A stretch of 64,000 bases of DNA from positions 1 through 64,000 of the forward strand of contig NZ_JAMFLH010000014.1 in NCBI RefSeq assembly GCF_023501975.1, given 5' to 3'. Source of the stretch: Altererythrobacter sp. KTW20L. Its GTDB lineage: Bacteria; Pseudomonadota; Alphaproteobacteria; Sphingomonadales; Sphingomonadaceae. Below the pieces are notes generated by a model. The model made no database searches. It saw only the letters and a list, made by a program, of their open reading frames with translations, and was not told where the DNA came from. Shown piece after piece: positions 1-64,000 of this stretch (positions within the stretch are counted from its first letter, which is position 1; each line of letters opens with the position of its first letter). The translations under genes and the position numbers were made by a program.

Positions 1-2
1 TG

Positions 3-137
3 CGGGGGATGATGTCTACGCTTGATCCAAGTGAAAAGTGGGCGAATATGCGCACACCTGATGGTCACCGCGCCTTTGGATTGGCACGCTTTACGAGCTC
101 GCTCAAGAGAGACTTGGCTATGCTGATAAGGGGCTAA
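3..137 (+). CDS. 3' end of an upstream gene, or split helicase N-terminus (partial)
   Basis: An open frame enters from the left edge and ends at TAA 135-137, which overlaps the ATG of the next gene as TAATG. The last residues read ARFTSSLKRDLAMLIRG. It could be the natural C-terminus of an upstream, translationally coupled gene. The rival reading is that the helicase downstream originally began further upstream: its own frame is open back to about base 62 and reads RLWIGTLYELAQERLG, similar to an early superfamily-1 helicase motif. In that case a frameshift near base 60 separates the two pieces. The window edge prevents a decision. Confidence 0.35.
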   Translation, partial: RGMMSTLDPSEKWANMRTPDGHRAFGLARFTSSLKRDLAMLIRG

Positions 138-1393
138 TGCCGCTTTCCCTCGACGGCCGGGATGGGCGTCAACTCCAGCGCATCATGATAAATGATGCTA
201 TTGATTCCATTCTACGAAATCCCACAATTGTGATTGAGGCTAGAAAACGTAATTCTTCGTTATTGAGAACCATGACGGATTTGGACTTGAGGGCCACTGT
301 GGTCGATGACGTCATGAATGAATTCGCATGTGTACTTGATGCAGATAACATTAGGAAAGGTACGACCGAGGGCGAATCATATTGTCGGGCACCGCGCGAG
401 CAGTGGCAAATGCAACTTGAGTCCGCAGAGGATGTTTCGTTGATATTGGAGATCCACGAGTGCTATCGAATTGCTCTGCGGGAGCAGAGCTTCCTGAGTA
501 TGGATCAGATGATCGCTGATTATAGTCGATACCTTAGCACTCATGAATGGTCACAGTTACGTGACAGGATTGGCTTCGATGTGATATTCGTCGACGAGTA
601 TCATTACTTCACGCGACTTGAGGCAATGACATTGCACAATCTGTTTAAAAGTCGCGCTTCGTTTCAGAAGAAGTGGCCGTTGATAATGGCCTATGACCTA
701 AAGCAGAGCGTCTCTGATGCAGGTCTTTCCGGTGGTGTGGAACGGTTTCGCAATCCAGGAGTAGGTGAAACAGTACCCGTTGATCTCAAACAAGTTTACC
801 GCGCCACTCCCGAGATTGCCCAGTTTTTGCAATCATTAGATGGTGCATTCCCAGCAATGGATCTGGAAGGTGAATTTCAGGCCTATGAGGCCCAGTCTTC
901 GCAAGACAGCGGCGAAATTCCAACGTGCATCGAATTCGAAACAGATGTTAGTCTCGTAAACGCCATTTTTGAACAGGCAGTTGAAGATGCTCGGCATCTT
1001 GAGGGTGGTGGTCGTGACGTTGCGGTGTTGTGCGCGTCTGAGAATCTTTTTGATCGATATAGGAAGGCTCCGCGCATTCTTGAGAAATGTGTACCAATGA
1101 CAACGCGGGAGGATCTCAGGCAACTGAGCTATGCGAAGCGCAAAGTGATTTTCAGTATGCCGGAATACGTTGCTGGTCTTCAATTTTCGTCGGTTTACAT
1201 AATACATTTAGATGAAGTCGATCTAAGCGAAGATAATTTGAGTGTGGGTGGGCGTCGTCGGTATGTCTCCCGCGTATATCTTGGTGCGAGCCGTGCTTCG
1301 AAGAAGCTGACCATTGCAACGAGTAAAGCTCGGGGTGGCTTAGGTTCTGTATTAAGCGGCGCCCTGGCTGACGGGACTTTACGAAAGATCTGA
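137..1393 (+). CDS. UvrD-like superfamily 1 helicase, lacking N-terminal Walker A part
   Basis: This 418-residue protein carries the later motifs of an SF1 DNA helicase but no Walker A loop. Visible are a motif II-like DVIFVDEYHYF near residue 150, a motif III-like IMAYDLKQS near 190, a motif IV-like LKQVYRATPEIAQF near 220, a motif V-like segment ending in VYIIHLDEVDL near 355 and a motif VI-like RVYLGASRASKKLTI near 385. ATP hydrolysis would normally need the missing N-terminal P-loop, so the gene is either the second half of a split gene or a truncated remnant. The DNA is clearly richer in A+T than the genes that follow, which suggests transfer. Helicases of this kind occur in phage-defence loci, and a restriction-type gene lies 3 kb away, but the link is only inference. 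Confidence 0.6.
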   Translation: MPLSLDGRDGRQLQRIMINDAIDSILRNPTIVIEARKRNSSLLRTMTDLDLRATVVDDVMNEFACVLDADNIRKGTTEGESYCRAPREQWQMQLESAEDVSLILEIHECYRIALREQSFLSMDQMIADYSRYLSTHEWSQLRDRIGFDVIFVDEYHYFTRLEAMTLHNLFKSRASFQKKWPLIMAYDLKQSVSDAGLSGGVERFRNPGVGETVPVDLKQVYRATPEIAQFLQSLDGAFPAMDLEGEFQAYEAQSSQDSGEIPTCIEFETDVSLVNAIFEQAVEDARHLEGGGRDVAVLCASENLFDRYRKAPRILEKCVPMTTREDLRQLSYAKRKVIFSMPEYVAGLQFSSVYIIHLDEVDLSEDNLSVGGRRRYVSRVYLGASRASKKLTIATSKARGGLGSVLSGALADGTLRKI

Positions 1394-1413
1394 TTTTTAT
1401 AGGCCTAGGCACC

Positions 1414-2187
1414 TCACTCCCGCCACCGCTCCCCCAGCCCGTTCAACCGCCACCCCCGCTCGTCCTCCGGCGCCTTGGCCTCGCGCGCGGCCCATTGGTC
1501 TTGCAGCCATTGCGGGGGTTGGGGGCAGGTCCAGTTTTCCGCGCTGTCAGGGTCGTGCTCGTCCGGCAGGTCTTCGGCCAGGAGGGCGGCGGTCTGTTCC
1601 TCGCGGTGGCGGATGAGGTCTAGCTTGGCGTTGAGGCTTTCGAGCACCTGGGCATCCTGCTCGGCGGCCAGCAGCACCTGTTCGCGTTCCCATTCCTTGC
1701 GCCATTCGCGTTTCAGGCGGGCGAGGGTCTGGCGGTCCACCGCGCTCATGCCCCTGGCTCCATCGGCGGCAAAGCGTTTGGGGGCGCGGTTGCGCAGGAT
1801 GAACATCAGCAGCCGGTCATTATAGACCCGGCGCGTGCCGACCAGTTCGCCCTGGTGGAACACCTGCTCCTCCACGCCATTGAGCGCGCGGTCCATGGCC
1901 ACGTCCTCCAGCATCTGCACGCCGATATCGAGCGCGGCCTCCCACGCGGCGCGGAAGCTGGCGCCCTGCGGATGGCGGCGCAGGTCATAGACGCCGTATT
2001 CGCCCACGCCCATGCGGCGGCAGGCGGCGCGCACACTGCCGGTGCGGGCGAGCCAGGCGATGAATTCGCGCTGCCGTTCCGCGCTCCACCCGCCTTGCCG
2101 CATGCGGCGGCGGGGGACGGGCTCGAACTCGGGCAGGGTGGTGGCGGGGAGATTGGGCTGGTCGTCGTCGTCGGGCGTGGTGGTCAT
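1414..2187 (-). CDS. Hypothetical protein with helix-turn-helix-like N-terminus
   Basis: I do not recognise a named family for this 257-residue soluble protein. After a disordered acidic and proline-rich start, residues ~35-75 (WSAERQREFIAWLARTGSV, then AACRRMGVGEYGVYDLRR) look like the DNA-binding helix-turn-helix seen in small terminase-type or transposase-type proteins. The middle carries repeated Arg/Glu-rich helices likely to form a coiled coil (about residues 145-200), and the C-terminus is acidic. Base composition matches the chromosome, unlike the helicase to its left. It is transcribed away from the CHASE2 cyclase, with 93 bp between the two starts. No phage gene is nearby, so a terminase role is not supported. 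Confidence 0.6.
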   Translation of the reverse strand: MTTTPDDDDQPNLPATTLPEFEPVPRRRMRQGGWSAERQREFIAWLARTGSVRAACRRMGVGEYGVYDLRRHPQGASFRAAWEAALDIGVQMLEDVAMDRALNGVEEQVFHQGELVGTRRVYNDRLLMFILRNRAPKRFAADGARGMSAVDRQTLARLKREWRKEWEREQVLLAAEQDAQVLESLNAKLDLIRHREEQTAALLAEDLPDEHDPDSAENWTCPQPPQWLQDQWAAREAKAPEDERGWRLNGLGERWRE

Positions 2188-2280
2188 GGGGAAGGGCTTT
2201 TGCGGGGAGGGGGGAGAGGGCCATGGAGCGGCTTGCGGGCTGTAGGAAAGGGGTTAGGCTAGGCCGGAGGAGGGGAGCAC

Positions 2281-4479
2281 ATGGAGCGGTGGATCAGGAT
2301 CGGGCCGGGTTTGGCCGTGCTGGCGCTGCTGGTGCTGTTGCAGTGGCTCGATCCCGCGCCGATGGAGCGGCTGCGGCTGCAGGTGTTCGACATGTTCCAG
2401 GTGGCTGCTCCCCGTAGTGCCGAGGGGGATGGCGGCGTGGTCGTGGTCGATATCGACGAGGCCTCGATCGCCGAGCTCGGCCAGTGGCCCTGGCCCCGCA
2501 CCGACCTGGCTACCCTGACCCGCCGGTTGGGGGAGGCGGGCGCCGCCGTGGTGGCCTTCGACGTGGTGTTTTCGGAGGAAGACCGCACCTCGCCCGATGC
2601 GCTCGCCCGGCGGCAGGCCGACCCCGCCGTGCGCGCCGCGCTGGAGGCCCTGCCCGGCCACGATGCCCTGCTGGCCGAGGCCTTTGCCGCCGTGCCCGTG
2701 GTGACCGCCACCTTCCTCGACCGCCGCCCGATGGGCCGCGCTTTCGAGCCCAAGGTGGGGTGGACGGTGCAGGGCTCTTTACCGGTGGCGCATCTGGAGG
2801 CCTATCAGGGCGCGCTCCAGCCGCTGCCAGTGCTTGAGGCGGCGGCGGCGGGCAACGGCTTTGTCAGCCTGGAGGGGGATGGCGACAGGATCGTGCGCCG
2901 CGTGCCGCTGGTGGCGCTGCATCGCGGCGTGCCGATCCCCTCGCTCGGGCTGGAGGCACTGCGCTTGGCCTTGGATGCAGACTCGCCCGTGCTGCTGGCG
3001 AGCGACGGCAGCGGGCAGGCGACCACGCGCGATGCGGCGGCCGTGGCCGTGCGGCTGGCGGGGCGCGAGATTCCGGTGACGGACGCGGGCGAGATGTGGG
3101 TCCACTTTGCCGCCAGCAACCCCGCGCCGCTATCCGCCGCGCCGATCGTGACGGGCGCGCTGTCCGATGCCGAGCTGGCGCGTCGGGTGGGCGGGGCCGT
3201 GGTGTTTGTTGGCGGGAGCGCGGCGGGCTTGCAGGACCTTGTCTCTACGCCGCTCAGCCCGCTCACCGCCGGGGTGAATGTCCATGCCGAGGCGGCGCGG
3301 CAGGTGCTGGCGGGGCACTTCCTCCAGCGGCCGGACTGGGCGGGCGGGCTGGAGCTGGTGCTGACGTTGCTGCTGGGGCTGACGCTGGCGCTGGTCACGC
3401 CGAGGCTTGGCGCGCTGTGGGGCGCGGTGGCGGCGCTGGCGGGGATTGCTGGCGTGGCGGGGGCGAGCTGGCTGGCCTTTACGCAAGCGCGCCTGCTGCT
3501 CGATCCGACATGGCCGATGGTGGCCGTGGCGCTGGTCTATGCCGTGCAGACGGTCAGCGCCTATTACCGCGAGGAGCGGCAGCGCAGCTATATCCGCAGC
3601 GCCTTCGACCGATACCTCTCGCCCGAACTGGTGCGGCAGATCGCGGCGGACCCCGGCAAGCTGGAGCTGGGCGGGGAGGAGCGCGACATGACCGTGCTGA
3701 TGGCCGATATCCGGGGCTTCAGCCGCATATCGGAGCGCCTGTCCCCGCGCCAGGTGATCGACTTCCTCATCACCTTCCTCACCCCGATGAGCGAGATACT
3801 CCTCGCCCGCCGCGCCACGCTCGACAAGTATATCGGCGATGCCGTGCTGGCCTTCTGGAACGCGCCATTGGACGATCCCGACCACCACGCCCAGGCCGCC
3901 CGCGCCGCGCTGGAGATGGTGGCGCGCACCGGGGAGCTCAACCGCACGATGCCCGGCACCCCCGGCGTCACCTGGCCGGGCGAGGTGACCATCGGGATCG
4001 GCCTCAATTCCGGGCTGTGCTGCGTGGGCAACATGGGCTCGCGCCAGCGCCTGTCCTATACTCTGATCGGCGACACGGTGAACATGGCGAGCCGGCTGGA
4101 GGGGCTGACCAAGCAATATGGCGTGAGCATTGTCACCGGCAGCGCGCTGGCGGCCGAGCTGAGCCACTTCGCCCTGATCGAGCTTGACCGCGTGCAGGTG
4201 GTGGGCCGCGACGCGCCCGAGACGATCCACGCCCTGCTGGGTGACGAGACCCTGGCCGCCACCCCGCAGTTCCACGCGCTCGCCGAGACCCACGCCATGT
4301 TCCTGGCCGCAACCCGCGCGCAGGACTGGCAGGCGGCAGAGGCGGCGCTGGCCTCGGCCGACTACGATGCACTCGGCCTCGCCCCCTTGCAGGACATCAT
4401 GCGCGCCCGCGTGGCCAGCCTGCGCGCCAATCCGCCGGGGGCGGGGTGGGACGGGGTGTTCCGGGCGAGTGAGAAGTGA
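2281..4479 (+). CDS. CHASE2 domain adenylate/guanylate cyclase
   Basis: A 732-residue membrane sensor that should make a cyclic nucleotide. A single membrane helix lies at residues ~8-24, followed by an extracytoplasmic CHASE2 domain (VVVVDIDEASIAELGQWPWP begins it) to about residue 345, then a block of hydrophobic helices (~360-425). The C-terminal class III cyclase domain starts near residue 465: MADIRGF near 475 and KYIGDAVLAFWNAP near 517 supply the two metal-binding aspartates, and LIGDTVNMASRLEGL is the later conserved segment. The start is supported by a strong GGAGGAGGGGAG ribosome site. Substrate choice (ATP or GTP) cannot be read with certainty. CHASE2 proteins often neighbour FecR proteins, and one lies at 8.3-9.2 kb on the other strand. 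Confidence 0.92.
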   Translation: MERWIRIGPGLAVLALLVLLQWLDPAPMERLRLQVFDMFQVAAPRSAEGDGGVVVVDIDEASIAELGQWPWPRTDLATLTRRLGEAGAAVVAFDVVFSEEDRTSPDALARRQADPAVRAALEALPGHDALLAEAFAAVPVVTATFLDRRPMGRAFEPKVGWTVQGSLPVAHLEAYQGALQPLPVLEAAAAGNGFVSLEGDGDRIVRRVPLVALHRGVPIPSLGLEALRLALDADSPVLLASDGSGQATTRDAAAVAVRLAGREIPVTDAGEMWVHFAASNPAPLSAAPIVTGALSDAELARRVGGAVVFVGGSAAGLQDLVSTPLSPLTAGVNVHAEAARQVLAGHFLQRPDWAGGLELVLTLLLGLTLALVTPRLGALWGAVAALAGIAGVAGASWLAFTQARLLLDPTWPMVAVALVYAVQTVSAYYREERQRSYIRSAFDRYLSPELVRQIAADPGKLELGGEERDMTVLMADIRGFSRISERLSPRQVIDFLITFLTPMSEILLARRATLDKYIGDAVLAFWNAPLDDPDHHAQAARAALEMVARTGELNRTMPGTPGVTWPGEVTIGIGLNSGLCCVGNMGSRQRLSYTLIGDTVNMASRLEGLTKQYGVSIVTGSALAAELSHFALIELDRVQVVGRDAPETIHALLGDETLAATPQFHALAETHAMFLAATRAQDWQAAEAALASADYDALGLAPLQDIMRARVASLRANPPGAGWDGVFRASEK

Positions 4480-4486
4480 CGGGGCG

Positions 4487-7400
4487 TCAGGCCGACCCCG
4501 CCCGTTCCTGGTTCAGGCGGAACAGGCGGGCGAGTATCTCGTCATCGGTCAACAGGCCTGCGCGCCAGTCGTCACCCCAGCCGTATGCCTCGGCCACGGC
4601 CTCGTCCAAGGCCTTGTGCGCGTTGTCCAGCCATGCGGGGCGCGCGTTGTAGAGGTTGGTGAGAGTGCGCTTGGCCAGTTCCCTGGCCGCTGCCTCGTCC
4701 TTCGGCAGCACGCGGTCCGGGTATCCGGGCACCACTTCGGGCACCCGCACCACCAGGTCCGCCGGATTGAGCCAGTTCTCGCGCAATTCGTTCAATCGCG
4801 CGGCGGCGGCGGCGATGGCTTGCGCGCGAGGATCGGCGGCATAGTCTGCGGCGGGAATGTTTGGCGTCAGGCCTTCGGGGAAGGGGAAGGTTTCGAAGGT
4901 GGTGGACGGGGTATAGCGCGGATCATTGCCCACGCCGAGGAAAGTGCCCATGCGGAGTGACCACAGTTCGTGGAAGCGCGAGTGGAGCACGCCGAAGGTG
5001 GTGTCGTCGTCGCGGGCTATAACAACAAGCTGACAGTCGGGTAAAACTGCGCTGTCTAGCAAAGCAAATAGACGATGCTTCGCAACTCTTGGAGTTACAA
5101 TATATCGAGAAAGTGAGGCTAGCGCCCTCCTCATACCGGGTCGGGCCTCGCCGTGAATCCACCAATTGTTGCGATGGTTAGCCCTGCGTACGTTCTCTCG
5201 CATAGGTCGAACCAGTGCGTGCACGATTTCGAACGGCTGCTCGTACAGCATGGCGTCGTCCTTCGACATTTCGGTGCCAAAGTCGATTATCCATTTCCCA
5301 CTCGCCCTCCGAGTGACATCCATCCCGTTCATCCACAAGCGAAGGACATCCCTGTTTGGCTTTCCGTTAGGGTTTCCTCTGCTCACCAAAAGATCGCGAG
5401 CAAGCTCGCCAGAAAGGTCAAATGGTCCGTTCTTTTGGTCGCCAATGAAGGCTTGCCCAGAATTTGATCTCAAAGGCACCGCTGACGAAAGGTCGAACGA
5501 ATCGTTGTTGGAAGTAAGGTCAGCGAGAGTTCGCGTGACGATATTTCCGTTGAGCCGGCTAGACCTATTGCCGACAAGGCTAAAGCACACGAGCGAGACT
5601 CTCACCGCCGCACCGTCGACTGTCCAGCCCTCATCGCTCCATGCTTCAAATATTTGGCCAAGTTCGACCACTTCTCTAAGCACGATACGATTTGCTCCGC
5701 CTCGGACCGAGTTCGTCGCAACAAAGCCAGCTCATTCCAATTTGCGCGCCACGATCCTGTCCCAAGCAGCAGCAAACCAAAAGCAAACCAAATCAGCTCC
5801 GCCGGGCACTTGGGGCCACGCCTTGCGCAGGGCGTGGGTATAATCCTCGCCCAGCTCGGCAATCATCTTCTTGTCGCCAAGAAACGGCGGGTTGCCCACC
5901 ACCACGTCAGCATCGGGCCACTTTGCGCGACGCGGGCCTGAATTAACTTCCGCCCCCTCTTCCCCGTCACCCCGGGCTTGACCCGGGGTCCCGCTGTTGT
6001 CTTCGCCGCCTGAAGCAGCGGGACCCCGGCTCGGGGGCCGGGGTGACGAAGTAGGGGGGGCCCAATCCAGCACGGCATCGCGGCATTCAATCGTATCGAG
6101 GTTCCGCAGGATCGGGTTCTTCGCCGCATCAAAGCCGTTGCGCTTCATCCACTGGATTTCACCGATCCACACGGAGACCCGCGCCAGTTCGGCGGCATAG
6201 GGGTTCAATTCGATTCCCAGCACGCTCTCCGGGCCAACTCTCGGGAAGCCGCGCGGCAGGCCCAGCGCTTCGGCATCCAGATTGGCGCGATGTTCGATGT
6301 CCTTCAGCGCCTTCAGCGCCACATAAAGGAAATTGCCCGAACCGCAGGCGGGATCGAGCACGCGGAAGTTCACCAGCCGTTCGATAAAGGCCAGGTGGAT
6401 GGCGCCGGCATCGGCCAGCAGCTTTTCGCCCTTGCGCTTTTCGGCAGGGGACAGCAGCCGTTCCGCCGTGCGGCGCGGCATGGCATCGACCAGCGCGGTC
6501 ATTTTCCCCAGCGCTTCGGCCCATTCGGCCTCCAGCGGGTCGATAATCACCGGCTGCACGATCATCATGATCTTTTCGCGGTCGGTATAGTGCGCGCCAA
6601 GCTGGCTGCGCTTGGCCGGGTCCAGCCCGCGTTCGAACAGGGTGCCAAGGATGGATGGATCGATCTGCGACCAGTCACGCTGGGCGGCGCGGTGCAGGTC
6701 TTCCACGTCCTGCCGCGAAACGGGCAGGGCGTGATCATCGGCAAACAGGCCGCCGTTGAACCAGTCAATCCGCTGGAACCCCACCTTGCCGCCCTGTTGC
6801 GCCATCGCGCCGAACAGCGTTCCGGCATGTTCGGCGAAGCTGTCAGGATCGGTCCGGCACAGGTCCAGCATTCGGGTAAACAGGTTATCGGGCAGCAGGC
6901 CGGTGTCTTCGGCAAACATGCAGAACACCAGCAGGTTGACGAAGTGCGCCACGCGGTGCGCTTCGTGCCCGCGATCGCGCAGGCGCTGGGCAATCCCAGC
7001 AAATTCGCGGGCGGTTTCCTCGGTCAGCGCGGCGCGGGTCTTGCTGGGCTTGAAGTGTTCGGGATCGGTGAAGGCGCGCTTCAGCTGTTCGCGGACATTG
7101 CCATCCAGCAGGTCTTCCAGCGTGTATTCGTGCACCTCGTGGACGGTGTTGGTCCAGTTGGTGTGGATCACGATGCGATCCATGTCGGACACGATCAGCA
7201 GCGGCGGACTGTCCAGCGCCACGCTGTATTGCTGCAACTGGGCATAGGCCTTGTTCAGATCCTTGCCCTGGCCCTTGTACTCCCAGGCGAAGCATTCCTT
7301 GCGCCAGACATCTGCCCAGCCTTCGCCGCCGGTGGTCTTGCTGGCGCCCTTTTCAAAGGCGAACCATTCGCCCTTGGGATCGGCGGTGATCGGATCGAGC

Positions 7401-7501
7401 AGGCCGAGCAGGGCGCAAAGATCGTTGAAGTGGCTGTGCGAGCCGGACCGTTCCTTCTGGTCGGCTGCGCGCCACTTGGCGATGAAATCCTGTGGCGTCA
7501 T
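4487..7501 (-). pseudogene. MmeI-like type IIL restriction-methylation gene interrupted by one TGA
   Basis: Read through, this frame gives about 1,003 residues, the size of MmeI-type enzymes that cut and methylate DNA in one chain. Order: N-terminal nuclease with D64-x9-E74-x-K76, a helical linker, the methyltransferase with DPACGSGNFLY (motif I) and NPPFLG near residue 537 (motif IV), then the target-recognition and C-terminal helical domains. A TGA at 5732-5734 stops translation after 589 residues (ending ARKLE). The same frame continues at once with AGFVATNSVRGGANR, a conserved stretch of this family, so a single CGA-to-TGA change is the simplest cause. A GTG at 5681-5683 could start the downstream 398-residue half. 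The upstream product keeps both catalytic centres but lacks target recognition. Start ATG at 7501 (MTPQDFIAKW). About 5020-5800 is A+T-richer than the rest. Confidence 0.85.
5966..6047. repeat. Palindromic repeat inserted in frame in the MmeI-like gene
   Basis: Two arms of about 31 bases (5966-5996 and 6016-6047) form a long imperfect inverted repeat; the outer GTCACCCCGG/CCGGGGTGAC and inner CCGGGGTCCCGCTG/CAGCGGGACCCCGG blocks pair exactly. The element is open in the gene's frame and adds a low-complexity Pro/Gly/Ser stretch at about residues 484-525, just before NPPF. G+C-rich palindromic elements of this style are widespread in alphaproteobacterial genomes. Confidence 0.8.
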
Positions 7502-7549
7502 GCGCTCTACTTTGCAGCGCGCCGTCCTGCATCGCAAGCCATGCCTGCC

Positions 7550-8179
7550 CTAATCCCCCGCCAGCTTGGCCATGATCCGCAGCGCGTTATCCTCTGCCTG
7601 CTTTTCCAGTCCGGTGTAGCCCAGCACATAGGTGCGGGCGAAGCGGTCCACGCCCAGTTCCTGGTATTGCACCACGTGGGTCAGTTCATGCGCCCACAGT
7701 CGCAGGTCGCGGGTGCCGCGGACGGAGGAGAACACGATCACGTCCTCCAGCACCACGGCCCCTTCGGTAAGGTACCAGGTGGTGAGCACCGTGCCGAGGT
7801 TCATGCTGCCGGTGGCGGGTTTCCACCGCACGTGGTCGAAATCGATCGAGGTGAAGTGCGGTTCGAGCTGCTCGCGGATATCGTCGGGAATGGGCAGGGT
7901 GCGTTCGGTGCGGGCCTGGTTGCGCGACAGGCGGATGGTGTGGGCCAGGGCTGCTCCGCCAAGCTCGCGGGCGACATTGTCGGTGGCGCTGCGCACCTGC
8001 CGGTCGGTCTGCCGGGCGATGGCGCGGGCGTCACGTTCAAGGTCGTAGGTGCGCAGCATGGCGGCGGGCGAATGACCGGTAAGGTGCAGAGCCGCCAGCG
8101 CGACTCCCGCCAGCAGGCACAGGACCAGCAGGGCGTAGGCCAAGCGGCGCGGCCAGCGGCTTTTGCGCTTTGCAGTCAT
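7550..8179 (-). CDS. DUF4157-like (eCIS core) membrane-anchored zinc protease-like protein
   Basis: A 209-residue protein with a positively charged start and one membrane helix (about residues 11-30), so the rest probably faces the periplasm. The C-terminal half contains HELTHVVQYQELG, an HExxH zinc-metalloprotease motif of the kind found in DUF4157 ('eCIS core') proteins, preceded by VIVFSSVRG and followed by helices. Family members linked to contractile injection systems carry toxin domains; here no toxin domain and no tail or sheath genes are present, so this is a stand-alone member of unknown substrate. It lies between the FecR gene and the broken restriction gene on the same strand, 48 bp upstream of the latter. 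Confidence 0.75.
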   Translation of the reverse strand: MTAKRKSRWPRRLAYALLVLCLLAGVALAALHLTGHSPAAMLRTYDLERDARAIARQTDRQVRSATDNVARELGGAALAHTIRLSRNQARTERTLPIPDDIREQLEPHFTSIDFDHVRWKPATGSMNLGTVLTTWYLTEGAVVLEDVIVFSSVRGTRDLRLWAHELTHVVQYQELGVDRFARTYVLGYTGLEKQAEDNALRIMAKLAGD

Positions 8180-8264
8180 GGGGCGGGGATCAGTTCAGGA
8201 CGGGCGGGGTTGGCAGGTGGCATGGCGGATCAATGCCCCAGCGGGCGAAGGGTTCTCGTGGAAC

Positions 8265-9185
8265 CTATGGTCCCTGGTTGGGCGAAGGCGGTGCGGTGGG
8301 GCTGGTGCCCGGACCCTGCGCGCCGGTTGGGCCCGGATCGTCGTTGTCATCATCACCGCCGGACAGCAGCACGGCTGCGCCCACCACGGCCGCCGCGCCC
8401 ACGGCCACGGGGATCAGCGTGTTGAGGAACCCGTCACCGCCGCGCGCATCGGCCACGGCGGGCATGACCCGCGCCTGCACGCGGGCAAGCCCCGCATCGC
8501 TGATCTGGAACGGCCCTTGCGGCGGCGCTCCGTTGCGGGGGATGAAGGCGGCAAGGCCCGGCCGGTCGAGCACCACGGTGACGCCGGCGGCGGTGACCGT
8601 GGCGAGGCCGGGGGTGAGGCCGCCCGCGGTATTCTCGCCCGGGCCGCGCAGGACCACCAGCGTTGCCTCGTCCCGGTCGATGCCGCCGCGTTCGACGGCC
8701 GGTTCGTCCCGCGCAATGCCACGGGCGCGTTCGCCCACCAGCATGTCGAGCGCGGTGCCGCGGATGCCGATGCGGCCCGAAGGCATGGTGATCTCCGCCG
8801 TGTCGGCCGCATTGCTGCGCCCCGAAAAGAACCGCAGCGCGCCCTGGGTGATCGTGGCGAACAGCGAGCGGCCCTCGTTCGGATCATAGACGAAGCGGTC
8901 GATGGTGAGGCGCGAGCGGGCGCCCATGCCGAAGGTCGAACGGTCGAGCAGGAGGATCTGCAGCTGCGAATCCCGCCCGGTCTCGATCCGGTCACCCCAG
9001 GCGATGCGCTGGCGGCGCTCGATCTGGCGCGGCTGGGCCGTGGGGCCGGCGCCAAGCCGGACCTGCCCCACCACGCTGGCGGCATTGCCCACCTCGACCC
9101 GTTCCTGCGCATGGGCGGGGGCGGCCAGGGCAGCGAGCGCGGTGCCGAGGGCCAGCAGGGCGAGCGGGCGCGGGGTGCGGATCAT
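8265..9185 (-). CDS. FecR domain protein with C-terminal membrane helix and Gly/Pro tail
   Basis: A 306-residue exported protein. A signal peptide ends at AHAQ (about residue 27). Residues ~55-160 form the FecR domain: WGDRIETGRDSQLQILLLD, then an F-x-x-x-QGALRFFSG segment and TPSGRIGIRGT-like ITMPSGRIGIRGT, the usual family signature. Near the C-terminus is a hydrophobic stretch (LIPVAVGAAAVVGAAVLL) followed by an Asp- and Gly/Pro-rich tail. No FecI sigma factor is near, so this is not an iron-citrate type regulator; such solitary FecR proteins are often paired with CHASE2 or TPR proteins. It starts 3 bp after the stop of the small secreted protein, so the two form an operon. Confidence 0.85.
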   Translation of the reverse strand: MIRTPRPLALLALGTALAALAAPAHAQERVEVGNAASVVGQVRLGAGPTAQPRQIERRQRIAWGDRIETGRDSQLQILLLDRSTFGMGARSRLTIDRFVYDPNEGRSLFATITQGALRFFSGRSNAADTAEITMPSGRIGIRGTALDMLVGERARGIARDEPAVERGGIDRDEATLVVLRGPGENTAGGLTPGLATVTAAGVTVVLDRPGLAAFIPRNGAPPQGPFQISDAGLARVQARVMPAVADARGGDGFLNTLIPVAVGAAAVVGAAVLLSGGDDDNDDPGPTGAQGPGTSPTAPPSPNQGP

Positions 9186-9188
9186 GGC

Positions 9189-9551
9189 TCAGTTCCCCCC
9201 GCAGAAAGTGCGGACATCTTCGAGCGCGTTGTCCTGGTAGTCCCGTTCCCGCAGCAGCCGCAGCTCCACCAGGCCGCCCTGCCGGTCATCGATGGCGCAG
9301 AGATATTGCGCGTGGAGCAGCAGCGCTTCGGCCGAGCGGGGGAATGCGCCGAGCGTGCGTTCGAGCATGGCCAGGGCATCGAGCAGTTCGCCGCGCCCCG
9401 CCGCCTCGCGCGCAGCGGCAATGCCGCCGGCCTCGGTTGCGGTCAGGTCAGACAGGGCATCGAGTTCTTCCAGCGTTTCGGCCACGGCAGGCGCTGTTGT
9501 GCCTGCCAGAAGCAGTCCGGCCAGCGTCAGTCCCAGTGGCAGTTGCCGCAT
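9189..9551 (-). CDS. Small secreted protein with TPR-like helices
   Basis: About 120 residues from the ATG at 9551 (MRQLPLGLTLAGLLLAG), chosen because it begins a normal signal peptide; an in-frame start 36 bp upstream would put charged residues before it. The signal is likely cut after TTAPAVAE. The mature part is helical, with Ala/Leu patterns (AAREAAGRGELLDALAMLE) like one or two tetratricopeptide repeats, and two cysteines (YLCAID and TFCGG) that could form a disulphide. It directly precedes the FecR gene in the same operon, so it may be a periplasmic partner of that protein. No specific function is recognised. Confidence 0.7.
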   Translation of the reverse strand: MRQLPLGLTLAGLLLAGTTAPAVAETLEELDALSDLTATEAGGIAAAREAAGRGELLDALAMLERTLGAFPRSAEALLLHAQYLCAIDDRQGGLVELRLLRERDYQDNALEDVRTFCGGN

Positions 9552-9621
9552 ATCCTCAATCCCCCGATCAGGGCGTGACTTTGCCACAAATGCCCCCCCG
9601 GTGGCAAGAAAGCGAGCCGTG

Positions 9622-9801
9622 TCAGGCGATGGCCTCGCTGATCGCGGCTTCCACGTCGGTGAAAGTGGTGCCCACCTGGTTGCCCAGTGTCACGAAGCCC
9701 CCGACTGCCGCTACAGCGATCAGTGAGGCGATCAGCGCATATTCGATTGCGGTCGCCCCGCTCCGGTCGGCGGCAAGCGAGGCAATAAATCTGGCAGGCA
9801 T
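9622..9801 (-). CDS. Flp family type IVb pilin
   Basis: A 59-residue pre-pilin of the Flp/Fap class. The short leader MPARFIASLAADRSG is followed by ATAIEYALIASLIAV, the conserved GxxxEY region where a TadV-type peptidase cuts after glycine; the glutamate at +5 is present. One hydrophobic helix then runs to about residue 40. The start at 9801 is preferred over an ATG 18 bp upstream because it gives the usual leader length. No tad or cpa assembly genes are in the window, so the pilus machinery must be elsewhere. Confidence 0.88.
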   Translation of the reverse strand: MPARFIASLAADRSGATAIEYALIASLIAVAAVGGFVTLGNQVGTTFTDVEAAISEAIA

Positions 9802-9873
9802 GGCAACCCCTTCCGGCAATGGACAGGGGCGGAGCTCTAGGCCCGGCAGGGTTTGGCGCGCGTCATCCGGCCA

Positions 9874-9891
9874 CTAGGCATGAGTGCCTAG
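9874..9891 (-). terminator. Hairpin over the O-methyltransferase stop
   Basis: CTAGGCA-TGAG-TGCCTAG is a perfect 7-bp stem that overlaps the TAG stop at 9888-9890. No clear T-run follows in the gene's direction, so it may be a weak or Rho-assisted terminator, or only a stable mRNA end. Confidence 0.35.
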
Positions 9892-10931
9892 GGCTTCACC
9901 GCAGAAACAAGCGAATAGTACCCGCCACCGGTGCGCTCTGCCGAAACCTGCGTAAAGCCTGCGCTTTCAAGGATGTCCCTGAATTCGGGCAGGCTGTATT
10001 GCTTGCCCAGCGTGCCCACCAGCATCAGCAGGCTGAAGGCGGCGGCGGGGAAGGGGCCGGTGCCTTCGTCGTCCATCAGGATCTCGTTGAGGAAGATCCG
10101 CCCGCCGCTGGGCAGGGCATCGAAGCTCTTTTTCGCCAGCAGGCGGTTGGTTTCGTCCGACCAGTCGTGGAACACGTTGGAGAAGAAGTGCCCGTGATGC
10201 CCGCGCCGCCATTCCTCGGTGAACATGTTGACGCCGGCGGTTGTCACCTGCGCGCCCATGCCCGCCCGATCGACGAACTTCTGCGCTTCGGTGGCCATTT
10301 CCTTCAGGTCCATCAGCACGACCTTCAGGCCCGGATTGGCCCGCGCGATCTCGATGCCATAGACGCCCGATCCGCAGCCCACGTCCATCAGCGAACCGAG
10401 CGTGCCGAACACCGGCTGCGCCGCCGCGCCCAGTGCCGGGGCCTGGCTGTGGGCGTGCATGAACGTGGCGATGCCTTGGGCGGCTTCGGCCGACATGGTC
10501 CCGCGCTCCCACTCGGCAGGGCGTTCAGTCACGTCGCCCGATCCTTCACCGGCCGAGCCGGGCCGCTTGCCGGTGCGCAGCGATTCCAGCAGGCGTTCCT
10601 GCAGCAGGGTGTTGTTGTCGATCTGCTTGCAGAAGTGGCCCCAGTAGCCTTCGCCTTCCGGGTGTAGCCAGGTGCGGGCGAGGTGGGTGGCGCGCCACTG
10701 GCCCAGCCGCTTTTCGACCATACCCATGGCACACAGCGCCGCCAGGTGCATCGCCAGCGCGCGGGAATCGACGCCCAGCTCCTGTGCCAGATCGTCGGTG
10801 GAATAGGCGCCATCGGACAGCGCGGCGAACGTCCCCACCTCGCAATTGACGTTGATGATCGGCAGGCGGAACTGCGACAGCCAGATATCCCAGATCGGCG
10901 AATCGTCCACTGTCGGCGGCAAGGCGCTCAT
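9888..10931 (-). CDS. SAM-dependent O-methyltransferase, hydroxyneurosporene/acetylserotonin type
   Basis: A 347-residue small-molecule methyltransferase. The N-terminal part (residues ~10-95) is the winged-helix dimerisation domain typical of plant-type O-methyltransferases. The catalytic part contains LMDVGCGSGVYGIEIARANP (SAM motif I), VLMDLKEM (acidic residue contacting SAM), FFSNVFHDWSDE (family HDW motif with catalytic His) and GGRIFLNEILMDDEG. Start at 10931 is supported by a GAGAGG site 7 bp upstream; the much longer open frame to 12044 is an artefact over the antisense of the next gene. It is transcribed divergently from the CmcJ/NvfI-type gene, which suggests a two-step tailoring pathway. 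The substrate is unknown. Confidence 0.88.
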   Translation of the reverse strand: MSALPPTVDDSPIWDIWLSQFRLPIINVNCEVGTFAALSDGAYSTDDLAQELGVDSRALAMHLAALCAMGMVEKRLGQWRATHLARTWLHPEGEGYWGHFCKQIDNNTLLQERLLESLRTGKRPGSAGEGSGDVTERPAEWERGTMSAEAAQGIATFMHAHSQAPALGAAAQPVFGTLGSLMDVGCGSGVYGIEIARANPGLKVVLMDLKEMATEAQKFVDRAGMGAQVTTAGVNMFTEEWRRGHHGHFFSNVFHDWSDETNRLLAKKSFDALPSGGRIFLNEILMDDEGTGPFPAAAFSLLMLVGTLGKQYSLPEFRDILESAGFTQVSAERTGGGYYSLVSAVKP

Positions 10932-11025
10932 TTTTTCCTCTCCCTGTTCTTTTCTTGGTCCCATCCTAGCGCTGGCGCTTGCGCCCCGCCAGTGGTGCAT
11001 GGCACTATTTGTAACGAACGATAGA

Positions 11026-11044
11026 GTCGCGATATGCTCGCGAC
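11026..11044. promoter_or_regulatory. Inverted repeat upstream of the CmcJ/NvfI-type gene
   Basis: GTCGCGA-tatgc-TCGCGAC is a perfect 7-bp inverted repeat 16 bp before the ATG at 11061, in the 129-bp space between two divergent genes. It may be a repressor operator or a 5' leader hairpin. No regulator gene is adjacent. Confidence 0.4.
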
Positions 11045-11060
11045 CGGCAGGAGGATGACG

Positions 11061-11969
11061 ATGGCAACCCGCGCGCTCGACAATGGAGAAGACCACGCCC
11101 GCCAGGTGCGGGCGATGATGCGCTATGTCGATGAAGGCGACTTCGTCACCCGGCGCTATGTCAGCCAGGGCGAGGAGATCAATACCGGCACCTATTCCGA
11201 CCACGAGGTGACGATCCGCGACGGCATGCCGATCCGCGAGCACTTTGCGCTCGATACCCACGGCTTCACCATCGCCCACCTGCCGAGCGCAGTGAGCGAC
11301 TTCCACGACAAGGCCAGTGTCGAGGAATTGTACGAGCGCGAGGTGGAACGCAACGTGCTGGCGCTGACCGGCGCGGACAAGTGCGTGGCGCGCGGCTGGA
11401 TGATCCGCACCAGCGCCGACCTGTCGCAGCACAAACAGGAAAAGGTCGAAAACTACCAGCACTCGGGCGGCACCCAGCCGCCTGCGGGCGAGGCCCACGT
11501 CGATATCAACACCGCTACGGCGGGGCGCATGGCCGAACATACCTATCGCACCCATTTCCCCGACGGGCCGGGCTACAAGCGGTTCCTCATCTCCAGCTTC
11601 TGGCGCACCTTCTCGCCCCCGCCGCAGGACGTGCCGCTGGCCCTGTGCGACGGCCGCACCAGCTTCGGCGGGAGCGAGAAATCGAACACCCTCTACATCG
11701 TGGACCAGTTCCCCGAAGGCGCCGCCCTGACCGCGCCCGATCCGGACGAGGGCAAGAAGCTGGCCGCCACGATCTTCAGCTATCATCCCGGCCACCGCTG
11801 GTGGTATTTCCGCGGCATGACGGCTGACGACGCGCTGCTGTTCAAGTTCCACGACAGCGACCACAGCAAAACCTGGCGCTGCCCCCACTCGGCCTTCCGC
11901 GACAGCAGCGAACCCGGTGCCAACGTGCGCGAGAGCATCGAATGCCGCAGCGTGGCATTCTGGGAGTAG
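11061..11969 (+). CDS. CmcJ/NvfI family oxidoreductase
   Basis: About 302 residues, resembling the CmcJ/AsaB/NvfI family, whose members work in cephamycin and fungal meroterpenoid pathways. Seen are an AHVDIN segment, TYRTHFPDGPGYKRFLI, a WRTFSPPPQDVPLALCDGRT stretch and the C-terminal HRWWYFRGMT..EALLFK-like region with FHDSDHSKTWRCPHSAF, all typical of the family. The start at 11061 follows an AGGAGG site by 6 bp; an earlier in-frame start overlaps that site. Paired head to head with an O-methyltransferase. In bacteria without a known cluster such pairs are uncharacterised, so the product is unknown; the family itself is recognised with fair confidence. Confidence 0.82.
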   Translation: MATRALDNGEDHARQVRAMMRYVDEGDFVTRRYVSQGEEINTGTYSDHEVTIRDGMPIREHFALDTHGFTIAHLPSAVSDFHDKASVEELYEREVERNVLALTGADKCVARGWMIRTSADLSQHKQEKVENYQHSGGTQPPAGEAHVDINTATAGRMAEHTYRTHFPDGPGYKRFLISSFWRTFSPPPQDVPLALCDGRTSFGGSEKSNTLYIVDQFPEGAALTAPDPDEGKKLAATIFSYHPGHRWWYFRGMTADDALLFKFHDSDHSKTWRCPHSAFRDSSEPGANVRESIECRSVAFWE

Positions 11970-11973
11970 GCTC

Positions 11974-12072
11974 TTACCCCCCCTTCGGCTGGATCCACGC
12001 AAAGCCGAGGGCCAGCACCAGCACCAGCAGCACGGTGACGACAACCAGCAGCAAGGCTCTTCTCCGGCGCAT
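11974..12072 (-). CDS. 32-residue single-pass membrane micropeptide
   Basis: A short frame reads MRRRRALLLVVVTVLLV, then LVLALGFAWIQPKGG and TAA at 11974-11976. Four arginines precede a 20-residue hydrophobic helix, so the peptide should insert with its N-terminus inside. An AGGAA sequence lies about 7 bp before the ATG. It starts 14 bp after the stop of the membrane flavin reductase, on the same strand, and is likely co-transcribed with it. It is too short for ordinary gene callers. It may be an accessory subunit of the reductase, but no family is recognised. Confidence 0.5.
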   Translation of the reverse strand: MRRRRALLLVVVTVLLVLVLALGFAWIQPKGG

Positions 12073-12086
12073 CGGGGGGTTCCTTC

Positions 12087-13400
12087 CTAAAGGTTGAAGA
12101 TCTCGGCGTGGATGTGGCGGCGGGGGACAGTGAGGGCGGTGAGGTGGGCCTCGGCAGCCTCCAGCATCGGCGGGGGACCGCAGAGGAAATAGTGAAGCTT
12201 TTGGCGCAATTCCTCCGGCACTTCCTCTTCGAGCATCTCCTGGGTCAGCAGGCCGGTGTGGCCGGTCCAGTCGGGCGGGGCTTCCTGCACGATGTGCAGC
12301 ACCTGCACATTGAGCTGGCGGGCGAGGGTGTCGATCTCATCCTTGAACAGCGCGCTGCCAAGGTCCGGATTGGCATAGAACAGCCAGACCGGGCGGGTCT
12401 CGCCCTCATGCGCCATGCTGCGTAACATGCTGATGACCGGCGTGATCCCGACCCCGCCAACAATGAACACGAAGCCTTCCGCGCGGGGAACGCGCTGGTA
12501 ACTGAAAATGCCGAACGGGCCATCGAGATAGGCCCTGTCGCCCACTTTGGTCTCACTGATGGTGCCGGTGAAATCGCCCAGATCCTTGATCGTCATTTCC
12601 ACCGTGGGAAGCTGGTGCGGGGCGGAGGATAGCGAGAACGGGTGCTCTTTCGTCAGCCACGGCGATGCTTTCAGCGTGAGCCAGGCGAACTGGCCGGGCT
12701 GGAACCTGCGCCACCCGCGATGACCTTCGGGTTCGAGCACCAGGGTCCAGGCGTCGTCGCCCTCTTGGCGAACTTCGCTCACCCGGTAGGGACGGCGCTG
12801 CTGTATGGCCGGGCGCACGATCCGCACCCACACGATCAGCAGCACCCACGACAGCGTGAACGACAGCCACAGCGCGCGCTTCAGCGGTGCCTCGGTATAG
12901 TAGCCGACCCCAAGGATATGCCCGGCGGCAAGGGCGAAGCCGCCGACGGCCAGCACGATATGGGCAAAGCGCCACAGGCCGTATTCGAGATGCAGCTTCT
13001 CGCGGAATTCCGACGTTATTACTGCTGCGATAAATGCCAGCAGTGCCGCGCGCCCGGCGGTCATGTGCCACGGCGCGACCAAGGGGTTCAATTCGCCAAG
13101 ACTGTCCTGATACCAGATCCAGAAAATCGCGAAGTGCGCCAGCACCAGGACCAGCGCGGCAATCGCCAGGTAGCGGTGGAGGAAGTAGATGATGTCGATG
13201 CCGAACGGGGCAGTGGCGGCATGGAACCGGGCGGTCAGGGCAAATTGCACGCCGAACATCGACATGGCGGCAAAACCCAGCGCCTTGGCCAAATCCCACC
13301 CGAATTCGTAGCCGGGCGGCACATCGTCACCGAACAGCAGGACCAGCAGCGGCAGGGTTACGATCGCCAGGTACAGTGCAATCCAGCCAGTCGCGCGCAT
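12087..13400 (-). CDS. Ferric reductase-like membrane flavin oxidoreductase
   Basis: A 437-residue membrane reductase. The N-terminal half has about six membrane helices with histidines suited to haem binding (FLHRYLAIAALVLVLAHF and RFAHIVLAVGG), matching the ferric reductase/NADPH oxidase membrane domain. The C-terminal half is a ferredoxin-NADP reductase module: FQPGQFAWLTL, EHPFSLSSAP (FAD site), VGGVGITPVISMLR (nucleotide site) and FLCGPPPMLEAAEAHL. It should move electrons from NAD(P)H through FAD and haem across the membrane. The start at 13400 (MRATGWIALYL) is preferred: an AAGGGACC site precedes it, and the open frame further upstream is charged. Acceptor is unknown. Confidence 0.85.
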   Translation of the reverse strand: MRATGWIALYLAIVTLPLLVLLFGDDVPPGYEFGWDLAKALGFAAMSMFGVQFALTARFHAATAPFGIDIIYFLHRYLAIAALVLVLAHFAIFWIWYQDSLGELNPLVAPWHMTAGRAALLAFIAAVITSEFREKLHLEYGLWRFAHIVLAVGGFALAAGHILGVGYYTEAPLKRALWLSFTLSWVLLIVWVRIVRPAIQQRRPYRVSEVRQEGDDAWTLVLEPEGHRGWRRFQPGQFAWLTLKASPWLTKEHPFSLSSAPHQLPTVEMTIKDLGDFTGTISETKVGDRAYLDGPFGIFSYQRVPRAEGFVFIVGGVGITPVISMLRSMAHEGETRPVWLFYANPDLGSALFKDEIDTLARQLNVQVLHIVQEAPPDWTGHTGLLTQEMLEEEVPEELRQKLHYFLCGPPPMLEAAEAHLTALTVPRRHIHAEIFNL

Positions 13401-13408
13401 TATCGGTC

Positions 13409-13429
13409 CCTTTTGGTGATCCCAAAAGG
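13409..13429. promoter_or_regulatory. Inverted repeat before the flavin reductase
   Basis: CCTTTTGG-tgatc-CCAAAAGG is a perfect 8-bp inverted repeat directly upstream of the ribosome site of the reductase at 13400. Its place suggests a repressor operator or a translational control hairpin. Confidence 0.45.
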
Positions 13430-13466
13430 ACAAGGGTTTCAGGCGGGATTAGGTTCCTGATCGACT

Positions 13467-13829
13467 TCAGGCCGGGTTCGCCATAAGCGACAGCAGGACC
13501 ACGCGCAGTTCCTCGCCGTCGATCGGCTTGCCCAGCACCGGGGCGGCAACCGGATCGGTCCCGACGCCGGCATAGCCGGTCACGTATACAAAGGGCACGC
13601 CTCTGGCGTTCAGGGCATCGGCAATGGCATCGACCGGGTCGCCGTGCAGGTTCATGTCGAGCACGGCCGCATCGAGCTCACGGTTTTCGGCCAGTTCCTT
13701 CGCCTCGGCCAGGGTATAGGCCGGGCCGACCACTGTCGCCCCCCAGTCTGTCAGCATCTCGCTCGTCATCTCGGCAATGAAGAACTCGTCTTCCACCACC
13801 AGGATCCGCTTTCCCGCAAGGCCGTTCAT
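13467..13829 (-). CDS. Single-domain response regulator
   Basis: A 120-residue CheY-like receiver without an output domain. The acidic pair is E13-D14, the phospho-acceptor is D58 (AAVLDMN), the switch threonine T84 lies in YVTGYAG, and the conserved lysine is K101 in LGKPID. The FATGYG-type YVTGYAG signature is typical of alphaproteobacterial FAT-GUY regulators paired with HWE/HisKA_2 kinases in the general stress response. Its start overlaps the kinase stop by 4 bp, so the two are translated together and are very probably a cognate pair. Confidence 0.9.
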   Translation of the reverse strand: MNGLAGKRILVVEDEFFIAEMTSEMLTDWGATVVGPAYTLAEAKELAENRELDAAVLDMNLHGDPVDAIADALNARGVPFVYVTGYAGVGTDPVAAPVLGKPIDGEELRVVLLSLMANPA

Positions 13830-15241
13830 GCCGGACGGCTCTCGGCCACGGGCACCCTGCCGCGCAGTGTGCAGACCAGACCGCTGGGGAAATAACCCAT
13901 ATTCACCTCGCCATGGAATTCCTGGGCCAGCGCCCGCTCGATCATCCGGGTGCCGAAGCCGCTCTTTTCCGGCTGGGAGACGGCAGGGCCATCGACCTCG
14001 CGCCAGATGAGCAGGAAATCGGCCTCGCTGCTATCCGCCTCCGAACCGGGGATATCCCAGGCCACTTGGACCGTGCCGCCTTCGGTCGACAGCGCGCCAT
14101 ATTTCACGGCGTTGGTGCACAGTTCGTGCAGGGCGAGGCTGAGGGTCACCGCGGTCTTCGGCGGCAGGACTACCAGCGGGCCTTCGATCACGAACCGGTC
14201 CGCGCCCCCGCAGGCCGCCGCCACGGTCCGCGCGATCAGATCGGCCAGCGAAACCGGCTCCCACTGGGCCTGGGTAAGCAGGGTGTGCGCCGCGCCAAGC
14301 GCCGTAAGGCGCCGTTCGAAGGTGGGCAGCGCGCCGCCGGGATCGGCAACTGAGCGAAAGGCGTGGCGGGCGAAATGCTGGACGATGGTGAGGCTGTTGC
14401 GCACCCGGTGGTTGAGCTCGGCCAGCAGCAACTGGTTGTGTTCCTCGGCCGCCTTGCGCTGGTCGATATCGATGGCCGAAGGGATGAGGCCGATGATCCT
14501 GCCGTCCTCGTCGCGCATCGGGGAAAGCTGGAAGTCGATATACATCAGCCGCCCTTCGGACATCCGCACCGGCACGTCGAAGCGCACCAGTTCTCCCGCT
14601 GCCGCACGGGCGATGGACTGGCGGACCTGCTCCTGGATCGCCGGATCGTAAGACCACCACCAGGCATCTTCGAACCGCTTGCCGACCACGTCGCCCAGGG
14701 TGATTCCGGCGGCCTTCAGCGGCGCTTCATTGGCGTGCAGGACCACGCCATCGACCGTCAGCAGGCCGACAAAGGCGAACAGCTGGTCGAGCACGCGGCG
14801 CAACTGGCGCTCGGTTTTCTGCAATTCCAGCTCGGCTGCCTTGCTGGCGGAAATGTCGGAAATCACGCTGACGAAATAGTCCGGTTCGCCCGCAGCGGTC
14901 AGCATCAGCGAACCCGAAAGCCGCACCCACACTGTCGATCCGTCCTTGCGGACATAGCGCTTGTCCATCGCATAGGATTGCTGGCTGCCCGACAGCAGCA
15001 TCTCGGTATTGGCCAGGTCTTCCCCCAGATCATCGGGATGGGTGATGGCCTGGAAGTTCATGCCCAGCAGTTCCTCGCGGTGATAGCCGGTGATCTGGCA
15101 GACGCAGTCGTTGACCTCGATGAACGATCCGTCGGGCGCTACGCGGGCGAGACCGACAGCGGCATGGTCGAAGACCGCGCGATAGGCATCGGAAACGGCG
15201 GCTGGAAGCGGGGATGCCAGGCCTTGCATCGAGTCACTCAT
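13826..15241 (-). CDS. PAS-PAS HWE family sensor histidine kinase
   Basis: A 471-residue soluble kinase with no membrane helix. A first PAS domain (about residues 17-130) is followed by a PAC stretch ending FVSVISDISASKAAELEL, and a second PAS domain (about 145-265). The phosphorylated histidine is in ELNHRVRNSLTIVQH (near 277). The HWE signature is complete: LHELCTNAVKYGALS as N box, LLIWREVDGP with the Trp-x-Glu, and GFGTRMIERAL near the end. It should sense a cytoplasmic cue, such as redox state, light or a ligand. The PAS1 segment TGYHREELLGMNFQAITHPDD lacks an NCRFLQ motif, so a blue-light LOV reading is not supported. Operon with the receiver gene downstream. Confidence 0.9.
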   Translation of the reverse strand: MSDSMQGLASPLPAAVSDAYRAVFDHAAVGLARVAPDGSFIEVNDCVCQITGYHREELLGMNFQAITHPDDLGEDLANTEMLLSGSQQSYAMDKRYVRKDGSTVWVRLSGSLMLTAAGEPDYFVSVISDISASKAAELELQKTERQLRRVLDQLFAFVGLLTVDGVVLHANEAPLKAAGITLGDVVGKRFEDAWWWSYDPAIQEQVRQSIARAAAGELVRFDVPVRMSEGRLMYIDFQLSPMRDEDGRIIGLIPSAIDIDQRKAAEEHNQLLLAELNHRVRNSLTIVQHFARHAFRSVADPGGALPTFERRLTALGAAHTLLTQAQWEPVSLADLIARTVAAACGGADRFVIEGPLVVLPPKTAVTLSLALHELCTNAVKYGALSTEGGTVQVAWDIPGSEADSSEADFLLIWREVDGPAVSQPEKSGFGTRMIERALAQEFHGEVNMGYFPSGLVCTLRGRVPVAESRPA

Positions 15242-15588
15242 GGTATCCCCCCGTCACGGACTCTGCGGCTAGCACGATACGCCAGCGCGCGCCAAGCGAC
15301 CGCCGGCACGCAAGTGCACCAACCCATGGCCCTATTGCACTGCTTTTGCCGGAAGGCGACTAACCTATGTTATCAATCGAATTTTGCGGTGATTTCCGCT
15401 TCCGGCTCCTCCACCTTCGGCATCCGCAGCATGGCATAGGCAAGGCCCGCCAGCGCGAACAGGGCGGGTCGCCTCACCGGCAGGCCACGGTCGGGCCGGG
15501 CTTGAAGAACCCGAATTGGTGCTGGTCGCTGCTTTTGACACCAACTTCACTTGGCGTTCACGTGGCGGCTGGTTATAGGCTGGTCCCC
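15242..15588. other. 347-bp intergenic region before bamD
   Basis: No convincing gene. Promoters for the kinase (leftward) and bamD (rightward) must lie here. One minus-strand possibility is a GTG-started frame near 15475-15370 reading RRPALFALAGLAYAMLR and ending EAEITAKFD, a possible 34-residue membrane peptide, but I see no ribosome site for it. No tRNA or strong hairpin was found. Confidence 0.4.
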
Positions 15589-16404
15589 ATGAGGCTTTCG
15601 AACACCAGGATCCTGTCGCTCGGCGTGCTCGCCATGTCTGCTGTTGCCCTTACCGGCTGTGCATCGCGGGGCGGTGGCAGCGGGGTGGAAACGGCCTATG
15701 TCGCGCGTGACGTGGAATCGCTCTACAATGCAGCCAAGGCCCGGCTTGACCGGGGCGACCTTGCCCTGGCCGCCGCCTTGTTCGACGAGACCGAGCGCCA
15801 GCACCCCTATTCTCCCTGGGCCCGCCGCGCCCAGTTGATGAGCGCCTTTGCCTATTACGCGCAGCGCAATTACAACCAGTCGATCCAGTCGGCCACGCGG
15901 TTCCTGTCGATCCACCCCGGCAACCGCGACGCGCCCTATGCCTATTACCTGATCGCCATGTCCTATTACGAGCAGATCAGCGACGTGCAGCGCGACCAGG
16001 CGATTACCCTGCAGGCGCAGCGCGCGCTGAACGAGGTGATCCGTCGTTATCCGCAAAGCCAGTACGCCAACGATGCCCGCCTCAAACTTGACCTCGTGAA
16101 CGACCACCTGGCCGGCAAGGAAATGGAAATCGGCCGCTATTACGAGCGCGCCGGCCACTGGCTTGCGGCGCAGTACCGCTTCCGCGAAGTGATCGAAACC
16201 TACCAGACCACCAGCCACACGCCCGAAGCCCTGTTCCGCCTTGCGGAAACCAGCCTGGCGCTGGGCATCCCCGAAGAAGCGCAGCGCTATGCCGCCGTGC
16301 TTGGCGCGAACTATCCCGGCGACGAGTGGTACGAGCGGGCCTATCGCCTGATCGGCCGCCACGGTCCCGCCGTGGGGCTGGAGAACGTCGCGCAAGGCGG
16401 CTGA
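15589..16404 (+). CDS. bamD: Outer membrane protein assembly factor BamD
   Basis: A 271-residue lipoprotein of the BAM complex that folds and inserts outer-membrane proteins. The signal ends in the lipobox LTGC with Cys24 as the lipidated residue. The mature protein is built from TPR helices: AKARLDRGDLALAAALFDE, FAYYAQRNYNQSIQSATRFL, APYAYYLIAMSYYEQI and LNEVIRRYPQSQYANDAR are the classic BamD segments. The start at 15589 is chosen because it gives a proper lipoprotein signal; the frame is open 220 bp further upstream without supporting features. recN follows 63 bp later on the same strand, an order common in this class. Confidence 0.95.
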   Translation: MRLSNTRILSLGVLAMSAVALTGCASRGGGSGVETAYVARDVESLYNAAKARLDRGDLALAAALFDETERQHPYSPWARRAQLMSAFAYYAQRNYNQSIQSATRFLSIHPGNRDAPYAYYLIAMSYYEQISDVQRDQAITLQAQRALNEVIRRYPQSQYANDARLKLDLVNDHLAGKEMEIGRYYERAGHWLAAQYRFREVIETYQTTSHTPEALFRLAETSLALGIPEEAQRYAAVLGANYPGDEWYERAYRLIGRHGPAVGLENVAQGG

Positions 16405-16467
16405 TCCCCCGTTGTCACCGCGCAAGTGATTGCGATTCGGCCGGGTCCGGCTTAACCCTGATCCGGC

Positions 16468-18147
16468 ATGCTGACATCGCTCGCCATCCGCAACATCGTG
16501 CTGATCGAAGCGCTCGACCTCGCCTTCGGGCCGGGTCTGGGCGTGCTGACGGGCGAGACCGGGGCAGGCAAGTCGATCCTGCTCGACGCGCTGGGCCTGG
16601 TGCTGGGCAACCGGGCGGACAATGGCCTGGTGCGCGCGGGCGAGGATAGCGCCAGCGTTACTGCCACCTTCGAATTCGCCCGCCTGCCCGATGCCGTGTC
16701 CGCCGCGCTGGCCGGGGCGGAGCTGGAGATCGAACCGGGCGAACCGCTGATCATCCGCCGCAGCCTCAAGGCCGATGGCGGGTCCAAGGCCTTCATCAAC
16801 GACCAGCCGACCGGCGTAGCCCTGCTGCGCGAGATTTCGGGCGCGCTGGTCGAACTGCACGGCCAGCATGATGATCGAGGCCTGGTTAACCCGCGCGGCC
16901 ATAGAATGCTGCTCGACCGGTTCGCCGGGGGTGATGTGGCGGGCGTGGCCGAAGCCCATGCGGCGTGGAAGGCAGCAGCCGACCGGCTGGAAGCGAGCCG
17001 TGCTGCCATCACCGCCGCCAGCGCCGAACAGGACCTGCTGCTCGCCCACCTCGCCGAACTCACCGCAATCGCGCCGGAAGAAGGCGAGGAACAGCGCCTC
17101 GCTCTGGCCCGCGCCGATATGCAGAAGGGCGAGAAGCTGGCCGAAGAGCTGGAAGACCTGCGCAAGTTCTGGGACGGGTCCGACAGCGCGCTGGCACAGA
17201 TGCGCAGTGCCGCCCGCAAGCTTGATCGCGTGGCCGACCAGCACCCGCTGTTGGCCGAAGCCCTGGCCGCGCTGGACCGCGCAGTGATCGAGGCGGGCGA
17301 GGCGGAGGACAAGCTGGCCGCCGCCGCCGAAGCCCTGCTGTTCGATCCCGAAGATCTCGACCGGATGGAAACCCGCCTGTTCGAACTGCGCGCGCTCGCC
17401 CGCATGCACGGCTGCCAGCCCGATGACCTTGGCCGCCTGATGCTTGCCATGCGCGAACAGCTCGATGCGATCGAGCATGGCGAGGCGGACCTTGCCGCGC
17501 AGGAAGCGGCCGCAGCCAGGGCGCGGCAGGTCTATCTCGCCCGCGCCGAGGCGCTCCATTCCACCCGCGTTTCCGCCGCGCTGCAACTGGACGAGGCCGT
17601 CGCGGCGGAACTGGCACCGCTGAAGCTGGACGCGGCAAGGTTCCGCACCGCTGTCGCCGTGATGGACGAGGACCGCTGGGGTCCGGCGGGCATGGACAGC
17701 GTGGAATTCCTCATCTCGACCAATCCCGGCGCCGACTTTGCGCCCTTGAACAAGATCGCCAGCGGCGGCGAACTGTCGCGCTTCATCTTGGCGCTGAAGG
17801 TGGCTCTGGCGGAAAAGGGCGGGGCGGCCACGGTGATATTCGACGAGATCGATCGCGGCGTGGGCGGGGCCGTTGCCAGCGCCATTGGCGAGCGGCTGGA
17901 ACGGCTCGCCAACACCGGACCGGATGGCGGCGGGCAGTTGCTCGCGGTCACCCATAGCCCGCAGGTGGCAGCGCGCGGCGGCCTGCACTACCTGATCGCC
18001 AAGAGCTCGACCGGCACGGTCACGCGCACATCCGTGCTGCAACTCGATGCCGGAGGCCGCAAGGAAGAGATCGCCCGCATGTTGAGCGGCGCCGAAATAA
18101 CCGCCGAGGCCCGCGCCCAGGCGGATCGCTTGCTGGAGGGAGTGTGA
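16468..18147 (+). CDS. recN: DNA repair protein RecN
   Basis: A 559-residue SMC-like ATPase acting in double-strand break repair. LTGETGAGKSILLDALGLVLG near residue 30 is the Walker A site, two coiled-coil arms occupy about residues 160-370, and the C-terminal ATPase half has KIASGGELSRFILALK (signature), VIFDEIDRGVGG (Walker B) and LLAVTHSPQVAARG. Length and order match the family. Its TGA overlaps the ATG of the following A+T-rich DUF2971 gene by one base. Confidence 0.97.
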   Translation: MLTSLAIRNIVLIEALDLAFGPGLGVLTGETGAGKSILLDALGLVLGNRADNGLVRAGEDSASVTATFEFARLPDAVSAALAGAELEIEPGEPLIIRRSLKADGGSKAFINDQPTGVALLREISGALVELHGQHDDRGLVNPRGHRMLLDRFAGGDVAGVAEAHAAWKAAADRLEASRAAITAASAEQDLLLAHLAELTAIAPEEGEEQRLALARADMQKGEKLAEELEDLRKFWDGSDSALAQMRSAARKLDRVADQHPLLAEALAALDRAVIEAGEAEDKLAAAAEALLFDPEDLDRMETRLFELRALARMHGCQPDDLGRLMLAMREQLDAIEHGEADLAAQEAAAARARQVYLARAEALHSTRVSAALQLDEAVAAELAPLKLDAARFRTAVAVMDEDRWGPAGMDSVEFLISTNPGADFAPLNKIASGGELSRFILALKVALAEKGGAATVIFDEIDRGVGGAVASAIGERLERLANTGPDGGGQLLAVTHSPQVAARGGLHYLIAKSSTGTVTRTSVLQLDAGGRKEEIARMLSGAEITAEARAQADRLLEGV

Positions 18148-18994
18148 TGGACAACCGACTCTCGGCTGAGGAGAGAAGACGACTGAAAATTCGGTTTGGC
18201 ACAAGTGATTATGAATCGATATACAAATATATATCGTTGGATGGAAAGCAATCTTGGAATTACTTCGAGAAGACATTAGTTGATTGCTCTATAATTGGCT
18301 CAACAATAAGATCGCTGAATGACCCTTGGGAGGGTTCCCCTCGGATATTCGATGATTTTTCGGAAGAGACGTTTGCCGATTGTTCTGTATTCTTCGACAA
18401 TGACGGAATAATAAAGGACCAACGGAAAGAAAAATATGCAATCGATTTTGATGATTGCCAAAGCATAATAACAAAAAGATTAGAAAATACGGTGGAAAAC
18501 GCGAGAATTGTATCGTTTGCAAAAAGAGCAGATTCTCACCTTCTGTGGTCGCATTATGCAAATTCTCACAAGGCGCTTGTTTTCACTTCAATGTAAGGGC
18601 ATTCGATGTTCGAAATGTCACCATTGGGACGGTGCGTTATACGCAATCAAGGCCGGTTGTCCCTGTTAGCTTACTTTCTCGCATTGCATTAGTTCCTGCG
18701 AATGTTCAGCATTCTGAAGATAGGATTAGACTTCGGAGCGAACTGTACAAATCGCTATTTTTCGTTAAACCCTCTGACTGGTCATATGAAGAAGAGGTGC
18801 GATTAGTCTATTCGACTATAAACATGACTAATGTGATCTACAAAAGTCGGGGTCTATTTGAGATAATAATTGGCGCAAGATGCGAGAAGGAAGATTCTCA
18901 GCGTATTAGAGAAAGTGTGGAAAGCGCAGCTCCTTGGGTGAAAGTTCGTCAAGCCAAACTCAGTGCGGACACCTTCAGTGTTGAGATTGATTGA
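18147..18994 (+). pseudogene. DUF2971 family gene broken by a one-base frameshift
   Basis: The first frame (18147-18596) encodes ~149 residues ending LLWSHYANSHKALVFTSM. The family normally continues from SHYANSHKG into a stretch like CFHFNVRAFDVRN, and that sequence is present in the +2 frame, which stays open to TGA at 18992-18994 (ending DTFSVEID). Adding one G to the AAGG at 18570-18573 restores a single ~282-residue protein. DUF2971 proteins are of unknown role and are often in defence or accessory islands. The DNA is strongly A+T-rich compared with recN, so recent acquisition is likely. The start overlaps the recN stop (TGATG). A sequencing error is the main alternative to a real mutation. 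Confidence 0.8.
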
Positions 18995-19034
18995 GTTTGG
19001 AGCAAATCGTTATTTTTTAAGTGTCTGGAGATAA

Positions 19035-19559
19035 ATGGTGCCTAAGATCACAAGTGCGTCGGTTCTAGGTTGCATACTCCTATTTGCCGGCTGCACCCAT
19101 CAGGAGGAAAAGGGACGCGAGTCCGATAGTGGCTCCAACCTGCCTGCGCTCGCCGCCGACAAGTCGGAGCCGCTGCTGGCGCTCGCCGATCACCTGCTGG
19201 CCAACTACTTCGCCAGCGATGTCGCCACGCGGCCCACGGTGTGCATCGCGGTGAGCGACGGGCGCGAGGAGGTGGCGAAAGACCCCGGGGACGAACGCGA
19301 ACTGATGATGCGCTATGAAGCGCTCTCTCCGCTGTCGGGCTGCGCGCTGATTGATGGCGGCTGGCAGGATGCCGTCAGCGGCGAACCTGCGCTGGTATTC
19401 TCGGTCCACAGCTTCACCTGCGCCGATGCGGAACGGTGCAGCGGCTTCGCCAGCTATATGTCGGGCGCGCAAAGCACCCCGTCGAACCGCTATACGATGG
19501 AGTGGGATGGTAGCGCCTGGACCTTCGAGCGCGATGAACGGCTGTTGGGGGCGGAGTGA
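19035..19559 (+). CDS. Hypothetical lipoprotein
   Basis: A 174-residue lipoprotein with the lipobox FAGC (Cys20) after a short hydrophobic signal. The mature part carries several cysteines (VCIAVSD, GCALIDGG, FTCADAERCSGFAS) that could form disulphides in the periplasm, and ends YTMEWDGSAWTFERDERL. The first ~70 bp are A+T-richer than the rest, and the gene sits between two A+T-rich stretches. A TGGAG site precedes the ATG. I do not recognise the family. Confidence 0.7.
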   Translation: MVPKITSASVLGCILLFAGCTHQEEKGRESDSGSNLPALAADKSEPLLALADHLLANYFASDVATRPTVCIAVSDGREEVAKDPGDERELMMRYEALSPLSGCALIDGGWQDAVSGEPALVFSVHSFTCADAERCSGFASYMSGAQSTPSNRYTMEWDGSAWTFERDERLLGAE

Positions 19560-19591
19560 GCGAAGTTGGCTTCTCCCGCGAGATGCCATAA

Positions 19592-21886
<2,295 letters not shown>

Positions 21887-21934
21887 GCGAAACCGGCTGG
21901 AAAATCCGTCAAGCGAGGTTTAAGGTCCGGCACC

Positions 21935-22318
21935 ATGTCCGCCCATTCGCATAGCTGGCGCAACGCCGCGTGCCTGCTGCTGATCGCTGCAGCGCTGATG
22001 ATGCGCGCAGTGATGCCGGGCGGCACGATGATTGCGCAGGACAGCCGCGGCGAGCTGGTGATCGCCATGTGCAATTCGGACACCATGCTGGTCATCCCGA
22101 TGAAGGACGATGCGCCCGCGTCGGACGAAGGCGACAGCCAGCCGAGCCCCTGCGCCTATACCCACCTGGCCGACAATTCGACTCCGCCCGATCCCATGGC
22201 GCGCCCGGCCTTGCCGCAGGTGGCCGAAGCGGTGTGGAATGCCACCCGCACCCGCGCCCTGTCGCCCGCATCGCCGCACCACCTGCCGCCTGCCACGGGG
22301 CCGCCCTCACTCGTCTGA
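21935..22318 (+). CDS. DUF2946-like small exported protein
   Basis: A 127-residue protein with an N-terminal hydrophobic segment after MSAHSHSWRN (residues ~10-30). The pattern RAVMPGGTMI, then VIAMCNSD and a later PCAY resembles DUF2946 proteins, which are usually found beside metal transport genes and carry conserved Cys, Met and His. The C-terminus is Pro-rich. It stands 88 bp upstream of two TonB-dependent receptors, all on the same strand, and within 7 kb of the CsoR/CopAB genes. A role in copper handling is inferred from this context. Confidence 0.7.
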   Translation: MSAHSHSWRNAACLLLIAAALMMRAVMPGGTMIAQDSRGELVIAMCNSDTMLVIPMKDDAPASDEGDSQPSPCAYTHLADNSTPPDPMARPALPQVAEAVWNATRTRALSPASPHHLPPATGPPSLV

Positions 22319-22406
22319 CACCAGCAGCATGAAAGCCGTGCGCCGGGCCCGATGACGGGTTGCGCGCCGACTTTCCGGCCCAATTCCTGTCCTGACGAGA
22401 TCTTCG

Positions 22407-24521
22407 ATGAAACCAATCCATGCCTTGCGCTGCGCCGTTGCCGCCGCGCCCCTTATGCTTGCCGCCATCCCTGCCAGCGCGCAGGACAGCGCACCCGCAG
22501 GTGACACCCAGGATATCCTGACCGATATCATCCGCGTCACCGCCGCACCGTCTCCCGCCGGGGATGCCGACAGTGTCGAGCCGCCGCACCAGATCGCCCT
22601 TCCGGCCGATGCCGTGGCCATTGCCGCCCGCGCGCCGGGCGGGGCGGCCGTGGGCAACGGCGCGCTTTCGGGGCAGTTGTCCTACCGCGGACTGTTCGGT
22701 GAGCGGGTGACCGGCCGCATCAACGGCCAGCGCTTTGCCACCGGCGGCCCCAATGCGATGGACCCGCCGCTGCACTATGCCCCGTCGATCCTGGTCGAGC
22801 GGATCGAGATTGCCCGCGGCGTCGCGCCGGTTTCCCAGGGCCCCAGCCTGGCCGGCGCGGTGAATGCCGAGCTGGTGCAGGCGAAATATGCTTCCGGCCC
22901 GGCGCTGGAACTGCATGGCAGCCTGGCTGCCCAGTATCGCAGCGTGGATGAAAGCTATGCCGCTGGCGGCCTTTTTGCCCTGTCCAGCGATACGGTGCGC
23001 CTGGGCGTGATTGCCAGCCGCGAGGAGGGCGAGGACTATCGCTTTGCGGGCGGCAGAGTTGGCGGTACCGCCTTCGAACGCAATCTCTATGGCGTCCATG
23101 CCGGGGCGAAGCTGGGCGGGGGCGAGATATTTGCCGAATACCGCCGCAGCGAGACCGACCCTTCGGGCAACCCTTCGTTCGCGCTCGACATGGTCTATTT
23201 CAACACCGATTTCTTCCAGGGCGGCTGGCGTGGCGACCTGACGGAAACCGTGGGGCTGGAGCTGAAGGTTGGCCATGTCTCGGTAAGCCACCTGATGGAC
23301 AACCAGACCGTCCGCCGCCCGGTAGCGCCTACGCCGCGGGCAACCTTTGCCGATTCCGACACGTTCACCGCCGATGTGGCCCTGCGGCTGGGCACGGCAA
23401 CGCGCCATGTCATGCTGGGCGGCGATGCCGAATGGGTGGACAAGTTCGTGCGCATCACCAATCCGGCGAATGCGGCCTTCTTCCTGGATTCCCAGCCCGA
23501 TCATCAGGCGGACCGCGTGGGCGGCTTCGTCCAGTGGCGCAGCGGCCTGGGCAATGCCGAATTCGAGCTGGGAGCACGCATTGACCGGACGCGGCAGGAA
23601 GCAGGCGTGCCAACGCTCGGCAGCGCGGTGATGGGCGGCCCGGTCATGCTGGCCAATGCCTTTGCCGGCAGCGCAAGGGAGGCTTCCGACACCACTTTCG
23701 ATGCGGCCCTGCGGCTGTGGCTGCCGGGCGATGAAGTGACCCCGCGCCTGACCCTGGCCCGCAAGACCCGTGTGCCCGGCACGCTGGAACGCTTCGCCTG
23801 GCTGCCCACCGAAGCGAGCTATGGCCTGGCCGATGGCAATATCTATGTCGGCAACCAGGCACTGAAGCCGGAAGTGGCATGGATCGCCGAAGCGGGGTTC
23901 GACCTCGCCACCGGCGGCGTCACCTTCCGCCCGACGGCCTTCTATCGCCGGGTGGACGACTATATCCAGGGTACGCCGTTCGATGACACCCCCGGGGTGA
24001 TAAACAGTCCGGTTGAGATGGTGGCAAACATGAACGGCGATGCCACGCCGCTGATGTTCCGCAATGTCGATGCCGAACTTTTCGGACTGGACTTCGATTT
24101 CACTGCTGCAGTTGGCCATCATCTGCTGCTGGAGGGCACCAGCAGCTGGGTGCGCGGCAAACGGCGCGACATTGCCGACAACCTCTACCGCGTTCCACCC
24201 ACGGCCCTGCGGCTGGCGGCAATCTGGCAGGAGGACCGCTGGTCGCTCGGTGCAGAGATGAGCGCGGCGGACGGGCAGGGCCATGTCTCTGCCACCAACG
24301 GCGAGACGGCCAGCAGCGGCTATGCCGTGTTCGGCCTGTTCGGCAGCTTTGCCCTGGCCCCCGGGATCGTGCTGGATGGCGGAATCGAGAACCTGTTCGA
24401 CAGCTACTACCAGCCGCACCTTTCCGGTGTGAACCGGGTGGGCGCATCGGACGTGGCCCTGGGCGAACGCCTGCCCGGCGCGGGTCGCGGCGTGTGGCTG
24501 CGGGCGCGGGCTTCATTCTGA
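22407..24521 (+). CDS. TonB-dependent outer membrane receptor (first, probable copper related)
   Basis: A 704-residue receptor. The signal peptide ends IPASAQD. A short TonB-box-like TDIIRVTA lies at ~residue 35-42, then the plug domain (GNGALSGQLSYRGLFGERVTG, ILVERIEIARGVAP) and a long beta-barrel ending in aromatic Phe (LRARASF). Sequence style matches the copper/OprC-like branch (SVEPPHQIALPADAVAIAARAPGG, PNAMDPPLHYAPS), which is consistent with the neighbouring DUF2946 and copper genes. The transported ligand is inferred, not read from the sequence. A second receptor follows 69 bp later. Confidence 0.88.
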   Translation: MKPIHALRCAVAAAPLMLAAIPASAQDSAPAGDTQDILTDIIRVTAAPSPAGDADSVEPPHQIALPADAVAIAARAPGGAAVGNGALSGQLSYRGLFGERVTGRINGQRFATGGPNAMDPPLHYAPSILVERIEIARGVAPVSQGPSLAGAVNAELVQAKYASGPALELHGSLAAQYRSVDESYAAGGLFALSSDTVRLGVIASREEGEDYRFAGGRVGGTAFERNLYGVHAGAKLGGGEIFAEYRRSETDPSGNPSFALDMVYFNTDFFQGGWRGDLTETVGLELKVGHVSVSHLMDNQTVRRPVAPTPRATFADSDTFTADVALRLGTATRHVMLGGDAEWVDKFVRITNPANAAFFLDSQPDHQADRVGGFVQWRSGLGNAEFELGARIDRTRQEAGVPTLGSAVMGGPVMLANAFAGSAREASDTTFDAALRLWLPGDEVTPRLTLARKTRVPGTLERFAWLPTEASYGLADGNIYVGNQALKPEVAWIAEAGFDLATGGVTFRPTAFYRRVDDYIQGTPFDDTPGVINSPVEMVANMNGDATPLMFRNVDAELFGLDFDFTAAVGHHLLLEGTSSWVRGKRRDIADNLYRVPPTALRLAAIWQEDRWSLGAEMSAADGQGHVSATNGETASSGYAVFGLFGSFALAPGIVLDGGIENLFDSYYQPHLSGVNRVGASDVALGERLPGAGRGVWLRARASF

Positions 24522-24590
24522 TCAATTTCAGCCCTCTGGCTTGCGGGTCTTTCCCGGCGAGCAAGGGCGTATAGTCTAGGATTTAACGCG

Positions 24591-26603
24591 ATGAGAATTT
24601 CGAATTTCGCCATGATTGCCGCCCTTGCGGCGCCTGCGCCACTTCTTGCGCAGGACCAATCCCGCCCCGCCGACACCAGCTTTTCCGTGGGCGACATCAT
24701 CGTCACCGCGCGCGGCATGGCGGGCAACACCGGCAATGTCCTCACATCGGTGGACCGCATGGGCGGCGACGTGGCGCAAGCTGCCGATGTCGATAACGTC
24801 TATGAGCTGATCGGCCAGATGCCCGGCGTGCAGGTGACCGATTTCAACCAGGGCACCACCAGCGGCAAGTTCAGCCTGCGCGGGTTCAACGGCGAGGGCA
24901 ATATCAACGCGGTCAAGCTGCTGATCGATGGCGTGCCGTCGAACAGCAACGATGGCAACATGCCCTATATCGACATGGTGTTCCCGCTGAACATCAAGAC
25001 GATCGAGGTGGTGCGCGGCACGTCCGACCCGCGCTTTGGCCTCCACGCCATTGCCGGCAGTGCCAACATCATCACCCGTAGCGGCGGCAACTACATTGAA
25101 GCGCGCGGCTCTGCGGGCAGCTATTCCACGTTCGAGGGGCAGGCTGTCGCCGGGTTCGATAGCGGCAGCCTGAGCCAGAACTACCAGGTCGCCTATCGCG
25201 ACAGCCGGGGCTACCGCGATCATGGCGCAAGCCAGCGGCTCAGCCTGTCGGGCAGGTGGGGCCTGTCGGTGGGGGATGACGTTGCCCTGGGCGCAATCGC
25301 GCGCTATTACGAGGCCGATGCCGAAGAGCCGGGCTACCTGACCTTCGCCGCCAGCCGCGCCGATCCGCAGCAGACCAACGCCTATAATGCCAGCGATGGC
25401 GACGAGCGTGACATCCAGCAATATGCGCTGACCGCCGATGTCGCCTTTTCGGACAGCCTCGACTGGACATCGCGGGCCTATTTCAACCGGTTTGACGATG
25501 ATCGCTTCGTCAAGTTCTCGGCCGGTGCTTCGCAACAACGGCGGCTGACGCGCGAGGATCACTATGGCGTGATGAGCGCGCTGCACTGGCATGGCGAACT
25601 GGGCGCCATGCCGCTGATGCTGGAGGCGGGCGGCGATGTGCAGCGGCAGGACAACCAATCGTTGCGCTGGCTGGCGGTGGAGCGCGTTCCCACCAGCCAG
25701 ACCCGCGACCAGCAGTTCGACCTGTCGGTAAGCGGAGCCTATGTCCAGGCGGTGCTCGAGCCGGCAGACTGGCTGCGTATCACGCCTGCCTGGCGGATCG
25801 ACTGGGTGGGCGGCAATTTCACCAATCGGCTGAACAGCACCACCGCGCCGATCAACGACTATGGCTCGATCGACCAGCCCAAGCTGTCGGTTGCCGTGCT
25901 GCCGGCTGCCGGATGGACGCTCTATGGCAACTGGGGCCGCACGTTCCAGATCGGGCTGGGGTCGGGCGCCTACCTGATCGCACCGCGCGTGGTGGACCTC
26001 GCCCCGTCGATCAACGAAGGGTGGGAGCTGGGTGCCCGATATGAAGTGGCTGGCCTGTTCCAGGCGCGCGTTGCCTATTGGGAGCAGAGCGCCAGCGGGG
26101 AAATTGCCCGCAAGCTCAACGATCCGCTGGGCGATTTCGAGAATGTCGGCAGCACCAACCGGCGCGGGATCGACGTGCAGGCGAGCGTAACGCCCGCGCA
26201 GGGCCTGACCCTGTGGGGTGCATTCTCGTGGCAGGAAGCGATCATCGCCGTGCCCGATCCCGCCACCCCGCAACTGGCCGGCAATGCGATCAACCACACG
26301 CCAGAGGCCTTGTGGTCGGGCGGGATTGACTGGACGCCGGGCGACGTCCTCACCCTGTCGCTCACTACGCGGGGCCAGTCGTCCTATCACCTCACCACGG
26401 CCAACACGCAAGGCAAGTGGGGCGCGCTTGCGGTGTTTGACGCCAGTGCATCGTGGCAAGTGAGCGAAACGGTGGAGCTAGGCCTGGCGGTCAAGAACAT
26501 CACCGATGACTACTACGAATATGTCTGGTGGGATGGCGCGCAGTCGCTGCACAGCCCGGCAAATCCGCGCAACGTGACCGCCAGCGCGCGGCTGCGCTTC
26601 TGA
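24591..26603 (+). CDS. TonB-dependent outer membrane receptor (second)
   Basis: A 670-residue receptor. The signal peptide ends PLLAQDQ, and SFSVGDIIVTARG supplies a TonB-box-like element at ~residues 28-40. The plug contains VYELIGQMPGVQVTDFNQG, FSLRGFNGEGNINAVKLLID and IKTIEVVRGTSDPRFGLHAI, the usual receptor motifs. The barrel ends with SARLRF. Its stop overlaps the start of the PepSY gene (TGATG). Receptors beside PepSY membrane proteins typically take up siderophore-bound metal; here iron or copper complexes are both possible. Confidence 0.92.
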   Translation: MRISNFAMIAALAAPAPLLAQDQSRPADTSFSVGDIIVTARGMAGNTGNVLTSVDRMGGDVAQAADVDNVYELIGQMPGVQVTDFNQGTTSGKFSLRGFNGEGNINAVKLLIDGVPSNSNDGNMPYIDMVFPLNIKTIEVVRGTSDPRFGLHAIAGSANIITRSGGNYIEARGSAGSYSTFEGQAVAGFDSGSLSQNYQVAYRDSRGYRDHGASQRLSLSGRWGLSVGDDVALGAIARYYEADAEEPGYLTFAASRADPQQTNAYNASDGDERDIQQYALTADVAFSDSLDWTSRAYFNRFDDDRFVKFSAGASQQRRLTREDHYGVMSALHWHGELGAMPLMLEAGGDVQRQDNQSLRWLAVERVPTSQTRDQQFDLSVSGAYVQAVLEPADWLRITPAWRIDWVGGNFTNRLNSTTAPINDYGSIDQPKLSVAVLPAAGWTLYGNWGRTFQIGLGSGAYLIAPRVVDLAPSINEGWELGARYEVAGLFQARVAYWEQSASGEIARKLNDPLGDFENVGSTNRRGIDVQASVTPAQGLTLWGAFSWQEAIIAVPDPATPQLAGNAINHTPEALWSGGIDWTPGDVLTLSLTTRGQSSYHLTTANTQGKWGALAVFDASASWQVSETVELGLAVKNITDDYYEYVWWDGAQSLHSPANPRNVTASARLRF

Positions 26604-27736
26604 TGCGGCAACAGGGGGACAGGCTGCGCCGCGCCGTGCGCAAGCTCCACCTGTGGCTGGGGCTCGGGCTCGGCGGCCTGCTTGTCCTCCTCGGCCTCAC
26701 CGGGTCGGTGCTGGTGTTCTATCCGGAACTCGACGCCCTGCTGCATCCCGAGATCCGGATGGAAGGCACGGCGCCGCCCGACTGGGACCGCGCGCTGGAA
26801 ACGGTGCGGGCCGAATATCCGGACAAGCCGGGGCCGTGGAGGTTCGAGGTGACCGGCAGGCCGGGGGCAATTCCGGCGCGCTACTACAACCCGCCGGAGC
26901 GCGAAGGCCACGCCTTCCGCCCGATGATGGTCTGGCTGTCGCCCGATGGTTCGCAGGTGCTGCGCCGCGACTACTGGGGCGAATATGCCATGACCTTCGT
27001 CTATGACCTCCATTACCGCCTGCTGCTGGGCACGACTGGCGCAGCCATCGTGGGCTGGGCGGGACTGCCGCTGCTGGCGTTGCTGCTGAGCGGGCTATGG
27101 GCCTGGTGGCCTCGTGCGTGGAGCCGCGATTCCTGGGGCAAGGCCCTGCGCTTCAAGCGCGATGCCCACCGCCAGCGGGTCCTGCGCGACTGGCACAAGC
27201 TGGCGGGGCTGTGGGGATCGCTGTTCCTTGTCCTGCTGACCGGCACGGGGGTCATGCTGGCCCTGCCGGACGAGAGCATTGCGGTGCTCGGTGCCGCAAG
27301 CTTGCCGGTGGACCCTGCGCCGCATGTCCATGCGGTCGAGAGCGGGTCTGCACCTGTCCGCCCGTCGCAGGCAGTGATTGCTGCGGCAAGTGCACTGCCG
27401 GATGCGCGACTGGCGTGGATCGAGACCCCGCCCGTGGCAGGCGGCAGCTATCGCTTGCGAATGCAGGTGCCGGGCGATCCCAGCTATCGCTTTCCACACA
27501 GCTATGTGTGGGTGGATGGCGCAAGCGGGCGGGTGCTGGCGGTGCAGGACGTGCGGCAGGCGGCAGGCGGCAGCACGGTCAACAACTGGCTGCATCCGTT
27601 GCACGATGGCTCGGCTGGCGGCCTGGCCGGGCGGGTGCTGGCCGTGCTCGCCGGGCTGGTCCCGCTGGCACTGTTGATTACCGGGTGGCTACGGTGGCGG
27701 ATGCGGCGGAGGAAGGTGCCCGCCGCGCTGGCCTAA
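26603..27736 (+). CDS. PepSY-associated TM helix protein
   Basis: 377 residues with four membrane helices, from the ATG that overlaps the receptor stop. The first helix (LWLGLGLGGLLVLLGLTGSV) is followed by a PepSY-like periplasmic region, then YDLHYRLLLGTTGAAIVGWAG, LRDWHKLAGLWGSLFLVLLTGTGVML, and a last helix near the C-terminus. Conserved His in LHLWLG, DLHYRLL and DWHKLAG are the family's likely haem ligands or redox sites. Members reduce ferric siderophores at the inner membrane or act with TonB systems. Translational coupling to the receptor supports a joint role in metal uptake. Confidence 0.9.
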   Translation: MRQQGDRLRRAVRKLHLWLGLGLGGLLVLLGLTGSVLVFYPELDALLHPEIRMEGTAPPDWDRALETVRAEYPDKPGPWRFEVTGRPGAIPARYYNPPEREGHAFRPMMVWLSPDGSQVLRRDYWGEYAMTFVYDLHYRLLLGTTGAAIVGWAGLPLLALLLSGLWAWWPRAWSRDSWGKALRFKRDAHRQRVLRDWHKLAGLWGSLFLVLLTGTGVMLALPDESIAVLGAASLPVDPAPHVHAVESGSAPVRPSQAVIAAASALPDARLAWIETPPVAGGSYRLRMQVPGDPSYRFPHSYVWVDGASGRVLAVQDVRQAAGGSTVNNWLHPLHDGSAGGLAGRVLAVLAGLVPLALLITGWLRWRMRRRKVPAALA

Positions 27737-28491
27737 AGGGTGTTCCAGCCAGCCAGCTTGGCCAGCATCCAAAGCGCCATGCCGATCATGAACAGATTCT
27801 CGGTCAGGGAGACAAAGCCCAGCGGTACCCGTGACGATCCGCCCACGCAGGCGCATTTGAGTTCGCGCTTGTCGAGATAGACCGCCTTGAACACGCTCAC
27901 CGCGCCGATCGTGCCGATAAACAGCGCCACCGGGATCGACAGCCAGGGCAGCGCATGCGCGGTCATCAGTACGCCCGCCAGCCCCTCGCCGAAGGGGTAA
28001 AGCGTGGCATAGGGCACCCAGCGCTTGGCCAGCAGATCATAGTTGAGGAACATGGTGGCAAAGCCTGTCACGTCCTGCAGCTTGAGTAGCGCCAGGATAC
28101 ACATCGACAGGCTGATGAACCATGCGGCCGCCGCCACTGTCACCAGTGTGCCGGTCATGTGCCACGACAGGCCCAGCGCCATGGCCGCAGCCATGGCAAA
28201 GATTGCCACGACCGGGCGATAGGATACGGCATCGGGATCGCGCACTTTCAGGCCGAGGTGGCGGCGCAAATCGTCATGCCCGCCTATCCGTTCGCCACCG
28301 ATGAAGACCTGCGGCGTGGTCTTTACGCCCTCGGCTTCCTTGAACTCATCGGTCTCGGCACGGGTCGAAAGGTGGTGGTCCTCCACCGTGTAACCGCGCG
28401 ATTTCAGCAGGTGCAGGGCCTGTAGGCCGTATGGACAGGTATGCTTGTCCATGACCATGCGGTGGATCGAGGCTGTCTTGCTGTCGGACAT
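27733..28491 (-). CDS. Glutaredoxin-MauE fusion membrane protein
   Basis: A 252-residue fusion. Residues ~8-85 form a glutaredoxin domain with the site DKHTCPYGLQAL: the first Cys of CPYx is present, the second is replaced by Gly, so a monothiol mechanism is expected. The C-terminal part is a four-helix MauE/DoxX-like membrane domain that ends in ELKCACVGGSSRVPLG, the conserved Cys pair of MauE. MauE is known to help mature methylamine dehydrogenase; the same fold occurs in copper loci. It is downstream of csoR on the same strand (11 bp gap), so the two should be co-regulated by copper. The ATG at 28491 is chosen because it leads directly into the domain. Confidence 0.85.
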   Translation of the reverse strand: MSDSKTASIHRMVMDKHTCPYGLQALHLLKSRGYTVEDHHLSTRAETDEFKEAEGVKTTPQVFIGGERIGGHDDLRRHLGLKVRDPDAVSYRPVVAIFAMAAAMALGLSWHMTGTLVTVAAAAWFISLSMCILALLKLQDVTGFATMFLNYDLLAKRWVPYATLYPFGEGLAGVLMTAHALPWLSIPVALFIGTIGAVSVFKAVYLDKRELKCACVGGSSRVPLGFVSLTENLFMIGMALWMLAKLAGWNTL

Positions 28492-28501
28492 CGTGATGAT
28501 C

Positions 28502-28774
28502 CTAGTTTCTGGCGCGTTCGAACAGGTCCACCAATTCGGTAAACTTGGTGCGCTGTTCATCGGCATCCCCGCTGGCGATGGCTTCGGCCACGCAGCAGGC
28601 GGCGTGCTGTTTCAGCACGGCGCTCTCGGCGCGGGCGAGGGCGGATTTGACCGCCTGCATCTGCGTCAGGATGTCGATGCAGTAGCGATCATCCTCGACC
28701 ATCTGGGCAATGCCGCGCACCTGGCCTTCGATGCGGCGCAGGCGGTTTTTCAGTGCTGCCTTGTCGTTTTCCAT
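28502..28774 (-). CDS. csoR: CsoR/RcnR family copper-sensing repressor
   Basis: A 90-residue all-helical repressor. The metal site of copper CsoR proteins is complete: Cys32 in YCIDIL, His57 and Cys61 in HAACC (x-Cys-His-Cys pattern). Arg/Lys-rich NRLRRIEGQVRG is the conserved DNA contact region. With Cu(I) bound it should leave DNA and allow transcription. The start at 28774 (MENDKAALKNRL) gives the usual length; the frame is open 66 bp further. Its operator lies 24 bp upstream. Confidence 0.92.
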   Translation of the reverse strand: MENDKAALKNRLRRIEGQVRGIAQMVEDDRYCIDILTQMQAVKSALARAESAVLKQHAACCVAEAIASGDADEQRTKFTELVDLFERARN

Positions 28775-28797
28775 CGCTTCGTCGCTTTCACCTTGAA

Positions 28798-28814
28798 ATA
28801 CCCTGGGGGGGTAT
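28798..28814. promoter_or_regulatory. CsoR operator between csoR and copA
   Basis: ATACCC-tgggg-GGGTAT is a perfect inverted repeat of the CsoR type, placed between the divergent csoR and copA genes. A TTGAAA (28793-28798) and a TATAGT (28814-28819) on the plus strand flank it as a plausible copA promoter, so bound repressor would block polymerase. It can control both directions. Confidence 0.85.
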
Positions 28815-28857
28815 ATAGTTGGGGTGTCGGGCCAGTTCAAGTCTCGACAGGAATGCC

Positions 28858-30525
28858 ATGATCCACCGCCGCCAGTTCATCCGCTCCACCGCCGCGCTCG
28901 CCGCCTTTGCGGCCCTGCCGATGCCGGCCTGGGCGCAGGGCAGGGCTGTGGGAATGCCGGCGGCGCGCAAGGGGTTCGACGAGGTTTCGGGCGAGGACAT
29001 CCGCCTCGCCATCGGAGAAAGCCATTTCGCCACCGGCAATCGCAGCGGCCATGCGGTGACGGTGAACGGCAGCGTTCCCGGCCCGCTGGTGCGCCTGCGC
29101 GAAGGGCAGAACGTGCGGCTCCATGTCACCAACACCCTGGCCGAGGACAGCTCGATCCACTGGCACGGGCTGCTGGTGCCGTTCCAGTACGATGGCGTGC
29201 CCGGCGTCAGCTTCCCCGGCATCCGCCCGGGCGAGACGTTCACCTATGAATTCCCCATCCGGCAGGCGGGCACATACTGGTGGCATTCGCATTCCGGCTT
29301 GCAGGAGCAGGCGGGGCATTATGGCCCGATCATCATCGATCCGTTGCATTATCATGGCCCGGCCTATGACCGTGATGTGGTGCTGCTGCTGAGCGAATTC
29401 ACGCCCACCCACGGCCACGAAATCATGCGCAAGCTGAAGGTCGGGGAACACCATTACAACCGGCAGATGCAGACCCTGACCAGCGGAGACATGTCCGCTG
29501 CCGACCGGCTGATGTGGGGCCGGATGCGGATGAACCCGCGCGATATCGCCGATGTCTCCGCGCCCGAATATACCTACCTCGTCAACGGCCACGGCCCGGC
29601 GGACGATCTCGAACTGCGGTTCGAGCCGGGCGAGCGGGTGCGGCTGCGGGTGATCAACGGCAGCGCGATGACCTTCTTCAATGTGCGCATCCCGGGCGTT
29701 GAAATGGTGGTCATCGAGGCTGACGGGCAGGCGGTGACGCCGGTGCCGCTCGATGAATTCCAGATCGGCGTGGCCGAAACCTATGACGTGATCGTAACCC
29801 CTGGGGCTGGCGCTCACACGATTGTGGCCGAGGCGATGGACCGTTCGGGCATGGCCGTGGCCACGCTGACCAGCGCGCCGGGTGCGCGGGGCGAGGTTCC
29901 GCCGCTGCGCGAGCCGGTGACGCTGACCATGGCGGACATGGGCATGGGCCACGGCGATCATGCAGACATGGACCACTCCATGCGCGATACCTCGCTTCTG
30001 CCGCCGCATGTCGGCACCGGACCGGGTGTGGACATGGTCGCGCCGATGCCGGTGGACCGGATGGACTGTCCCGGCCTCGGCCTCGACACGGTGAGCCACC
30101 GCGTGCTGCGCTATACCGATCTTGCCGCTGCCGATCCCAACCCCCTACGCCCTCCGGAACGCGAGTTGCAGATCCACCTGACGGGCAACATGGAACGCTA
30201 CATGTGGTCGTTCGACGGACGCGAATTTTCCGCCGTCACCGATCACCCGATCCGCTTCGGGTTCGATGAACGGGTGCGGGTGACACTGGTCAACGACACC
30301 ATGATGGCGCACCCGATCCACTTGCACGGCCATTTCTTCGAACTGGTCAACGGGGCCGATGCCACGCGCCAGCCGCGCAAGCATACGCTGGTGGTGCAAC
30401 CGGGCGGCAAGGCGACTTTCGATCTCACCGCCAACGAACCGGGCGACTGGGCCTTCCACTGCCACCTGCTCTACCACATGCACGCGGGCATGATGCAGGT
30501 CGTAACCGTAAGGCCCATGGCATGA
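28858..30525 (+). CDS. copA: Copper resistance multicopper oxidase CopA
   Basis: A 555-residue periplasmic copper oxidase. A twin-arginine signal (RRQFIRSTAALAAFAALPM) exports it folded. Three cupredoxin domains are marked by IHWHGLL, YWWHSHSG, HPIHLHGHF and WAFHCHLLYHMHAGM, which bind the type 1, 2 and 3 copper centres. A Met/His-rich segment (MADMGMGHGDHADMDHSM) near residue 365 is typical of CopA and binds extra copper. It should oxidise Cu(I) to Cu(II). Its stop overlaps copB, and it is transcribed from the CsoR-controlled promoter. Confidence 0.96.
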   Translation: MIHRRQFIRSTAALAAFAALPMPAWAQGRAVGMPAARKGFDEVSGEDIRLAIGESHFATGNRSGHAVTVNGSVPGPLVRLREGQNVRLHVTNTLAEDSSIHWHGLLVPFQYDGVPGVSFPGIRPGETFTYEFPIRQAGTYWWHSHSGLQEQAGHYGPIIIDPLHYHGPAYDRDVVLLLSEFTPTHGHEIMRKLKVGEHHYNRQMQTLTSGDMSAADRLMWGRMRMNPRDIADVSAPEYTYLVNGHGPADDLELRFEPGERVRLRVINGSAMTFFNVRIPGVEMVVIEADGQAVTPVPLDEFQIGVAETYDVIVTPGAGAHTIVAEAMDRSGMAVATLTSAPGARGEVPPLREPVTLTMADMGMGHGDHADMDHSMRDTSLLPPHVGTGPGVDMVAPMPVDRMDCPGLGLDTVSHRVLRYTDLAAADPNPLRPPERELQIHLTGNMERYMWSFDGREFSAVTDHPIRFGFDERVRVTLVNDTMMAHPIHLHGHFFELVNGADATRQPRKHTLVVQPGGKATFDLTANEPGDWAFHCHLLYHMHAGMMQVVTVRPMA

Positions 30526-31520
30526 GGGGCGCACTGTTCACCCTGCCGCTGCTGGCGCTGGCTTCGCCGGTGATGGCGCAGGAGGTCGATCACTCGGCCC
30601 ACGGCGCTCCGGCGGCAGAGCCTGCCGCGCCGGAGCCGGACCATTCGGAAATGGACCACGGGGCGATGGACCATTCGACGATGGACCACGGAGCGATGGA
30701 CCACTCGCAAATGGACCATTCGACCATGAATCATGGAGCAATGGACCATTCGCAGCACGCCATGCCCGCCGCGCCAGTCCCCGCCACCGCGCCGCCACCA
30801 CGCGCAAACGAGGGGCCGCGCCATGCTGCCGACGCGGTGTGGGGCGAGGCGGCGATGGCTCCGGCGCGGGAGGTCATGGCGCTGGAAGGCGGGCGGATGC
30901 AGTTTGGCGTGGTGCGCCTCAAACGCCTCGAAGCCGCGCTGGGCGACAGCGAGGGCTACGCCTGGGAAGCCGAGGCCACCTACGGCGGCGACATCAACCG
31001 CTTCGTGCTGACGACCGAGGGCGAGGGCGAGTTCGGCGGTTCTGTGCACGATGCCGAAGTCGAGGCGCTGTGGAGCCATGCCATCGGCCCGTGGTTCGAC
31101 CTGCGCGCAGGGGTGCGGCTCGATCTGGAACCCGAAACCCGCAGCCATCTGGCGCTGGGCGTGCAGGGGCTGGCGCCATACATGATCCACGTCGATGCCA
31201 TGGCCTACCTGTCCGACCGGGGCGATGTTACCGCGACAATCGAGGCGGACCACGACATGCGGATCACCCAAAGCCTGATCCTGCAACCGCGCGTGGAATT
31301 CGACCTGGCCGCGCAGGACGTGCCCGAACGCGGGCTGGGTGCCGGGCTGTCGAGCGTGGAAACAGGCCTGCGCCTGCGCTACGAAATTACCCGCCAGTTC
31401 GCGCCCTATGTCGGCGTGCAATGGGAACAGGCCCTGGGCAAGACCCGCCGCATGGCGCGCGCTGCGGGGGATGATGCGTCGGAGGTGGCGGTGCTGCTGG
31501 GGGTGCGCGCTTGGTTTTGA
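30522..31520 (+). CDS. copB: Copper resistance outer membrane protein CopB
   Basis: A 332-residue protein with a signal peptide ending PVMAQE. After a short linker come eight tandem pentapeptides of the form DH(S/G)xM (residues 40-79), then a beta-barrel domain with alternating hydrophobic strands and a terminal aromatic residue (VLLGVRAWF), as in CopB. It is expected to bind copper in the periplasm and outer membrane. It overlaps copA by 4 bp, so the two are translated together. The first ~100 residues are low complexity and should be judged by the C-terminal part. Confidence 0.94.
   Translation: MRGALFTLPLLALASPVMAQEVDHSAHGAPAAEPAAPEPDHSEMDHGAMDHSTMDHGAMDHSQMDHSTMNHGAMDHSQHAMPAAPVPATAPPPRANEGPRHAADAVWGEAAMAPAREVMALEGGRMQFGVVRLKRLEAALGDSEGYAWEAEATYGGDINRFVLTTEGEGEFGGSVHDAEVEALWSHAIGPWFDLRAGVRLDLEPETRSHLALGVQGLAPYMIHVDAMAYLSDRGDVTATIEADHDMRITQSLILQPRVEFDLAAQDVPERGLGAGLSSVETGLRLRYEITRQFAPYVGVQWEQALGKTRRMARAAGDDASEVAVLLGVRAWF
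30639..30758. repeat. Eight 15-bp tandem repeats in copB
   Basis: The repeat block encodes eight pentapeptides (DHSEM, DHGAM, DHSTM and similar; one has N for D). The copper-binding His and Met are kept in all units. Near-identical 15-bp units can slip during replication, so the number may vary between strains. Confidence 0.9.
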
Positions 31521-31625
31521 GGTTGGTCGGCTAACTGGTCGTCTGACGCCAAAAGTTGCCTTTCAGCTAACGACCCCTTTACGGACGTCGGCCACGGGCG
31601 TTAGTGAGGCCGAGGAGGACTTACA

Positions 31626-32066
31626 ATGATATCTGTGCTCAGGTGTCGGGCGGCCTTAGTAATTCCGCTCGTTTTCCTCGGTGCATGCGAGCGTGTGGCC
31701 CAGTCGGAGAGCGCCATAGTGGATCGATCTGCGCTAGTTCCGTCGCTGGCGATCTCGGTCAGCCGGGATGACGTAGCTTACATGGCCGAGCACGATGTTT
31801 ATCCGATGATTGGCACTGGCCGGTGCGACGGCGAGAAGGCGTCGGTTTGGTATATGGCCGACTTCTTGGGCGAGAATGGAAAGCTGTCTGACGATTCAGC
31901 GGAGGTGTTGCGAGACGACGCCGGTCAGAGGTTTACGCTAGTCGCGACGATGGAATACCCAACTCCAGCGGTGACGGACGACTGCGGCTTCCTCACTACT
32001 GCCGGATATTCGCTGTACAGCTTGGCGGGACGGGCGTTGCCGTTGCAGGTAATGAACCCCCAGTAG
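31626..32066 (+). CDS. Hypothetical lipoprotein
   Basis: A 146-residue lipoprotein with a signal ending in the lipobox LGAC (Cys21). The mature protein is acidic with a central cysteine (GTGRCDGEKA) and a DDCGFLTT near the end. GAGGAGG precedes the ATG. Base composition is less G+C-rich than neighbours. No family recognised. It stands alone between copB and the convergent esterase operon. Confidence 0.65.
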   Translation: MISVLRCRAALVIPLVFLGACERVAQSESAIVDRSALVPSLAISVSRDDVAYMAEHDVYPMIGTGRCDGEKASVWYMADFLGENGKLSDDSAEVLRDDAGQRFTLVATMEYPTPAVTDDCGFLTTAGYSLYSLAGRALPLQVMNPQ

Positions 32067-32144
32067 CGCTACCCAAACGTCCGCTAACCACCCTCATATC
32101 TGACATTCGCTATCTTCCAACCATCCCCCAAAAGCCGCCGAAAC

Positions 32145-33443
32145 TCACTCCCCAAACATCTCCGCGTGGTCGTAAAACTCGTCATAGGCCGGCCAGGCGA
32201 CGTGCCCTTCGCCGTGCTGGTACCAGGCGAGCGGGAAGGATAGCTGCTCGCGGCTTTCGGGAACGGGCATGACCATGCCGCTTGGCACGGAGGCGCCGAA
32301 CAGCTCCCACGCCGGTTGCGCTTCGCTGAAGGCGGACCACATGCCGGCTGGATCGACCCAGCTATCGCCCTTTTCGGCCAGGCCGCTGGTGATGAACAGC
32401 GGGCGGGGTGCGCGCAAGGCAATCAGCATGTGCGCGTCCACCGGCAGGTCGTGCACGGTGAGGGGATCGCGGGCGAAGTTCATGATATTGGGGGTGAACC
32501 AGTGGAATGCGCCGCTGGAGCTCATGTTCTCCCACCGCTCGCCGAAATCGCGGCGCATCAGCTTGGCCCCGCCTGCGCCGCTGCTCGATACGTGGGCATC
32601 GTGGAACGCGTGGTCGAAGGCGGCGGTCACCAGCACGCCCTTGCCGAAGCGCGAATGGCCGGTGAGGGTGACCATCTGGCCATCGATGCGCGGATCGCGC
32701 GCCAGCTCCTCGCGCAACTGGCTCGCGCCCCAGCCCCAGGCGCGCAGTGCGCCCCAGTCATGCTGCGCGCGCGGCCAGCGGGCGAGGCCGATCACGCCGT
32801 CCTGCATGGTCGCGGCGCTGTCGGCCTGGAGCAGTTGCGGGCGGTATTCCACATGGGCCCACCCGCGATCCAGCGCCTGGGCAATGGCATCGGGCGGCGG
32901 AGTGCCGCCAAAGTTCGGCATGCGCCCGCCGGGCCAGACATAGGTGTAGTTGATGATCGACGGGGCGGCATCCGGGCGGCTCTGCGGAAAATGGATCGTG
33001 GCCGAGATCACCGGGCCGCTGCGGCCATCGGGCGCGATGACCCGTCCGGTCCACTCTTCCACCGTGGCGGCATAGTCGCCCGCATCGGCAGGAACCTTGT
33101 CCCACACCACGCGGAAGGTGGATACGACGGCGGGGATGCGCCCGGCCCAGTTGTCCTCCACCATGCGCGCCATTTCCTCGCGGCGGGCGGGCCATCCAGT
33201 GGGAGTCTGCTGGCGGGCACTTTCGAACAGCGGAGGCATGGCATATTCGCCCACCCGCGCCTCATCGGTGTTGGAGGCATTGGGAGCATCGGGGTTGTTG
33301 CCATCGGCCCCCTGCCGCAGCGTGCCGAAGCCGAACATGGCGCGCTCTGCCGCGTGGACATCCTCCGCCGTGGTCTGGGCAGAGGCAGGCGCGGCCAGCA
33401 AGGCCAGCGCGGCCATTACCCCTCTGAAGGCGGCTCGATCCAT
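32145..33443 (-). CDS. CE15-like (glucuronoyl esterase family) exported alpha/beta hydrolase
   Basis: A 432-residue secreted or periplasmic hydrolase; a signal peptide ends PASAQ. The catalytic serine is S264 in GHSRFGK, the CE15 pattern, and H410/H414 lie in YQHGEGHVAWPAYDEFYDH near the C-terminus. The family cleaves ester links between glucuronic acid in xylan and lignin, but other substrates are likely in this genus. An alternative start at 33416 overlaps the upstream stop as TAATG; the longer start at 33443 is preferred because its charged N-terminus fits a signal peptide. It is the last gene of the overlapping SDR-MBL-prmA-TIGR02117 operon. Confidence 0.85.
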   Translation of the reverse strand: MDRAAFRGVMAALALLAAPASAQTTAEDVHAAERAMFGFGTLRQGADGNNPDAPNASNTDEARVGEYAMPPLFESARQQTPTGWPARREEMARMVEDNWAGRIPAVVSTFRVVWDKVPADAGDYAATVEEWTGRVIAPDGRSGPVISATIHFPQSRPDAAPSIINYTYVWPGGRMPNFGGTPPPDAIAQALDRGWAHVEYRPQLLQADSAATMQDGVIGLARWPRAQHDWGALRAWGWGASQLREELARDPRIDGQMVTLTGHSRFGKGVLVTAAFDHAFHDAHVSSSGAGGAKLMRRDFGERWENMSSSGAFHWFTPNIMNFARDPLTVHDLPVDAHMLIALRAPRPLFITSGLAEKGDSWVDPAGMWSAFSEAQPAWELFGASVPSGMVMPVPESREQLSFPLAWYQHGEGHVAWPAYDEFYDHAEMFGE

Positions 33444-34111
33444 TTCATCACTCCCCCGGCAAAGGGCGTCCAGCGCCCCATCTGCACACCGCCTTGCGCC
33501 AGCATGTCCGCCACCCAGTTATTGCAAGTGTAGGCCAGGGTATAGTGCCCGCGCGCACGGTAATAGGCATCGCGCGGATTGGTGCCGCGCAGGATCTGGC
33601 GCGGGGCGGCTTCATCGGCCAGGCTGGCGGCGATGGCTTCCACCATGCGGCCATAGTCCTCGCGGCTGAGCATGACCGGACGGTGATCGGGGCCGGGGGC
33701 GGGGCGCACATAGTGGCTCACCCGCATAACCGGCGCGCCGCCCCGTGTGGCGATGCGCAGAGCCGTGCCGGGTCTCAAGTCGCCCCAGGTGGGGACATTG
33801 AGGAACACCTCGCGCTCCCCCCAGCCGACTGCCACATGGGTCGGCAGGCGGCCGTTCACCGGCAGGGCGGCAGAAGGCAACAGCGCGCGCCAGTCCATTT
33901 CCGGGCTGACGATCGGCATGACGATGCCGGTGTGGACACCGTTGGTCTCGACCATGATCTCGACGCCATCGGTAACCGGCGCGGGAGCATCGTTGCGCGG
34001 GATCGCACTCCCGATCCAGCCCGCCAGCGGAAACCCCACAACCAGCAGCGCCAGCGCCGCGCCTGTCGCCAAAGCGGCGCGCTTCAGAATCCGAAGCGCT
34101 GGCGCAGCCAC
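33416..34111 (-). CDS. TIGR02117 family membrane-anchored protein
   Basis: A 231-residue protein with an N-terminal membrane anchor (residues ~11-32). The sequence ETNGVHTGIVMPI, VAVGWGEREVFLNVPTWGDL, YTLAYTCNNWVADMLAQGG follows the TIGR02117/DUF2459 pattern, whose members are of unknown function but look like papain-like or NlpC/P60-type hydrolases with conserved His and Cys; both are visible here. GTG start, overlapping the end of prmA by 28 bp. Confidence 0.85.
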   Translation of the reverse strand: MAAPALRILKRAALATGAALALLVVGFPLAGWIGSAIPRNDAPAPVTDGVEIMVETNGVHTGIVMPIVSPEMDWRALLPSAALPVNGRLPTHVAVGWGEREVFLNVPTWGDLRPGTALRIATRGGAPVMRVSHYVRPAPGPDHRPVMLSREDYGRMVEAIAASLADEAAPRQILRGTNPRDAYYRARGHYTLAYTCNNWVADMLAQGGVQMGRWTPFAGGVMKWIEPPSEG

Positions 34112-34989
34112 AGGATCGACCAGTCGCCATTGGTGATGCGCGCCTGCAGGCGGTATCCCGCCAGCCGATAGGCGGCGCGGACGTGGGCCTCCTGCGTCAC
34201 CAGCAGGCCCGACAATACGATATGCCCGCGCGGGGCCATGGCGGCGGCAAAGGCCGGTGCCAGCTCGATCAGCGGGGCGGCGAGGATATTGGCGATGAGG
34301 AGGTCATAAGGCGCATTGTCCTGCAGGGTGTCGTCATCCATCCCCTCGGCGATCACCATGTCGAGCTGGCCGCGCCTGTTGCCCAGCGGCACGCCGTTGA
34401 GTTCGGCGTTTTCCTCCACGGCAGGCAGACACACCGGGTCGATATCGCTCGCCGTGGCATGGGCGCGGGGCCACAGGTGCAGGGCGGCAAAGGCCAGCAG
34501 GCCCGTGCCGGTGCCGATATCGGCAATGTTGCGCGCCATCACGCCCTGCCGCTTCATGGCATCGAGCATGGCAAGACAGCCCGCCGTGGTGGCATGCTGG
34601 CCGGTGCCGAAGGCTTGCGCGGCAGGAATGCAGAAATCGCGCACGCCGGGTTCATTGCTGCGCGGATGGTCGGGCGTGCGGACATGGAAGCGCCCGGCGC
34701 GGATCGGGTCCATGCCTTTCTGGCTCTCGCTAACCCAATCTGCATCGGGCAGTTCGAAGGGCCGGATGCGGGGCAGGGGGGCGTCGAACAGGCGCTTCAC
34801 GGCGTTGCGTTCCGCCTGGCTCGGCTTGCCTTCGCAATAGGCATCGAGCTGCCACACCTCGGGCTCGTCAGGATCGACTTCGAACCCGGTCACGACCAGT
34901 GCCGGATCCCAGTCCGGGTCCGCCTCCTGCCGGGCGAGCGCCTGCTCGATGGCGAGGCGCGGGGCGGTGACGGCTAGTTTCCAGCTCAT
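34084..34989 (-). CDS. prmA: Ribosomal protein L11 methyltransferase PrmA
   Basis: A 301-residue enzyme that methylates ribosomal protein L11. The N-terminal domain is followed by FCIPAAQAFGTGQHATTAGCL and the SAM motif IADIGTGTGLLAFAAL near residue 160. DLLIANILAAPLIELAP carries the NILA motif near residue 230. Length and order fit. It overlaps the lactamase stop by 4 bp upstream and TIGR02117 downstream. Confidence 0.95.
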   Translation of the reverse strand: MSWKLAVTAPRLAIEQALARQEADPDWDPALVVTGFEVDPDEPEVWQLDAYCEGKPSQAERNAVKRLFDAPLPRIRPFELPDADWVSESQKGMDPIRAGRFHVRTPDHPRSNEPGVRDFCIPAAQAFGTGQHATTAGCLAMLDAMKRQGVMARNIADIGTGTGLLAFAALHLWPRAHATASDIDPVCLPAVEENAELNGVPLGNRRGQLDMVIAEGMDDDTLQDNAPYDLLIANILAAPLIELAPAFAAAMAPRGHIVLSGLLVTQEAHVRAAYRLAGYRLQARITNGDWSILWLRQRFGF

Positions 34990-35885
34990 TGGGTGGCGGC
35001 TTCCTCGGCAAGGCGTTGATCAAGCCGCTCGGTGATCGAGGCGGCATATTGGCGGCAATTCATGCCGCTGGTGAGGTCTTCCGCCAACAGCTTGTCGCGC
35101 AGCCCGCTGGCAGACGGGTGCGGGGTGAGGAGGATGTCGCAGTCATCCTCGGTTGCACTGGAGAAGCGGGCAACTCCGGCGCGATAGGCGGCGAGATAGG
35201 CGGGATGATCTGAGAAACGATAGTCATCGGCGCTGACCGGCGACATGGAGTCGGCATAGACGATGGAGCGGCAGTTGCCTGCAATGTCGCAGCTTTGCCA
35301 CGAAAAACTGGTGGCCCCTGCAGTGTGCCCTGGGGTGGCGATCACCGTGATCGAATGGCGGCTGCTGGTGACCACTTCGCCATCAGCCAGTTCGCGCGCG
35401 ACTGTCACCGGTTCCAGCCCCGGATGCATCCCGGCCTGTGGATCGGATGGATCATCCATGCCACTGCGCAGCACCTGAGCCGCAACGGGAAGGGCGAGGA
35501 ACTGCGCATCGGGAGCGGCCCGCTGGACCAGCGCATGGCCGCCCACATGGTCGAAGTGCTCATGGCTGGACAGCACCACGGCAATATCCGCCGGGTCCAG
35601 CCCGAGCGAGCGGATGTTCTGCAACACGACCGCTGCACCCGGCTCCGTCCCGCTGTCGATCAGCACGTGGCCGCTTTCGGAGGTGATAAGGATCGCGCCG
35701 ATCCCGCAGGTGCCGACGTAATAGGTATCGCCGTGAATGCGGAACGGCGGGCCGGACTTGTCCCAGTCATCCCAGTCTTCGCACTGCGCGGTCCAGGAAG
35801 AGGCGGGCGGGGCTTCGCTTGCGAAGGTGGCTGGGGCACAGGATGCCAGCAGCAGGGGCAGGGCAAACAAGGTTCTAACGGACAT
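34986..35885 (-). CDS. Subclass B3 metallo-beta-lactamase
   Basis: A 299-residue hydrolase with a lipoprotein-like or cleavable signal (LLLASCAP). Zinc ligands: H108, H110, D112, H113 in SSHEHFDHVGG, H187 in TPGHTAG and H256 in LTPHPS. The segment YADSMSPVSADDYRFSDHP is characteristic of subclass B3 enzymes such as those of LRA and CAR type. Cys199 and Cys205 may form a disulphide. It should hydrolyse beta-lactams, possibly carbapenems, but activity depends on expression. The start at 35885 overlaps the end of the SDR gene and is preferred to an in-frame start 18 bp earlier. No BlaI operator is seen here; a BlaI gene is at 44 kb. Confidence 0.88.
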   Translation of the reverse strand: MSVRTLFALPLLLASCAPATFASEAPPASSWTAQCEDWDDWDKSGPPFRIHGDTYYVGTCGIGAILITSESGHVLIDSGTEPGAAVVLQNIRSLGLDPADIAVVLSSHEHFDHVGGHALVQRAAPDAQFLALPVAAQVLRSGMDDPSDPQAGMHPGLEPVTVARELADGEVVTSSRHSITVIATPGHTAGATSFSWQSCDIAGNCRSIVYADSMSPVSADDYRFSDHPAYLAAYRAGVARFSSATEDDCDILLTPHPSASGLRDKLLAEDLTSGMNCRQYAASITERLDQRLAEEAATQ

Positions 35886-36591
35886 AGCTCGCCCCATTGG
35901 CATCGATTGTTGCTCCCGTCATGCTGGCTGGCGCGTCGAGCGCGCAGAATGTCGCCACCGTCGCCACTTCCTCCGGCGTGGCCACCCGGCCCAGCGGAAT
36001 GTCGGCCAGCAGGCCCGCACCGCCCCGGCTCGCCAGATAGTCGCCCGCCATCGCCGTGTCGGTAAAGCCCGGAGCCACGGCAAAGCTCAATACGCCTTGT
36101 GCCGCATAACCGCGAGCGATGGTCTTGTGCATCGCCAGCATCCCCGCCTTTGCCGCGGCATAGTGCCAGTGCGCGGGAGAATCGCCGCGATGTCCGGCGC
36201 GGCTGGCCACGTGGACAAGCCGGCCCTCGCTCCCGCGCTCCAGCCAGTGCTGCACGGCAAAGCGGCTCAATTGCGCGGCGGCGGTGAGGTTGATGCGGAT
36301 CGTATCCTCCCACTGGTCAAGCCATTCGATGTCCGAAGCGTCGAGCGGATTGGGCGAGAACAGCCCGGCATTGTTCACCAGCACGTCGATCCGCCCGTCC
36401 AGCCGCTCCAGCGCCTCGCCCCACAGCATCTGCGGCGCGACCGGCTCGGCGAAGTCGGCGGCAATCGTATCGCCGTCTGTCGCGCTGGTCGCCTGGCCCA
36501 CCACCACGGCCCCGCGCCCGCGCAACTGCGCCGCAATCGCCGCGCCGATGCCCCGGCTGGAGCCTGTGACAAGGATGTGAAGCGGAATCAT
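35875..36591 (-). CDS. SDR family oxidoreductase (FabG-like)
   Basis: A ~238-residue short-chain dehydrogenase. The cofactor site TGSSRGIGAAIA is at the N-terminus and NNAG lies near residue 90; the catalytic residues are Ser in VASRAG and Tyr-x-x-x-Lys in HYAAAKAGM. The start at ATG 36591 follows an AGGTGA site by 8 bp; a GTG start 9 bp upstream is possible. First gene of a five-gene minus-strand operon. Substrate unknown. Confidence 0.9.
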   Translation of the reverse strand: MIPLHILVTGSSRGIGAAIAAQLRGRGAVVVGQATSATDGDTIAADFAEPVAPQMLWGEALERLDGRIDVLVNNAGLFSPNPLDASDIEWLDQWEDTIRINLTAAAQLSRFAVQHWLERGSEGRLVHVASRAGHRGDSPAHWHYAAAKAGMLAMHKTIARGYAAQGVLSFAVAPGFTDTAMAGDYLASRGGAGLLADIPLGRVATPEEVATVATFCALDAPASMTGATIDANGASYVR

Positions 36592-36631
36592 CACGATCAC
36601 CTAGCGCAATCCTCCCGCCACCGCGAGACAG

Positions 36632-36779
36632 GTTCCTCCCCGTTTTCGCGCATCGCAAATGGGGAGGGGGACCGCCCGCAGGGTGGAAGAAGGCTATGGC
36701 GCAATGCGGGACTTCTCCCCTCCGTCAGGGCTGCGCCCTGCCACCTCCCCATTTGCGCTGCGTGAAAATGGGGAGGAAC
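36632..36779. repeat. Large intergenic palindromic repeat
   Basis: Two 39-bp arms (36632-36670 and 36741-36779) pair with few mismatches: GTTCCTCCCC...CAAATGGGGAGG against CCTCCCCATTTG...GGGGAGGAAC, around a 70-base centre. It lies between the SDR gene and sdhC, in the ~295-bp intergenic stretch, and may affect either transcript. The G+C-rich style and outer CCTCCCC match the elements in ligA. Confidence 0.85.
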
Positions 36780-36886
36780 GCGCGTACGCATCCCCATTAC
36801 AGACCATGGTCCGCTTGCGTGTTGCGGCACAAACGCTAAGTGAGGGCGCATCGAACGACAGTCGCAGGACTAGAGGGACCGAACCG

Positions 36887-37267
36887 ATGGCCGCCAGACC
36901 CCTATCGCCGCATCTTTCCATCTGGAAATGGGGACCGCACATGCTGGTCTCTATCCTCCACCGCGCGGCAGGTGATGGCATGGCCCTTGTCGGCCTGCCG
37001 GTGCTGGTCTGGTGGCTGGCCGCCATGGCAGGCGGCGCGAGTTCCTATGCCCGGTTCATGGATCATGCGATGAGCTGGTATGGTATCGTGGTGCTGATCG
37101 GACTGTCCTGGGCATTCTTCAACCACATGAGTTCTGGCCTGCGCCACTTTGTGCTCGACATGGGCGCGGGCTACGAACTGGAAACCAACAAGCGCTTCTC
37201 GGTGGTCTCGGTCATCAGCGGCGTCGTGCTGACCGTGGCCTTCTGGGCCGCGATCATCTTGCTGTAA
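36887..37267 (+). CDS. sdhC: Succinate dehydrogenase cytochrome b556 subunit
   Basis: A 126-residue membrane subunit with three helices that anchors succinate dehydrogenase and binds haem and quinone. RPLSPHLSIWKW starts it; SILHRAAGDGMAL carries the S-x-x-x-R and His residues expected for quinone and haem binding. HMSSGLRHFVLDMG contains the second conserved His. The start at 36887 is chosen by family length. sdhD follows 14 bp later. Confidence 0.95.
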   Translation: MAARPLSPHLSIWKWGPHMLVSILHRAAGDGMALVGLPVLVWWLAAMAGGASSYARFMDHAMSWYGIVVLIGLSWAFFNHMSSGLRHFVLDMGAGYELETNKRFSVVSVISGVVLTVAFWAAIILL

Positions 37268-37281
37268 GGGGGAACGGGACG

Positions 37282-37680
37282 ATGGGTAACGGAACCTCCA
37301 TAGGCAAGGTGCGCGGGCTCGGCTCGGCCAAACACGGCACGCACCACTGGCTGCTGCAGCGCTTTACCGCGGTTGGCAATTTCCTTGGCGGGTTGTTTCT
37401 GGTGGCGAGCTTCCTGCTCCTGCCCGATGCCAGCTATGCCACCGTGACCGGCTATTTCTCCCACCCGGTGGCGGCGACCCTGGTGGCGCTGTTCCTCGTC
37501 AGCGTGTTCTGGCACGCGCGGCTGGGCTTGCAGGTGCTGATCGAGGACTATGTCCACACGCCCGGCAACCACTTTGCCGCCATCGTGGTGCTCAACCTGT
37601 TCACTTTCATCGGCGCGGGCTTCGGCCTGTTCGCCATTGTCCGCCTCGCGCTTACCGCGACTCTGGGAGGTGCCGCCTGA
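37282..37680 (+). CDS. sdhD: Succinate dehydrogenase membrane anchor subunit
   Basis: A 132-residue membrane subunit with three helices. [15 protein letters not shown] and [17 protein letters not shown] are the conserved haem/quinone segments; the Asp-Tyr and His of EDYVH are present. GTG/ATG choices do not matter: the ATG at 37282 gives the expected length. Its stop overlaps sdhA by one base (TGATG). Confidence 0.94.
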
Positions 37681-39515
37681 TGGCCAGCACTGCATCGACA
37701 CAGCCTGCCTACAAGATCATCGACCATGTCTATGACGTGGTAGTGGTGGGTGCGGGCGGATCGGGCCTGCGCGCCACGATGGGCGCTGCAGAAGCCGGAT
37801 TGCGCACCGCCAATATCTCCAAGGTCTTCCCCACGCGTTCGCACACGGTTGCGGCCCAGGGCGGCATCGCGGCGTCCTTGGGCAACAATTCGCCCGACCA
37901 CTGGACCTGGCACATGTTCGACACCGTCAAGGGCTCGGACTGGCTGGGCGACCAGGACGCGATCGAATATCTGGCGCGTGAAGCTCCGGCAGCGGTTTAC
38001 GAGCTGGAGCACGCTGGCGTGCCGTTCAGCCGCAATGCCGATGGCACGATCTACCAGCGCCCGTTCGGCGGTCACATGCAGAACATGGGCGAAGGCCCGC
38101 CTGTGCAGCGCACCGCCGCTGCCGCCGACCGTACCGGCCACGCAATGCTCCACGCGCTCTACCAGCAGAGCCTGAAGTACGCGGCGGACTTCTTCATCGA
38201 ATACTTCGCCATCGACCTCATCATGCAGGGCGAGGGCGCCAACAAGCGCTGCGTCGGCGTGATCGCCATGTGCCTCGACGATGGCACCATCCATCGCTTC
38301 CGCGCGCACGGCGTGGTGCTGGCGACGGGTGGCTATGGCCGCTGCTACTACACGGCCACCAGCGCCCACACCTGCACCGGCGACGGCGGCGGCATGGTGC
38401 TGCGCGCCGGATTGCCACTGCAGGACATGGAATTCGTCCAGTTCCACCCTACCGGCATCTATGGTGCAGGCGTGCTCATCACCGAAGGCGCGCGGGGCGA
38501 GGGCGGTTACCTGACCAATTCCGAAGGCGAGCGGTTCATGGAACGCTATGCCCCTTCGGCGAAAGACCTGGCATCGCGTGACGTTGTCAGCCGTTCGATG
38601 GCGCTGGAAATGCGCGAAGGGCGTGGCGTGGGTCCGGAAAAGGACCACATCTACCTCCACCTCGACCATATCCCGGCCGAAACGCTGGCCCAGCGGCTGC
38701 CCGGCATTACCGAAAGCGGCAAGATCTTTGCCGGCGTTGACCTGACCCGCCAGCCGCTGCCGGTGACGCCGACCGTCCATTACAACATGGGCGGCATCCC
38801 CTGTAACTACCACGGCGAGGTCGTGACCATCGGCCCCGATGGCAATCCCGACCACGTGGTCCCCGGCCTGTTCGCCGTGGGCGAGGCGGCCTGCGTTTCG
38901 GTCCACGGGGCCAACCGCCTCGGCTCCAACTCGCTGATCGACCTGGTGGTGTTCGGCCGCGCGACCGGTTTCCGCCTGAAGGAGACTATTCCGCTGGGCC
39001 AGGCGCATGATGAACTGCCCAAGGACAGCGCCGACCTCGCGCTGACCCGGCTCGACCACTTCCGCAACGCCAAGGGCGGCTCGCCCACGGCGGCGGTGCG
39101 GGCCGACATGCAGAAGACCATGCAGAAGCACGCCGCCGTGTTCCGTGACACCGCGCTGATGGCCGAAGGCGTGTCGCTGCTGGCCGAAACCAACAAGCGG
39201 ATGCAGGACATCCACGTGTCCGACCGCAGCCTGATCTGGAATTCGGACCTGATCGAGACGCTCGAACTCGACAACCTGATGGCCCAGGCCGTGGTGACGA
39301 TGAACAGCGCCGCCAATCGCAAGGAAAGCCGCGGTGCCCACGCGCACGAGGATTTCCCCGAACGCAACGATGCCGAATGGATGAAGCACACCGCCGCCTG
39401 GTTCGAAGGCTGGGGTGGTTCGGGTGGCGAAGTGCGGATCGATTATCGCCCGGTCCACGAATATACGCTGACCGACGATATCGAGTACATCAAACCGAAG
39501 AAGCGGGTTTATTGA
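37680..39515 (+). CDS. sdhA: Succinate dehydrogenase flavoprotein subunit
   Basis: A 611-residue subunit that oxidises succinate to fumarate in the TCA cycle. [15 protein letters not shown] binds [17 protein letters not shown] holds the His that attaches FAD covalently, and [23 protein letters not shown] carries substrate-binding and catalytic Arg. Length and motifs match the family. No sdhB follows; a terminator and a convergent gene come next. Confidence 0.97.
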
Positions 39516-39520
39516 TCGGC

Positions 39521-39556
39521 AGCGGCGCGGATTGCTCCGCGCCGCTACAATCTTTT
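39521..39556 (+). terminator. Rho-independent terminator after sdhA
   Basis: AGCGGCGCGGA-ttgc-TCCGCGCCGCT is a perfect 11-bp stem 6 bp after the sdhA stop, followed by TCTTTT. It ends the sdhCDA transcript; the usp gene converges from the other side. Confidence 0.88.
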
Positions 39557-39559
39557 AGC

Positions 39560-40405
39560 TTAGTTCGCCATCAGCACCGGCAGGCGCAGGACGTTCAGCA
39601 CGTCGAGTGTCGCGCCGCCGAGCAGGAATTCGCGCAGCCGCGAATGGCCATGCGCGCCCATCACCAGCATATCAGCCCCGGCGTCCCGCGCTTCTTCCTG
39701 CAAGGCATCGCCAATCCAGCGGCTGCCCTTGCTGCGATGTTCGACCGTGGCCTTGATGCCGTGACGGGCGACAGAGGCACACAGGTCCTCCGGCGCGATG
39801 CCGGTGTCGATGGACTTCTCGTCCCCGATGACCAGGAACACCACTTCCTCGATCCCCGGCAGCAGGGCCAGGGCATCGCCCAGGGCGCGGGCGGCCCCGC
39901 GGCTGTTGTCCCAGGCCACGGCGATTTTTCGGGCGGAATAGCCGCCCGCATGGCCGTGGGGCACCAGCAGCAGCGGTCGCCCGGCATCGAACAGCAGGCC
40001 TTCGCAGACCAGCCGTTCGCTCAGCATGCCCTCCTTGCTGCTGCTGCAGATCACCAGGTCATGCAGGCGCGCACGATCGTTCACGAAGCGGAAGAATCCG
40101 CGCGAATGGTCGAGCCTGGCGATCACCGACAGATCGAGCGACCTGGCCGCGCAGGCACTTTCCATCGCTGCAATGTTGTCGAACTTGAGCTGGTCGAGCT
40201 TGTCGGAAGCCGTCGCCATCTGTTCGCGGGTGCGGCTGCTGGCGCTGAAGGGATTGGCATTGTCGGTATTGAGCAGCATGGCTGTCAGCGCCATGCCGTG
40301 GCCTGCACACAGGTCCAGCGCATAGGCTGCCGGACCGCGTTCAAGGTTGAAGGTCTCGACAGGCGCATAGAGCAGCGCGGTCCTGGTTAGCGGAATGGTC
40401 GTCAT
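39560..40405 (-). CDS. Universal stress protein with tandem Usp domains
   Basis: A 281-residue cytoplasmic stress protein made of two Usp domains. The C-terminal one carries VMGAHGHSRLREFLLGGAT, the ATP-binding G-x-x-G-x(9)-G(S/T)-type motif, whereas the N-terminal copy is degenerate (DLVICSSSKEG). A GAGGAGG site precedes the ATG at 40405. It lies near an NsrR-like unit and could respond to redox or oxygen stress, as such proteins often do. Confidence 0.88.
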   Translation of the reverse strand: MTTIPLTRTALLYAPVETFNLERGPAAYALDLCAGHGMALTAMLLNTDNANPFSASSRTREQMATASDKLDQLKFDNIAAMESACAARSLDLSVIARLDHSRGFFRFVNDRARLHDLVICSSSKEGMLSERLVCEGLLFDAGRPLLLVPHGHAGGYSARKIAVAWDNSRGAARALGDALALLPGIEEVVFLVIGDEKSIDTGIAPEDLCASVARHGIKATVEHRSKGSRWIGDALQEEARDAGADMLVMGAHGHSRLREFLLGGATLDVLNVLRLPVLMAN

Positions 40406-40609
40406 GGCAGATCCTCCTCGAAAGCTGTGGAGCCGGAGTCTTCGGTGACGGCGAAGGGGTGGAGAGCCGACACCGGGCAAACCCCGGCGCGGTCCGACAT
40501 CACGACCAGATGGTCGCCAGAGGGGCCCGGTCCCGCAAGGTGCATAGTAGGCAACTGCTGCCGGGTGGCAATTGATCCCGCGCAAGTGCCCGCCTTTGTC
40601 GGGTCGATG

Positions 40610-41098
40610 TCAGGCTGGCAGGGCGGGAGGAGCTGTTGATTCCGGGGCGGGCTCGTCGATCGCCAGGCGTTCCAGCAGAGACCTGCGCTGGCCCTTCACG
40701 AAATCGGCCAGGGTGAACTGGTCGAGATGCGACAGGAAGGCGTCGAGCGCGCCAGCCAGCGCAGGCTTGAGGCGGCAGGCGCCGTCAATGGCGCAACCGC
40801 CCTCGGCTTCGGCCCGACTTCCGCCCATGCAGGTGACAAAGCCGTCGAACCGCTCAAGGCGGCGGACCACCGAGCCGACGTTGATTTCCTTCGGCGGTCG
40901 CGCCAGCCGCAGGCCGCCGCCACGCCCGCGGAGGGTCTCCACCAGCCCCTCGGCCTGGAGTGCCTGGACGACCTTGGCGAGGTGGTTGCGTGAAATACCG
41001 TAGCGCAGGGCGATCTCGTCAATCGTCGCCTGGCTGCGGGTGGCCCCCAGCATCATCAGCACCCTGAGGGCATAGTCCGTGTGCAAGCTCAACTGCAT
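40610..41098 (-). CDS. Rrf2 family regulator, NsrR-like
   Basis: A 162-residue winged-helix repressor. MQLSLHTDYALRVLMMLG opens the Rrf2 fold, ISRNHLAKVVQALQAEGLVE is the recognition helix, and three cysteines in CMGGSRAEAEGGCAIDGAC (C-x11-C-x5-C) could bind an iron-sulphur cluster, as in NsrR. It diverges from a truncated haemoglobin gene, so it probably senses nitric oxide. Start at 41098 leaves an 79-bp divergent promoter region. Confidence 0.88.
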   Translation of the reverse strand: MQLSLHTDYALRVLMMLGATRSQATIDEIALRYGISRNHLAKVVQALQAEGLVETLRGRGGGLRLARPPKEINVGSVVRRLERFDGFVTCMGGSRAEAEGGCAIDGACRLKPALAGALDAFLSHLDQFTLADFVKGQRRSLLERLAIDEPAPESTAPPALPA

Positions 41099-41101
41099 AA
41101 A

Positions 41102-41161
41102 ACAGGTATACAGGATATTGCTTTTACAGGCAAGCTTGTTAAACAGGCATATCAAATGCCT
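41102..41161. promoter_or_regulatory. Divergent operator region of the Rrf2/haemoglobin unit
   Basis: AGGCAT-atcaa-ATGCCT (41145-41161) is a perfect 6-bp inverted repeat 16 bp before the haemoglobin ATG. ACAGG appears four times (41102, 41110, 41126, 41143), three of them in the A+T-rich intergenic segment. Either could be the Rrf2 binding site. Which half-site is used cannot be decided from the sequence. Confidence 0.6.
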
Positions 41162-41177
41162 CTTAGTGAGTCGAGCC

Positions 41178-41666
41178 ATGCAAACTGCCATCAGCCGCAC
41201 CCCCGACCACCGCGCTCGCATAGAGGCGATCCGCCAGCGCAAGCGGGAAGAGGCCGAAGCCATCGGTATCGACGAGGAGTTGATCGACCGCGTAGTTGAG
41301 CGCTTCTACACCCGCGTACGAAGGGACGACCTGCTCGGCCCGATCTTTGCAGAACGGATCACCGACTGGCCGGTCCACCTTGGCCGGATGAAGCAGTTCT
41401 GGCGCTCGGTCCTGCTGGGTACGGCAGAATTCTCGGGCAATCCGATGGTCCGCCACCAGGCCATTCCGGGCCTTGAGGAACGGCACTTCGCCCACTGGCT
41501 CGACCTGTTCTACCAGACCCTGCGCGATGAATGCCCGCAGTCTGCCGGGGTGGCCGAATATGCCGCCCGCGCGCGGATGATCGCCGAAAGCCTGCTGATC
41601 GGAATCGAAATGCGCCGCGACGGACTGACGCCGCATGCGCCCAAAAGGAGCCTGCCCCATGTTTGA
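41178..41666 (+). CDS. Group III truncated haemoglobin
   Basis: A 162-residue globin. After a basic N-terminus it follows the group III pattern: VVERFYTRVRRDDLLGPIFAERI, then MKQFWRSVLLGT, HQAIPGLEERHFAHWLDLFYQTL with the proximal His region. It can bind oxygen or detoxify nitric oxide. The ATG at 41178 fits the operator distance. The next gene overlaps it by 8 bp, so the three plus-strand genes form an operon. Confidence 0.9.
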   Translation: MQTAISRTPDHRARIEAIRQRKREEAEAIGIDEELIDRVVERFYTRVRRDDLLGPIFAERITDWPVHLGRMKQFWRSVLLGTAEFSGNPMVRHQAIPGLEERHFAHWLDLFYQTLRDECPQSAGVAEYAARARMIAESLLIGIEMRRDGLTPHAPKRSLPHV

Positions 41667-42111
41667 ACAGCACGATACAGACTTCGCCCGCTTTGCCGAT
41701 CCGGTCGATTTCGACCTGGCACAGACGACCGGGATATTGCCGGAGGTGACAGCCGCTCCGGCCCAGCCGGAAAGCCGCCGGTTCGAACTGCCGGGCAACA
41801 TCTGGGTTGGCATGATCGCCAGCTATGCGGTGTTCTTCGCCGCCATCGCACTTGCCACTGGCGGCAGCGGACATGCCCGCTTCGCCATTGTCATCTCGAT
41901 CCTCTACACCGCGATCTTCTTCGGCGTGGCGCGGATCCTCGCCCGGCAGGCGGGGCCGGATGGCCGTTCGCCACTGCTGCGCGGTGAGCCGTTGCAGACC
42001 TGGTGCGGGCCGATGGATGCAAAAGCGGTCTATGGCCAGGTGCTGGTTGTGCCGATGGCCGTCGCCGCATTCGGCATGGGCATCGCCGTGATCTGTGCGG
42101 TGACACTGTGA
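41659..42111 (+). CDS. Conserved hypothetical membrane protein
   Basis: A 150-residue protein with an acidic N-terminal tail and three probable membrane helices (about residues 50-68, 75-95 and 125-148; the middle two are clear). AGGAG precedes the ATG by 9 bp. Family not recognised beyond conservation next to haemoglobin and DUF1971. It overlaps the haemoglobin end and is overlapped by the next gene (GTGA). Confidence 0.7.
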   Translation: MFEQHDTDFARFADPVDFDLAQTTGILPEVTAAPAQPESRRFELPGNIWVGMIASYAVFFAAIALATGGSGHARFAIVISILYTAIFFGVARILARQAGPDGRSPLLRGEPLQTWCGPMDAKAVYGQVLVVPMAVAAFGMGIAVICAVTL

Positions 42112-42407
42112 GCGACCGAGGCATTCCCGATGGTTTTGCCGTAGTGCGGACCATCGGGCCTTTCAGCGCCGAAACCTTGCCCAAGGGGCTGCTGGCCGAA
42201 CACCGGCTGAAGCCGGACAGGTGGGGCCGGATTTCGCTGCATGAAGGGGAAGTGCGGCTGGTTATGGATGATGGATCGGGCACGGTTACGCACCTTGCTG
42301 CACCTGCCACCGCCATGATCCTGCCCGAAGTGCCGCACCATGTGGAATTCGACGACGATTTCCTGCTTGAGATTGCCTTCCTGACGCGCGCTGAGGGTCA
42401 GGACTGA
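42108..42407 (+). CDS. DUF1971 domain protein (cupin-like)
   Basis: A 99-residue small protein from a GTG start that overlaps the preceding stop. FAVVRTIGPFSAETLPKGL, AEHRLKPDRWGRISL and EVPHHVEF match DUF1971, a single-domain cupin fold also found at the N-terminus of some TehB-like tellurite methyltransferases. In alphaproteobacteria it often lies in NsrR-type nitrosative stress operons, consistent with the haemoglobin upstream. Exact reaction is unknown. Converges on and overlaps the cyclophilin gene by 10 bp. Confidence 0.85.
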   Translation: MSDRGIPDGFAVVRTIGPFSAETLPKGLLAEHRLKPDRWGRISLHEGEVRLVMDDGSGTVTHLAAPATAMILPEVPHHVEFDDDFLLEIAFLTRAEGQD

Positions 42408-43036
42408 TCGGGTAGCTCCACCACCACCGCATCCACGATCACCACCGGCTGGGCCAGCATCTCGCCCTTCATCCAGCCTTCGCCCTTGTCGGGATCGCGC
42501 GGGGCGGCGTGGATCGCTTCGATCACATCCATGCCGCCCACCACCCGGCCGAACACGGCATAGCCATCGTGCCACTGCGGGTCTTCGTTGCCGGGGTTGG
42601 CGTCCATTGCGGGCTGGGCCTGCAGCATGATCGAGAAATCGCCGGTCGCGCTGCCGGGTTCATTGCGCGCCATCGACAGCGCGCCGCGCACGTGGGCAAG
42701 GCCGGTCACACTGGTCGGCTCATGCGCGATGGGCGGCAGGATGCGGTCGGGATCGTACTGCGTGCCGCCCTGGATCAACCCGTTGGGCTGCGGTTCCCAG
42801 TCAAGGATCATCGCCCGGTAGAACACCGCCCCATCGAACCGGTCCTCCTCGACATAGCGCAGGAAGTTGCCCGCAGTGATGGGTGCGCGTTCGGTCTCCA
42901 GCGCGATCAGGATAGTGCCCATGGTGGTTTGCAATTCGACGTGGGTCGTGCGCGGTGCGGGCGCGGGTAGGAGTTCTTCCTGCGCGAGGGCGGGGGAGGC
43001 AAGCGCCAACACGGCGGCGGCGAATCGGATCAGCAT
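42398..43036 (-). CDS. Periplasmic cyclophilin-type peptidyl-prolyl isomerase
   Basis: A 212-residue protein with a signal peptide ending SPALAQEE. The domain begins HVELQTTMGTILIALETERAP and includes NFLRYVEEDRFDGAVFYRAM, GALSMAR and FSIMLQAQPAMDANPGNEDPQ-like active-site region, followed by GYAVFGRVVGGMDVI. It assists folding in the periplasm by cis-trans proline isomerisation. Catalytic Arg (FYRAM) is present. Confidence 0.92.
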   Translation of the reverse strand: MLIRFAAAVLALASPALAQEELLPAPAPRTTHVELQTTMGTILIALETERAPITAGNFLRYVEEDRFDGAVFYRAMILDWEPQPNGLIQGGTQYDPDRILPPIAHEPTSVTGLAHVRGALSMARNEPGSATGDFSIMLQAQPAMDANPGNEDPQWHDGYAVFGRVVGGMDVIEAIHAAPRDPDKGEGWMKGEMLAQPVVIVDAVVVELPDQS

Positions 43037-43068
43037 GCCCGCAATCTAGGTTGGGATGGTCCTTCCGC

Positions 43069-44244
43069 CTAGCGCCGCCGAAGCTTGTCGGGGGTGAGCT
43101 GGTCCACCCGGTTCACCCCCATGAGCTGCATCCCGCGCCGGATTTCGGCGTCCAGAAGCCCCACGGCCCGGTCCACGCCGGGCTGGCCCGCCGCCGCCAG
43201 GGCATAGAGATAGAGCCTGCCGCCGCTCACGCCCTTGGCCCCGGTCGCCAGCGCTTTCAGGACATGCGATCCGCGCCGCACGCCGCCGTCGAGGATCACT
43301 TCCATCCGGTCACCCACGGCCTGGACGATCTCGTCGAGCTGGTCGAACGGAGCCCGGCTGCCATCGAGTTGCCGCCCGCCGTGGTTCGACACCATGATTG
43401 CATCGACCCCCATGTCCGCCGCGCGCCGCGCATCGCCCACCGACATCACGCCCTTGAGGCAGAACTTGCCGCCCCACTGGTCGCGCAGATGTTCTGCCGC
43501 CTGCCAGTTGAGGCCGGGATCGAGCATCGAGTTGAAATAGTCCTGGATCGAGATCGAGGCGTTGGAGCCTGCCGCCACATGGGTGGAGAGGTTGGGCAGG
43601 TCGAATTTCTCGCGGAACAGGAAATTCAGCGCCCATGCCGGATGCGTGGCATAGGACAGGAAGCTGGCGGGTGTGATCTTCGGCGGGGTCTGGAAGCCGG
43701 TGCGCTTGCAGCGTTCGCGGTTGCCTGAAACCACCGTGTCCACTGTCAGGGTGATGGCATCGAACTTCGCCGCCTTGGCCCGCTCGACCAGCGCCGCGTT
43801 GAGGCCGCGATCCTTGTGGTAGTAGTATTGCAGCATCTTGGGCCCGGCATAGTTCGCGCCCACTTCCTCGATGCTCACGCTCGACAGGCTGGATATGCCG
43901 AACCACAGGTTGAACTTCTCGGCCACGGCGGCAGTCGCCCGTTCGCCCTGCCAGTGGAACAGCCGTTGCAGCGCCGTGGGGCTGAGCATCAGCGGCAGCG
44001 ACGTGGTGCGGCCCATGATGGTGGCGGACGGGTCGATGTTGTCGGCCCCCACCAGCACATCGGGTACGAGGTCCACATCTTCGAAGGCGGCAGTGTTGCG
44101 GTCCTTCGTGCTCTCGTCGTCAGCCGCGCCGTCGATGTAGTGGAACACCGGATATGGCAGGCGGCGCTGCGCCAATTCGCGGAAATCTGCCACGTTCTGG
44201 CAATCGTCCAGGCGGCGCACGGCATAGGGGAATTTCTTGCTCAT
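43069..44244 (-). CDS. FMN-dependent alpha-hydroxyacid dehydrogenase (L-lactate dehydrogenase-like)
   Basis: A 391-residue flavoprotein. PYPVFHYIDGAADDESTKDRN near the start, the catalytic LQYYYHKD, DAITLTVDTVVSGNRERC, CLKGVMSVGDA and the SNHGGRQLDG motif with catalytic His are all present. It oxidises L-lactate or a related hydroxyacid to the keto acid; members of the LldD branch pass electrons to the quinone pool. No lactate permease is near, so the substrate is not settled. Confidence 0.92.
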   Translation of the reverse strand: MSKKFPYAVRRLDDCQNVADFRELAQRRLPYPVFHYIDGAADDESTKDRNTAAFEDVDLVPDVLVGADNIDPSATIMGRTTSLPLMLSPTALQRLFHWQGERATAAVAEKFNLWFGISSLSSVSIEEVGANYAGPKMLQYYYHKDRGLNAALVERAKAAKFDAITLTVDTVVSGNRERCKRTGFQTPPKITPASFLSYATHPAWALNFLFREKFDLPNLSTHVAAGSNASISIQDYFNSMLDPGLNWQAAEHLRDQWGGKFCLKGVMSVGDARRAADMGVDAIMVSNHGGRQLDGSRAPFDQLDEIVQAVGDRMEVILDGGVRRGSHVLKALATGAKGVSGGRLYLYALAAAGQPGVDRAVGLLDAEIRRGMQLMGVNRVDQLTPDKLRRR

Positions 44245-44305
44245 GGTCGGGCGCTGTTACAGCCCCGCCGCGAGTGAAGGGAGGGCATTCACCGGCAGTT
44301 CAGAT

Positions 44306-44315
44306 TACAAATGTA
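44306..44315. promoter_or_regulatory. BlaI/MecI-type operator
   Basis: TACA-aa-TGTA is a perfect BlaI/MecI/CopY half-site pair, 38 bp upstream of the BlaI start. Extended bases (GATTACA and TGTAGTC) are nearly palindromic. It very likely autoregulates the BlaI operon. Confidence 0.85.
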
Positions 44316-44353
44316 GTCATAGCGCCGTTCCACGGTCGATCAAGGAGGCCGCA

Positions 44354-44761
44354 GTGGCGGATACCGACAGCGATTTGCCAGCCAACGAATCCGGGGCAGA
44401 GCGGATCAGCGATGCCGAACACGCGGTCATGGAAGCCTTGTGGGAACGCTCGCCGCAGAGCGCCGCCGAAGTCTGCGACATGGTGTGCGGGGCGCGCGGC
44501 TGGTCCATGCCGACGGTGAAGACGCTGCTGGCCCGCCTTGTGTCCAAGGGTGCGCTGGGCACCACGCCGCAGGGCCGCCGCTTCCTCTACACCCCGCTGA
44601 TCGAGCGCAGCGCCTATGTCGGCACCGAAAGCCGCCGGCTGGTTGACCGGCTGTTCGGCGGCCGCGCCGCGCCGCTGTTCGCCCATCTCGCTGCCAGCGA
44701 ACAACTGACCGACGACGACATCGCCGAGATCGAGCGCCTGCTGCAGGAGCTGCGGAAATGA
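44354..44761 (+). CDS. BlaI/MecI/CopY family repressor
   Basis: A 135-residue winged-helix repressor from a GTG start preceded by AAGGAGG. ISDAEHAVMEALWERSPQSAAEV and MPTVKTLLARLVSKGALGT form the DNA-binding domain, and the C-terminal part is the dimer helix. MecI-type repressors are cut or released by the M56 peptidase next to them. The gene overlaps it by 4 bp, so they form one operon. Confidence 0.92.
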   Translation: MADTDSDLPANESGAERISDAEHAVMEALWERSPQSAAEVCDMVCGARGWSMPTVKTLLARLVSKGALGTTPQGRRFLYTPLIERSAYVGTESRRLVDRLFGGRAAPLFAHLAASEQLTDDDIAEIERLLQELRK

Positions 44762-46392
44762 CCCAGTGGCTGTTCGACACCTTCGTGTGGACCGGCGCGC
44801 TGATTGCGCTGGTGCTGGTGCTGCGCCGCCCCGTAGCGCGGCATTTCGGGCCGCAGGTGGCCTATGCGATGTGGGCACTGCCACTGGCCCGGCTGGTCCT
44901 CCCGCCCTTGGTCTTGCCTGCAAGCATGGCGCCGGTCGAAGCCGCGCCTGCCGAACCGCTGGTGATCCTGCTGGCCGATGCCCCGCAAGCTGCTGCCGTC
45001 GCCCCGGCTCTCGGCTGGCTGCCGGTGCTGGCCTTGGCGCTGTGGCTGGGTGGGGCGGCCCTCATGCTGGCCTGGCGCGCGCGCGACTATTTCGCCATGC
45101 GCCGGGATCTGCTGGCAGAGGCCCGGCCAATGGGCGAGGCGGGCAGTGTGCGGCTGGTGGAAACGCCTGCGGTGGATTCGCCCGTGGCATTTGGTTTGCG
45201 TGACAAGGTGGTGGCCCTGCCGCCGGGCTTCATGGTCCAGCCCGACCGCGCCGCGCGCGACCTCGCCATTGCGCACGAGCTGGCGCACCACTCCGGCCAC
45301 GATCTGCTCGCCAATTTGGCGGCCCAGCCGCTGCTGGCGCTGCACTGGTTCAACCCGCTGGCATGGGCAGGCTGGCGCGCGATGCGCCGGGACCAGGAAG
45401 CGGCCTGCGATGCGCGGGTGGTGGCAGGGCGTGAGTGGCACGAGCGGGCGGCCTATGCCGAGGTGATCGCCGGCTTTGCTGCCGGTCGCCGACTGGCACT
45501 CGCGGCCCCGATGGCCAGTTCCATGGCCTGCCCGCTACTGGGCGAGAAGGCGATCATCCATCGCCTGCGCAGCCTCACCATGACCGACGTTTCATCGGCC
45601 CGCCGCAAACTGGGCCTATCCGCCATCGGTGCAGGCGCACTGCTGGCCCTGCCGCTCACCGCGTCGATTTCCTATGCCCGGGTTGAAGCGCCCGAAGCGC
45701 CCGAAGCCGAGGCGCTAGCGACATCGCACAATGTCGTGCGCAACGACCGCGAAACCTCGCATGAAGCGACCGTGGCCGATTCCGCCGAGAATGGGGAGGT
45801 CGTGACCGCGCTCAGTGATGCCGAGATCGATCGCATGATGGCCAGGATCGACGCTGACATGGCGAGAGTCGACGAAGAAGCCAGTCGAGCCGCCGCCGAA
45901 GGACGGGAGGCCGCCCGTTTCGCCATGCGGGAGATTCCGCAGGTCGAGACAGGCTGTCAGGACGGCAGCGACATTGTCACCCACCGCCAGCTTGCCGATG
46001 GCCGCTGGGTCATGGTCATCTGCCAGCGCGCCGCGCATCTGGAGGCCAGCACCGGCCTGCGCGAGGCACAGCGGGCCATCCTCGAAGCCGAAGGAATGCC
46101 GCCCGAGTTGCGTGCGCGGATTTTGAAAGAACTCGAAGCCGAAATCTCCAGCCTCGGGCGCGAACAGGCCATGTGGGAAGCTGCGGTTCGGACCCTGGCC
46201 GCGATGGAACTGATGGAAGCCATGGAGGCCGCGCAATTTGTGCCCTTCACCTTGCCGTTAGCTCCAGCGCCTCCCCTGCCGCCTGCCGTCCAGGGCGTCA
46301 GGGCGCCGCTGGCCGACCCTGCACCAGTCGTGCTGATCCGGGCCACGGTGATGCTACCGACGGTAAAGGTGATCGGCGGACCGACGATTTAG
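44758..46392 (+). CDS. M56 (BlaR1-like) membrane metallopeptidase with novel C-terminal domain
   Basis: A 544-residue membrane protease. The N-terminal half has about three or four membrane helices; HELAHHSGHD (H173-E174 to H177) is the zinc-binding catalytic motif, and the later DQEAACDARV supplies the glutamate ligand. BlaR1 proteins would then carry a penicillin-binding sensor with an SxxK serine; here the region after a membrane helix near residue 290 is a Glu/Ala-rich coiled coil (to about 430) and a cysteine-containing segment (VETGCQDGSD, MVICQRAAHLE). The inducer is therefore unlikely to be a beta-lactam. The enzyme should free its BlaI partner. Confidence 0.88.
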   Translation: MTQWLFDTFVWTGALIALVLVLRRPVARHFGPQVAYAMWALPLARLVLPPLVLPASMAPVEAAPAEPLVILLADAPQAAAVAPALGWLPVLALALWLGGAALMLAWRARDYFAMRRDLLAEARPMGEAGSVRLVETPAVDSPVAFGLRDKVVALPPGFMVQPDRAARDLAIAHELAHHSGHDLLANLAAQPLLALHWFNPLAWAGWRAMRRDQEAACDARVVAGREWHERAAYAEVIAGFAAGRRLALAAPMASSMACPLLGEKAIIHRLRSLTMTDVSSARRKLGLSAIGAGALLALPLTASISYARVEAPEAPEAEALATSHNVVRNDRETSHEATVADSAENGEVVTALSDAEIDRMMARIDADMARVDEEASRAAAEGREAARFAMREIPQVETGCQDGSDIVTHRQLADGRWVMVICQRAAHLEASTGLREAQRAILEAEGMPPELRARILKELEAEISSLGREQAMWEAAVRTLAAMELMEAMEAAQFVPFTLPLAPAPPLPPAVQGVRAPLADPAPVVLIRATVMLPTVKVIGGPTI

Positions 46393-46402
46393 GTTTTCGA
46401 AC

Positions 46403-47074
46403 TTAATTTACCTGCTGGACCACGGGTTCGGAATAGAAGCCGTTCTCGTCCACCACCGGCCCACTGTCGGCGCGGCGGTCGCTGTCATCGCCGCGATCCC
46501 GGCGTGCTTCGTTCTCGGCGTCAACTGCCCGGAGCCGGGCGATCAGTTCGGGCGTGGCGGGGCTGGCGGGATAGTCGCAACCCAGCGATTCCCCGCGACC
46601 CTTGAGATAGGCTCGACGCATCATGCCCGCCGCGATCGCCTCGCGGAAATCGCGCTGGCGGTCGTTGGCTCCGGAAAGCTCCCGGATAATGCCGCGAAAC
46701 GGGATAAAGCTGCCGACCACACGGCTGGCCACAGAGGTGGCGGAAAGCTGGCGCTCGCTGGGGGCAAGGGTGTCGTAATCGTCGCCCAGGATGGCATCGA
46801 GATCGGCCACGCGGCTCAGGATCGCGGCGCAGCCATTGATGCCCTGGTTGTCATAGGGGTCATTGCGCGCATCGACCAGCAGCGGCGGGATATCGTCCTG
46901 GTTGAGGTTGAGATCGGTCAGCGGCGTCAGAGCCACATCGCGCACGGTGCGCGGCCTGTCGTCGAGGCCGTTCTGGGCCATGGCGGGCATGGCACAAGCC
47001 ATTGCCCCCACAGCCAGTGAAATCAGCGCTGCCCTAGCGGCGCATGTCGGCGAAAGTATCGCATTGTTCTTCAT
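46403..47074 (-). CDS. Hypothetical exported protein next to ypfJ
   Basis: A 223-residue protein with an N-terminal signal (ALISLAVGAMACAMPAMAQ) from the ATG at 47074, which overlaps the end of the peptidase gene. The middle contains RVVGSFIPFRGIIRELSGAN and DREAIAAG-like REAIAAGMMRRAYLKGRGESLGCDYP; two cysteines are near GCAAIL and GCDYP. The C-terminus is Arg/Asp-rich and probably disordered. No family recognised, though similar proteins are often called only hypothetical in this order. Confidence 0.7.
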   Translation of the reverse strand: MKNNAILSPTCAARAALISLAVGAMACAMPAMAQNGLDDRPRTVRDVALTPLTDLNLNQDDIPPLLVDARNDPYDNQGINGCAAILSRVADLDAILGDDYDTLAPSERQLSATSVASRVVGSFIPFRGIIRELSGANDRQRDFREAIAAGMMRRAYLKGRGESLGCDYPASPATPELIARLRAVDAENEARRDRGDDSDRRADSGPVVDENGFYSEPVVQQVN

Positions 47075-47915
47075 CACCGGTTTGTATTCCCCTACGCAGC
47101 CATTCCATTCGTTGCGCGCTGGAGCCGTGGGTGAAGCTTTCGTGATCCACCCGCTGGCCGGCATTGCGCATCAGAGTGTCGTCGCCGATGGCGGCGGCGG
47201 CTGTCATGCCCTCTTCCAAATCCCCAGGCTCGATTAAGTTCCTGTTTTTCGCGGCCCATACCCCGGCATAGCAATCGGCCTGCAGCTCCAGCCGCACCTG
47301 CAACTGGTTGGCGTTGCGGGCGTCGGAACGCTGCAGTTTGCGCACTTCCTGCGCCATGCCGGTGAGGTGCTGGATGTGGTGGCCATATTCGTGGGCCATG
47401 ACGTAATAGCGCGCAAAATCTCCGCCCGCGCCCATCTGGCGGGCCATCACATCATAGAAGCTGGTGTCGATGTAGATGCCCATGTCGGCCGGGCAGTAGA
47501 ATGGCCCCATGGAACTCGACGCGCTGCCGCAGCCGGATTCGGTGCCACCGGTGTAATACCACAGGGTCGGCTGTTCGAACGGGATCTGCGCGGCGGCGAA
47601 GATCGGCTCCCATGTGTCGTTGAGGTTGGCGAGCGCGTTGCAGCCTTCCATCGCATAGGCATTGTCGTCGCAGATCTCCATGGCGCTTTCGTCACTCGCG
47701 GCGGGGCCTTGCTGCTGCTGGCCGGTGGTCTGCTGCACGCCTTCGACCATGCCGACCATCTGGCCGGGGTCCACGCCGAAGACCAGCGCACCGATCAGCA
47801 CCACCACGATGCCGCCGCAGCCAAGGCCGCCTGCGCCGCCCATCCTGGTGCCGCTGCCCCTGGTCCCTCCACGCCGGACCCGGACCCGTCGCGGATCGAA
47901 CTGGTTGAGCCGCAT
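47034..47915 (-). CDS. YpfJ-like neutral zinc metallopeptidase
   Basis: A 293-residue membrane-anchored protease-like protein. RRGGTRGSGTRMGGAGGLG precedes a membrane helix; the catalytic part has YVMAHEYGHHIQHLTGM (HExxH), and FTHGSSAQRMEWLRRG, the family's C-terminal signature. A Gln-rich linker lies near residue 65. Family substrates are unknown; it is common in proteobacteria. Operon with the hypothetical gene downstream. Confidence 0.92.
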   Translation of the reverse strand: MRLNQFDPRRVRVRRGGTRGSGTRMGGAGGLGCGGIVVVLIGALVFGVDPGQMVGMVEGVQQTTGQQQQGPAASDESAMEICDDNAYAMEGCNALANLNDTWEPIFAAAQIPFEQPTLWYYTGGTESGCGSASSSMGPFYCPADMGIYIDTSFYDVMARQMGAGGDFARYYVMAHEYGHHIQHLTGMAQEVRKLQRSDARNANQLQVRLELQADCYAGVWAAKNRNLIEPGDLEEGMTAAAAIGDDTLMRNAGQRVDHESFTHGSSAQRMEWLRRGIQTGDEEQCDTFADMRR

Positions 47916-48013
47916 GGAAATACCCCTTCGTGTGCTGCACTTGCGAATTGGGGGCTGGACCTTGTTGCCGCCCGTCAGGCAAACCTATGCCAGACAATCA
48001 GATGGAGTCGATA

Positions 48014-48769
48014 ATGTTCCTTAGTGGCAAGCGCGCGCTCGTAACGGGCTCCACCTCGGGCATCGGCCTCGCCATCGCGCGGGCCTTGAAGGCGCAAGGG
48101 GCGGAGGTTCTGCTGACCGGTTTCGGCGAGCCGGAGGCGATTGCGGCGCTGTGCGAGGAACTGGGCGCGATGCACGTCAGCGCGGACCTGACCTTGACCG
48201 AGGGCGTGGAGCGACTGATGGCCGAGGCGGGCGCGGTGGACGTGCTGGTCAACAATGCCGGGATGCAGCACGTCGCCCCGGTAGAGAGCTTCCCGCCGGA
48301 AAAGTGGGACGCGATCATTGCATTGAACCTCTCCGCAGCCTTCCACACCGCGCGCCTCGCCGTGCCGCACATGAAGGACGCGGGCTGGGGCCGGATCATC
48401 AACGTGGCCAGCGCCCACTCGCTCGTCGCCAGCCCCTACAAGGCGGCCTATGTCGCCGCCAAGCACGGTATTGTGGGCCTGACGAAGGTGCTGGCGCTGG
48501 AACTGGCAGAAGCGGGCATTACCGCCAACTGCATCAGCCCCGGCTATGTCTGGACCCCGCTGGTGGAAAACCAGATCCCCGATACGATGGCGGCGCGGGG
48601 CATGACCCGCGAACAGGTGATGCACGATATTCTGCTCGCCAAGCAGCCGACCAAGAAGTTCGTTGCGGTGGACGAAGTGGCGGCCATGGCGCTGTTCCTG
48701 TGCGGCGATGCAGCGCAGAACATCAACGGCGCGAACTGGAGCGTCGACGGCGGGTGGACGGCGGAGTAG
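48014..48769 (+). CDS. D-3-hydroxybutyrate dehydrogenase
   Basis: A 251-residue SDR enzyme that converts 3-hydroxybutyrate to acetoacetate, a step in poly-hydroxybutyrate use. MFLSGKRALVTGSTSGIGLAIARAL starts the Rossmann fold, NNAGMQH follows, and the active site is Ser in ASAHSLVASPYKAAYVAAKHG with Tyr and Lys. LAKQPTKKFVAVDEVAAMALFL and GANWSVDGGWTAE are close to the known enzyme. The start at 48014 has GGAG 6 bp upstream. Confidence 0.88.
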   Translation: MFLSGKRALVTGSTSGIGLAIARALKAQGAEVLLTGFGEPEAIAALCEELGAMHVSADLTLTEGVERLMAEAGAVDVLVNNAGMQHVAPVESFPPEKWDAIIALNLSAAFHTARLAVPHMKDAGWGRIINVASAHSLVASPYKAAYVAAKHGIVGLTKVLALELAEAGITANCISPGYVWTPLVENQIPDTMAARGMTREQVMHDILLAKQPTKKFVAVDEVAAMALFLCGDAAQNINGANWSVDGGWTAE

Positions 48770-50320
<1,551 letters not shown>

Positions 50321-50323
50321 GAC

Positions 50324-50566
50324 ATGGTCGAGTTCCTGCCATATATCCTGATCCTCATCGGCTGGAATCCCGCGCACCCGGAAGACAGCATGGCCTTGCA
50401 GCACTCGCTGCATTTCGATGAGGCTGCTTGCATCGAGCGGGGCCGCACGCTGACAGAACAGCGCAATTCTGCAAGTTCAGAGGCTTTCCCTGCGCGCTAC
50501 ACCTATTTCTGCATCCAGGCGCCAACCGGTCAGGAATACGACGACCTGTTCGAACAGCGCAAATGA
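50324..50566 (+). CDS. Small hypothetical protein
   Basis: An 80-residue protein with a hydrophobic N-terminus (LPYILILIGW) and cysteines in EAACIERGR and TYFCIQAP. It lies 3 bp after guaB and overlaps the rsmB start as ATGA, so it is in the operon. I do not recognise it; it may be a membrane-associated or exported peptide. Confidence 0.65.
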   Translation: MVEFLPYILILIGWNPAHPEDSMALQHSLHFDEAACIERGRTLTEQRNSASSEAFPARYTYFCIQAPTGQEYDDLFEQRK

Positions 50567-51741
50567 CCCCCGCCGCGCGTGTCCAGTCCGCTATCACGAT
50601 CCTCGACAGCGTGATCGCTGCTGCCCGGTCGCAGGGCGCTCCCGCTGACCGCATCTTGGCCGACTGGTCGCGGGCCAACCGCTATGCCGGATCGAAGGAC
50701 CGGCGGGCGATCCGCGATCTCGTCTATGCGGCGATCCGCGCCTGCGGGCCGGTGCCGGCCAATGGCCGCGCGGCGATGTTGCTGCTGGCTTCACGCGATG
50801 CGGAGCTGGCGGCTCTGTTCGACGGCTCCGGGTATGGGCCGCCCGCCATTGGCGCGGGCGAGGAACCGGCCAGCGCCGGAGTGGCCCCGCAGTGGCTGGT
50901 CGAGCGCCTTGCTGCCTCGGATATCACCGGTGAGGAAGCCGAAGCCTTGCTTGGCCGTGCCCCGCTCGACCTGCGGGTGAACACCCTCAAGACCGACCGC
51001 GCCGCGCTCATCCTGCCCGAACCGGCGGAGGAACTGCCGCTGCCCAATGCCCTGCGCCTGCCTGTCGGCACCCAGGTGGAGCAATGGCCCGCCTATTGCG
51101 ATGGCCTGGTCGAAGTGCAGGACGCGGGGAGCCAGGCCATGTGCCTTGCCGCCGCTGCGAAACCCGGTGAACTGGTGATCGATCTGTGCGCAGGCGCTGG
51201 CGGCAAGACGCTGGCGCTGGCCGCTGCGATGGCGAATGAGGGCACCCTCATCGCTGCCGATACCGACCGCGGGCGGTTGTCGCGGCTTGCTCCGCGGGCT
51301 GCGCGGGCAGGGGCGAGGATTTCCGAAACTATCCTGCTCAACCCCGGCCGCGAGCTGGAAGCGCTTGGTCCCTGGCAGGGCAAGGCCGACATGGTGCTGG
51401 TCGATGCGCCGTGCTCTGGCACAGGAACATGGCGGCGCAATCCCGAGGCGCGCTGGCGGCTGACTGCGCAGGAACTGGCCCGCCTTGCCCAGTTGCAGGC
51501 CCGCCTGCTCGATGTGGCGGCTACGCTGGTCAGGCCCGGCGGGCGGATCGTCTATATCACCTGTTCGCTGCTCGACGAGGAAGGGGCAGGGCAGGTGGGA
51601 CGCTTCCTTGCTGCAAATCCGGCCTTCACTGCCCAGCCGGTCGAACTCCCCCTGGGCACGCCGCGCGGGGTGGGAAAACGGCTCACCCCGCATCATGCCG
51701 GAACCGACGGATTTTTCATCGCCAGTTTATCTACGGCGTGA
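50563..51741 (+). CDS. rsmB: 16S rRNA (cytosine-C5) methyltransferase RsmB
   Basis: A 392-residue RNA m5C methyltransferase. The N-terminal NusB-like helical domain (residues ~5-130) is followed by the SAM domain: VIDLCAGAGGKTLALAAA (motif I), LIAADTDRGRL, VDAPCSGTGTWRRNPEARW (motif IV with Cys), and VYITCSLLDEEG (motif VI with catalytic Cys). The start at 50563 gives the NusB-like domain and overlaps the preceding stop. Confidence 0.93.
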   Translation: MTPAARVQSAITILDSVIAAARSQGAPADRILADWSRANRYAGSKDRRAIRDLVYAAIRACGPVPANGRAAMLLLASRDAELAALFDGSGYGPPAIGAGEEPASAGVAPQWLVERLAASDITGEEAEALLGRAPLDLRVNTLKTDRAALILPEPAEELPLPNALRLPVGTQVEQWPAYCDGLVEVQDAGSQAMCLAAAAKPGELVIDLCAGAGGKTLALAAAMANEGTLIAADTDRGRLSRLAPRAARAGARISETILLNPGRELEALGPWQGKADMVLVDAPCSGTGTWRRNPEARWRLTAQELARLAQLQARLLDVAATLVRPGGRIVYITCSLLDEEGAGQVGRFLAANPAFTAQPVELPLGTPRGVGKRLTPHHAGTDGFFIASLSTA

Positions 51742-51804
51742 TAGCTTCCCACGCTTATGGCTGACCAGATGCTGACAGATCGGCCCGCACTGAAGGAGCT
51801 CCTT

Positions 51805-52305
51805 ATGCGCTACACCCCTGCTGCCCTTGCCTTGTCACTGGTTTTCGCGGTGACTGCGAGTAGCGGGCTGGCAGCGGGCAAGGTGCCCGATCCGCGTGCC
51901 GAGGCGCTGGCGGCAGAAGGCCGCGCGGCACTGGATGCGGGGGATACCCAATTGGCGATCGACATGTTCGAAGCCGCGCTGGTGGTCGATCCGTCGTTCT
52001 CGGCGGTCTATGTCGATCTCGGCAATGCCGCCCGCGCCGATGGCCTGCAGGGAAAGGCGATCCGCTTCTACCGCGAGGCACTGGAGCGCGATCCTGAAAA
52101 CCTCGCCGCCATTTCGGGCGAGGGCGAGGCCCTGGCAGAAAAGGGCGCGCTCGACACCGCGCGGCAGAACCTCGCCCAGTTGCAGAGCCTGTGCGGGGCC
52201 GATTGCATGGAAACGCTCGATCTCGCCGCCGCCATCGACCGCGGCCCCCTGCCGCGCGTGATGACCGCCGAGATTACTCCGGATGCGGGTGTAACGGCGA
52301 ACTAG
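51805..52305 (+). CDS. Exported TPR protein
   Basis: About 166 residues; MRYTPAALALSLVFAVTASSGLAAG is a signal peptide and AAGGAG-type AAGGAG precedes the ATG at 51805. Residues ~30-130 have two to three TPR repeats (AAEGRAALDAGDTQLAIDMFEAAL, VYVDLGNAARADGLQGKAI, AISGEGEALAEKGALDTARQN). A Cys pair (LCGADCMETL) follows. Periplasmic interaction role is likely, partner unknown. Confidence 0.8.
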   Translation: MRYTPAALALSLVFAVTASSGLAAGKVPDPRAEALAAEGRAALDAGDTQLAIDMFEAALVVDPSFSAVYVDLGNAARADGLQGKAIRFYREALERDPENLAAISGEGEALAEKGALDTARQNLAQLQSLCGADCMETLDLAAAIDRGPLPRVMTAEITPDAGVTAN

Positions 52306-52306
52306 G

Positions 52307-52789
52307 TCAGATTTTCCCCGCGAAGCCTTCCACCACGGCTTCGTAGATCGTCCGTTTGAACGGCACGATCAGGTCGGGCAGCAGCGCGGGCTCGACCCAG
52401 CGGAATTCGCAGAATTCGGGATGCTTGTGGGCGTCGAGGCGGATGTCGCTGTCCTCGCCCAGAAAGCGAACCAGGTACCACACCTGCCGCTGGCCGACAT
52501 AGCGGCCCTTCCACAGCTTGCCCTGCAATTCGGGCGGCAGGTCGTAGAACAGTTCGCGCCCCAACCTGGTGACGATTTCCAGGTGCCGTTTGGCCACGCC
52601 GGTCTCCTCGCCCAGCTCGCGCACCATCGCCACATCGAGGTCTTCACCCGGATCGACGCCGCCCTGCGGCATCTGCCACCAGTCGCCCTCCTTGTTGTCG
52701 ATGCGCTTGCCGACAAAGGCGAGCCCGGCGGAATTGACCATCATGGTGCCCACGCAGGGGCGGTACAGCTTGGGATCAGGTGCGCTCAT
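52307..52789 (-). CDS. rppH: RNA pyrophosphohydrolase RppH
   Basis: A 160-residue Nudix hydrolase that removes pyrophosphate from 5'-triphosphate mRNA and starts decay. MSAPDPKLYRPCVGTMMVN opens it; GGVDPGEDLDVAMVRELGEETGV is the Nudix box and WKGRYVGQRQVWYLVRFLG follows. The ATG at 52789 fits family length; a 6-residue longer start is possible. Divergent from korA. Confidence 0.95.
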   Translation of the reverse strand: MSAPDPKLYRPCVGTMMVNSAGLAFVGKRIDNKEGDWWQMPQGGVDPGEDLDVAMVRELGEETGVAKRHLEIVTRLGRELFYDLPPELQGKLWKGRYVGQRQVWYLVRFLGEDSDIRLDAHKHPEFCEFRWVEPALLPDLIVPFKRTIYEAVVEGFAGKI

Positions 52790-52949
52790 CGGGCATTGCC
52801 TAGTCAAAGCGGTGGACCAATTCCATCACCCGATTGCGGCCTGCACAGAAAAACTTGATTGCTCCGGGCAGGGCAGGTCCATAGGGCACAGGTCAGAAGT
52901 GCCCCGAGGCACGCGATAACAGGCGCATGTGCGCAAGCAGGAACATACC

Positions 52950-54926
52950 ATGGCGACCCAGACAGCCGATCGAGCGGCTTCCGCAACCCCGCAGGCCGGG
53001 CCCGACAGCGTAGTCGTCCGCTTTGCGGGCGATAGCGGCGATGGCATGCAGCTTACCGGCGGGCAGTTCACCCTGTCCACCGCACTGGCGGGCAACGATC
53101 TTGCCACTTTCCCCGATTTCCCCGCCGAAATCCGCGCGCCGCAAGGCACGCTGTTCGGCGTTTCGGCCTTCCAGATCAATTTCGGCTCCAGAGAGATCAA
53201 CACCGCAGGCGACGCGCCCGACGTGCTGGTGGCGATGAACCCCGCCGCGCTGAAGACCAACCTGCAGGCCCTGAAGCCTGGCGGGCTGGTGATCATCGAC
53301 ACCGGCGAGTTCACCAAGCGCAACCTCGAAAAGGCCAAGTACGAGGTCAGTCCGCTGGATGATGGCAGCCTGGCCAAGTGGGATGTGCTGGCCTTCGACA
53401 TTTCTGCGCTGACGATCGAGGCGGTGAAGCCGTTTGGCCTCGGCAACAAGGATGCCTTGCGCTCGAAGAACATGTGGACGCTGGGCCTGGCGCTGTGGAT
53501 GTTCGACCGCGACCGGCAGCCGCTGATCGACTGGCTCAACGCCAAGTTCAAGACCAAGCCCGTTATCGCCGCCGCCAACATTGCCGCGCTCAACGCTGGT
53601 CATGCCTATGGCGAAACGGCCGAGCTGACGGGGCCGCTCAAGAAGGTCCACATTGATCCCGTGGCCGCCGAACCGGGCCTTTACCGGACCATTACCGGCG
53701 CGGAAGCCGTTTCGCTTGGCCTGGTCGCCGGTGCGCAGCTGGCTGGCCTGCCGATGTTCTTCGGCGGATATCCGATCACGCCTGCCAGCTCGATCCTCCA
53801 CCACCTCGTTCGGCTGAAGGAATTCGGCGTCACCACCTTCCAGGCGGAAGACGAAATTGCCGCGATCTGTGCCGCCATCGGCGCAAGCTGGGCAGGGCAG
53901 CTTGGCGTGACCAGTTCGTCCGGCCCCGGCATTGCGCTGAAGGGCGAAGCGATGGGCCTTGCCGTGATGACCGAGCTGCCGCTGGTGATCGTCAATTCCC
54001 AGCGCGGCGGCCCCAGCACCGGCCTGCCGACCAAGACCGAGCAGAGCGACCTGTACCAGGCGGTCTATGGCCGCAACGGCGATGCGCCGATCCCGGTCAT
54101 CTCGGCAAGCAGCCCGGGCGACGTGTTCGACTGCGCGATCGAGGCCTGCCGCATTGCCGTGCAGTACATGACGCCGGTGATCCTCCTCACCGATGGGTAT
54201 ATCGCCAATGCCGCCGAACCGTGGAAGGTGCCCGATCCGGCGAGCTACGAGCCGTTCCCGGTCCAGTTCCTCGAAGAGAAGAACGCTGGCGACACGCTGC
54301 TGCCCTACAAGCGCGATGCCAAGGGCGCGCGGCCGTGGATCAAGCCGGGTACGCCTGACCTGATGCACCGCATCGGCGGGATCGAGAAGAAGGTCGATAC
54401 CGGCAACATCGATTACAGCCCCGAAAACCACCAGATCATGACCGACGCCCGCAAGGCCAAGATCGATGGCATCGCCGTGCCCGACCAGCAGGTTTCGCAT
54501 GGCGACAAGACCGGCCACCTCGCCGTGGTGGGCTGGGGCAGCACCTATGGCCCGATCCGCCGCGCAGTGGACAATGCGCGCCGCAAGGGTCTGGCCGTAA
54601 GCCATATTCACGTGCGCAATATCTGGCCGCTGCCCGCCAACCTGGGCGAGCTGCTCGCGGGGTTCAGCCATGTGCTGATGCCCGAAATGAACACCGGCCA
54701 GTTCAAGACCGTGCTGCGCGACCAGTTGCTGGTCGATGCCGACAGCCTGACCAAGACCAGCGGCCAGCCGTTCCAGATCGCCGAACTGGACGAGGCCATC
54801 GCCCGCTATTTCGACGGAATCCCGGATAACGAAGGCGGCGAGGTCCACGCCAACACGCAGCAGTTGCCCACTCCCGAAAGTGGGCATGACGATGGATCGC
54901 TGAAGGCGACCGGAGACGCGCAATGA
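52950..54926 (+). CDS. korA: 2-oxoacid:ferredoxin oxidoreductase alpha subunit (gamma-alpha fusion)
   Basis: A 658-residue subunit. The N-terminal ~200 residues are the gamma domain (VVVRFAGDSGDGMQLTGGQF), fused to the alpha domain with GYPITPASSILHHLVRL, FQAEDEIAAICAAIGASWAG and TSSSGPGIALKGEAMGLA. With KorB it decarboxylates 2-oxoglutarate to succinyl-CoA, passing electrons to ferredoxin. The ATG at 52950 follows AGGA. Its stop overlaps korB by 4 bp. Confidence 0.93.
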   Translation: MATQTADRAASATPQAGPDSVVVRFAGDSGDGMQLTGGQFTLSTALAGNDLATFPDFPAEIRAPQGTLFGVSAFQINFGSREINTAGDAPDVLVAMNPAALKTNLQALKPGGLVIIDTGEFTKRNLEKAKYEVSPLDDGSLAKWDVLAFDISALTIEAVKPFGLGNKDALRSKNMWTLGLALWMFDRDRQPLIDWLNAKFKTKPVIAAANIAALNAGHAYGETAELTGPLKKVHIDPVAAEPGLYRTITGAEAVSLGLVAGAQLAGLPMFFGGYPITPASSILHHLVRLKEFGVTTFQAEDEIAAICAAIGASWAGQLGVTSSSGPGIALKGEAMGLAVMTELPLVIVNSQRGGPSTGLPTKTEQSDLYQAVYGRNGDAPIPVISASSPGDVFDCAIEACRIAVQYMTPVILLTDGYIANAAEPWKVPDPASYEPFPVQFLEEKNAGDTLLPYKRDAKGARPWIKPGTPDLMHRIGGIEKKVDTGNIDYSPENHQIMTDARKAKIDGIAVPDQQVSHGDKTGHLAVVGWGSTYGPIRRAVDNARRKGLAVSHIHVRNIWPLPANLGELLAGFSHVLMPEMNTGQFKTVLRDQLLVDADSLTKTSGQPFQIAELDEAIARYFDGIPDNEGGEVHANTQQLPTPESGHDDGSLKATGDAQ

Positions 54927-55969
54927 ACGAGATGACCAAAATCGAAACCACCCTCAAGGACTGGGAAACCGACCAGGAGGTGCGCTGGTGCCCGGGTTGC
55001 GGGGACTATGCGATCCTGAAGGCGGTCCAGCGCACGCTGCCGCAGCTGGGCTGTGATCCGGCCAAGACGGTGTTCATCAGCGGCATCGGCTGCTCCAGCC
55101 GGTTCCCCTATTACATGGAGACCTACGGCTTCCACACCATCCACGGCCGCGCGCCTGCTTTCGCGACTGGCGCAAAGCTGGCCAATCCGGAACTCGACGT
55201 CTGGCTGGTGACGGGCGATGGCGATGGCCTGTCCATCGGCGGCAACCACATGATGCATGTGCTGCGGCGCAACGTGAACATGCAGATCATGCTGTTCAAC
55301 AACGAGATTTATGGCCTCACCAAGGGCCAGTACTCGCCCACCAGCCGTATCGGCACCAAGAGCCCCAGCACCCCCATTGGCTCGGTCGATCGTCCGGCCA
55401 ACCCTTGCGCCTTTGCCCTGGGTGCCGGTGCGCGGTTCGTTGCGCGCGGGTTCGACGTGTCGAAGAACCTGCCCGACGTGCTGAAGGCCGCCCATGCCCA
55501 CCAGGGCGCGGCCTTCATCGAGATCTTCCAGAACTGCATCGTCTACAACAAGGACGTGTTCGATGCCTTCGCCGCGCCCAAGGGAGCGGACGATCACCAG
55601 CTGTGGCTGGCCGATGGCGAACCGATGCTGTTCGGCAGCGAGAAGACCGGCGGCGTGAAGGGCATTGCGCTTGATCGTGACCTGCTGGAACTGAAGGTTG
55701 TCGATGTGGTGGATGGGGACTGGCAGGCCGCCGGGGTGCTGGTCCACAATGTCCGCAACCGCTCTATCGCCCACATGCTCATCGAGGCGCCATTTGGCCC
55801 GTTCCCGATGGCGCTCGGCGTAATCTACGACGACCCGCGCCCGACCTATGAAAGCGCCGTCGTGGAAGAGCGCGCCAAGTCGAGCGAAGGCAAGAGTGCC
55901 AACCTCGCCAAGCTGCTCGCCAAGGGCCAGACCTGGACCGTGGAGGACACCGGCGGGCATCCGGCTTGA
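54923..55969 (+). CDS. korB: 2-oxoacid:ferredoxin oxidoreductase beta subunit
   Basis: A 348-residue thiamine-diphosphate subunit. WCPGCGDYAILKAVQRTL begins it, FISGIGCSSRFPYYMETYGFHTIHGR binds an iron-sulphur cluster or cofactor region, and VTGDGDGLSIGGNHMMHVLRRN is the TPP motif. Completes the two-subunit Kor enzyme. It is followed 26 bp later by the GxxExxY cassette. Confidence 0.95.
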   Translation: MNEMTKIETTLKDWETDQEVRWCPGCGDYAILKAVQRTLPQLGCDPAKTVFISGIGCSSRFPYYMETYGFHTIHGRAPAFATGAKLANPELDVWLVTGDGDGLSIGGNHMMHVLRRNVNMQIMLFNNEIYGLTKGQYSPTSRIGTKSPSTPIGSVDRPANPCAFALGAGARFVARGFDVSKNLPDVLKAAHAHQGAAFIEIFQNCIVYNKDVFDAFAAPKGADDHQLWLADGEPMLFGSEKTGGVKGIALDRDLLELKVVDVVDGDWQAAGVLVHNVRNRSIAHMLIEAPFGPFPMALGVIYDDPRPTYESAVVEERAKSSEGKSANLAKLLAKGQTWTVEDTGGHPA

Positions 55970-55976
55970 TTTAGTC

Positions 55977-56426
55977 TCACACGAAGACACGAAGATGTCG
56001 CGACCGGACGATCTGGAGAGCCTCGCACGGATCGCTGTGGATTGTGGATTCCAGTTGCATCGTGATCTTGGCCCGGGGTTGCTGGAAGGCGCTTATGAAG
56101 CGCTCCTTGGCGGACTGATTTCGCAAGCCGGTTATGCCGTCGAACGACAGGTCCCCATGACCATGCGGTACAAGGGCGTTGTCGTTGACAACGCATTCAG
56201 GATCGATTTGCTCGTCGAGCGCAAGCTGGTGATCGAGTTGAAATCCATCGAAAAATTGGCACCTGTCCACGGCAAGCAGGTCCTGACCTATCTGCGCCTG
56301 ATGGACCTGCCCCTAGGTCTGCTGATGAATTTCGGGCAGGCCACTTTCAAGGACGGCCTGAAGCGGGTTGCCAACGATTATTGGGGGCGCATCGGTTAGG
56401 CTCGACATCTTCGTGTCTTCGTGTGA
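55977..56426. repeat. 24-bp perfect inverted repeats flanking the GxxExxY gene
   Basis: Left arm 55977-56000 and right arm 56403-56426 are exact inverse complements over 24 bases; the pairing stops sharply on both sides (56001/56402 and 55976/56427). The left arm holds ACACGAAGACACGAAG and the start ATG with the first codons of the gene; the right arm begins 3 bp after the stop. The shared core contains two copies of ACACGAAG. Confidence 0.95.
55995..56399 (+). CDS. GxxExxY family protein in an inverted-repeat cassette
   Basis: A 134-residue protein. LHRDLGPGLLEGAYEALLGGL carries the GxxExxY motif (GLLEGAY), and FRIDLLVERKLVIELKSIEKL looks like a PD-(D/E)XK nuclease core with D, then E-x-K; HGKQVLTYLRLMDLPLGLLMNFG completes the family. 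Function is unknown; a nuclease role is inferred. The gene is bounded exactly by a perfect 24-bp inverted repeat, and its start codon sits in the left arm, so transfer as a unit is likely. Codon use is milder in G+C than the korB before it. Confidence 0.9.
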   Translation: MSRPDDLESLARIAVDCGFQLHRDLGPGLLEGAYEALLGGLISQAGYAVERQVPMTMRYKGVVVDNAFRIDLLVERKLVIELKSIEKLAPVHGKQVLTYLRLMDLPLGLLMNFGQATFKDGLKRVANDYWGRIG

Positions 56427-56437
56427 ATCAATCTTCG

Positions 56438-57364
56438 ATGGACAACCTCACCCACTCCCTCACCGGCGCGCTGATTGGCCAGTGCGGGCTGAAGAAGAAG
56501 ACCGGCCTTGCCATGCCCGCGCTGATCATCGGCGCAAACCTGCCCGATGTGGATGCGGCGTGTTTCTTCTGGCTCGACGGGGTGGAGCATCTGGCTTTCC
56601 GTCGCGGGATCACCCACGGGCCGCCCGCGTGGTTCCTGCTGCCGCTGATGCTGGCGGGCTTGCTCTATGGCTGGGACCGGTGGCAGGCGAAACGCGGCCA
56701 AGGCCGGTTTGGGCGGCCCGACAGCCGCCTGCCGGTGAACTTCAAATGGCTCTACCTCCTCAGCCTGATCGGCTGCCTCAGCCATCCGGCCCTCGACTGG
56801 ATGAATGTCTATGGTATCCGCCTGCTCGCCCCGTTCAGCCAGCAATGGTTTTATGGCGACGTGCTGTTCATCATCGACCTGTTCCTGTGGGTGCTCCTGG
56901 TCGGCGGCGTATGGTTCTCGCTCCGCCGCGAGAAGCGTGGGGGTGACTGGATCAAGCCCGCGCGCGCGGCGATGGCCGTGATGCTCGCTTACATCGGGCT
57001 TAACGCCGCGATCACCCATGCACGGGAAGCCGAACTGGCGGGCGAGGGCGCGGTGGTGATCGCCAGCCCGCCGCCGGTCCTGTTCTGGCAGCGCGACATG
57101 ATCGTGGGCAGTGATGGCCGCTACACCATCAACGGCGAACCGGTCGGCGATTTCGACCTGACCGAGAGCGACAAGCCGCACATCGCCAAGGCCGTGCCCG
57201 AAGCTGCGCCCTTCCTGTTCTGGTCGCGGGTGCCGATGGTCCGTGTTGCCGATGACGGGCGCTATCTCCTAACCGACGCGCGTTATCTGGGGCGCGGCGA
57301 GGGAGGGTTCACGGTGGAGCTTCCCGCCGAAGTCTGCGTCCCGCCGGAACTGCCCGTACCCTAG
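56438..57364 (+). CDS. YdjM-like membrane-bound metal-dependent hydrolase
   Basis: A 308-residue membrane protein. NLTHSLTGALIG starts it, and HGPPAWFLLPL, SHPALDWMNVYGIRLL carry conserved His and Asp of the LexA-regulated YdjM family. About four membrane helices occur before a C-terminal cytoplasmic or periplasmic domain. The ATG at 56438 lies 12 bp from the right arm of the cassette repeat. Confidence 0.85.
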   Translation: MDNLTHSLTGALIGQCGLKKKTGLAMPALIIGANLPDVDAACFFWLDGVEHLAFRRGITHGPPAWFLLPLMLAGLLYGWDRWQAKRGQGRFGRPDSRLPVNFKWLYLLSLIGCLSHPALDWMNVYGIRLLAPFSQQWFYGDVLFIIDLFLWVLLVGGVWFSLRREKRGGDWIKPARAAMAVMLAYIGLNAAITHAREAELAGEGAVVIASPPPVLFWQRDMIVGSDGRYTINGEPVGDFDLTESDKPHIAKAVPEAAPFLFWSRVPMVRVADDGRYLLTDARYLGRGEGGFTVELPAEVCVPPELPVP

Positions 57365-57395
57365 GGCCGTTCTCCGCCATCGCAGGAGGAAGCCC

Positions 57396-58781
57396 GTGCC
57401 AGTGCCGCAAATCGTCTGGCTGCGACGCGACCTGCGGCTGGCCGACCAACCCGCCTTCACGATCGCTGCGGCGCAAGGCCCGGTCATCCCGGTCTACATC
57501 CTCGATGACGAGACCCCCCGACACCGCCGGATGGGCGCGGCCAGCCGATGGTGGCTACACCATTCCCTGAAGGCACTGGAAAAGGACCTCGCCCGCCATC
57601 ATTCACGGCTGATTCTGCGGCGCGGGAAGTCTGCCGATGTACTGGCCGCACTGGCCGACGAAACTGGTGCCACTACAGTCCACGCTCTGCGCCATGTCGA
57701 GCCCTGGTGGCGGAGCGCCGAACGCGCGGTTTCCGCACGACTTGAGCTGTGCCTCTACGATGGCCTCTACCTCCTCCCGCCCGGTTCGCTGACCACCGGA
57801 GGCGGGACGCCGTACAAGATCTTCACGCCGTTCAAGAACGCCCTGTTCGAGCGGCTCGACGGGGTGGACCTGCTGCCCGAACCCGTGCTGTCATCTCCCG
57901 AAGACTGGCCCGCCTCCGACAAGATGGCCGACTGGGACCTGCTGCCGCGCAATCCCGACTGGGCGCGCGGCTTTGCCGAGGCGTGGACGCCGGGCTCCCT
58001 TGCCGCACACAAGCGGATGGACGCATTCGCGGACGATCTCGGCCCCTATCGGCAGGACCGCGAGCTGCCTTCCATCGACGGCACGTCGCGCCTCTCGCCG
58101 CACCTCCACTTCGGCGAGATCTCGCCGCGCCAGTTGTGGCACGCGACCGAAGGCATGACCGGCGAAGGCCCCGGCTTCTTCCGCGCCGAACTGGCCTGGC
58201 GCGACTATGCCGCCAACCTCGTGCTGCAATTCCCGGACTATGGCGCGCGGTCCTATCGCGACGGCTACGATGATGGCCTGTGGCGCGACCCGCAAACCGA
58301 CGAGCAGGCAGCGGCAGACCTGAAAGCCTGGCAACAGGGCCGCACCGGCTATCCCATCGTGGACGCGGGGATGCGGCAGTTGTGGGATTGCGGCTGGATG
58401 CACAACCGCGTGCGGATGATCGCCGCCTCCTTCCTCGTCAAACACCTGCTGATCGACTGGCGGCATGGCGAGCGCTGGTTCTGGGATACGCTGGTCGATG
58501 CCGATTATCCGAGCAATGCCACCAACTGGCAGTGGGTTTCGGGCACTGGCGTGGACAGCAACATGTTTGTCCGCATCATGGCGCCGCTCAGCCAGAGCGA
58601 GAAATTCGATGCGGGTGAATACATCCGACAATGGGTGCCGGAGCTGTCGGGCCTCGATGATCCCTATGTCCACGATCCGGCCAGCCACTTTTGCCGCCCG
58701 GAAGACTATCCCGCGCAGCTGATCGGCCACCGCGAAGGACGCGAGCGGGCGCTGGAATCATACCGCAACAGCAAGGCCTGA
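57396..58781 (+). CDS. phrB: Deoxyribodipyrimidine photo-lyase
   Basis: A 461-residue light-driven repair enzyme. IVWLRRDLRLADQPAF starts the antenna domain; the FAD site includes SRLSPHLHFGEISPR, and DCGWMHNRVRM, WRHGERWFWDTLVDADYPSNA-type segments contain the Trp electron path. GTG start after AGGAGGA. Class I CPD photolyase is the best fit; (6-4) activity cannot be excluded. Confidence 0.93.
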   Translation: MPVPQIVWLRRDLRLADQPAFTIAAAQGPVIPVYILDDETPRHRRMGAASRWWLHHSLKALEKDLARHHSRLILRRGKSADVLAALADETGATTVHALRHVEPWWRSAERAVSARLELCLYDGLYLLPPGSLTTGGGTPYKIFTPFKNALFERLDGVDLLPEPVLSSPEDWPASDKMADWDLLPRNPDWARGFAEAWTPGSLAAHKRMDAFADDLGPYRQDRELPSIDGTSRLSPHLHFGEISPRQLWHATEGMTGEGPGFFRAELAWRDYAANLVLQFPDYGARSYRDGYDDGLWRDPQTDEQAAADLKAWQQGRTGYPIVDAGMRQLWDCGWMHNRVRMIAASFLVKHLLIDWRHGERWFWDTLVDADYPSNATNWQWVSGTGVDSNMFVRIMAPLSQSEKFDAGEYIRQWVPELSGLDDPYVHDPASHFCRPEDYPAQLIGHREGRERALESYRNSKA

Positions 58782-58818
58782 TCTTGCCGCGCGCGGACGC
58801 GAAGTCCATAGACGCCGC

Positions 58819-60045
58819 ATGGCGACGCGGGGAGCAGGGCTGCTGGAAGCAGGTGGGAATTTCGGGTCGAGCCCGGGCTTCCTCGCGCGCCTTGTCGCGC
58901 CGGGGTTTGCCGGGATACTGGACCGGATCGACGCCGGGCTGGTGACAGGAACAATCCACGGAATCCTGCCCGATGGCAGCCACCGCAGGCTGGGTGGGCG
59001 GGCCCCCGGTTTTGAATGCATCGTTGAACTGAAGGACTGGCGCGCACTGCTGCGGCTTGCCACGGGCGGCTCGGCCGGATGGTATCAGGCGTGGGAGGCG
59101 GGCGAGTGGTCCAGCCCCGATCCGGTGCCACTGTTTGCCTTGTTCATGGCCAATGGCGTGTCGCTAGGCGAAGTGGGCCGCGCCAAGGGTCCGTGGCGCT
59201 GGGCGGCGCGGGCCTTCCATGCGCTGAACCGCAACACGAAAGCGCGGGCGCAGCGCAACATCCACCTGCATTACGATCTCGGCAACGATTTCTATGGCGC
59301 CTGGCTCGATCCGACGATGAGCTATTCGGCGGCCTATCGCACTGGCGACGATCCGCTGGAGCAGGCGCAGCAACGCAAGTGGCAGCGGCTGGCGGAGCGG
59401 CTGGGCAAACCTGGTAGCCTGCTCGAAATCGGCTGCGGTTGGGGCGGCCTGGCAGGACATTTCGCCCATCACGGCAGCGCAGTGACCGCCATCAGCCTGT
59501 CCGCTGAACAACTGGCTTGGGCTCGCGAAAAACACCCCGGTATCGATTTCCGCAAGCAGGATTACCGCGACGTTGCCGGGCAGTTCGATGCCATTGTCAG
59601 CGTGGAAATGGTCGAGGCCCTGGGCCGCGAATACTGGCCGACCTTCATGGATTGCGTGGCGCGCAACCTGAAGCCGGGCGGCCGCGCGGCGATCCAGTAC
59701 ATCGCCATGCGCGAGGAACTGTTCGACGGCTATGCCCGCAACGCCGATTTCATCCAGGCCTATGTCTTCCCTGGCGGGCTGTTGATCCGCACTAGCGAAT
59801 TCCGCCGCCTGGCCGAAGAACGCGGGCTGGCATGGCAGGACCAGGAGGACTTCGGCCTCGACTATGCCGAGACCCTGCGCCTGTGGCGTGAGAACTTCGA
59901 TGCGGCGGAGCGTGAAGGGCGTCTGCCTGCAGGGTTCGACGAACGGTTCTGCCGCCTGTGGCGCTATTACCTGCAGTATTGCGAAGGCGGTTTTCGAGGC
60001 GGGGGGATCACCGTGAGCCAAGCCACGCTGGTCAAGGCCGGATGA
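58819..60045 (+). CDS. cfa: Cyclopropane-fatty-acyl-phospholipid synthase
   Basis: A 408-residue methyltransferase that adds a methylene group from SAM to unsaturated membrane lipids. HYDLGNDFYGAWLDPTMSYS is the family signature, LEIGCGWGGLAGHFA binds SAM, and the C-terminal WRYYLQYCEGGFRGGGI is typical. The stop overlaps the serine hydrolase start (ATGA). Confidence 0.93.
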   Translation: MATRGAGLLEAGGNFGSSPGFLARLVAPGFAGILDRIDAGLVTGTIHGILPDGSHRRLGGRAPGFECIVELKDWRALLRLATGGSAGWYQAWEAGEWSSPDPVPLFALFMANGVSLGEVGRAKGPWRWAARAFHALNRNTKARAQRNIHLHYDLGNDFYGAWLDPTMSYSAAYRTGDDPLEQAQQRKWQRLAERLGKPGSLLEIGCGWGGLAGHFAHHGSAVTAISLSAEQLAWAREKHPGIDFRKQDYRDVAGQFDAIVSVEMVEALGREYWPTFMDCVARNLKPGGRAAIQYIAMREELFDGYARNADFIQAYVFPGGLLIRTSEFRRLAEERGLAWQDQEDFGLDYAETLRLWRENFDAAEREGRLPAGFDERFCRLWRYYLQYCEGGFRGGGITVSQATLVKAG

Positions 60046-61229
60046 AGCGCTGGCTCATCGCGCTGGCCCTGGCGGCCGGGCTAGGCACGGCGGGCTGGCT
60101 GTCGCTCGACCGCGATCTGCGCACCCTGATTGCCACCGGCCCGACCGATACCGACATCCTGTTCTGGACCGACGATCAGCGCGATGCCGGTTTCCGTGCG
60201 CTCGACAAGCTGGGGTGGGTGGTCGATTCGCGGGTCATCGCGCGGGGTAACAGCGTTCGCCCCCTGCCTGCAGGAGAACCACTGGCGCTCGATCTCTATC
60301 TTGATGCCTATATCGAACAGCAGCGCGTGGCCGGGCTGGTCGTGCTGGTGGACGGGCGGGTGGTGCTCGAACGCTATGCGCGGGGCTTTGGACCGGACGG
60401 CCGCTGGACCAGTTTTTCGGTGGCGAAAAGCCTCACCTCCACGCTGGTGGGAGCAGCCCTGCAGGACGGCGCGATCCGCTCGCTCGATGACAGGGTCAGC
60501 GCCTATGTGCCTGATCTTGCAGGTTCGGCATATGATGACGTGACCATTCGCCAGCTTCTCACCATGACCAGCGGGGTGGCATGGAGCGAGGACTACGGCG
60601 ATCCCCAATCAGACGTGGCGCGGTTCAATGCGCATCGGCCGGAAGCGGGGGTCGATACCACGGTCAGCTATATGCGCGGGCTGCCGCGCGCCGCGCCGGC
60701 AGGCGAACAATGGCTCTACAAGACGGGTGAGACCAACCTCATCGGCGTGGTGGTGAGTTCGGCCACCGGTAAGCCGCTGGCGCAATACCTGTCGGAAAGG
60801 ATCTGGGCGCCCTTCGGCATGGAGCAGGACGCAACCTGGTTGCTGGGCTCCACCGGCCACGAGATCAGCGGCTGCTGCATCCAGGCCGGCACGCGCGACA
60901 TGGCGCGGTTCGGGCTGTTCGTGCTGGACGGCGGGCGGATCGGCGGCGAGCAGGTCGTGCCTGATGATTGGTTCGACATGGCAACGACCAAGCAGGCCGA
61001 TATCGGCGAGCCGGGCCGGGGCTATGGCTTCCAGTGGTGGACCTATGACGACGGCACCTTTGCCGCGCAGGGCATCTTCGGGCAGGGCATTTTTATCGAT
61101 CCGGCGCGGCGGCTGGTGATTGCCACCAACGGCAACTGGCCGATCGCTTCATCGGACGAATTGTGGGCCGGGCGCGAGGCGTTCTATCGTGCGGTCCAGG
61201 CCGCAGTTGAGCCGCTTCAGCCCCGATAG
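60042..61229 (+). CDS. Exported serine hydrolase of the beta-lactamase/class C type
   Basis: A 395-residue hydrolase with a signal or anchor helix (LIALALAAGLGTAGWL). The active serine is in FSVAKSLTST (S-x-x-K), and YKTGETN gives the Tyr-x-Asn-like second motif. Family members act on beta-lactams, peptidoglycan or esters, and this one is not distinguishable. Operon with cfa. Confidence 0.85.
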   Translation: MKRWLIALALAAGLGTAGWLSLDRDLRTLIATGPTDTDILFWTDDQRDAGFRALDKLGWVVDSRVIARGNSVRPLPAGEPLALDLYLDAYIEQQRVAGLVVLVDGRVVLERYARGFGPDGRWTSFSVAKSLTSTLVGAALQDGAIRSLDDRVSAYVPDLAGSAYDDVTIRQLLTMTSGVAWSEDYGDPQSDVARFNAHRPEAGVDTTVSYMRGLPRAAPAGEQWLYKTGETNLIGVVVSSATGKPLAQYLSERIWAPFGMEQDATWLLGSTGHEISGCCIQAGTRDMARFGLFVLDGGRIGGEQVVPDDWFDMATTKQADIGEPGRGYGFQWWTYDDGTFAAQGIFGQGIFIDPARRLVIATNGNWPIASSDELWAGREAFYRAVQAAVEPLQPR

Positions 61230-61597
61230 GTGCCATCTCCGCGATATCGGGCGAGAATGTTCTCGTGCACGATCGGGCTGATCAGGTTGGAGAAGGCGCA
61301 GCCGCACAGGCCGTTTTCCCACCACACCACTTCTGCCTGGAGCGATTCGAGGCCGGGCAGGGTCAGCCAGCACATCGAACCCGGGTGCATCCGGGTTACT
61401 GCCGTGGCGGAAAAGCCTGAAAGCGACAGGTCATTCACCACAGTCTGGAACGAACGCATGCCCGAGGCGCGCAATTGTGCCGGAATGACGATCCTGGTGC
61501 GCGGAGCCGAACGGTCCTCCTGCGCCGCCACGTCGTACCGCCCCTGGACATTGTGCAATGTCATGCCGAATTCCCACCCCTCGTATGCTGCAACCAT
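61217..61597 (-). CDS. PilZ domain protein
   Basis: A 126-residue protein with R-x-x-x-R-like RSAPRTR and NDLSLSGFSATA, the two c-di-GMP contact motifs of PilZ domains. The C-terminus has cysteines in NGLCGCAFSN. The longest start is used; an ATG at 61564 would drop 11 residues. It may link c-di-GMP to surface behaviour. It converges with the serine hydrolase and overlaps its end by 13 bp. Confidence 0.85.
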   Translation of the reverse strand: MVAAYEGWEFGMTLHNVQGRYDVAAQEDRSAPRTRIVIPAQLRASGMRSFQTVVNDLSLSGFSATAVTRMHPGSMCWLTLPGLESLQAEVVWWENGLCGCAFSNLISPIVHENILARYRGDGTYRG

Positions 61598-61662
61598 GGC
61601 CTTTCAAGGCCTTGCGAGCACAGAATGGTCCGTTCTGCTTACCAGCACCTTACCGGCAATGG

Positions 61663-62394
61663 TTAAGCTGAAGTTTCCACTCTTTTCCGGGTCAGGTTGG
61701 AAAAGTCGTCCACCAGCATCTGGACGATGGCCTGGCCGACCACTTCGGGCGGCTTAACGCTCTGCGGATCTTCGCCCGGATAGGCCTTGGCGCGCATGGC
61801 CGTGCGGGTCGCGCCGGGATCGACGATAGCGACGCGCGTATCGCTGATCCGGCCGATCTCCTGGCCGTGGCTCAGCAGGAGGTTGTCGAATGCCGCCTTG
61901 GTCGCGCCATAGGCGCCCCAGAAGGCGCGCGGCTCTGCCCCGACCGAGCTGGTGAGGCCGATGATCCGGCCATGCTTGCTGCGTTTCAGCAGCGGATCGA
62001 ACACCGCCAGCAGGGCCTGCGTGGCCAGCACATTCAAGGTCAGCGCCTGGTTGAACTGGCGCGCGTCGATCTGGGTGACGGGGGTGAGCGTGGGCAGGGT
62101 GGCGGCGGAAATAACCAGCACGTCCAGCCGCTCCCACCGCTGGGCAAGGGCCTGTGCCAGCCGGCCGATGGAGTCGTTCTCGGTCAGGTCGAGCGGGGCG
62201 ATGGTGGAGGTGCCGCCGGCATCGTGGATCGCATCCTCGACCACTTCCAATTCCTTCACCGTGCGCGCGGTGATCACGACATGGGCACCCGCCGCGGCAA
62301 GTGCGATGGCCGTGGCGGCGCCGATGCCCTTGCTGGCGCCGGTGACCAGCGCGATCCGGCCTTCCAGCGGCCTGTTGGCAATCACGTCACCCAT
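61663..62394 (-). CDS. SDR family oxidoreductase
   Basis: A 243-residue short-chain dehydrogenase with VTGASKGIGAATAIALA, the NNAG equivalent altered to VISAATL, catalytic Ser in GLTSSVG and Tyr-Gly-Ala-Thr-Lys in AYGATKAAF. It is in operon with purF, 3 bp downstream, an order seen in this order of bacteria. Substrate unknown. Confidence 0.9.
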   Translation of the reverse strand: MGDVIANRPLEGRIALVTGASKGIGAATAIALAAAGAHVVITARTVKELEVVEDAIHDAGGTSTIAPLDLTENDSIGRLAQALAQRWERLDVLVISAATLPTLTPVTQIDARQFNQALTLNVLATQALLAVFDPLLKRSKHGRIIGLTSSVGAEPRAFWGAYGATKAAFDNLLLSHGQEIGRISDTRVAIVDPGATRTAMRAKAYPGEDPQSVKPPEVVGQAIVQMLVDDFSNLTRKRVETSA

Positions 62395-62397
62395 GGC

Positions 62398-63870
62398 TCA
62401 GGCGACCTTGCCGACCGGCAGCTTCAGTTGCGCCTCTTCCGCCTGGACAATGGCATTGTCGGTCAGGCTGGTGGGGTATTCGCCAGTGAAGCAGGCATCG
62501 CAATATTGCGGGTTCACATTGTCGCGCCCGGCCAGGCCGACGGCGCGATAGAGCCCGTCGATCGAGACGAAGGCGAGGCTGTCGGCCTGGATGAATTCGC
62601 GCATGGCAGCCAGGTCCATCCGGCCGGCCAGCAGTTTGGAGCGTTCGGGTGTATCCACGCCGTAATAGCAGCCGTGGCCGGTGGGCGGGCTGGCAACGCG
62701 GAAGTGGACTTCCTTTGCCCCTGCATCGCGCATCATTTGCACGATCTTGAGGCTGGTAGTGCCGCGCACGATGGAATCGTCGATCAGCACGATGCGCTTG
62801 CCCGCCACGATGGCGCGGTTGGCGTTGTGCTTGCGCGCCACCCCTGCATTGCGCGCGCCGTCGCTCGGCTGGATGAAGGTGCGGCCGACATAGTGGCTGC
62901 GGATGATCCCCAGCTCGAACGGGATGCCACTCTGCTGCGAATAGCCGATGGCTGCTGGAACGCCGCTGTCAGGCACCGGCACGACCAGGTCTGCTTCCAC
63001 CGGTTCTTCCTTGGCCAGTTCCATGCCGATGTTGCGGCGGCTGGCATAGACCGAGCGGTCGTTGAAGATCGAATCGGGGCGGCTGAAATAGACGTGCTCG
63101 AAAATGCACGGGCGCGGGCGTGCCTCGCCGAAGGGGCGGTGGCTGCGGATCGTGCTGTCGAAATCGACCTCGACGAATTCGCCCGGCTCGATCTGGCGGA
63201 TGAATTCGGCACCGACCACGTCGAGCGCCACGGTCTCGCTGGCGAAGACGATGGCATCGCCAAGCTTGCCCATTACAAGTGGACGGATGCCCAGCGGGTC
63301 GCGGCAGGCCATCATGCCGCGCGGGGTCATCACGATCAGGGCATAGGCCCCTTCGACCAGGCGCAGAGCATCGACCAGCTTGTCCAGCATGGTCGGATAG
63401 CGGCTGGTGGCGACGAGGTGGATTATTACCTCGGTATCGGATGTTGACTGGAAGATCGCGCCCTTCTGCACCAGTTCCTGGCGCAGCAGCCGAGCGTTGG
63501 AGATATTGCCGTTGTGCGCGACGGCGAAACCGCCGCTGGCAAGGTCCGCATAGAGCGGCTGGACATTGCGCATGCTCGCGCCGCCGGTGGTCGAATAGCG
63601 CACGTGGCCTGCCGCCATCAGGCCGGGCAGTTCGGCAATCGATTCCCCGGTGGCGAAGTTCTCCGCCACGTGGCCGAGTCCGCGCACGGTAAAGAATTCC
63701 GTTCCATCGAAGCTGGTTATGCCGACCGCCTCCTGCCCGCGATGCTGCAAGGCGTGGAGGCCTAGCGCGCAGGTCGCTGCCGCGTCCGCACGACCGATGA
63801 CGCCGAAAACGCCGCATTCCTCGCGCAGCTTGTCGCCGTCGAGATCGAGGTAGGGGTGGGTCAGGTTCAT
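62398..63870 (-). CDS. purF: Amidophosphoribosyltransferase
   Basis: A 490-residue enzyme of purine synthesis. A short propeptide ends before Cys19 (LREECGVFGVIG), the catalytic nucleophile. GHVRYSTTGGASMRNVQPL and AHNGNISNA build the glutaminase site; IVLIDDSIVRGTTSLKIVQM is the phosphoribosyl-binding loop. The ATG at 63870 (MNLTHPYLDL) is chosen over a longer start to keep the usual propeptide. The open frame upstream is discussed in the last entry. Confidence 0.96.
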   Translation of the reverse strand: MNLTHPYLDLDGDKLREECGVFGVIGRADAAATCALGLHALQHRGQEAVGITSFDGTEFFTVRGLGHVAENFATGESIAELPGLMAAGHVRYSTTGGASMRNVQPLYADLASGGFAVAHNGNISNARLLRQELVQKGAIFQSTSDTEVIIHLVATSRYPTMLDKLVDALRLVEGAYALIVMTPRGMMACRDPLGIRPLVMGKLGDAIVFASETVALDVVGAEFIRQIEPGEFVEVDFDSTIRSHRPFGEARPRPCIFEHVYFSRPDSIFNDRSVYASRRNIGMELAKEEPVEADLVVPVPDSGVPAAIGYSQQSGIPFELGIIRSHYVGRTFIQPSDGARNAGVARKHNANRAIVAGKRIVLIDDSIVRGTTSLKIVQMMRDAGAKEVHFRVASPPTGHGCYYGVDTPERSKLLAGRMDLAAMREFIQADSLAFVSIDGLYRAVGLAGRDNVNPQYCDACFTGEYPTSLTDNAIVQAEEAQLKLPVGKVA

Positions 63871-64000
63871 GCGCAATCGGGCAGCCATTGGTTGGCCGCA
63901 CCCTTGGCGACATTGGGTGGTGATTACAAGCTTGATCATTCCGGGTGGCGGGGATCTGCGACGGATGGCCTGCCAGACCTGCGGGTCGCTTTCAGCTTCG
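63871..64000. other. purF upstream region
   Basis: The purF promoter should be here. The frame of purF stays open to the right edge, and another frame ends at TGA around 63940 after KLKATRRSGRPSVADPRHPE, perhaps the tail of an upstream gene. No strong support for either. Confidence 0.3.

What the first reader, a model, noticed from the sequence alone, without database searches (positions are those of the whole stretch)
5681..5740. MmeI-like gene broken by a single in-frame TGA
The frame ends at TGA 5732-5734 after ARKLE and goes on in the same frame with AGFVATNSVRGGANR, conserved in this family. Family members commonly have arginine just before AGFVATNS, so CGA to TGA is the simplest change. 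The truncated product would keep the nuclease and methyltransferase centres but lose target recognition.
Basis: partly seen in the sequence, partly recalled or inferred. Interest (0 to 1): 0.7.

Follow-up and report, generated by a model that had tools for sequence, protein, structure and literature searches.

The report
Nonsense-broken MmeI-type restriction gene
A bacterial gene for an MmeI-type enzyme that both cuts and methylates DNA is interrupted by one stop codon about 60% of the way along, which very probably leaves the defence system switched off; this is an ordinary, recent-looking broken gene of a known family.

Summary
On the minus strand a gene from ATG 7501 runs to TGA 5732-5734 and continues in the same frame to TGA 4487-4489. 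Read through, it is one Type IIL/IIG (MmeI-family) restriction-methylation enzyme: PADLOC 1055 bits over residues 13-1014, 54-71% identical to 80 relatives, 77 of them uninterrupted. Arg occupies the stop's position in 79 of 88 aligned relatives; none has a stop there. After the stop, 81 of 81 near-invariant columns are unchanged, so the mutation looks recent. Other members break at other positions (3 of 80 chromosomal relatives, several plasmid copies), so this is not a conserved natural end or split. It loses over a quarter of that domain, including the counterpart of MmeI Trp570, plus the target-recognition and C-terminal domains. Selenocysteine is unlikely (no selA). Sequencing error, readthrough and restart are not excluded but less likely. 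In passing: a palindromic repeat is inserted in frame just before catalytic NPPF; four relatives carry unrelated palindromic repeats in the same loop.

The parts
4487..7501 (-). Interrupted MmeI-family (Type IIL/IIG) restriction-methyltransferase gene, whole length
   Evidence: one continuous family match across the TGA
5732..5734 (-). In-frame TGA stop (residue 602 of the read-through numbering that starts at TTG 7537)
   Evidence: Arg in 79 of 88 relatives
5735..7501 (-). Predicted truncated product, 589 aa: nuclease, helical spacer, about three quarters of the MTase domain
7274..7312 (-). PD-(D/E)XK nuclease motif, D-x9-E-x-K (D76, E86, K88), intact
   Evidence: the three residues are invariant in 82 of 82 relatives
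6329..6355 (-). MTase motif I, DPACGSGNF, intact
5882..5893 (-). MTase motif IV, NPPF, intact
5964..6050 (.). Palindromic repeat element (hairpin) inserted in frame in the MTase, before NPPF
   Evidence: other copies in own genome, hairpin z = -7.3, loop about 40 aa longer than in most relatives
5624..5626 (-). Codon of Trp638, counterpart of MmeI Trp570 (flipped-adenine pocket), beyond the stop
   Evidence: alignment to 5hr4; W in 81 of 82 relatives
4874..5473 (-). Target-recognition domain (approximate limits), beyond the stop
   Evidence: and MmeI domain limits in PMC4833311
4490..4873 (-). C-terminal helical domain, beyond the stop
   Evidence: (MmeI_C, below curated cut-off)
5681..5683 (-). 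GTG that could restart translation (398 aa); GGAG 11 nt upstream
   Evidence: sequence; function not tested

Best explanation
The gene is a horizontally acquired, single-chain MmeI-family restriction-and-modification enzyme that a recent nonsense mutation has inactivated. Shown: the in-frame stop, Arg at that place in nearly all relatives, an otherwise undamaged gene, and a truncated MTase domain with no TRD. Inferred: the 589-aa product cannot methylate or find a target, so neither restriction nor modification takes place. Loss is tolerated because in this family one target-recognition domain serves both activities, so both are lost together and no unprotected nuclease is left.
For: One TGA in an otherwise open 1,004-codon frame. 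Read-through protein matches PDLC03627 Type IIG at 1055 bits over 13-1014 and 80 named relatives along their length. Arg in 79 of 88 at the stop position. 0 of 81 near-invariant columns changed after the stop and 2 of 187 before it; relatives average 1.8 and 2.0. Stop at profile position 187 of 259 of MmeI_Mtase; MmeI MTase is residues 301-620, TRD 621-825, and Trp570 is absolutely conserved (PMC4833311; alignment). Broken copies with stops at other positions in relatives: 631 (L078), 648 (L054), 749 (L073), plasmid copies at 276 and 587/593 and with frameshifts. selA absent. No matching gene at this site in five congeners.
Against: No expression, methylome or read data could be examined. No second strain of the species was available, so the age of the stop and its fixation are unknown. 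A young, undecayed gene is also what a sequencing error, a readthrough gene or a reversible allele would look like.
Confidence: 0.82

Rival explanations
1. Sequencing or assembly error: the real gene is intact and the enzyme active.
For: Nothing else in the gene is damaged; no reads were available.
Against: It is a substitution, not a homopolymer indel; the assembly is good (35 contigs, 99.99% complete, 0 contamination); similar single stops occur in three other relatives.
Confidence: 0.08
2. Leaky or regulated stop: some ribosomes read through the TGA and make low amounts of active enzyme.
For: In-frame stops in bacterial genes often sit in sequences still under purifying selection and are usually short-lived (PMC7918605). 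Constraint after the stop looks unrelaxed.
Against: No relative has a stop at this position; the stops of relatives lie elsewhere; the following base is G, not the C or A of the classical leaky UGA contexts (general knowledge); no selA.
Confidence: 0.05
3. Two-piece enzyme: translation restarts at GTG 5681-5683 and the 398-aa C-terminal piece (TRD) joins the 589-aa N-terminal piece, as in split R-M/S systems.
For: A GTG with GGAG 11 nt upstream lies 16 codons after the stop.
Against: The cut falls inside the MTase domain rather than at a domain border. No relative is split at this place.
Confidence: 0.05

Closest known systems
MmeI (Methylophilus methylotrophus; PDB 5hr4), Type IIL
   Same: Order nuclease, helical spacer, gamma-class MTase with DPACG...NPPF, TRD, C-terminal helices; D-x9-E-x-K
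   Different: Distant in sequence (E-value 2.7e-36 to 5hr4); interrupted by a stop; carries a palindromic insert before NPPF
PADLOC REase_MTase_IIG subfamily PDLC03627 and intact relatives such as L032, L034, L035 (alphaproteobacteria)
   Same: Same subfamily, full-length, up to 71% identity
   Different: They are uninterrupted at this position
Helicobacter pylori Type IIG genes JHP1272 and HP1353-HP1354 (PMC3936762)
   Same: Type IIG R-M genes in which interruptions of the reading frame switch the enzyme off or truncate it
   Different: There the switch is slippage in homopolymer repeats; here it is a substitution with no homopolymer or short repeat at the stop

Membership tests
MmeI-family Type IIL/IIG restriction-modification enzyme | N-terminal PD-(D/E)XK nuclease motif | tested here: met
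   D76-x9-E86-x-K88, invariant in relatives
MmeI-family Type IIL/IIG restriction-modification enzyme | gamma-class MTase motifs I and IV | tested here: met
   DPACGSGNF and NPPF present
MmeI-family Type IIL/IIG restriction-modification enzyme | MTase, TRD and C-terminal domain in one open reading frame | tested here: not met
   TGA at 5732-5734 cuts the frame inside the MTase; the allele is a broken member, not a functional one
MmeI-family Type IIL/IIG restriction-modification enzyme | Whole-length similarity to the family when read through | tested here: met
   1055 bits over 13-1014; 80 relatives
MmeI-family Type IIL/IIG restriction-modification enzyme | 6mA methylation of an asymmetric motif and cutting about 20 nt away | not testable with these tools
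   needs modification calling or biochemistry
Phase-variable R-M gene (slippage type) | Homopolymer or short repeat at the frame break | tested here: not met
   None at the stop; nearest is a two-copy 11-bp repeat at 5771-5792 that lies in normal family sequence
Selenoprotein | Selenocysteine machinery in the genome | tested here: not met
   selA absent, control genomes ring

The most novel reading that the evidence does not exclude
Lone in-frame stops in MmeI-type genes are a recurrent, reversible off-state that populations keep as a standing defence reserve, rather than one-way decay: window 602, L078 631, L054 648 and L073 749 all fall between the catalytic NPPF and the middle of the TRD.
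Probability: 0.07. Interest if true: 0.45.

Novelty: new member of a known kind. Interest (0 to 1): 0.17.

Why it matters
It shows that annotation of this genome should not credit it with an active Type IIL system, and it adds to evidence that single-chain restriction-methylation enzymes can be lost safely in one step. The side observation, that unrelated palindromic repeats repeatedly land in frame in one loop next to the catalytic NPPF, is the more unusual point and could be tested across the whole family.

Tried and rejected
TRD swap as the cause of the low-GC stretch (about 5000-5800): rejected as special, because most relatives also have a TRD poorer in GC than the rest of the gene. Selenocysteine or recoding of TGA: rejected, no selA and TGA ends neighbouring genes and this gene. 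A natural family end or split at this position: rejected. Phase variation by slippage: no homopolymer or short repeat at the stop. Clustering of stops: the four in-frame stops in this set lie within 148 residues (chance about 1% for four random points, my estimate), but plasmid and other-subfamily copies break at about 276, 289, 430, 550 and 587, so I do not rely on it.

Full report
Observation. On the minus strand, ATG 7501 opens a frame that reads ...FWFAAAWDRIVARKLE and then TGA at 5732-5734; the same frame continues AGFVATNSVRGGANR... for 414 codons to TGA 4487-4489. No other stop lies in the frame, and the site occurs once in the genome, a 3.09-Mb assembly of 35 contigs, 99.99% complete.

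Identity. Read through, the protein matches the PADLOC Type IIG restriction enzyme-methyltransferase PDLC03627 at 1055 bits over residues 13-1014. Pfam finds MmeI_Mtase and MmeI_hel above cut-off, and MmeI_TRD and MmeI_C below it. The only solved relative found by sequence is MmeI, 5hr4. The catalytic residues of both activities are intact: D76-x9-E86-x-K88, DPACGSGNF and NPPF, all invariant or nearly so among 82 relatives. Eighty relatives were fetched, mainly from alphaproteobacteria, with best-segment identity of 54-71%.

The stop. In an alignment of 88 relatives the position of the stop holds Arg in 79 and other sense residues in 9; none has a stop there. No relative ends naturally here: 77 of the 80 named relatives have a single frame, and three have one in-frame stop elsewhere, at positions 631 (L078), 648 (L054) and 749 (L073). 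Plasmid relatives are broken as well, at 276 and 587/593, or by frameshifts near 430 and 550. Breakage is thus recurrent in the family, at no fixed place.

Age. At columns at least 95% conserved, the window protein differs at 2 of 187 before the stop and 0 of 81 after it; relatives average 2.0 and 1.8. The part beyond the stop shows no sign of decay, so the stop is probably young. The same pattern would be seen if the sequence were in error or the stop were read through; Belinky and co-workers found that in-frame stops in bacteria are often short-lived and embedded in sequence still under purifying selection (PMC7918605).

Consequence. In MmeI the MTase domain is residues 301-620, the TRD 621-825 and the C-terminal helices 826-919; Trp570 helps form the pocket for the flipped adenine and is reported as absolutely conserved (PMC4833311). 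The alignment to 5hr4 places the stop near MmeI residue 535 and puts Trp570 opposite Trp638 here, beyond the stop. Pfam agrees: the product ends at position 187 of 259 of the MTase profile. The truncated protein therefore lacks more than a quarter of the MTase fold as well as the TRD. That it is inert is inference, but strong: without these parts neither methylation nor targeted cutting is expected. Because both activities share one TRD, a single stop should remove both at once, which would make the loss safe for the host (inference from the family's known design).

Alternatives. Selenocysteine is very unlikely: no selA in the genome while control genomes ring. Slippage phase variation is not indicated: no homopolymer or short tandem repeat at the stop, unlike the Helicobacter Type IIG genes (PMC3936762). 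A restart at GTG 5681-5683 is possible on paper but would split the MTase domain and is not conserved as an arrangement.

Setting. In five congeners the CHASE2 adenylate cyclase gene (2281-4479 here) is followed directly by a convergent FecR-domain gene; here the MmeI-type gene and a 209-aa eCIS-core-domain gene (7550-8179) lie between them. The eCIS-core-domain protein was found in none of the other 39 genomes of the genus searched, and only remote MmeI relatives occur in the genus. The gene is therefore most simply read as an acquired, dispensable insert.

Side observation. The stretch 5964-6050 is a palindromic repeat with several further copies in the genome; those checked in detail lie essentially between genes. 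It folds as a long hairpin (z = -7.3) and sits in frame about 23 codons upstream of NPPF, in a loop about 40 residues longer than in most relatives. Four relatives (L033, L039, L094, L102) carry unrelated hairpin-forming repeats in the same loop; for three of them I confirmed that the repeat recurs in their own genomes, with 43 (L039), 28 (L102) and 9 (L033) matches, some of them two strands of one copy. Nearly all long insertions in this alignment fall there. In-frame palindromic insertions in proteins are known from Rickettsia (recalled; papers on the topic listed), so the kind is known, but the repeated use of one loop beside a catalytic motif deserves a dedicated count. Since relatives with such inserts keep open frames, the insert need not have inactivated the enzyme.

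Verdict. It is an ordinary, probably recent nonsense allele of a known family, of low interest in itself.

Noticed in passing
5964-6050: Palindromic repeat element inserted in frame in the MTase domain just before NPPF; unrelated palindromic repeats occupy the same loop in relatives L033, L039, L094 and L102, so the loop looks like an insertion hot spot.
   Followed up: partly
4480-8265: Between the CHASE2 cyclase gene and the FecR gene, adjacent in five congeners (gap of roughly 180-320 bp), an insert of about 3.8 kb holds the MmeI-type gene and an eCIS-core-domain protein gene; congener G031 (L145) has other genes (a TonB-receptor-like frame and a second frame) at the same junction.
   Followed up: partly
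7550-8179: 209-aa protein with an eCIS core domain (PF13699), found in none of the other 39 genomes of the genus searched.
   Followed up: no
5771-5792: Perfect two-copy 11-bp direct repeat in the coding sequence, about 37 bp before the stop; it lies in normal family sequence, but slippage there would shift the frame.
   Followed up: no
L054 3496, L073 6050, L078 5756: Three relatives (uncultured Sulfitobacter, Tritonibacter scottomollicae, uncultured Erythrobacter) each have one in-frame stop, at different positions.
   Followed up: partly
40485-40538: Rfam terC RNA (RF03067) on the minus strand, 59.3 bits.
   Followed up: no

Follow-up and report, generated by a model that had tools for sequence, protein, structure and literature searches.

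In the REPIN-RAYT system a RAYT gene, which is chromosomal, single-copy and vertically inherited, is accompanied by paired palindromes that are present in many copies elsewhere in the genome (PMC8049555). A different arrangement is found in the intervening sequences (IVS) of 23S rRNA, where the S23 ORF lies between inverted terminal repeats of about 28 bp, and the IVS has long been suspected to be selfish (PMC4990558). Rickettsia palindromic elements are palindromes of ~150 bp that are able to sit in frame in coding genes (PMC10969869), and the cyanobacterial STRR, the Xanthomonas GGGAATC and the Beggiatoaceae TAACTGA repeats are short tandem heptamers, partly arranged as convergent pairs, for which those parts of the source papers that describe them report no gene partner (PMC4692102, PMC4679880).

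When the GxxExxY locus in the window (the whole 64-kb stretch of DNA that was analysed) was compared with these systems, it was closest to REPIN-RAYT, in that a few-copy, vertically inherited gene is framed by a palindromic unit of which gene-less paired copies occur elsewhere in the genome. However, the GxxExxY protein is a predicted PD-(D/E)XK protein and not an HUH/Y1 tyrosine transposase, its arms are tandem 8-nt iterons and not GTAG/CGTC-tagged REP hairpins, and unlike REPINs the GxxExxY pairs nest in each other and occur across many phyla. Lacking both an HUH transposase and REP arms, the GxxExxY system is not a member of REPIN-RAYT. With the 23S rRNA IVS it shares a small ORF between inverted repeats, but the IVS has an S23 fold and lies in rRNA whereas the window element has a GxxExxY gene and 8-nt iterons and is intergenic, and thus it is not an IVS. 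The likeness to Rickettsia palindromic elements is one of behaviour, namely in-frame sites in coding genes such as those of nested pairs in dnaE2, but the GxxExxY palindromes differ in having iteron arms and a linked gene for a predicted nuclease. The period of 7 in the heptamer repeats is like that of the arms of S23 genes and unlike the 8-nt GxxExxY arms. Literature searches on nested or Geobacter repeats, sphingomonad elements and four-helix-bundle repeats gave nothing relevant. The features of the window locus are as follows.

54923..55969, + strand: korB, 2-oxoacid:ferredoxin oxidoreductase beta subunit, the left neighbour
55977..56000, + strand: left arm, TCACACGAAGACACGAAGATGTCG, made up of TC, two 8-nt iterons (ACACGAAG ACACGAAG) and ATGTCG, and overlapping the start codon ATG at 55995-55997
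55995..56399, + strand: GxxExxY gene, 134 aa, predicted PD-(D/E)XK (Cas4/RecB-like) nuclease
56403..56426, - strand: right arm, the exact reverse complement of the left arm, starting 3 nt past the stop codon
56438..57364, + strand: right neighbour ORF, which adjoins korB in some element-free relatives

The preliminary description had claimed a perfect 24-bp inverted repeat around a GxxExxY gene that was inserted between korB and another gene and had no transposase, and all of this was borne out: the arms match at 24 of 24 positions with 402 nt between them, the ATG is within the left arm, the TAG stop is 3 nt ahead of the right arm, korB and the ORF at 56438-57364 lie on either side, and there is no transposase ORF between the arms. 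The right neighbour had no match in an NCBIfam search, and korB is the conserved left boundary of this GxxExxY site in several genera. The RRAG motifs in the left arm may be Shine-Dalgarno-like. Among the perfect inverted repeats of the window whose arms are no more than 1 kb apart, the 24-bp repeat is the longest, and the core 18-mer of its arms is found in the window at these two places only, where 0.03 occurrences are expected. The runner-up is a 17-bp perfect inverted repeat at 54324-54340 and 55139-55155, between two kor genes, which is probably due to chance.

To see the arms in a wider setting, 92 GxxExxY loci with both flanks were surveyed, taken from relatives and from named genomes of many phyla (Alphaproteobacteria, Verrucomicrobiota, Desulfobacterota, Planctomycetota, Bacteroidota, Chloroflexota, Cyanobacteriota and others), and flanking repeats were scored with +1 for a match and -2 for a mismatch, a score of at least 16 being called strong. 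Strong flanking inverted repeats were present at 69 of the 92 loci, compared to 1 of 331 displaced windows of the same loci and about 14 of 270 cross-locus pairings, which bears out the view that gene and repeats form one unit. Several of the low-scoring loci still had arms that were degenerate, more distant or one-sided. The consensus of the arms is TC+(RCRCRRAG)2-3, with the tandem 8-mers close to the start and the stop, and the letters at the R positions differ between loci. On the outer side of the TC, three semi-conserved bases are followed by flanks rich in T, at both ends of the element (95 elements). Because the same type of repeat flanks most GxxExxY genes elsewhere, the repeat in the window is not a product of chance; the preliminary description had allowed for a chance repeat, and also for GxxExxY genes of relatives that lack repeats in the same locus, and neither turned out to be the case. 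This looks like a previously unrecognised partnership of a gene with mobile palindromes across many bacterial phyla.

The window protein matched both TIGR04256 GxxExxY (118.7 bits against a cut-off of 35, E=1.7e-34) and PF13366 PDDEXK_3 (117.7 bits against a cut-off of 22, E=4.6e-34) and thus belongs to both families, whose descriptions make no mention of repeats. An alignment of 83 sequences showed that E30, D70, E80 and K82, which cover the E of GxxExxY and the D..ExK residues, are invariant and that the QxxxY motif (Q94, Y98) is nearly so. A sequence search for a solved relative found none, but an AlphaFold2 model built from the 83 sequences had a pLDDT of 93, and its closest solved fold was that of the Cas4 protein SSO0001, with a VIA-align Z of 9.1, which is modest, and an rmsd of 5.1 over 107 residues. 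The next structural matches were several Cas4, RecB-type and Holliday-junction-resolvase nucleases. The modelled fold together with the D...ExK residues and the QxxxY motif places the protein in the PD-(D/E)XK superfamily as a predicted Cas4/RecB-like member, in line with the nuclease proposed in the preliminary description, and it is presumably catalytically active as a nuclease. Identity as a defence system was considered and rejected, as PADLOC gave weak Cas4 matches only and a PHROG search gave no match.

The arms are also found without the gene. Two further inward-facing pairs with the same arms and no gene are present in the window's genome (C23:182425-182553 and C35:60192-60317). Arm copies were counted by pattern match only, with the 18-mer TCRCRCRRAGRCRCRRAG as probe in 149 relatives, and the same pattern read backwards, which served as control, gave 2 matches in total over these relatives. 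Of the 15 genomes with a GxxExxY gene 12 had gene-less copies, as did 10 of the 134 without it (p=1.5e-9), and in a single-genus comparison they were present in 6 of 6 species with the gene and in 3 of 34 without (p=2e-5), these three having one match each; the p-values are optimistic because the genomes are related, and the comparison in a single genus lessens the effect of kinship. When 46 further GxxExxY genomes were examined, 1045 arm matches were counted, with a maximum of 169 in one genome and including the arms of the GxxExxY genes themselves, whereas the reversed pattern gave 0; 8 of the 46 had no match to the TCRCRCRRAGRCRCRRAG 18-mer. Gene-less pairs were many in G065, G081, G034, G006 and G020 and absent in G086 and G122, both of which have the gene. 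Conversely, about 10 arm copies, many of them in outward-facing pairs, were counted in each of G040 and G059, where no GxxExxY gene was detected. Tight outward-facing pairs, 9-17 bp apart (CTTCGCGTGA-N-TCACGCGAAG), are frequent in these two genomes (L336, L338, L339, L340, L321).

The gene-less palindromes have inward-facing arms, are about 60-500 bp long and fold as very stable hairpins (z -5 to -14), and a search against known RNA families gave none above the gathering score. In the five testable genomes, the true pairing of gene-less arms with the arms of the resident gene gave the best fit out of 120 permutations. The inserts of unlinked gene-less pairs in G065 resemble one another, and therefore the pairs are copies. 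That they are deletion derivatives of the gene was rejected, as the inserts have no similarity to the GxxExxY gene. Pairs of one arm subtype often lie in the middle of a pair of another subtype, in up to three layers. Two side observations concern the surroundings of the arms: both gene-less copies of the window's genome lie within ~100-120 bp of a separate ~110-bp repeat, a family with some ten or more members in that genome (L005:1296-1401, L007:1254-1377), and thirteen arm matches are clustered within about 9 kb of one contig at G698:C37:28496-37705 (around L166).

Some gene-less pairs sit inside a coding gene. Two loops of DnaE2, an error-prone DNA polymerase, contain nested pairs in two related species (G020 and G022), and the reading frame stays open; at these points the palindromes of close relatives are decayed or of a different kind, and many others have none. 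In-frame nested iteron palindromes of up to three layers were seen in dnaE2 at L320, L333, L374 and L403. The window's own genome (L399) has in the same two DnaE2 loops a different and unrelated palindrome family of the CCCTCTCCCCTTCAGGGGAGAGGG type.

The gene itself behaves differently from the pairs. Six species of several genera (the window species and five others) have the gene at the korB site, 22 species have it at a second conserved site, and a well supported branch of the tree separates the proteins of one site from those of the other. The preliminary description had asked whether relatives without the cassette exist, and they do: in some of them korB and the next gene are adjacent. 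There are 1-3 GxxExxY genes per genome. Carriage by plasmids or phages as a vehicle was rejected, since the gene was found in 4 of 72,556 plasmids, in 0 phages and in 1 viral contig. Two close relatives of the window protein (L133 and L030) lie at other locations by the flank test, and hence moves of the gene may happen, though rarely. No transposition event was caught between near-identical genomes, and no precise empty site was resolved. Target-site duplications, which the preliminary description had proposed to look for at the flanks, were absent from all 95 elements; the main duplication-like excess (2 nt, offset 1) was, by inspection, the palindromic GC of the GCGCTC subtype. With no target-site duplication and no transposase ORF the element is neither a classical insertion sequence nor a DDE MITE. 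The GxxExxY gene is thus largely vertically inherited and not a recent traveller, and a freely moving minimal cassette, as proposed in the preliminary description, is not supported, as the gene keeps to the korB site and the second site in many species and it is the arm pairs without a gene that are dispersed.

The arms at the second site are about 95% identical when the two of one locus are compared and about 70% identical when the same arm is compared between species, and none of 5000 partner permutations reached the observed concordance. For the korB site alone the same test, which with n=3-4 is underpowered, gave 840 and 222 of 5000 permutations reaching the observed value. The arms of a locus evolve in concert, and the perfect repeat in the window, being kept by concerted evolution, is therefore no sign of recent arrival. 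Recent insertion as its cause was rejected, as the korB site is common to six species and the second-site arms agree within loci. At L303 (G065:C1:1087590-1087767) the second-site GxxExxY gene of G065 is directly preceded by a gene-less pair and lacks a clear right arm.

The explanation that we favour, with somewhat more belief than doubt, is a pair that works like REPINs and RAYT, in which a largely vertical gene for a Cas4/RecB-like nuclease goes with palindromes that depend on it in trans and are spread by it. One part would be the short, mostly vertically inherited GxxExxY gene framed by inverted arms of the TC+(RCRCRRAG)2-3 plan, and the other the set of pairs in the genome that have the same arms, facing inward, and no gene. 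The protein would recognise the iteron arms and cut their hairpin or cruciform, or cut at the arm ends, and the cutting would promote the copying of pairs to other locations, loops of other palindromes among them, so that GxxExxY would have the role that RAYT has for REPINs, with an unrelated enzyme. Judged from sequence it is plausible that the arms are bound or cut by the protein, as the preliminary description had suggested. We infer this action on the arms from the co-occurrence of gene and copies, the matching of arms and their concerted evolution, and by the same token it is presumably GxxExxY rather than a host factor that spreads the gene-less pairs. The main rival, which we hold to be rather unlikely, is that some unrelated host or transposase activity, or template switching in replication, spreads the palindromes as non-autonomous elements, and that the GxxExxY gene once landed between two arms and was kept there as a passenger. 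It would agree with the lack of an encoded transposase, with the many arms and no gene in G040 and G059, and with the S23 genes, of unrelated fold, that lie between similar inverted iteron arrays, and concerted arm evolution could come from template-switch repair of imperfect palindromes. What a passenger would not lead one to expect is that gene and copies co-occur and that arm subtypes match within genomes, and GxxExxY genes lie mostly between such arms in many phyla. Since S23, an unrelated protein, has the same layout, the layout alone does not identify the nuclease as the mover.

The position of the iterons over the ribosome-binding region and the start codon, and the tandem 8-mers that would suit repeated protein contacts, fit a reading in which GxxExxY or a regulator binds them, thereby autoregulating or protecting its own gene, and the dispersed pairs are regulatory sites, but we give this a low probability, as the second arm past the stop, the nested pairs, the dispersed copies with shared inserts and the insertions within the dnaE2 coding sequence are left unexplained by it. 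An explanation at the RNA level, in which the transcribed arms base-pair with each other and RNase III or the like processes them, limiting the harm of an insertion as in the 23S rRNA intervening sequences, seems to us improbable to much the same degree. The very stable hairpins of the gene-less copies speak for it, as does the S23 gene of the Coxiella IVS, which lies between terminal inverted repeats of ~28 bp that are cut by RNase III (PMC4990558). However, the window element is intergenic and outside rRNA, the two insertions in dnaE2 do not interrupt its reading frame, which would be needless if they were removed, and an rRNA from which a segment is excised stays broken. A hairpin at the transcript end, which the preliminary description had offered as an alternative, is unlikely to be the main role because there is an arm at either end of the gene and the arms are also found where the gene is missing.

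The parallel with S23 goes beyond the IVS. S23 four-helix-bundle genes lie between inverted 7-nt iteron arrays whose letters differ from those of the GxxExxY arms, and a score of at least 16 was reached at 15 of 30 S23 loci of Pseudomonadota and 11 of 29 of other genomes, mostly of other phyla (26 of 59 in all). The iterons at these loci (L242-L271, L344-L373) include GTAGGCA, GTGAGTA, GTGAGGG, AGTTAGC and others. At L357, in Anabaena catenula, an S23 gene has a long array of GGAGTCA heptamers and an inverted copy after the gene; these heptamers appear to resemble the cyanobacterial STRR repeats. Tentatively, and with more doubt than confidence, we propose a general class in many phyla in which a tiny non-transposase protein encoded between inverted iteron arms spreads gene-less palindromes in trans, its proposed members being the GxxExxY nuclease with 8-nt iterons and the S23 four-helix bundle with 7-nt iterons, and its products the STRR-type heptamers and other orphan palindromes. 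Such systems may be selfish or domesticated two-part systems. If the parallel holds, the S23/IVS protein and the short tandem heptamers may have one explanation. For the GxxExxY family, a widely distributed and functionally unnamed nuclease family gains a concrete candidate role, and the dispersed palindromes of bacteria, even those inside coding genes, gain a candidate partner enzyme.
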